Shown: positions 1-20,166 of the stretch, one piece after another
How the letters are laid out: each line of letters starts with the position of its first letter
Position numbering within the stretch: position 1 is the first letter of the stretch
Origin: a virus
Length of the DNA: 20,166 nucleotides
IMG/VR virus record: IMGVR_UViG_3300035698_002123
Coordinates: 1 to 20,166 of that record
Reading direction: 5' to 3' (one strand)
Notes under the pieces: model-generated
The model's input: only the letters and a program-made list of their open reading frames with translations
Databases searched by the model: none
What the model was told of the DNA's origin: nothing
Made by a program: the position numbers and the translations under genes

Positions 1-761
1 CATCTATAATTATTAGGAAGGGTTACAGCCGGCACAACAAGAACAGTAAACTTGTCACCGATTGTAAACGTACCATCATGTCCACAAGTAACGTAGACTC
101 CGTCTTCAAGCTCTCTCTCACCAGTAGTTGTAATACCAGTATAGGTCGTTAGAGGATCGTTATTGTTCCACCAGAGATACTCAGCAGTACCTGTTGGGCC
201 ACCAAGAGTAATTTCTACGGTATAACCAGTCTCAACTGTACCTTCATATCCGCCACCATAAACAACTGTGCCATCACCAGAGCCAGCAAAGATTGTATCG
301 AATACTGTTCTAGTCTTTACACCTGTATCAAAATCATCATCAGAAGCTTCGTCTCCAAGGATGATAGCAGTGTATTGGACATTAGGTTTTAATGGTTTGT
401 CCGGAGTGAAGATAGCAACTGTTCTCCACAGCGTGCCATCTGCAATTTGGTCAAGAACAGAATCATCCACAGTGGCGCCAGAAGCGTCAACTTTAGAGTA
501 GGTGATTGTGCCTTTTACGTAACCTTGAAAGTAAGGAGAAGAAAGAATATCTTCGTCTTGGAAGCCAGGGTCATCGAAAGGAGTTACATCAATAGGACCA
601 AAGACAGGTGCTTCATCAGGACCAGTCAGAACGATAGTACCTGTGTTCAGGCTATCGAGATCCATCTCTTGATCAAATTCAATTGTTACAGGATTCCCGA
701 CAGGAATACCACGTGCGTCAGGAGCAGGTATTACATTAATGACATTAGGAGTGGTGGCCAT
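1..761 (-). CDS. Ig-like domain virion protein, 3' end outside window
   Basis: I translated this by hand; it starts with ATG at 761 and stays open to base 1, giving about 253 residues with no stop. An SD (GAGGA) sits 9 bases before the start, inside the end of the preceding gene, only 5 bases away. The N-terminus (residues 6-45) reads as a bacterial Ig-like domain of the SbsA/Big_5 type: a VIPAPDARGIPVGNPVTIEF stretch followed by DQEMD and an SLNTGTIVLTG strand. A second Gly/Thr-rich beta region starts near residue 165 and contains aromatic YLWWNN. Such domains occur on phage head and tail surfaces, where they are thought to bind carbohydrates or stabilise the shell. The position after the capsid genes suggests a head or neck surface protein or a fibre. 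The function is inferred; the domain type is fairly clear. Confidence 0.75.
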   Translation of the reverse strand, partial: MATTPNVINVIPAPDARGIPVGNPVTIEFDQEMDLDSLNTGTIVLTGPDEAPVFGPIDVTPFDDPGFQDEDILSSPYFQGYVKGTITYSKVDASGATVDDSVLDQIADGTLWRTVAIFTPDKPLKPNVQYTAIILGDEASDDDFDTGVKTRTVFDTIFAGSGDGTVVYGGGYEGTVETGYTVEITLGGPTGTAEYLWWNNNDPLTTYTGITTTGERELEDGVYVTCGHDGTFTIGDKFTVLVVPAVTLPNNYR

Positions 762-766
762 AATAA

Positions 767-1012
767 TTATTCCTCAATAATTTCAAAGCCTTCAGCTAAT
801 TCAATCTCCTCGTGAGGGCTTTCCACAGTAGGCAAGTGCTCTACTGGAAGTACCTGTGACAATAGATCTTCAGCTGCTTGCATTGATTTTTGTCTGCGTG
901 CTTCTTTCTTGAGATTCTTCAGCAACTCATGACCATTCTCAACTTGAAGGTTAGTGTTCTGTGCTTTGAATTCAAGCTTGCTAACAGTCTTCTCCATGTT
1001 TAGTTTGTTCAT
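767..1012 (-). CDS. Small acidic helical protein, unknown function
   Basis: This is an 81-aa protein with an ATG start and GGAG 7 bases upstream. It follows the 180-aa gene with a 1-base gap and lies 5 bases before the Ig-like gene, so all three are probably co-translated. The first 50 residues are charged and look helical, with heptad-like spacing of Leu (KLEFKAQNTNLQVENGHELL), and a basic KKEARRQK patch follows. The C-terminus is acidic, with repeated Glu and an EIIEE end. I recognise no family. Its place after the major capsid gene fits a small head-completion or capsid-associated protein, but that is inferred from order only. Confidence 0.7.
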   Translation of the reverse strand: MNKLNMEKTVSKLEFKAQNTNLQVENGHELLKNLKKEARRQKSMQAAEDLLSQVLPVEHLPTVESPHEEIELAEGFEIIEE

Positions 1013-1013
1013 T

Positions 1014-1556
1014 TTAAAACTCCACTAATGCGTCTTGTAGTGCGTTAACAATACCATTTCTGTTCTTGCCAGTCATCTCAACTTCTAGAGCAGCATGGAT
1101 AAGTTTTAGATTATCATCTGTCTTCTCTAGATTCTGGACTGTCTTCTTAACAGTACTCCAATGGCTTTGAAGTAAGATAGCTGCATTCTCTCTATCTTCC
1201 TCTGTCACTTCTAGTTCCTCGTCGTCTACGACATCCTCGTTATCAACTGTAACAGAAACAACCTCTGGCATTACATCTTTCTCTTCTTCAATATCTTCGA
1301 TATCTGCTGCTGAAACTACATTTCCATTAATAACATTCACATTAATAAGAGTGCCATTAATCTTACAACCTTCATGGTCATAGAGGAATATCTCTTCGGC
1401 GACAACAGATCTATTAATAATAGCGGCTTGTCGACTCGTAAGATGTTCTATATCGATTAACTGGCTTCTTTCTTTTCTACTTTTCTGCAAGGCTATAGAG
1501 CCCATATTCCAAAAGAGAGTGGGCTCCCTTAGTCTTAACTGTACAAATTTCATCAC
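1014..1556 (-). CDS. Acidic protein following the capsid gene, unknown function
   Basis: This 180-aa protein starts at an ATGATG pair with AGGAG 7 bases upstream. Residues 1-75 are mixed and probably a small folded domain (FVQLRLREPTLFWNMGS, then EIFLYDHEGCKINGTLI). Residues 85-125 are very acidic (DIEDIEEEKD, DNEDVVDDEELEVTEEDRE). The last 55 residues look helical. It is the first gene after the stem-loop that follows the major capsid gene. In many tailed phages this slot holds head-tail connector or completion proteins, but nothing in the sequence identifies it as one. The acidic linker could also contact the capsid or DNA-binding partners. I cannot assign a function. Confidence 0.75.
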   Translation of the reverse strand: MMKFVQLRLREPTLFWNMGSIALQKSRKERSQLIDIEHLTSRQAAIINRSVVAEEIFLYDHEGCKINGTLINVNVINGNVVSAADIEDIEEEKDVMPEVVSVTVDNEDVVDDEELEVTEEDRENAAILLQSHWSTVKKTVQNLEKTDDNLKLIHAALEVEMTGKNRNGIVNALQDALVEF

Positions 1557-1576
1557 TTAACTCCTGTTTCATAAAC

Positions 1577-1610
1577 GAAAGGGGAAAAGACTACTGCCTT
1601 CTCCCCTTTC
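1577..1610 (-). terminator. Strong stem-loop after the major capsid gene
   Basis: On the minus strand a 15-base arm pairs with a second 15-base arm around a 4-base AGTA loop. It has 13 Watson-Crick pairs and 2 G-T wobbles, with a GAAAGGGGA/TCCCCTTTC outer stem. It lies 28 bases past the capsid stop codon and about 20 bases before the next start. The bases after the stem are GTTTATG, not a run of T, so it is a weak intrinsic terminator at best. It may act as a partial terminator or a 3' mRNA-stabilising hairpin that raises capsid expression over downstream genes. The pairing is seen directly; the role is inferred. Confidence 0.6.
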
Positions 1611-1638
1611 TAGCTACGTCTTGATGAGAGACGCTGAA

Positions 1639-2907
1639 TTAGAACGTGATTGCTGTAGTCACATCAAGCTCATCCAGAGAACCAGCAGAGCTGATAGTAG
1701 GATGTACTGGAAGAGCAATCTCGTTGGCTTTGATAGCTACGTTTCTAAGAACGCCGATACCTAGACCATCTTCATAGATTGCGAACGCATAGCGCTCTTT
1801 CAGTTTAACTTTGATGATGTCTGCATTCATATCTTCCCATTGGTCCATACTTACATCTTCGTCTACAACGAGAGCACCAAGGTTGGCACTATCGAAGATA
1901 AGGAGGTCAGTAGTTTCTCTTTCTTCATCGTAAGGTACGAATGGAGATACGAGAACTCTTAATGGATAAGGGAAGTAGTTCGGAATAGTAGCAGCGCTCT
2001 GCAGATTCTGGTCGATCTCATTTGCATTTGAAGGATCAGAAGGAGTTTCGCCAGCAGCGTTATTTCCAGGAGTGAACCGACCATAACCACCAGGGATACC
2101 CTGTTTGCTTTGATTAGATGCATTCCATGGACGACTTTGCTGTGCCATATTACGAGGCTGGAACCACTGGCCGTTACCAGTATTCTTCACGATTGTTTGA
2201 AGCAGCGGATCTGCCATCCACATAGACCAAGCTAGTGGGTGTAACAGAATCGTATCAGGTGTGTAACCCTGCATCATAATGTGAGAATATGCTTTCAGCA
2301 AGTCTTCCATTCTACAAGAACCGTTACCTGCACCAGTCATAGAACGACCTGTGCATGTACCATAAACAGACTCAAGAGGACTAATGTTGTCGAAAAGCGT
2401 TACGCCCATCGCACTAATGTAATCCATACCTTTTTTCTCTTTATGACGGTCCAGACCTCTACGGCCTGCACGAACGTGCATGTTCATTACATCATACTGA
2501 GAATACTTTTGCATTTCTTCAGTGATCTTGAACATGATACCTGTTTTACCAACGTTGATTGTGATGCTACCAGGAGCAACGTTTAAGCTCTGTTCTGGAT
2601 AGCTTTGGCCTTCTGCAAGGTCAAATGCCGTCATAGCACCCATAGCTGGGAATGTAATTCTTGCAGCTGGGGTATAAGCGATGCGGTCTAACAAAGATGG
2701 AACGATAAGCATCGGCTCAACCGGCTCACGGACAATCTCTTCGATGACCTTAGGCATCCAAATATTAGCAGTAGGTGTTGCAAGGAGATCCTTGAACTCT
2801 ACTTTGCTCTGTGTTGGCACGTTGAAACCATTATTGTGCCATGTGTCACGGAACAGCTCATACTTAGTGCCAAAGGCTTTATGCGGGTCAAATACTCTAG
2901 TACCCAT
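1639..2907 (-). CDS. Major capsid protein (HK97 fold)
   Basis: This 422-aa protein is the main shell subunit. It has an ATG start with an ideal AAGGAGG 8 bases upstream. Its length, and its position directly after the protease/scaffold and the 457-aa capsid-associated genes, match tailed-phage capsid proteins. The N-terminal region is followed by a PSLLDRIAYTPAARITFP strand and an AEGQSYPEQSL segment typical of the E-loop and spine-helix entry (about residues 70-125). A long helix with GRRGLDRHKEKKGMDYI follows. A middle stretch of about residues 235-300, rich in Gly, Asn, Gln and Pro, may be a surface insertion. The C-terminal half has LRVLVSPFVPYDEERETTDLLIFDSANLGALVV, resembling the A/P-domain beta core. 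The fold assignment rests on pattern and context, and I am fairly sure of it. Confidence 0.88.
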   Translation of the reverse strand: MGTRVFDPHKAFGTKYELFRDTWHNNGFNVPTQSKVEFKDLLATPTANIWMPKVIEEIVREPVEPMLIVPSLLDRIAYTPAARITFPAMGAMTAFDLAEGQSYPEQSLNVAPGSITINVGKTGIMFKITEEMQKYSQYDVMNMHVRAGRRGLDRHKEKKGMDYISAMGVTLFDNISPLESVYGTCTGRSMTGAGNGSCRMEDLLKAYSHIMMQGYTPDTILLHPLAWSMWMADPLLQTIVKNTGNGQWFQPRNMAQQSRPWNASNQSKQGIPGGYGRFTPGNNAAGETPSDPSNANEIDQNLQSAATIPNYFPYPLRVLVSPFVPYDEERETTDLLIFDSANLGALVVDEDVSMDQWEDMNADIIKVKLKERYAFAIYEDGLGIGVLRNVAIKANEIALPVHPTISSAGSLDELDVTTAITF

Positions 2908-2929
2908 GATTATTTCCTCCTTTGACCTA

Positions 2930-4303
2930 TTATCTAAAGATCAAGTTTACAATTAACATCTTTTCGGCTGCATTTGCGTAAGTCAGTTGGTCTGTACGTC
3001 CGCCAGTTGCCGAGCCAGGTGTTCGCATATTAGCAGCTGAATAGCCGTGAAATGCTGTTTTTACTTTATCTAACATACCTTTTGGATAGTCGTTAGAGCC
3101 AATGACTTGACCTACGATGCCCATATTGTGATTGTCGATAGCTTGTTCTAGTTGCAGCGAAATCTCTGCGTCGTCTTCACCATCATAATCAGGATCAGCA
3201 GAATAAATAGAGAAGCTTGAGTCGTAACCTTCGCCTGTCCCAATATCCAGAACTGCTTTAACAAGGTTAGAGTTAGCATCGTAAGTAACGAAGTCGCCAT
3301 AATCAAGATTACCAGTAGCACACATGTAATCAGATACACGTGCAGCTTCTACAACATCTTCATACTGGTAGTAAGTGATAGTATCAGATACTGCCCAGCC
3401 TGTAGGAATAGCGTTTCCGCCAGCTTCATACAAGAAGAGGATGCCCATATCGTAATCGAAGAAATAATCTCCAGCAGCAGTGAGATCTGTTACCCCAGCA
3501 GCTTTACGAGTTAGTTGGCTATTGCTATGAGTGACAGGTGTGTCATCAGTAATATGAGCAAGTGGGAACTTCTCAAATACATAACAAACAACATTGTCTC
3601 CAACGGCTACTAGGTTTGAATAAGCAACTAGACCGTTAATAGCAGTGGCATCGAACCATCCACCAGTACGAGTAGTAGACCAGTCAATAGCAGAGCCGAT
3701 AGCTCCATTCATTGTCTCTGTTGTCTCAACAGCTGGCACAAGAGGAACAGTAATTACATAGTCACATGTAATAGCTGTAAGTGCTTGTGGGCGATAGTTG
3801 TGACTGAACAGCTTGCTAGGATCCCAATGATCTTCGCCAGATGCCTTGTAATAGTTGTAAGAAGCGATACCTACGGGCTTGGAAATGAAATCCATAGCTC
3901 TCTGGTCAGCACGAATAAATCCACGCTCTTTAAGAGCAGCTGTAAGCTGAGCTTCTGTATAAGAAACTGCTGCAGCTACTGCTAAACCAGTTGTAAGGTC
4001 TCTTACTAATTCTGAGACGTCTGTTGCTGTGTAAGTAAGAACTGTTGTACCGCTTGCTACGTTCCACGCTTTGCGTAAACCAGCAGGTACGAGCATACCA
4101 TTTTTGTCCTCGGCTACTACCTTGCCAGAGTTGATCACGTAGTACGTATCAATTTCATATTCATATCTCTGAACAGGAAGCCAAGGAGCTGCAAATGACT
4201 CGAAGTGTGGACGCTCGCCTGGAGAGTATTCCACATTCGGAGTTACTCGACCCATGCGGTCCAAGATCTTGTGATTACTTGTATATCCTCTTGGAATTGC
4301 CAT
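2930..4303 (-). CDS. Capsid-associated protein, possible decoration protein
   Basis: This 457-aa protein starts at ATG with an ideal AGGAGG 8 bases upstream and has a 1-base gap to the preceding gene. It sits between the protease/scaffold and the major capsid gene, a common place for head decoration proteins. Residues 52-76 (DTYYVINSGKVVAED, then MLVPAGL) resemble the beta-rich core of small phage decoration proteins. The rest is Thr, Asp and Gly-rich with many aromatic residues and looks beta-sheet throughout. There is no signal peptide, coiled coil or membrane segment. At 457 aa it is much longer than ordinary decoration proteins (about 110-140 aa), so it may be a multi-domain surface or head-fibre protein. 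Its high-level SD suggests strong expression alongside the capsid. The assignment is an inference from order and motif. Confidence 0.7.
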   Translation of the reverse strand: MAIPRGYTSNHKILDRMGRVTPNVEYSPGERPHFESFAAPWLPVQRYEYEIDTYYVINSGKVVAEDKNGMLVPAGLRKAWNVASGTTVLTYTATDVSELVRDLTTGLAVAAAVSYTEAQLTAALKERGFIRADQRAMDFISKPVGIASYNYYKASGEDHWDPSKLFSHNYRPQALTAITCDYVITVPLVPAVETTETMNGAIGSAIDWSTTRTGGWFDATAINGLVAYSNLVAVGDNVVCYVFEKFPLAHITDDTPVTHSNSQLTRKAAGVTDLTAAGDYFFDYDMGILFLYEAGGNAIPTGWAVSDTITYYQYEDVVEAARVSDYMCATGNLDYGDFVTYDANSNLVKAVLDIGTGEGYDSSFSIYSADPDYDGEDDAEISLQLEQAIDNHNMGIVGQVIGSNDYPKGMLDKVKTAFHGYSAANMRTPGSATGGRTDQLTYANAAEKMLIVNLIFR

Positions 4304-4304
4304 G

Positions 4305-6422
4305 TTAGTTTCCTCCTAAATTATCAGCAGTTTCTTTGTCTGCTGAAAGGCTTTCAAATGTTATTTCGTCACCAAATAAACCCAATGATTTCATTGTACC
4401 ATAAATTTGTCTAGCCGTGCCAATTTGGTCTTGTGCTAAACAATCTTTGATGTTTTCAATTGCTTCTAGAGCTGGCTCTGTGAGTCCAGTTGGAAGTTGT
4501 GAGTTATCCCCACCAGTATCAATAGTAGGATCAGCAACATCGCCGTCTGGCTTTCTAGCCATACCGTCATTAATCTTTAATGCGGCGGCAGTAATGTCGA
4601 ATGAATCCATGATAGCTGCTTCCTCTTTAGCTACATCAGTATCTTTTAAGGATGCTGTTGCGGTCTCAAGAGTATCATACTTCTGAGTTAAAACCCCAAC
4701 TAAGGCAACTTTTTCTACCTTGGCTGTGTTCAACTGTGCTCCCAGTTGGATATGTTCGTCCACCTGAGACTCATAATCTGCATGTGCAATCCTCAGTTCG
4801 CTACGGAGAACCGTAACAATATTTTCAGATTTAGCCAGTAGATCACGAGATTCTCCAAGTTCTTTCTTAGCAGTTTCTGTCTCTGCTTCCTTAATAGCAC
4901 AATCGCTACAAGGTTTTACAAGAACTTGTTTACGGTCAATCAATTCAAGTTCAACAGAATGCCAAAGAGTTCTTAAGTCTTCAATCTCCATGTCTTTTAC
5001 TTTAATTGGTTGTACTTCAACGTCGCCAATATTTGGCTCGATGACTTCTTTTCCTTCTTTGATGTCAGCACCAAAAGCTTTTGCTTTAATACTAATACGA
5101 GCAAGGATGCTAGCTTTATTACCAGGTCCTTCGTACTTGTCAGCAAATCTCTTAGCAGCTGTTGCGTGAGCAGCATCTGGGACAGGGAAAGTTTTATCAG
5201 GACCACAGAAAGCTGATTCGGGAAGCTTAAGTAGACTGTCTTCAGAAATCTTAGCATCTGCTGCTGTGAATTCTTCGTCAGTCAAAAGTTTCTCGTCTTT
5301 CATAGCCTGAAGTTCTTTCCTCATACCATCGCAAATTTCTTCAGCCTTAACATCTTGACCTTTTGTACTTAGGTCATGAATAGCATAAAGAACTGCGTCC
5401 TCTTCTTTGATTTTAGCTTCTTCAACGTCGGCAATGAATGTATCAGTGGCAATCACTTTAGCTGTTCCTTGTGCTAAAGCATAAACCTCTTCATCTTTCA
5501 TGTCTTTGTGAATCTTCTTAATCATGTCAAAGAATTTTTGCTCTGCATCAGAAAGAGTGACTTCTTTTCCATTAATTAACATATGGTCCTCCTCTACAGA
5601 ATCTTTGAATTGGAAAGTTGAATGTCCAGACTCGACTGAGTCCTTAGACATATAGACTATTTCGTTTTTATCTTTATCTTTAGTATCTACGATTTTGATA
5701 CTAGCATGCTGATCTCCTTTAAAGTTGATCAGACTAGCTTCTTTATAAAAGTGTTCGCCAGGAATGAGTTGACAGGTGAACTTCATGTCCCCTTCTTCTT
5801 CTTTACTATCGGCGAAATACATTTCTCCCATCTCATGCTCACACCATCCATCTGCAACAATGTTTGTACCGCAGATAGAACAGTAGACCTCATTCGGGGA
5901 ATCGAAGTTAGTTGAGATGGCATCAAATAAGCCATCCTCAAGTTGCTTCACAGATTTCTCATCAGAGACTTCGGCTTGTAGTCTAATATACCCAAGCCCT
6001 TTATATCCTTCTCTATCAAGTACTCCAGCCCTCTTAAGGTTCCTCATGGCACGAAGATTATCTTTCATTGAAGATGTTTCGCTTGTCAATGTAAGAACAT
6101 CAGGATTGCCAACTAGGTCTTGAGGGATAGTATCGACATACTCTCTGTAAAGAGCTTTGCCAATAGGATCAGAATGAGAGTCATGATGCTTTAAGATCTT
6201 CATCGGTGATTCTCCAAGTTCGATAGTCGGAGTACCAGCTCTCATTCTTGAGGGGATATAGAATCTAGGACTATTAAGAGGCACACCAGCGTGGGTAGCC
6301 TCCATATCGATAATAAGTTTTCTCGTTCCACCACTTGTATAGTAGTCCTTAAACTCTTGGAGTTTCTCTTTAGTTGGACTGTCTACTGAATAGTAGTCTT
6401 GAAATGTAACTTTAATTGCCAT
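4305..6422 (-). CDS. Prohead protease fused to a scaffold-like domain
   Basis: This 705-aa protein combines two functions of procapsid assembly. Residues 50-200 resemble herpesvirus-fold prohead proteases: KILKHHDSHSDPIGKA holds a candidate catalytic His (79, 80 or 83), and a second block at FDAISTNFDS holds candidate nucleophile Ser170. Directly after it is a small cysteine/histidine knuckle, CSIC(181-184) and CEH(194-196), probably binding zinc. Residues from about 270 to the end are highly charged and helical, with coiled-coil segments near 490-620, typical of scaffolding proteins that are degraded or expelled. The gene precedes the capsid genes, as expected. AAGGAG lies 12 bases before the ATG, a rather long spacing. 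The protease family is recognised from motifs; the exact catalytic residues are inferred. Confidence 0.75.
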   Translation of the reverse strand: MAIKVTFQDYYSVDSPTKEKLQEFKDYYTSGGTRKLIIDMEATHAGVPLNSPRFYIPSRMRAGTPTIELGESPMKILKHHDSHSDPIGKALYREYVDTIPQDLVGNPDVLTLTSETSSMKDNLRAMRNLKRAGVLDREGYKGLGYIRLQAEVSDEKSVKQLEDGLFDAISTNFDSPNEVYCSICGTNIVADGWCEHEMGEMYFADSKEEEGDMKFTCQLIPGEHFYKEASLINFKGDQHASIKIVDTKDKDKNEIVYMSKDSVESGHSTFQFKDSVEEDHMLINGKEVTLSDAEQKFFDMIKKIHKDMKDEEVYALAQGTAKVIATDTFIADVEEAKIKEEDAVLYAIHDLSTKGQDVKAEEICDGMRKELQAMKDEKLLTDEEFTAADAKISEDSLLKLPESAFCGPDKTFPVPDAAHATAAKRFADKYEGPGNKASILARISIKAKAFGADIKEGKEVIEPNIGDVEVQPIKVKDMEIEDLRTLWHSVELELIDRKQVLVKPCSDCAIKEAETETAKKELGESRDLLAKSENIVTVLRSELRIAHADYESQVDEHIQLGAQLNTAKVEKVALVGVLTQKYDTLETATASLKDTDVAKEEAAIMDSFDITAAALKINDGMARKPDGDVADPTIDTGGDNSQLPTGLTEPALEAIENIKDCLAQDQIGTARQIYGTMKSLGLFGDEITFESLSADKETADNLGGN

Positions 6423-6438
6423 TGTTTTTGAACACTCC

Positions 6439-8658
6439 TTATTCCGCTGTTAATTCCATCGTACATGTGCAGTTTGGATGCAACGGAGGCAGCTCATCAT
6501 AGATTATAACATCGGATTCTTTATAAACCAAAATCTGTGAATCACATATCTTACAAGGTGTCGTGTCATGTCTTACTGATTTTATCTCTGCGAAACCATT
6601 AGGACGATATCCACTAGCCTTGCCATAATTGTAAGCTCTCATTATTTCGCTATTGTCAATCATAACCGTTCTATGTCTTAAAGCATCGAAGACAAGACCT
6701 GTAACAACTGCATCTTCTGCACGTAAGTTATTAGTTTTGATAGTGTTTTTGTCGATTCTGTTCAAGAGTTGACCCATTAGTTTGCTAATGTATTTATCAA
6801 TATGATCATGCACTTTACCGTCTGCTTTGTCAATTCTGACATCCCAGATTTGTGCATTGGCATCAGCAACTCCAATACGATACGCTTTTTGTGCCAAAGA
6901 AACAAGTTTGTCCTTAGCTCGGGCAAAACTCAGCTGTGCTAGAAGCTTCATCTCTCCCTTCCTGTAACCTTTAATTCTGACCTTTATCATCATATCTGTA
7001 CGCAACTCATCATAGATACTCTGTAATGGAGGGCTCTGCCTGAACAATACATCAAGATTCTGGACTTTGTTACGGTCGCCGAAGGAATCCTTACTAAGCT
7101 TTGCAGACGCTCTAGTGCCATATTGATTCTGTGGCTGGTTCCTATTTTGAGTAGTCTTATTCTTAGAAGTACTAGATGCAACAGCATTGTTCTTCTTTGC
7201 TGTAGACTTGGCTACTGTCTGAGCAACATCAGTTCTAGGCTCATCAATAGCCTGGATAATCACTTTATCTCTATCAATAAGACCATAATACGAAGCAGCC
7301 CAGTCTCCATCACCTTTAGTAAACATTTTAGCCTTGCTATTAGCTGTAGGCCAACCTGAACCAATGAAAGGCTCTCTGCCCATACCTTGACGCATCTCTG
7401 AGTGTGTAAGGGCGTTCTGTAAGAACAACTGATTATAATGATTCTCTTTAGCCATACGAGATTCAAAGTCGATCTCTTTAAACTTAAGCTCAACCATGTT
7501 TTGTTCATCTAGCATTGTAGCATCAGAAAAGGTGCTCTCAAGAAGAAGCTCATAGATTACATAGGCTTGTATCTGAGAACCGAATTCTTTTTGGTCAGCT
7601 TTAGTGTCATCAATAAGGTTCCTAGACATTGTGTCAGCAGTGCTTCTGTTAGCAGTTCCGCCTTCACCCATATCTACTGAGCTGTTACCCAGACCAGTAA
7701 AGATACGTTGTTTGAAAAGCTCGATAACTCTATCTACTGCAATTGGGGAGCCAGCAGCTTGTAATGCTTTTACATTATGACGTTCCGGAGTAACCCAACA
7801 ACCATCAGAAGGCATCATAGATACCTTCATCTGAATCTCGTCAACTTCAGTACTGCCATCTGCATATACAGCAGCAGGGCTTTGTTCTGTACCTACTTTA
7901 TAATGAAAGAGAGGGAAAAGGTGTTGATATACAAGCAGTTCTACGTTCTCTTCAATACGACGAAGAGCACGAATGTCATCTTTAACTGACACTAGAGCTG
8001 GAGTACCGACAGCATATCCCTCACGCTTATCGAAATAGAAATGGATAACATCCTCTGGAGCGAACTCCTTGGCTGTCTTCCCATACACTTCTTGTTGATA
8101 TTTCTTTACCTTGCCATACTCGTCACGTTTGAAACGGACTGTTTCCGCTGGCAGGAGGAAATACCCCGCAACTGGATTAAGAGATTTACCATTGGCATCA
8201 AGTCTCTTCTTACCACCAGAAGCTTCAGTTTTACGAACCTTTACCCAGAAGGCATTACTTGTCCTCACTAGAGAGGAGATAGTTTGGCTCATTAGGATCT
8301 TAAACGGCATGTTTGTCGCAAGTTCCATCTGCTTCATACGTCTTTTGATGTATTGAACTCTTTCAGGTTTAGGACCAACGAACTCATAGCCTTCTTTAAT
8401 GAAGAGGTTCTTTTTGTTCCTAAATGCTCTACGAACATATGACTCTGTGTCTAAAATCCTACCACATTCAGCAAGATCCCATTCAGGTTGTTCCCATCTC
8501 AATTGAGGTACACGAGAACGCCCGAGGTTACTAGTATATGCTTTTGTAGGAGCTGGGATATGTCTAGGGACCATACCCTTCTTGTCCTTAGGAAATCCAT
8601 CATTCTTTGGCATTTGCTTAAGCTCTAGATTGGCGCTTCTCTTAGTAATAGTAGCCAT
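6439..8658 (-). CDS. Portal protein with C-terminal MuF-like domain
   Basis: This 739-aa protein would form the dodecameric DNA entry vertex. Residues about 50-470 have the portal pattern: an AFRNKKNLFIKEGYEF helix, VAGYFLLPAETVRFKRDEYG, EDVIHFYFDKREGYAVGTPAL (the wing/stem entry common to portals), then a long helical region with LFKQRIFTGLGNSS. Residues about 490-540 are a low-complexity Ser/Thr/Asn/Gln linker. The C-terminus carries a MuF-type minor head domain ending in C702-x2-C705, then H727-P-N-C730-T-C732, the classical putative zinc site. Ordinary portals are about 450-550 aa, so this is a natural fusion of two genes usually separate. It overlaps the preceding gene by TAATG and has GAGGGG 9 bases upstream. 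Confidence 0.88.
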   Translation of the reverse strand: MATITKRSANLELKQMPKNDGFPKDKKGMVPRHIPAPTKAYTSNLGRSRVPQLRWEQPEWDLAECGRILDTESYVRRAFRNKKNLFIKEGYEFVGPKPERVQYIKRRMKQMELATNMPFKILMSQTISSLVRTSNAFWVKVRKTEASGGKKRLDANGKSLNPVAGYFLLPAETVRFKRDEYGKVKKYQQEVYGKTAKEFAPEDVIHFYFDKREGYAVGTPALVSVKDDIRALRRIEENVELLVYQHLFPLFHYKVGTEQSPAAVYADGSTEVDEIQMKVSMMPSDGCWVTPERHNVKALQAAGSPIAVDRVIELFKQRIFTGLGNSSVDMGEGGTANRSTADTMSRNLIDDTKADQKEFGSQIQAYVIYELLLESTFSDATMLDEQNMVELKFKEIDFESRMAKENHYNQLFLQNALTHSEMRQGMGREPFIGSGWPTANSKAKMFTKGDGDWAASYYGLIDRDKVIIQAIDEPRTDVAQTVAKSTAKKNNAVASSTSKNKTTQNRNQPQNQYGTRASAKLSKDSFGDRNKVQNLDVLFRQSPPLQSIYDELRTDMMIKVRIKGYRKGEMKLLAQLSFARAKDKLVSLAQKAYRIGVADANAQIWDVRIDKADGKVHDHIDKYISKLMGQLLNRIDKNTIKTNNLRAEDAVVTGLVFDALRHRTVMIDNSEIMRAYNYGKASGYRPNGFAEIKSVRHDTTPCKICDSQILVYKESDVIIYDELPPLHPNCTCTMELTAE

Positions 8659-10646
8659 TAAACTATACCCCTCTTCTCGAATTCAGCAATCCATTTTTGT
8701 GCTCTCTGAAGATCGTCTGTATTCATAGTTTTTAAACAATCCTTAATGATAATACCAGACCCAACAGGATTCTGCAGGTTAACGGACTCGCCACTGATTA
8801 TAGTAGGTCCAGTTTTCTCAGAACTACCTAAAGCTGAGCCAGTGTAATCTTCGACAATTGGAGAAACTCCAGCTGGCGTTAATTTTATTGTACCATCATC
8901 TTGCATTTTAAATGAAACAGCTGGCGAAATATTCGAATTTAATTGGTCTTCTAACAAGAACTTCATCTGCTCCTGATCTAACCCTGTGCTGTTCACACCA
9001 CATTCTAAGCCATTTTTGGCTATAGCTTGGAGCACAGATTTGACCATCATAATTAATTGTATCAAGCGAGACTTCAGCATTGAGGTGTCAGCCTTCTTAG
9101 ACATCCAACCAACCTCAGTACCAAGTAAATCATAAATCATTTGGGTTACATAGGTGAACCAATCATTGACGTACTGTATTGAGCCCTGAAGGATGTCTCT
9201 CATCTGTATAATAGAATTGACTAACGGAGACGCATCAAAGTAGGCGACAGCCTCGTTGGGCCGTGTCTGGTCTTCTGGAGGGTAGTACCCAGCATCAAAC
9301 TCTCCACCAGCAACATGCTTATCAGAGTTAGGAATGTCATCCTTACTCCATCGCTGACCATTTCTGTCAGGTTGCTCTAGAGGTGGTGGAACTTTCTTAC
9401 GTTTGACTTCTTCTTCAGCTCTAAGCTCAGCCCAACGTCTATCTCTTTCTTCTCTCTCAACTTCTGAGAACTTGGGACTCCAAGCCTCTTCCATTTCTTC
9501 TCGTGCCATCTGAGTCTCTTCTGAAGGGTAGACAGGTCGCTCTGGGTTGTATCTTTCGGAGTCTGGAGTATTAAACTGTTCCATCTGCCATTTACCCCAG
9601 CCATTAGCTCCTGCCTCCCTGTCGTCATTGCTACCTGTGCCAGCAGAGCCACCAATACCAACTGTAGAAGCAGCATTCTGGTGGAATGGAGCAGCAACTC
9701 CTATGTCTGCCTCAACACTACCAGTCACTTCACTGAATGGTATTTTTATGTTCTGAGCGAGCATAATAGTTTCATTAATGCTATCTACCACACAGATAAT
9801 AGGAGTTACAATAAGCTGTATCCATTTATCTAGCCATTGTGACAGTGCGTCTAGGAAAGGAGATAAGATAGGTCCTACTAACTGGATAATGAAGTCTATG
9901 TTGAATTTAATATCAAGGTTCAGCTTAGCAAGGTATTGAGTCAGCATTGCAAGGATAGCTAGCAGATGTCGAGGACATATATGAGATAATAGCTTTAGAA
10001 GAGCACAGATGTCTACGTAGGCACCAGGATCATTAAATAAACCAATGATCTTGTCTAAGATATCAGTGCGTATCTTGATGTTCATCATATGTAGTTCGAG
10101 TAGATCGCCGCTAGGAAGTAAGTCTCCAACGTTCTTAAGTTCATCGAAACAAGGCACACACTCCGTAACCATCTTCCCAACTTCTCTGGCTCTCTCCTCA
10201 GCAGATGCATCGGTACCAAAGATAGCAGTATAGTCAAAGTCTTCTTGTCTTGAGCGCAACCCATTCATAAAGCTATCAGGACTATCCATTGCCTGATTCC
10301 AATAGTTTAACTCTTCTTTAGAGTTCTTTTCGGCTTCTGTCTTGAAAGGATTCTCTTCTGGAGGATTGTCAGTTTGGTGCATTCCTGGATAGTAATCAAG
10401 CTGCTCACGTGTTCTAGTGGCGAAGTTCTCTGTGCCATATACATCTCTATAATGGTATGCAAGAGCATAATCTTCTTCAGCCCAGTTAGCAGATTCAATC
10501 TCAAAGGCTTTGATAATAACACCATAATCGACTTGTTTGAATGGATTACCAGGACGTACCTCTAGGGTTACACCCTCTGTGCTGAATTTATCAGCTAAGA
10601 CATCACTGCTGTTAGTTACCTTTTGTTCTTTAGATAGTAATGTCAT
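8658..10646 (-). CDS. Large virion-type protein, no recognised family
   Basis: This 662-aa protein starts at ATG inside a TAATG overlap with the 128-aa gene and ends in another TAATG overlap with the portal gene, so it is probably translationally coupled to both. I do not recognise the family. Residues 1-205 are mixed and acidic. Residues 210-300 are strikingly hydrophobic and look helical (HLLAILAMLTQYLAKL, then IDFIIQLVGPILSPFLDAL and IQLIVTPIICVVDS), which could be membrane-active or buried in an oligomer. Residues 325-350 form a Gly/Ser/Asn linker. Residues 375-420 are a charged, probably coiled helix with an arginine/glutamate-rich core. The C-terminal 190 residues are again mixed. Position next to the portal suggests a minor head or ejected protein. 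No function is claimed. Confidence 0.75.
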   Translation of the reverse strand: MTLLSKEQKVTNSSDVLADKFSTEGVTLEVRPGNPFKQVDYGVIIKAFEIESANWAEEDYALAYHYRDVYGTENFATRTREQLDYYPGMHQTDNPPEENPFKTEAEKNSKEELNYWNQAMDSPDSFMNGLRSRQEDFDYTAIFGTDASAEERAREVGKMVTECVPCFDELKNVGDLLPSGDLLELHMMNIKIRTDILDKIIGLFNDPGAYVDICALLKLLSHICPRHLLAILAMLTQYLAKLNLDIKFNIDFIIQLVGPILSPFLDALSQWLDKWIQLIVTPIICVVDSINETIMLAQNIKIPFSEVTGSVEADIGVAAPFHQNAASTVGIGGSAGTGSNDDREAGANGWGKWQMEQFNTPDSERYNPERPVYPSEETQMAREEMEEAWSPKFSEVEREERDRRWAELRAEEEVKRKKVPPPLEQPDRNGQRWSKDDIPNSDKHVAGGEFDAGYYPPEDQTRPNEAVAYFDASPLVNSIIQMRDILQGSIQYVNDWFTYVTQMIYDLLGTEVGWMSKKADTSMLKSRLIQLIMMVKSVLQAIAKNGLECGVNSTGLDQEQMKFLLEDQLNSNISPAVSFKMQDDGTIKLTPAGVSPIVEDYTGSALGSSEKTGPTIISGESVNLQNPVGSGIIIKDCLKTMNTDDLQRAQKWIAEFEKRGIV

Positions 10647-11032
10647 TATTTCCCCAGTGCTGTATCTAAGACAGCATCAGATGATCGTCCGCCAGCTTCT
10701 TTAATTGTTTTCTTCTCGGTAATAAGGACACCATTCGTAGGATGTTTCATACTGCCATCATAAGGAGGCACTACTTGTCCAGTACCAGAACCGGTACCAG
10801 GAGCACTGGTAGCACCAGCAACAGGAGCTGGCCCACCACCAGTACCAGTAATAACCTGCCCAGGGTTTGTGATAACTTGGCTTGTGAATGGCAAGTTACT
10901 AGGAAGCATCATTTGCTTAGCATCTAAACGTGAAACAAAGTCCTCTAACATAAGAGGAAACAACTTACAGTAAGTGATCTGAGTAGCTGCCTCATCATAT
11001 AAGTTTTCATCTATCGCATTAAACGTCATCAT
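10646..11032 (-). CDS. Small protein with a Gly/Pro/Ala linker, unknown function
   Basis: I place the start at the ATG at 11032, giving 128 aa, because AGGAGA lies 8 bases upstream and the reading begins just after the stop of the preceding gene. A longer reading from 11158 would overlap that gene by 125 bases and has no evident SD. Residues 1-45 look helical (DENLYDEAATQITYCKLFPL, then EDFVSRLDAKQMML). Residues about 55-90 are a Gly, Thr, Pro and Ala-rich linker, and the last 35 residues are basic to mixed. The stop overlaps the next start in TAATG. No family is recognised; the context is the packaging and portal operon. Confidence 0.7.
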   Translation of the reverse strand: MMTFNAIDENLYDEAATQITYCKLFPLMLEDFVSRLDAKQMMLPSNLPFTSQVITNPGQVITGTGGGPAPVAGATSAPGTGSGTGQVVPPYDGSMKHPTNGVLITEKKTIKEAGGRSSDAVLDTALGK

Positions 11033-11033
11033 G

Positions 11034-11459
11034 CTATTTCTCTCCTGGTTTCGGGATATTAGAATCAGTTTCTGAAGAAAGCTCTTCAATGCATCTCTGA
11101 TACATTTGAAAAGTAATCTTTGTACCGTCAGTCCCAAAGACTCTCCGGACGGCCTCAATAACTCGTAAATGACTGCTCGGATCTAGAGGAACTTCAACTG
11201 CTTTGCATCTATCAGCTATCTTCTCCTTGATAACCTTGCATTGTTCTATAATCTTCCCATAGTTATTGTATACTTCTCTAGCCTTCAGCCTACGTCCATC
11301 TATACTGTCCGCAGGTGGGGCTTCAGTACCTATATCGATGTATGGCAGTAGTAACTCTCTCGGCTCTTGTGGCACCCATGAGGTGGCAGCTGTGGCGTCT
11401 AGGATAGAGTGGTCTCTTGGAGATATAAGTTTCTTTAGATCATTTTCGACATCAGTCAT
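11034..11459 (-). CDS. Small mixed-charge protein, unknown function
   Basis: This 141-aa protein has an ATG start 2 bases after the stop of the preceding gene. It lacks a good SD, so translation probably depends on coupling to the upstream gene. The sequence is soluble-looking: a helical N-terminus, a Pro-rich stretch around residues 30-55 (WVPQEPRELLLPYIDIG), then a helical middle with IIEQCKVIKEKIADRCKAVE. The C-terminus is polar. I see no signal peptide, membrane segment or recognisable domain. Gene order, between the terminase and the portal, suggests a head assembly accessory protein, but nothing in the sequence proves that. Confidence 0.7.
   Translation of the reverse strand: MTDVENDLKKLISPRDHSILDATAATSWVPQEPRELLLPYIDIGTEAPPADSIDGRRLKAREVYNNYGKIIEQCKVIKEKIADRCKAVEVPLDPSSHLRVIEAVRRVFGTDGTKITFQMYQRCIEELSSETDSNIPKPGEK
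11041..11046 (-). promoter_or_regulatory. Ribosome binding site for the 128-aa gene
   Basis: The minus strand reads AGGAGA, 8 bases before the ATG at 11032. It overlaps the last codons of the 141-aa gene. It decides the start of the 128-aa gene over the longer reading from 11158. Confidence 0.65.
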
Positions 11460-11461
11460 TG

Positions 11462-11920
11462 TTATACCGCATTCTCTGTGTGAGAAACTTGGATCACCAA
11501 GTCTTCTTTGATCTGAGCATTAGTATTAGGAGGACACGATTCTAGTTGCCAGATAGGATAATAGGTCGTAGTGTCAGCACTCAGAGCAGAACCAATATTA
11601 GGAGCATCGATCTCATTCCCCCAAGCCAAGTCTTCCCATTCCCCAACAGTAGGCTCAGCTGAACCATAAGACAACTTGACTCCCCAGCCAGTCTCAGAGT
11701 AGGCAACGTCACCATAAGGATTAGCATCGACTAGATCAACTGGTTGAAGAATAATATTAGAGAACCATTTAGTAGCATCGTCATTACGAATATATATCTG
11801 TGTAGTAACAACGTCACCAGTCTTTCCATTATGGATAGTTGTTAACGGTGTATCTAAATTAAGATCAGATGAAATTTCAACGAACTGATCATCTTCTTTG
11901 TAGTAAAGTTTTAAACCCAT
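11462..11920 (-). CDS. Predicted beta-sandwich virion protein
   Basis: This 152-aa protein starts at an ATG preceded by a perfect AGGAGG whose first bases overlap the stop codon of the large terminase gene. It is rich in Thr, Asp, Gly and aromatic residues, with alternating hydrophobic strands and no long helix. The middle has VVTTQIYIRNDDATKWFSNI and GWGVKLSYG, and the C-terminus has TYYPIWQLESCPPNTN followed by DLVIQVSHTE. This edge-strand pattern is common in Ig-like or jelly-roll phage surface proteins. It is probably a structural or decoration component expressed with the terminase. The fold guess is from sequence pattern; the role is inferred. Confidence 0.75.
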   Translation of the reverse strand: MGLKLYYKEDDQFVEISSDLNLDTPLTTIHNGKTGDVVTTQIYIRNDDATKWFSNIILQPVDLVDANPYGDVAYSETGWGVKLSYGSAEPTVGEWEDLAWGNEIDAPNIGSALSADTTTYYPIWQLESCPPNTNAQIKEDLVIQVSHTENAV

Positions 11921-11928
11921 AAGTCCTC

Positions 11929-13872
11929 CTAGAATGTAGACCTGCTAGGTCTGTTCCTCTGTACTGTACCTCTAGATCGTTTTCTTTGCAACCATCCAGC
12001 TTTCTCAATAGGCTCTCTGTCTTCATCCCAACCTCTTCTATTTGTTTTCATTGTATGAATTCCAGAATCTACCTTACCTGGCATTACACCAAAAATAGAG
12101 CTATTAGTCAACCCTGCATCCATTCTTCTATCTTCTGGACGATTAGACTTGTTCTCAAGCTGAGAATCGGCTCGTGGTGTCTGTTGCTTTACATTTCTAG
12201 GATCTGGCGCCACACCTACAGATGTTACCACACGTATAGTATGTAAGTCATCAAACTCAAGGTGGAAGGCAACGATTGCCAAGTTAAGAGCATCTAGCCT
12301 GTGATCACCAATCTTAGCATCTTCCATACCATATACAGGTGACTTTGTAGGAGTATATCTCTCAATGATATAGTTTCTTAGCTGTTTCTCTAATATACTA
12401 TCAGAAGAAGAGATATGAATCCTTCCTTGTTCAAACATACGAATAGAAGCATTAATCATGAAGGCCTTAGCTGGAGACTTGATGTCTTGAGCAGTGACAG
12501 GGTCTTTCGTCGGAATAGAAGAACCAGAGTCATATTTCTTCATCATATCTAATAACCTAGCTGTATCCCTATCTCCACCTGGACGTCTCTCCTCATAAGC
12601 TGTCTTCCGAAGAACTTCATAGTTCGTAGAACCATTACCAGCATCAATGTAGATATAGGCAGGTTTCCATTTCTTGTTTAATTCTATAACCTTAGCGATA
12701 CCAGACAGCTGAGTAAACTCTACACCAGTAACCAGCACAGTCTCTACTACCTTATATGCCCCAGTTGCCATGTTATATCCAAGAACAGCTAACTCAGTAC
12801 CGTGTTTCTCATTCCAGTCAATACCAATACAATACTTCCAAGTTGGATGCTGATGCATGTCTGAGTAGTCATATACCTGTAAAGCCTTGTCAATATAGTG
12901 TGGTTTATACACACCAGACTCTGATGAACCCCATTCAGCTAAGAACTCGTGAATCCAATCCTCTTCTGTATACTGTGGCTTATCATTCTCTACTGCTCTC
13001 CAGTGAGGCAGAACTTTATAGGAATAGTGGAATTGGACGAAGGCAGGATCTTCTTCACAGGCTTTATAGAACGGTGTCCTGAATCCTGAGGGAGTAGAGA
13101 ATCCAACTAGAGCGGTATTTGGTGTTGTCTGTAGAATTGGAAGCACAGCACCTGTGATTGCCTTCTCATCAACATAGTCCATCTCTTCAAGGTACAATCT
13201 GTCAGCATCCTGCCCACGAATACCAACTGAAGAACCTTTACCTTTGGCGCCAGCCGCAAATCCTCTGAGACGAGAACCATTAGAGAGTTCAATCTCATAC
13301 CAAGGAGCACTAACATCTCTGGTTACCATATTACCCAAAGCAGGATTAGAACGTATAAATTCTCTAACTCTGTTAAAGATTTCCTCTGCATGTGTCTTCT
13401 GAGGGCCGGCAACTACAACTTTAATATTATTTGTCGTAAATAAGTAATAACAGATCTCTACACAAACAGCATCTGTCTTACCAGCACGACGAGAGATCCT
13501 TAGCACCTTACGTCTTGATGTGCATCGAAGAACGTCACTCTGATACCATCTAGCAACCCATGGCTCACCATTAGGGAGTAAAAGGTTAGCAGCTGCCCAG
13601 GTTACAATATCCATAGCCTCTAAAGCAGCATTACGAGATTCTTCTGTAGGGAACTGTGACAATGCAGACTCATCAATGAAATCCTTAGGAATACCAGTAC
13701 AAGGAACCATAAATTTGCTCCCTATGTTCTTCCCACTCTCATCAACATGTTTACCGTATCTCTTTAACTGTTTACGTACACACTTATGACATTGTTCACG
13801 AACATCATCCAAATCAAATGGAAGTTGAAGTTCACGTAGGTCTGCAAGAGTGTCTACAGCGATATCATTCAT
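11929..13872 (-). CDS. terL: Terminase large subunit
   Basis: This 647-aa packaging motor pumps DNA through the portal using ATP and cuts concatemers. The N-terminal ATPase domain has a Walker A-type RISRRAGKT (R125-T133), a Walker B-like LYLEE (226-230), where Glu229 replaces the usual Asp, and a coupling GFST motif (257-260). The C-terminal RNase H-like nuclease shows the expected acidic triad: Asp352 in CIGIDWNEKHG, Asp410 in IYIDAGNGS, and Asp527 in IGDHRLDALN. Residues 541-647 are a polar, basic tail rich in Arg and Lys. The N-terminal 110 residues include C28-x2-C31. It starts at ATG 8 bases after the preceding gene, with AAGGA about 6 bases upstream. The sequence is complete, with every motif present. 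Confidence 0.95.
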   Translation of the reverse strand: MNDIAVDTLADLRELQLPFDLDDVREQCHKCVRKQLKRYGKHVDESGKNIGSKFMVPCTGIPKDFIDESALSQFPTEESRNAALEAMDIVTWAAANLLLPNGEPWVARWYQSDVLRCTSRRKVLRISRRAGKTDAVCVEICYYLFTTNNIKVVVAGPQKTHAEEIFNRVREFIRSNPALGNMVTRDVSAPWYEIELSNGSRLRGFAAGAKGKGSSVGIRGQDADRLYLEEMDYVDEKAITGAVLPILQTTPNTALVGFSTPSGFRTPFYKACEEDPAFVQFHYSYKVLPHWRAVENDKPQYTEEDWIHEFLAEWGSSESGVYKPHYIDKALQVYDYSDMHQHPTWKYCIGIDWNEKHGTELAVLGYNMATGAYKVVETVLVTGVEFTQLSGIAKVIELNKKWKPAYIYIDAGNGSTNYEVLRKTAYEERRPGGDRDTARLLDMMKKYDSGSSIPTKDPVTAQDIKSPAKAFMINASIRMFEQGRIHISSSDSILEKQLRNYIIERYTPTKSPVYGMEDAKIGDHRLDALNLAIVAFHLEFDDLHTIRVVTSVGVAPDPRNVKQQTPRADSQLENKSNRPEDRRMDAGLTNSSIFGVMPGKVDSGIHTMKTNRRGWDEDREPIEKAGWLQRKRSRGTVQRNRPSRSTF

Positions 13873-13880
13873 TTAAATCC

Positions 13881-14636
13881 TTACTTGTGGACGAAGACTG
13901 CTTCTTGTCCAAGGAGTGATCGAGAAGACATCTGACCACGGTTCATTGCAGCAAGTGACTGCTGTCTCATTGTATGTGCTCTTTGTGTATTGAAAGCCGC
14001 ACTCTGGTTGCCCCAGTCTAAAGAACGACGTTTCTGCTGAGCAGCTACCATTCTATCTGGTACACGGGTAGCCGCATCTGCTAACTCTCCAGCAGCAAGA
14101 GATCCACCCATAGCACCAACAGCGCCACCAACAAAAGCACCAAGAGGCCCCCCAACAACTGCACCGAGACCAGCACCTATCTTAGCTCCTGCTATCCATC
14201 CAATATCAGCAGCAACACCAGTTGTAAGTGATCTCGCTAGTTCATGAGGCTCATCACTGTCCGCATAGTACATAGAGCCACCGATAATAGCAGCAGGCCC
14301 TAATAGACTACCAGCGACTCCTAGACCTCTACCAAACTTACCTAGCTTAGTAGGAGCACCCGCAGCATTAATGGCTTTCTTTATATTCTTATTCTTTGGA
14401 TGCATCTTCTGAAGATTTCTCATATTCTTCATGTACTGGGGGCTACCAATCTCGTTCTTACCTCTCCATGGGGCTTTCATCGCTTCTGAAGCAGATGGGG
14501 CAAAAGCAACAGAGGCGAACCCGCCTTGTGCAAAGTTACTTGCAAAACGTTGCCTTGCCCAAGTGTGGCCTTTCCATCGAGCCTTTTGAGCGAAGCCTGG
14601 ATTCTCTACAGGATTATTTTGAAACCAACTTGTCAT
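13881..14636 (-). CDS. Glycine-zipper protein, possible ejected or membrane-active
   Basis: This 251-aa protein has an ATG start with a weak AAGG upstream and a gap of 9 bases after the preceding gene. The N-terminal 90 residues are basic and aromatic (WKGHTWARQRF, then RNLQKMHPKNKNIKK). Residues 103-124 are a Gly/Ala/Leu hydrophobic segment, and residues 140-183 contain repeated GxxxG spacing (IGAGLGAVVGG, then GAFVGGAVGAMGG). Such segments form tightly packed membrane or coiled structures. The C-terminal 65 residues are polar and Arg/Gln-rich. The glycine-zipper pattern and the packaging context suggest an internal virion protein delivered with DNA, or a membrane-interacting pilot protein. 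Neither role is demonstrated by the sequence. Confidence 0.75.
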   Translation of the reverse strand: MTSWFQNNPVENPGFAQKARWKGHTWARQRFASNFAQGGFASVAFAPSASEAMKAPWRGKNEIGSPQYMKNMRNLQKMHPKNKNIKKAINAAGAPTKLGKFGRGLGVAGSLLGPAAIIGGSMYYADSDEPHELARSLTTGVAADIGWIAGAKIGAGLGAVVGGPLGAFVGGAVGAMGGSLAAGELADAATRVPDRMVAAQQKRRSLDWGNQSAAFNTQRAHTMRQQSLAAMNRGQMSSRSLLGQEAVFVHK

Positions 14637-14645
14637 TAGTTAGCC

Positions 14646-15212
14646 TTATCTTGGTGAGTTAGATTCGAGCATTGTAGAACCAATGAATCCAGCAGAGGCT
14701 GCAGCTGTCGATCCTATGACGCCAGTTGCATAGCTTCTATTAGAATGTAGAGCTACTCCACCAACTCCAGCTCCGAACTGTTTAGGAAAACGTTTACTGA
14801 GTCCACGTTGCATCTTAGCCATACCCATACGTCCAGCACGACTGCCAAGAAGCATACCTACGCCAGCACCAGCTGCCATACCACCAAGCTGACTCTGATC
14901 GCCATCCATTACACTAGCATACATACTTCCGCCAAGTCCACCAAGAGCACCTCTTACAGCACCTTTCCCCATACCTCTTGAGAATCCCGTACCGAGGATG
15001 CCATATTGTGATTTCCTATCTTTGCCTATGGCACTCATCCCCATTTGCCCATATTTACCAGCATATCCCATGCCACTCTTAGCATAACCACTTACAGCAC
15101 CCATGCCAGCTTGGCCGTATTTTCCAGCAGCACTATAACCAGCTTTCGCATAGCCACCAGCTTTCCCAGCCATGCCGCCAAACATACTTCCCATCTTATT
15201 AAAAAGTCCCAT
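14646..15212 (-). CDS. Glycine/alanine-rich repeat protein
   Basis: This 188-aa protein starts at ATG with AGGAGA 8 bases upstream, after the longest gap in the packaging region. It begins with an amphipathic MGLFNKMGSMFGG. Residues 20-63 hold two imperfect 22-residue repeats of a GYAK-AG-KYGQ-GM type. From about residue 78 it alternates basic residues with Gly-rich segments (GAVRGALGGLGG, GGMAAGAGVGMLLGSRAG, GVIGSTAAASAGFIGS). It resembles the next gene's glycine-zipper style. The composition, and the pairing with the next gene, suggest a virion-internal protein that may insert in membranes. There is no signal peptide. I recognise no family and assign no function. Confidence 0.72.
   Translation of the reverse strand: MGLFNKMGSMFGGMAGKAGGYAKAGYSAAGKYGQAGMGAVSGYAKSGMGYAGKYGQMGMSAIGKDRKSQYGILGTGFSRGMGKGAVRGALGGLGGSMYASVMDGDQSQLGGMAAGAGVGMLLGSRAGRMGMAKMQRGLSKRFPKQFGAGVGGVALHSNRSYATGVIGSTAAASAGFIGSTMLESNSPR
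15024..15155 (-). repeat. Two 22-residue tandem repeats
   Basis: Residues 20-41 and 42-63 of the 188-aa protein align without gaps, with 14 of 22 positions identical. The shared core is GYAK, then AGKYGQ, then GM. It looks like an internal duplication of a 66-base unit. Confidence 0.8.
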
Positions 15213-15247
15213 ATTCTTGTTCTCCTAAATGAAAGCACACACAGTCA

Positions 15248-15276
15248 AGTATAGTACTTTATGCAAGCCTTGTCGA
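15248..15276 (-). promoter_or_regulatory. Candidate sigma70-type promoter
   Basis: On the minus strand, TCGACA (15276-15271) and TATACT (15253-15248) match the -35 and -10 consensus at 5 of 6 bases each, with an ideal 17-base spacer. It overlaps the end of the kinase-like gene and sits in the 46-base gap before the 188-aa gene, where a start would give a short leader to its SD. It could start a separate transcript for the glycine-rich genes, the terminase and the genes below. Chance matches are possible in AT-rich DNA. Confidence 0.5.
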
Positions 15277-16701
15277 GCCAAAACTAGTATGGCCTCTGCC
15301 AGCACCATTAGCTGACCTCAAACCAACACCAACTGAAGCTTTAGACCTTTCCTTAAATTTCTTGTTTCTTCTAACGGTCTGTTCTAATGCTTTTGCCTTG
15401 GGCTTATTGGGAGCTGTTTTCGGAAGCATAGAGTTCATGTCTCCCCAATCATCAAAAGATTTGTAAGTAGGTATATCAACTTTCTTACCTCCTGCATGCT
15501 TAAAAACTTCACCTACCGATGCTCTTAGTGTGTTCTCGTCTAAGCCCATTAATGCATTTATTCCTAAGTGATCTGATTTCTCTTTCGATCTTTTATAGAA
15601 AGCATGTATCCTTTTCTTATCTGCCATCTTTGCATATTCTTTTAATGGAACAGAACGACCAAGAGATTTCATTCCTATTTCTTCTATAATAGCTCTGTTC
15701 GATCCTAAAAGAGGAGTATCATCCTGAAGTCTATTTGCAAGACCCCAGTCAATGATTGCTGGCTCAAATTCTCCAGTGCTAGTCTTTACTCTAACTAAGT
15801 TATCTCCATGTAAATCTGTATGAGTTATGTCTCTTGTGTGTGTCTTCTCTAAGAAAGAAGATAGTTTCCCATATTCTTCATCTGACATTGCTTTCTTTTG
15901 GAAATCTTCAACGATATTAAATTTTTCCATGAATACAGCATTGTCAGATGATCCATACAAACTTGGAGAGATGTTCTCTTCTATATTCCCTAACCTTCCA
16001 AGAATCTCTTTTTCTTTAGGCATAAACTCTTTCAAGGTCATTTCTCTAAGATTACCTGCATCTTCCTTCGACATAGCCCCTCCACCTTCTAAAAAGATAT
16101 CCTCTGTAGACCTAGCTTGCTTAGAGACAAATTCAAACTTATGAGTTTTACCAGCATATTTAAATTCACTTTTATATAAGAAAGAATTTGCTGTAACTCC
16201 AAACCCTAAAAGTTTTCCTTCTCCTTGTGCTCCTTTAGTAAGAGCTTGTCTGAATTCAGGTAAATTTCTTAATTTTGAGAAAGATTCACTACCTTCTCCA
16301 AATATCTCTGTGGCAATCTTTCTCATAGGATCCCAACGAGAAGCAAAGTCTTTCTTAAATTCTGAGTGTTGTTCACGACTACTAGCAGCCATACCGTTGT
16401 TAGGCATGCCTGAGAACTTCCCTCTGCCCTGTATACCGCCACCATACATGTTGGTAGCCTTACGTTGCATAAGGCCAGAAATGTTCTTCCTGGCGCCAGC
16501 ACGCTGGCCATGGTGATATTCTTTTAATTCATCGTAAGCTATTTCAGTAGCATTAGAACTGGCTACCTTCTCTAACAGGGCACCTTGCCAGCCAGAACCG
16601 AACTCTGAGAACTCACGAATAGCCTGAGTTCCTAGTCCTTCAGAACCAGGATGGATACCATCAAGGAATGCAGGAGTCATAAATTTACGTGGATTGGCCA
16701 C
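15259..16701 (-). CDS. Protein-kinase-like domain protein
   Basis: This 480-aa protein has a GTG start at 16701, with AGGTGA 6 bases upstream. The next Met at residue 8 lacks an SD. Residues about 160-330 show kinase or phosphotransferase landmarks: a Gly-rich loop LGFGVTANSFLYK (165-177), a candidate ATP lysine at K194, catalytic loop HTDLHGDN (294-301) with Asp296 and Asn301, and IIDWGLA (316-322) with metal-binding Asp318 replacing DFG by DWG. The N-terminal 155 residues are polar, Gly/Asn-rich and unrecognised, and the C-terminal 60 are basic and Gly-rich. All key residues are present, so it may be active. It lies next to the terminase genes, an unusual place. An aminoglycoside-phosphotransferase-like or choline-kinase-like protein is an alternative. 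The target is unknown. Confidence 0.7.
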   Translation of the reverse strand: MANPRKFMTPAFLDGIHPGSEGLGTQAIREFSEFGSGWQGALLEKVASSNATEIAYDELKEYHHGQRAGARKNISGLMQRKATNMYGGGIQGRGKFSGMPNNGMAASSREQHSEFKKDFASRWDPMRKIATEIFGEGSESFSKLRNLPEFRQALTKGAQGEGKLLGFGVTANSFLYKSEFKYAGKTHKFEFVSKQARSTEDIFLEGGGAMSKEDAGNLREMTLKEFMPKEKEILGRLGNIEENISPSLYGSSDNAVFMEKFNIVEDFQKKAMSDEEYGKLSSFLEKTHTRDITHTDLHGDNLVRVKTSTGEFEPAIIDWGLANRLQDDTPLLGSNRAIIEEIGMKSLGRSVPLKEYAKMADKKRIHAFYKRSKEKSDHLGINALMGLDENTLRASVGEVFKHAGGKKVDIPTYKSFDDWGDMNSMLPKTAPNKPKAKALEQTVRRNKKFKERSKASVGVGLRSANGAGRGHTSFGSTRLA

Positions 16702-16707
16702 ACTGAA

Positions 16708-16713
16708 TCACCT
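16708..16713 (-). promoter_or_regulatory. Ribosome binding site supporting a GTG start
   Basis: AGGTGA on the minus strand lies 6 bases before the GTG at 16701 and overlaps the TAG of the preceding gene. It favours the GTG over the ATG at residue 8, which lacks an SD. Confidence 0.55.
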
Positions 16714-18418
16714 AATCTTGGATTTCCCAGTCAGCTTGTACGAAATCACTTGAGGCAACATCTTTAGCGTCTTCCTTGATTTCCTCAAGAGAGCCTCCAT
16801 GTTGTATCTTCTTGGCAGTAGTAAGAGCAGTCTTAATGTCAGCCCAGTGCTGTCCAATATCTCCTTCTTCTCTCTGCTTAAGCATTGCAGCCTTCTTTGC
16901 TTTTTCTTTTCTTGTTGCGGAGAAAGATTCGAGCACACGCATACGTTCTGCATGAGCTTTGCTCTTAGCCTCTAGAAGAGGATGAAGTGATGATACTTCT
17001 TGCTGACTCTCACCGTTGTCAATAATATCAACCTTAATGAGATTCCAGCCATCTTCGTCCTTGCTCAGGCCGATATTAGCTCTATAATCTATCATATCAC
17101 ATTCAACCAGCTTATTGATGAGGATCATCTCTGTTCTCTCATCTGGCTGTACTCCAATATCCTCAATGTAACTTTGAGTCCATGCAGCTATTAATGTAGC
17201 CTCTATTGGACAATTATGAGTAGCTATGTTGTTAGCAAAATATGTCTTATGTTCATTCTTTACATCTAGAGCATAAACCAAACCACTATACTTCTGTCTA
17301 GTTACTTTTATTGAATTCCATATTACTTTTGAGGTATCTGAAGTATCTTTTATATAAAGAGGAACCTCCATGATCCCTGAAATCAGATTACATGCTCTAA
17401 TGAACATAGTATTCCTAGCATAAAGTTTCACTTGTCCAATTCTCTTATCAGAATTATCTTTTTCCCAAATAGGATACTCTAAACGGAGGCCAATACTTCC
17501 GAGCTTCTCTTTATAAAAATCTTCTGAATTAGATAAAGAATCATGATATGCATTTATCTGTTCCTTAGTCGCCCATTTATACAAACCATCACATTTAGAT
17601 TTAATACGATCTAGGGAATCTGCAAATGATACTTTGCTCGTTTGCCATTTTATAGAAAAAGATTCTTCGGCAAGAAGAGCATCTGTATTAAGATCGTAGA
17701 TTCCTAATACCCACATTGCATCAGCTTCTTCTTTTACTCCTCTATAGGTGAATGGCAACCTGTATTTGTCCCCCTCTGGACTGGTAGTAATTGCACTGAT
17801 CCTAGATTTACCAATCCTCCAATGAGAACCTTTCTTCATAAGATAGACACAGAATTTATTAATCGCTTTCTCATTAAATCTGGCAACGCAGATATGACCT
17901 AGAGTTGCTTGGTAATAATTAAATCCAGCATTAATATCCACAAGTTCACCAACTACTGCTTTAGAAGATACTGTAAAGTCATATCCATTTCTCCAGTTAG
18001 ACATAATACGATGTTTCTTCCTATGAAAAGAGACTACCTTATGTTCTTCTGGATCGAGATCTTCTATCTTTATGTCTCTATCTCCGGCTACTTTGATATA
18101 TGTACCAGGAGGATGACATTGTTCTGCAATAGGCCAGTTCTTCTTGTCATGAAATGGGCATTGCTTAACTGGACATCTATCACCGCCGCAAAGCATTGGA
18201 ATCATTGCTGATGTACCAACTTTCATGCGAACGATGTGATTCCTAAACTTCAATGCTTGTTCAGGTGTCATGACCTTCTCAAGGTTAGCATTATGTTCTG
18301 CTGGCAACGCCAAGAACTTAAAGAAGTCCGTAGGGGTTACCTTTCCAATATGATCCAATTGTGTACCATTCAGCTTCAGTAATTCAGCCTTTGGCTTTCC
18401 AGAGCCTTCTCCACCCAT
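16712..18418 (-). CDS. Intein-containing protein, possible small terminase subunit
   Basis: This 568-residue precursor would splice to a 266-residue product. The ATG at 18418 is preferred (AAGGA 11 bases upstream) because the GTG at 18427 is only 2 bases after it. Residues 1-100 precede the intein and include C77, C82 and C87 in a CGGDRCPVKQCPFH cluster. Residues 403-568 follow it and begin with Cys403 in CPIEATLIAAW. The extein C-terminus has a helical, basic segment with LHPLLEAKSKAHAERM and SATRKEKAKK, reminiscent of P27-type small terminases, and a polar tail. Gene order upstream of the large terminase is compatible, but three genes intervene. The splicing elements are strong; the extein function is a weak inference. 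Small terminase or another DNA-binding or metal-binding phage protein are both possible. Confidence 0.8.
   Translation of the reverse strand: MGGEGSGKPKAELLKLNGTQLDHIGKVTPTDFFKFLALPAEHNANLEKVMTPEQALKFRNHIVRMKVGTSAMIPMLCGGDRCPVKQCPFHDKKNWPIAEQCHPPGTYIKVAGDRDIKIEDLDPEEHKVVSFHRKKHRIMSNWRNGYDFTVSSKAVVGELVDINAGFNYYQATLGHICVARFNEKAINKFCVYLMKKGSHWRIGKSRISAITTSPEGDKYRLPFTYRGVKEEADAMWVLGIYDLNTDALLAEESFSIKWQTSKVSFADSLDRIKSKCDGLYKWATKEQINAYHDSLSNSEDFYKEKLGSIGLRLEYPIWEKDNSDKRIGQVKLYARNTMFIRACNLISGIMEVPLYIKDTSDTSKVIWNSIKVTRQKYSGLVYALDVKNEHKTYFANNIATHNCPIEATLIAAWTQSYIEDIGVQPDERTEMILINKLVECDMIDYRANIGLSKDEDGWNLIKVDIIDNGESQQEVSSLHPLLEAKSKAHAERMRVLESFSATRKEKAKKAAMLKQREEGDIGQHWADIKTALTTAKKIQHGGSLEEIKEDAKDVASSDFVQADWEIQD
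17213..18118 (-). mobile_element. Intein with GIY-YIG-like endonuclease region
   Basis: This is a 302-residue in-frame protein intron from Cys101 to Asn402. Block A starts CHPPGTYIKV. Block B has T172-x2-H175 in ATLGHICVARF. Block F is VYALDVKNEHKTYFANNI, and block G ends with ATHN before Cys403, so the full set for protein splicing is present. Between blocks B and F, residues 189-205 read FCVYLMKKGSHWRIGKS, matching the GIY-YIG pattern with Y192 and RIG (201-203). Downstream WVLGIYDLNTDALLAEE gives a candidate catalytic Glu (251/252) at the usual distance. I find no LAGLIDADG or HNH motif. The insertion is more AT-rich than the flanking gene. Confidence 0.85.
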
Positions 18419-18419
18419 G

Positions 18420-18782
18420 TTATTCACTATCCTTAAAGTTAGAATCTATCTTAACGACTTTGGTAGGTTTGGCGCCAGCCATCTCTTCCGGAGTGGCGAA
18501 ACCAATAACATAGGCTTCAGCATCAAAGCATCTAGCGAACAGATACTGAGGCAAGTCATATAAGTCTCCATTGCCTTCAACTGTGACCCAACCATTGTGG
18601 TTATCACAGGAGATAACACGATAAGCGGTGTTAGGTACAAAGCACTTGATCTCTTGCTGGCAAACGGTAATAGCACCAGCAGGAATCTTGAGTTCGCACT
18701 TTGAATTGTTAGGATGCACTACCCACCAACTCTCGCCGTTTTTAAGTGGGTGTTCCAATGGATCTATCCTATAATGTTTCAT
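18420..18782 (-). CDS. Small protein, unknown function
   Basis: This 120-aa protein starts at ATG in a TAATG overlap with the preceding stop, with AAGGAG 7 bases upstream. It ends 1 base before the intein gene. It contains SWWVVHPNNSKCELKIPAG, EIKCFVPNTAYRVIS, and GWVTVEGNGDLYDLP, which suggests a small beta-rich fold. The C-terminus (YVIGFATPEEMAGAKPTKVV) is helical to coil. There is no signal peptide or membrane segment. No family is recognised; tight spacing puts it in the same transcript as the GroES-like and intein genes. Confidence 0.7.
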   Translation of the reverse strand: MKHYRIDPLEHPLKNGESWWVVHPNNSKCELKIPAGAITVCQQEIKCFVPNTAYRVISCDNHNGWVTVEGNGDLYDLPQYLFARCFDAEAYVIGFATPEEMAGAKPTKVVKIDSNFKDSE

Positions 18783-19021
18783 TAGCTCTCTCCTTGAGGT
18801 TTCTTACTATGACTCAGCATGTGAACTGCCAACTTATCCAACACTGTTCCCTTTTTCTCCGTCCACTCATTCAGTATACTATCTAACTGCTCAGATGTTA
18901 AGTGAATTTTCACACTGTCGAAGAATAAGGTAATACCACAATTCTTATCATCAGGACTGAACCAACAGTTCTTCCCTAATAATTCCTCGGCCCTACAGTC
19001 AACAACATGAGTTACTGCCAT
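18782..19021 (-). CDS. Small protein, unknown function
   Basis: This 79-aa protein has an ATG start and GGTGGAG 4 bases upstream, 1 base after the GroES-like stop. It shows an N-terminal region with three cysteines and a KNCWFSPDDKNCGITLFF beta-like stretch. A helical segment with LTSEQLDSILNEWTEKK follows, and the end is polar. The TAA overlaps the next ATG. I recognise no family. The small size and tight packing suggest an accessory role in the late operon. Confidence 0.65.
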   Translation of the reverse strand: MAVTHVVDCRAEELLGKNCWFSPDDKNCGITLFFDSVKIHLTSEQLDSILNEWTEKKGTVLDKLAVHMLSHSKKPQGES

Positions 19022-19022
19022 C

Positions 19023-19313
19023 TTACTCCACCGCCATTACTGCATCATACTTGATAAAAAACTTATTGTTATCCTTATTGTCAGGCTCTACTGGAATGCC
19101 AGTCTGGAAATGACTATAAACAATACTTCCCTCTCCATACCTCAAATCCTGCTTGTCCTCCCGACACAAATCATAGACATCAGGGCTAATATCAATAACC
19201 TTGAACTTCTTTAAAGGAGAAGTCCTCTTAATAGTGGTAAGGATTATTCCACCCTCTGTCTTCTCCTCTTCTTTAACTAACTCTACAATTACCCATTGAT
19301 TAACTGGTTTCAT
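19023..19313 (-). CDS. GroES-like co-chaperonin
   Basis: This 96-aa protein matches the GroES length of about 97 aa. It starts MKPVNQWVIVEL, followed by EEEKTEGGIIL (15-25), the mobile-loop type with GGIIL for contact with the GroEL ring. Then come FKVIDISPDV and YGEGSIVYSHFQTGIPVE in place of the GroES strands, and the C-terminus is KYDAVMAVE. I place the start at the ATG at 19313, because AAGGAG sits 7 bases upstream and the protein then aligns with GroES from residue 1. A longer reading from 19334 has no SD. In T4, gp31 replaces host GroES to help GroEL fold the capsid protein; a similar role is inferred here. There is no GroEL in the window. Confidence 0.85.
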   Translation of the reverse strand: MKPVNQWVIVELVKEEEKTEGGIILTTIKRTSPLKKFKVIDISPDVYDLCREDKQDLRYGEGSIVYSHFQTGIPVEPDNKDNNKFFIKYDAVMAVE

Positions 19314-19971
19314 TTGATTTCTCCTTGGGCTCAATAACCCCTGTAGTTTTACTAATTCTCTCTTGGTGTTGCTCTACTGTCTCTTCAGTAACACCCTCGA
19401 ATGTATACCATTCTTCTGAGACAATGTCATCTACTGCTATACCATAACTCTGACTATTAAATCTAATCTTTTCTGAGAAAAGGCAGGATAAAGCCCCATA
19501 CTCATTAGCTGCCACTGCTGTCATAGTAACAGTCTTGCCAATGAAGTCATGATGCTGATCAAACATAAGAAAGCATGCACTACCCTCAATGCATACTTTT
19601 CCCTCATTAATATGTCGATGGAAGCTAAACCCCTGGACCGTACCAATAGCCTTCTCATCAAAACAGATCTTAATGTCTATACCAGAGAAGGAGTTATATC
19701 CTCTAGTGAACTCAGAGTTTTGCATATTAGGAATCCAGCAGATATTAGGATGATTAATGTTATCTGTATTCCCTGAAACAAAACTTACTGGATCTGGAGA
19801 GCCCAGCTTATATATAGGTGCCCTGGTACGATACATCGGCTTGCCATCCTTGCCAAACCAAGCAACATGCTTAGGTTTTAGCTTCTTAAGCTTCTTACTA
19901 GCCTTATCATGCTTCTTCCCCAGCCGGCAGTCATTCAAGGCTCTTAATCTTAATTTTAATTTATCAAACAT
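19300..19971 (-). CDS. Unknown 223-aa protein related to its upstream neighbour
   Basis: This 223-aa protein starts at ATG with AGGAGA upstream and overlaps the GroES-like gene by 14 bases. The N-terminal 40 residues are strongly basic (KLKLRLRALNDCRLGKKHDK, then KKLKKLKPKH). The rest is mixed, with strands such as GIDIKICFDEKAIGTVQGFSF and VCIEGSACFLMF. Near the C-terminus it reads AVDDIVSEEWYTFEG, similar to the end of the gene just upstream (SIDDIVAEHSYTYIA), so the two look paralogous. I recognise no family. The basic N-terminus could bind nucleic acid, which is an inference only. Confidence 0.7.
   Translation of the reverse strand: MFDKLKLRLRALNDCRLGKKHDKASKKLKKLKPKHVAWFGKDGKPMYRTRAPIYKLGSPDPVSFVSGNTDNINHPNICWIPNMQNSEFTRGYNSFSGIDIKICFDEKAIGTVQGFSFHRHINEGKVCIEGSACFLMFDQHHDFIGKTVTMTAVAANEYGALSCLFSEKIRFNSQSYGIAVDDIVSEEWYTFEGVTEETVEQHQERISKTTGVIEPKEKSNETS
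19321..19326 (-). promoter_or_regulatory. Ribosome binding site deciding the GroES-like start
   Basis: AAGGAG on the minus strand lies 7 bases before the ATG at 19313 and inside the end of the 223-aa gene. It favours this start over the ATG at 19334. Confidence 0.7.
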
Positions 19972-19983
19972 TTGATCTCTCCT

Positions 19984-20166
19984 CTACTCTCCATGAGCTA
20001 TATATGTGTATGAATGCTCTGCCACAATATCATCTATGCTCACTGATGGCCAGACATATATTTCTCTAGGCTCACTATTATATTCTTCATCTGAGGCGGT
20101 AAACTCAAGAACCTGCTGCTTGCGTAACATGTTCTGGTTCCACTCTATGCTAATAAATATTTGTGC
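19984..20166 (-). CDS. C-terminal fragment of an unknown protein
   Basis: I translated the minus strand from base 20166. It is open for 60 codons before a TAG at 19984-19986, so the 5' part is outside the window. The fragment is beta-rich (AQIFISIEWNQNML, then QVLEFTASDEEYNSEPREIYVW) and ends SIDDIVAEHSYTYIAHGE. That end resembles AVDDIVSEEWYTFEG in the next gene, which suggests a tandem duplication. The stop is followed by AGGAGA for the next gene, 13 bases ahead. I can say nothing else about its function. Confidence 0.75.
   Translation of the reverse strand, partial: AQIFISIEWNQNMLRKQQVLEFTASDEEYNSEPREIYVWPSVSIDDIVAEHSYTYIAHGE

Follow-up and report, generated by a model that had tools for sequence, protein, structure and literature searches.

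The gene at positions 15259–16701 encodes a real kinase domain, as confirmed by structure prediction, and this kinase is one of the interchangeable payloads in a family of modular proteins whose modules are delimited by a short motif, a point that an earlier sequence-only reading of this DNA had missed. Genome context and a likeness to polyvalent proteins suggest that these proteins are probably late, virion-carried and DNA-delivered effectors of large uncultivated tailed phages, with the gene studied here as their shortest form. The window, 20,166 bases in length, is the whole virus record and the full extent of genome sequence analysed.

The open reading frame of the kinase gene was uninterrupted and intact. 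The large terminase, portal and major capsid protein genes were confirmed by Pfam and PHROG searches, and all lie on the same strand as the kinase gene. Thus, the placement of this gene within a capsid and packaging cluster, in a late-gene position, was borne out. The features of the window are summarized in Table 1.

Table 1 Features of the window and the evidence for each.
Feature	Position	Strand	Evidence
Major capsid protein	1639..2907	−	Pfam 1.9e-12, PHROG 2.8e-20
Candidate prohead protease/scaffold	4305..6422	−	Profile match to KLEB27-3 gp014 "prohead protease", 5e-11
Portal protein	6439..8658	−	PHROG 2e-45; Mu-F-like C-terminus weak, E 0.099
Large terminase	11929..13872	−	PHROG 7.3e-35
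Gly-rich/Gly-zipper protein, conserved neighbour	13881..14636	−	Gene order; weak tape-measure-like PHROG matches
Gly-rich protein between modular gene and terminase	14646..15212	−	ORF, gene order in relatives
Single-payload modular gene (kinase), 480 aa, GTG start	15259..16701	−	ORF, homologous slot in relatives, AF2 model
Conserved C-terminal tail of modular protein, RRNKKFKERSKASVGVGLRSANGAGRGHTSFGS	15262..15396	−	Tail alignment across family
Kinase domain, residues 121–405	15487..16341	−	AF2 pLDDT ~90; Rio2 Z 14.5; profile vs PDB 5e-12
DWG metal-binding motif, residues 318–320 (D318)	15742..15750	−	Sequence, family alignment
Catalytic loop HTDLHGDN, residues 294–301 (D296, N301)	15799..15822	−	Sequence, family alignment
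Inter-module motif copy 2, degenerate, residues 96–124, ...REQHSEFKKDFASRWD, directly N-terminal to kinase	16330..16416	−	Alignment with relatives
Inter-module motif copy 1, residues 12–40, FLDGIHPGSEGLGTQAIREFSEFGSGWQG, predicted disordered	16582..16668	−	Motif HMM; pLDDT <50
Shine-Dalgarno AGGTGA, 6 nt before GTG of kinase gene	16708..16713	−	Sequence
Upstream partner gene, "MGGxGSG" family, four invariant Cys, intein-interrupted	16712..18427	−	Gene order in 38 loci
Intein in upstream partner gene, 302 aa, Cys1...HN/C	17213..18118	−	Pfam Intein_splicing E 0.0068; boundaries

The catalytic motifs HxDLHxxN and DWG were intact in the window protein, as had been claimed, and the numbering of D296 and D318 was correct. 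In an alignment of 22 kinase modules of the family, K194, E230, D296, D318 and G320 were invariant and N301 was conserved in more than 90%. This conservation far exceeds chance, and the most distant of the 22 modules are only 19–25% identical to the window kinase. Such invariance across divergent modules indicates that the predicted kinase activity is under selection. The claim of an intact glycine loop held only in part, as G-x-G is present in the sequence LGFGVTANS but the third glycine is missing. The loop is variable in relatives, and G168 is conserved in more than 90% of the family. A glycine-rich loop, GxGxxG, is found in typical protein kinases and is relaxed in atypical ones, and hence is not strictly defining.

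The window protein alone gave weak Pfam matches (Pkinase, E 0.026; ABC1, 0.17), and the profile of its 22 relatives matched solved kinases in the PDB profiles at E 5e-12. The AF2 model showed a bilobal kinase fold with pLDDT of about 90 over residues 121–405. Rio2 was the top structural match (Z 14.5), ULK and Aurora kinases gave Z 12–13, and each of the 50 structural matches listed was a kinase or a kinase-containing complex. The sequence-only reading had named a structure prediction with fold search and motif conservation in homologues as checks; the former yielded a kinase fold, and the latter showed catalytic residues kept across the 22 family members. The domain resembles RIO/ABC1/Bud32-like short kinases in its best fold matches and weak family matches, but it shares only about 20% sequence identity with them and is embedded in a phage modular protein. 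The C-lobe looks short: the distance from DFG to the next motif was 38–98 residues in eight of ten kinase modules and 255 and 370 residues in the other two, and the window model retains helices up to residue 405. The kinase clade of polyvalent proteins has a His-Asp insert and has lost the C-terminal subdomain (Iyer et al. 2017, PMC5512222), whereas H-T-D is contiguous in the window kinase, which has no insert between the catalytic His and Asp.

The window protein alone detected no relative in GenBank phages, nor did its own peptides in IMG/VR; the relatives were reached solely via the terminase and then via the motif. The terminase search identified eight IMG/VR contigs, whose terminases are 58–70% identical to that of the window and in which gene order is kept. 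Where the sequence extends far enough, the same slot in these contigs is occupied by a larger, different protein that shares an element of about 30–35 aa and the C-terminal tail with the window protein. A search with this element detected 58 loci, mostly new, in uncultivated tailed phages, and dereplication left 51 proteins of 455–2418 aa.

The modules of these 51 proteins comprise a kinase (in 29), a DEDDh exonuclease (23), SNase (16) and a Cas4-like nuclease (9), together with smaller groups of GNAT-like, HExxE/HExxH metallopeptidase-like and ART-like modules. Pfam detected SNase (E down to 6e-15), APH/ABC1/Pkinase and RNase_H_2 in relatives. The exonuclease module matched PDB profiles at 5e-11, the Cas4-like module gave 0.018 with a PDB profile and 4e-4 with PHROG Cas4, and the GNAT-like module gave 0.02. 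The ART, peptidase and ATP-grasp labels are sequence readings, and no structural support was found for ATP-grasp or for a second ART-like group. Module order is variable, with SNase placed before or after the kinase. The window protein has one recognised enzyme domain, and most relatives hold two or more activities, such as the exonuclease, SNase and kinase of locus L006.

Payloads turned over while the carrier was kept. Between L020 and L036, the terminases are 86%, the tails 81% and the kinases 31% identical, and between the window and L002 the corresponding values are 70%, 50% and 25%. Therefore, payloads change faster than the carrier. The L008 protein has no kinase, although its terminase is 66–75% identical to those of kinase-bearing relatives. 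The basic C-terminal tail is conserved in both kinase and non-kinase versions.

The motif spans about 35 aa with the short consensus (K/R)DDxYNTIEGLxHxG(L/M)AxxxRxxxT(D/E)FGSG(W/Y). The 122 anchored copies gave the fuller form D-D-x-Y-N-T-I-E-G-L-x-H-x-G-(L/M/I)-A-x-x-x-R-(K/R)-x-x-T-(D/E)-F-G-S-G-(W/Y/F); position −12 is Gly in 87% of copies, and position −2 is Thr/Ser in 92%. In total, 132 copies were found in 51 distinct proteins. None of the 132 fell inside a kinase, SNase or exonuclease envelope, compared with 27 expected and a minimum of 13 in 2000 circular shifts; the motif sits at module boundaries. The core [ST][ED]FGSG occurred 85 times in 58 kaa of modular genes and was absent from 284 kaa of other ORFs of the same loci; the motif model was trained on the modular family, so that counts within the family are partly circular, whereas the zero count outside it is not. 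Pfam and PHROG searches gave no match to the motif, GTDB genomes contained none, and its strings were not found in the open-access literature searched. In L008, the copies at residues 299 and 721 are 97% identical in DNA and their flanks are duplicated, which points to a recent duplication; modules may be gained in this way.

In nearly all records searched whole, the motif was confined to one gene, and one record had two such genes. A general capsid-targeting signal common to many head proteins was rejected because of this restriction and because the core occurred in no other ORF of the loci. The residue preceding FGSG was Asp in 61% and Glu in 18%, and a classical xxE prohead-protease site is accordingly unsupported; the Glu at P1 of T4/phiKZ-type prohead-protease substrates is not the rule before FGSG, and cleavage elsewhere in the protein is possible. 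The motif may be a loading signal, a docking site, a processing site or a flexible linker.

The modular gene occupies a conserved locus. In 38 loci the partner gene was found upstream of it, usually overlapping it or separated by no more than about 60 bp; in five, the distance is 0.6–1.7 kb. The terminase gene follows 1.2–4.2 kb downstream wherever the contig reaches. The upstream gene had been taken for a small terminase, which we could not support: 28 members of the family gave no PHROG match, and no PDB profile matched. The model of one partner protein (L003:5226–6044) had the phi29 connector as its best match, which was weak (Z 8.7), and the absence of a small-terminase fold match is not proof against that identity. 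The window intein is inserted at one of the four invariant cysteines of the partner gene, and L063 apparently carries an intein in the same gene. In L009 (397–948), and similarly in L027 and L036, a small ORF resembling the terminase ATPase lies just upstream of the partner gene.

Among cultured phages, the closest are MTATph1, KLEB27-3 and ME3, distant relatives that keep the partner gene and the terminase with no modular gene in the slot. Therefore, the modular gene is dispensable for this virion type. KLEB27-3 gp006 is a short protein with a similar GHH tail at its end.

A second locus was found among tail genes. In L071, L085, L087, L092 and L094, a motif-bearing gene carries exonuclease, SNase or Cas4-like modules ahead of a region of 500–1600 aa; no module was recognised in that of L071. 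Where the flanks could be read, this gene follows the tail sheath and tube genes, which is the tape-measure position. A gene of about 1640 aa occupies this position; PHROGs gave it no name, and the tape-measure assignment is by position only. One record of 204 kb has both the head-cluster gene and the tail-locus gene, and a 215-kb record has only the latter. Both the head and the tail motif loci belong to virion assembly.

We propose that synthesis of the modular protein would accompany that of the head proteins and that the motif, the tail or both would direct it into the particle. It would then enter the host together with the DNA, perhaps after cleavage into individual enzymes, and as infection starts the kinase would phosphorylate targets in the host or, less probably, in the virion. 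Within this proposal, the motif could be a proteolytic processing site, used by the prohead protease or by the protein's own peptidase module to free separate enzymes, instead of serving for loading or docking or simply linking modules. We regard this as possible but doubtful. The position of the motif at module borders, its predicted disorder in the window protein and the candidate prohead protease encoded nearby agree with cutting, and prohead proteases cut jumbo-phage ejection proteins (PMC5694885), but known prohead proteases cut after Glu (PMC5694885), the minority residue before FGSG, and no other head protein of these loci has the core.

An unlikely alternative to an ejected effector is a structural regulator that is retained in the head or prohead, where its kinase modifies virion proteins as particles assemble or DNA is packaged. 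The position of the gene between the partner gene and the terminase and the conserved tail of its product would fit such a role, but relatives replace or lack the kinase, as in L008, and carry nuclease, peptidase-like, GNAT-like and ART-like modules that no single assembly step needs. Very unlikely is an intracellular kinase for take-over or anti-defence that lies among late genes by chance: phage kinases such as that of T7 act inside the host after synthesis (PMC5512222) and weak similarity to phage kinases is detectable, but the locus is conserved across dozens of phages, motif and tail also occur in non-kinase versions, and the motif recurs among the tail genes. A virion-carried, DNA-delivered modular effector is the most economical explanation.

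Such an effector has published counterparts. The polyvalent proteins of phages and conjugative elements are large, multidomain and predicted to be injected with DNA, and late-gene location is a published argument for virion inclusion of those of phages (Iyer et al. 2017, PMC5512222). The modular family likewise mixes kinase, ART, GNAT, peptidase and other activities near late and virion genes, but it differs in its defined repeated motif between modules, its conserved tail and its one fixed locus. At least two activities define a polyvalent protein; most relatives have them, whereas the window protein has a single enzyme domain. The proposed effector also resembles T4 Alt and the internal proteins that bear a capsid targeting sequence, both in being a head-carried, DNA-delivered, host-modifying enzyme and in the idea of a short targeting sequence (PMC5512222, PMC5694885). 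However, the T4 signals are short and N-terminal, belong to separate genes and are cut after Glu, whereas the motif recurs within the protein and is restricted to one or two genes. Temperate phages encode MuF polymorphic toxins (PMC5576092), which likewise join a conserved carrier to enzymatic parts that can be exchanged and belong to a virion gene cluster, but they have one C-terminal toxin, in contrast to several internal modules here; no immunity gene was noticed, and the modular proteins scanned gave no Pfam Mu-F match. Thus, proteins of the polyvalent kind are already published, whereas the databases and literature searched contained no motif-delimited carrier with one fixed locus in the head cluster and a second among the tail genes.

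A dedicated modular cargo system, in which the FGSG motif, together with the tail, serves as a novel signal for loading or processing and almost any enzyme can be plugged into one late gene and the tape-measure gene for virion delivery, is a tentative reading to which we give slightly less than even credence. One odd late kinase may in this way provide a handle on how large phages might arm their particles. The defined motif, tail and locus would predict delivered proteins, and the exchangeable payload enzymes already form a list to draw on. Should the motif act in loading or cutting, it would represent a natural modular route for carrying enzymes into bacteria, and kinase-bearing phages might be able to affect the host ahead of any phage gene expression.

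Several minor observations were made in the relatives. Two terminase relatives lie in MAG contigs labelled Fermentibacteria and Krumholzibacteriia, which are possibly binning errors. L096, from a MAG contig labelled Fermentibacteria, contains the terminase end of the locus and the 3' end of the modular gene with a degenerate motif and the tail; its label may be a host hint or a binning error. A stand-alone ORF with a GIY-YIG-like start lies among structural genes in L024 (12538–13269) and is likely a homing endonuclease. The terminases of L006 (1022 aa) and L020 (1062 aa) and the portals of L024 (1174 aa) and L025 (1085 aa) are about 350–420 aa longer than those of relatives, and these packaging genes probably contain more inteins.

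Follow-up and report, generated by a model that had tools for sequence, protein, structure and literature searches.

A predicted class 1 intein with a divergent GIY-YIG-like domain between its splicing halves in a packaging-region gene of a virus

The usual endonuclease of inteins belongs to the LAGLIDADG family, according to the accessible text of PMC5050341. In the available portion of a 2006 survey, GIY-YIG nucleases are known from group I introns and free reading frames and not from inteins (PMC1564403), and the accessible parts of open papers that appeared after 2006 describe either LAGLIDADG domains inside inteins or a GIY-YIG reading frame beside a split intein (PMC7891396, PMC5050341, PMC7765530, PMC3943268, PMC8772380, PMC10448857, PMC12363816, PMC3868849, PMC9957025, PMC7824862). 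In the AceL NrdHF system the GIY-YIG reading frame lies between the split-intein genes of a phage-like contig, as far as the available text of PMC7891396 describes it; that system pairs a nuclease gene of its own with a class 3 intein, whereas the element analysed here holds the nuclease in cis within an intein that starts with Cys1 and is of class 1. No description of a GIY-YIG domain inside an intein was found in the accessible portions of the open-access literature, and an earlier notice elsewhere, for example in subscription journals, is possible.

Several other known systems share part of this arrangement. The intein in the UvrD-type helicase gp34.33 of phage SPO1 (FJ230960), with kin in CampHawk and other phages, has the same domain order and signature but occupies a different host gene and site. 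It is annotated as an intein only, and neither its annotation note nor the accessible CampHawk literature gives an endonuclease type. The GIY-YIG homing endonucleases I-TevI and the Seg proteins of phage T4 have the fold and three of four signature residues in common with our domain, and a homing role is suggested by analogy with them; they are, however, free-standing or located in group I introns, while our domain lies inside an intein, has Arg in place of the YIG tyrosine and escapes Pfam. T5orf172 proteins and R.Hpy188I resemble our domain in having a basic residue at the YIG tyrosine, but this residue is Lys and not Arg, they are not in inteins, and the profile similarity, compared for T5orf172 only, is weak. 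The LAGLIDADG inteins of phage terminases are also packaging-gene inteins, with another nuclease family and in another gene.

The element lies in the window, that is, the whole 20,166-nucleotide stretch of viral DNA that was analysed. The relevant features, in window coordinates, are as follows.

11929..13872, minus strand: terminase large subunit (TerL) gene (phrog_2, E 7.3e-35), downstream of the host gene on the same strand.
16712..18427, minus strand: precursor reading frame of 571 aa (N-extein, intein and C-extein); GTG start in the ORF listing, with an ATG 3 codons in.
18119..18427, minus strand: N-extein of 103 residues with the C-terminal end Ala-Glu-Gln, from a junction-spanning alignment of relatives.
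18158..18190, minus strand: the three cysteines that open the host protein's conserved four-Cys motif, from relatives; Cys+1, beyond the intein, supplies the fourth.
17213..18118, minus strand: intein of 302 residues (precursor residues 104-405), from exact borders, homology and model.
18116..18118, minus strand: Cys1, predicted first nucleophile, block A (64/64 relatives covering the column).
17894..17905, minus strand: block B, Thr72-x-x-His75 (Thr72 68/68, His75 68/68).
17624..17854, minus strand: GIY-YIG-like nuclease domain, intein residues 89-165 (precursor about 192-268), from a model of residues 84-214.
17843..17845, minus strand: Tyr92, the GIY tyrosine (69/69).
17816..17818, minus strand: Arg101, at the place of the YIG tyrosine, in R-[IV]-G (69/69).
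17741..17743, minus strand: Arg126, at the catalytic-arginine position of GIY-YIG nucleases (69/69).
17666..17668, minus strand: Glu151, at the metal-ligand glutamate position of GIY-YIG nucleases (69/69).
17402..17623, minus strand: intein residues 166-239, variable, with two helices (185-195 and 199-208) in the models and the highest dN/dS of four segments; a candidate target-DNA-binding part.
17213..17401, minus strand: C-terminal splicing (Hint) part with blocks F and G, ending Thr-His-Asn302, from Pfam, alignment and model.
17210..17212, minus strand: Cys+1, predicted second nucleophile, which is also the last of the four conserved host-protein cysteines, from sequence and relatives.
16712..17212, minus strand: C-extein including the stop codon, starting Cys-Pro-Ile-Glu, from the reading frame and relatives.

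The preliminary description had placed an intein at 17213-18118 with the signatures of blocks A, B, F and G, and the borders proved exact and all four blocks present. Cys1 and the block B motif TxxH are those of a class 1 intein, as is the C-terminal end, where His301-Asn302 is followed by Cys+1. Alignment of 69 distinct inteins revealed that Asn302 is present in 69/69 and His301 in 58/69, Gly standing there in 10 relatives. The Pfam profile Intein_splicing matched the window below its cut-off (E 0.0026, 18.0 versus 35.8 bits) and was matched by 16/17 aligned members (best E 9.6e-10), while a search of solved structures with a profile of 17 intein sequences retrieved inteins and other Hint domains (best E 3.4e-6). 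In an AlphaFold model built from the 17-row alignment (mean pLDDT 86.4, pTM 0.85), the two ends aligned with the Hint fold of hedgehog, NpuDnaB, Mtu RecA and other inteins, with Z values of 14.5-19.6 among the 50 matches listed. Full-length homology to the SPO1 intein, matches in 29 phage records, an orthologue at the same site (L040, below) and the Hint-fold Z values together argue that the match is not due to chance. The assignment of 17213-18118 to a class 1 intein with complete splicing signatures is thus confirmed at the level of sequence and model, and splicing activity is predicted. A class 3 intein was rejected because Cys1 is present, and a group I intron because the frame is open throughout and the insert encodes Hint; a free-standing nuclease was also considered and rejected.

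Searches with the intein (tblastn) against 50,697 phage records yielded 29 matching records, 28 of which cover at least 80% of it, all below 60% identity (about 24-31%). The annotated SPO1 intein matched across all 302 aa (E 1e-27, about 29% identical), and the other matches were in Bacillus phage kin of SPO1, in the adenine methylase of Streptococcus suis phages, in a Vibrio phage RYC helicase and in phage phiBsKO1-1. When viral contigs were scanned with the window intein alone, 1 stretch matched and was not confirmed, and a four-sequence alignment was used instead; it retrieved 32 loci, a further scan gave 108 confirmed loci, the best 80 of which were used, and a scan of genome contigs added 13 loci. 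At least five insertion sites could be read from the flanks: a DNA adenine methylase (HE[WP]|C), UvrD-like helicases (GDxxQ|[CS], GDx|CQ and once, in L026, before SAKGLEW) and the window's four-Cys protein, before its fourth Cys. This last site, down to the cysteine, is also occupied by a full-length orthologous intein, 41% identical, in the corresponding gene of L040, a 128-kb contig in which TerL follows after about 4 kb.

A phylogenetic tree of 72 inteins (64 of the 69 aligned plus 8 from genome contigs, 5 partial inteins that do not start with Cys being left out) showed that the insertion-site labels need 5 changes, the minimum possible, whereas shuffled labels need 35.8 on average and none of 200 shuffles was as low as 5. 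The window intein and L040 formed a branch of their own (SH-aLRT 99). Sorting by insertion site is what allele-specific homing predicts, although vertical descent within sites would also produce such clusters. Some members depart from the common form: in phage phiBsKO1-1 (L004, an unannotated record) both the SPO1-type intein and its helicase are frameshifted, through sequencing errors or decay, and larger relatives of 358-371 aa occur in bacterial UvrD-like helicases (L147, L150, L151), where an added stretch of about 80 residues, which gave no Pfam match, separates the nuclease domain from the C-terminal Hint part.

The preliminary description had likened the insert between blocks B and F to a GIY-YIG domain, to be checked by Pfam profiles and structure prediction. 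The profile check failed: no GIY-YIG Pfam match was found in the window, in 17 whole inteins (E<=1) or among the 57 domain sequences searched (E<=10). A Pfam match marks the described families and does not define the superfamily; since neither PF01541 nor a sister profile was matched, the window domain falls outside the described Pfam families. A domain profile likewise retrieved nothing significant among PDB sequences, and Foldseek of the domain model against PDB gave no match at E<=0.001.

Structure, on the other hand, bore the likeness out. The model of residues 84-214 (57 rows; pLDDT 90.8, pTM 0.82) has two strands, two additional strands, a helix, a strand and a helix, in this order, and contains the beta-beta-alpha-beta-alpha core of the GIY-YIG fold. 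After realignment with VIA-align, 59/999 PDB chains reached Z>=2. The top 13 rows were all GIY-YIG nucleases (Slx1, UvrC, UPF0213; Z 4.2-4.9), and the 14th was unrelated at Z 2.9. The best of them were Slx1 6sei (Z 4.9, rmsd 3.3, 84 aligned), UvrC 1yd6 (Z 4.7, rmsd 3.8, 71 aligned) and UPF0213 1zg2 (Z 4.7, rmsd 4.3, 74 aligned). Z values below 5 are low in absolute terms, so the weight rests on the rank and on the gap. In UvrC 1yd4, residues 11-89 match model residues 1-81, which, provided that the alignment opens without a gap, would place Tyr92 at Tyr19, one of the two UvrC tyrosines (Tyr19 and Tyr29) that PDB entry titles mention. In the BFVD library of viral structures the three best matches (E 8e-8 to 3e-5) included a named helicase and an adenine methylase at ranks 1-2, presumably hosts of the same intein family. 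GIY-YIG proteins followed these kin, namely a GIY-YIG domain protein at rank 4 and a SegE-like GIY-YIG protein at rank 6 (both prob 0.97), with a homing endonuclease (prob 0.95) between them and a further GIY-YIG protein at rank 39 (rmsd 2.4 over 84 columns, prob 0.96).

Profile comparisons were less uniform. The domain scored 38.7 (prob) against four UvrC sequences, with 0/200 column shuffles as good, while the scores against 27 UPF0213-like sequences (2.1%; 6/200 shuffles reach the score) and five T5orf172 sequences (1.3%; 2/200) were near noise. Six unrelated or adjoining sets gave 0.1-1.9, one unrelated decoy reaching 1.9%; the C-terminal Hint set was left out of this range, its high score being rejected as a finding because it reflects overlap of the same sequence. 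These small comparison sets are insensitive, since the UvrC and UPF0213 sets score only 1.8-5.4% against each other. Forced alignments with these two sets placed the Tyr, the YIG position and the Glu in register. The GIY-YIG reference loci L153, L176 and L190 were dropped for their short flanks, and no T5orf172 was found in 14 related phage records.

Residue conservation was read from the alignment of 69 distinct inteins (window, viral loci, SPO1 and RYC; some partial), in which 18/302 columns are invariant. Seven of these lie in the domain (Tyr92, Met94, Arg101, Gly103, Arg126, Trp136 and Glu151), and four coincide with GIY-YIG positions, that is, the GIY Tyr, the G of YIG, the Arg and the Glu. 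The YIG tyrosine is replaced by Arg101 in 69/69. According to the accessible text of PMC2630997, R.Hpy188I has Lys (K73) at this position, its amino group being proposed as a possible stand-in for the tyrosine hydroxyl. The four T5orf172 members examined have KIG there; the YIG tyrosine was thus not counted as defining, since accepted GIY-YIG members lack it. No conserved Asn corresponding to the final Asn of GIY-YIG nucleases was found at intein positions 152-175, and Asn244 is invariant but far downstream of the domain. This Asn can be missing or Asp, as stated in the available part of PMC1564403. The window keeps all catalytic positions, but 10 of its residues differ from those shared by at least 85% of members, among them Gln159 and Ser161 at the domain end. 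By fold and invariant residues rather than by Pfam, the middle domain is supported as GIY-YIG-like.

Estimates of dN/dS were made in relatives, and not in the window, from 60 pairs at 60-97% identity, of which 29-39 per segment had dS above 0 and below 2. The nuclease domain had the lowest median of the four segments, 0.118 (36 usable pairs). The two splicing halves had 0.148 and 0.156, and residues 166-239 had 0.247. This pattern suggests that selection maintains a working nuclease in the relatives.

Intein-free relatives at the same site, for which the preliminary description had called, were readily found. The site is uninterrupted in 27/27 extein relatives from the viral contig scan (several contigs are identical), and it is also empty in Bacillus phage KLEB27-3 and Moorella phage MTATph1. 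When 18 such records (17 of the 27 and that of L040) were searched whole, only that of L040 carried an intein of the same family. Mini-inteins also occur. A planctomycete methylase (L149:962-2536) has one of 144 aa without a nuclease at the same methylase site as full inteins, which supports the separability of nuclease and splicing. Acinetobacter phage ME3 (KU935715, ME3_9; L005:3749-5044) carries a mini-intein in a protein homologous to the window's host protein and having the same four-Cys motif; it is 153 aa long, lacks a nuclease and lies before the third cysteine, while the window intein lies before the fourth. ME3_9 bears the annotation RNA methyltransferase. The full, mini and empty states of the homing cycle can thus all be seen in sequence, and a GIY-YIG-type intein is present in a classic laboratory phage, SPO1, so that splicing and cutting are directly testable. 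As the domain was missed by profile annotation in every member tested, it is undercounted.

The host protein matched no family in Pfam, NCBIfam, PHROGs or PDB, and its spectrin matches were rejected as chance. Its relatives conserve four cysteines, the last followed by Pro-[Ile/Leu]-Glu; the four Cys are invariant in 5 joined or intein-free proteins, and the motif was found in 26/27 uninterrupted loci, the remaining one having lost the third Cys. The intein lies exactly before the fourth Cys, which serves as +1. The TerL start lies 1.5-4.2 kb downstream of the host gene on the same strand in 27/27 loci, and 2.8 kb downstream in the window, which agrees with the earlier view of a packaging-region gene. 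A small-terminase profile was matched by 1/18 host protein relatives (E 3e-5), probably L123 in view of its extra N-terminal stretch. The host protein may have a packaging accessory or small-terminase role and may bind metal. The host homologue in L123 (1229-2368, 380 aa) has a longer N-terminal region with helix-turn-helix-like repeats and is probably also the member that matches transposase profiles.

We consider the locus to be most likely a homing element, namely a class 1 intein whose splicing halves enclose a homing endonuclease of GIY-YIG type and which homes into intein-free alleles (probability about 0.86). The intein would be translated in one chain with the host protein and would excise itself by means of Cys1, His75, His301/Asn302 and Cys+1. 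Joining of the exteins would rebuild the Cys-Pro-[Ile/Leu]-Glu motif of the four-cysteine protein encoded upstream of TerL. The free intein may then cut the intein-free copy of the gene from a co-infecting phage, with Tyr92, Arg101, Arg126 and Glu151 as its putative active site, and repair of the cut copy would copy the intein in. Splicing, cleavage and homing are predicted from sequence and models. A GIY-YIG nuclease of divergent type within a full-length intein would combine nuclease and splicing domain in a new and compact way.

It is unlikely, given the conservation among relatives, that the GIY-YIG fold has been kept while cutting was lost, leaving an element that only splices. The substitution of Arg for the YIG tyrosine, the loss of the last Asn and the window's deviations at the family-conserved positions 159 and 161 all fit such a loss. 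However, the Arg is a family trait that accompanies invariant Tyr92, Arg126 and Glu151, the nuclease segment is the most constrained one in relatives, and accepted nucleases have Lys at that position. That an unrelated nuclease or DNA-binding fold mimics the signature is very improbable; the lack of profile matches and the low Z values would agree with it, but all PDB matches with Z above 3 are GIY-YIG nucleases, an independent viral library puts GIY-YIG proteins next to the family, and the strand-strand-helix-strand-helix order with Tyr, R-[IV]-G, Arg and Glu fits GIY-YIG. A misread LAGLIDADG or HNH intein is barely conceivable. LAGLIDADG is the usual nuclease of inteins, as noted at the outset, but neither Pfam family was found in the 17 inteins (E<=1) or the 57 domains (E<=10), and nothing pointed to either, in agreement with the preliminary description.

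Beyond the homing intein itself, a broader reading is decidedly unlikely as a whole: these inteins could form an overlooked lineage of GIY-YIG homing endonucleases, with Arg for the YIG Tyr, that has spread among phages and prophage-like loci from several bacterial phyla. Because the insertion lies at a cysteine that may bind metal, the neighbouring one being used independently by another intein in ME3, the metal site would be completed only by splicing, and a packaging protein could in this way be gated by redox or metal state.

Other observations concern the surrounding packaging and head genes. TerL of eight related loci (L101, L103, L112, L113, L120, L124, L125 and L006) has P-loop inteins of its own (GRR[IL]GK|C ... 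HN|T), whose insert appears LAGLIDADG-like by eye, while the P-loop region of the window TerL is uninterrupted and without an intein. Between the host gene and TerL, 15259-16701 on the minus strand encodes a kinase-like protein with a weak Pkinase match (E 0.026) and what we take to be a kinase-type motif pattern. The portal protein is encoded at 6439-8658 on the minus strand; head-morphogenesis (Mu F-like) profiles gave weak matches to its C-terminal end, and a portal-MuF fusion is possible. A GroES/Cpn10-like protein (E 1.2e-8) is encoded at 19023-19334 on the minus strand, beside the head and packaging genes.
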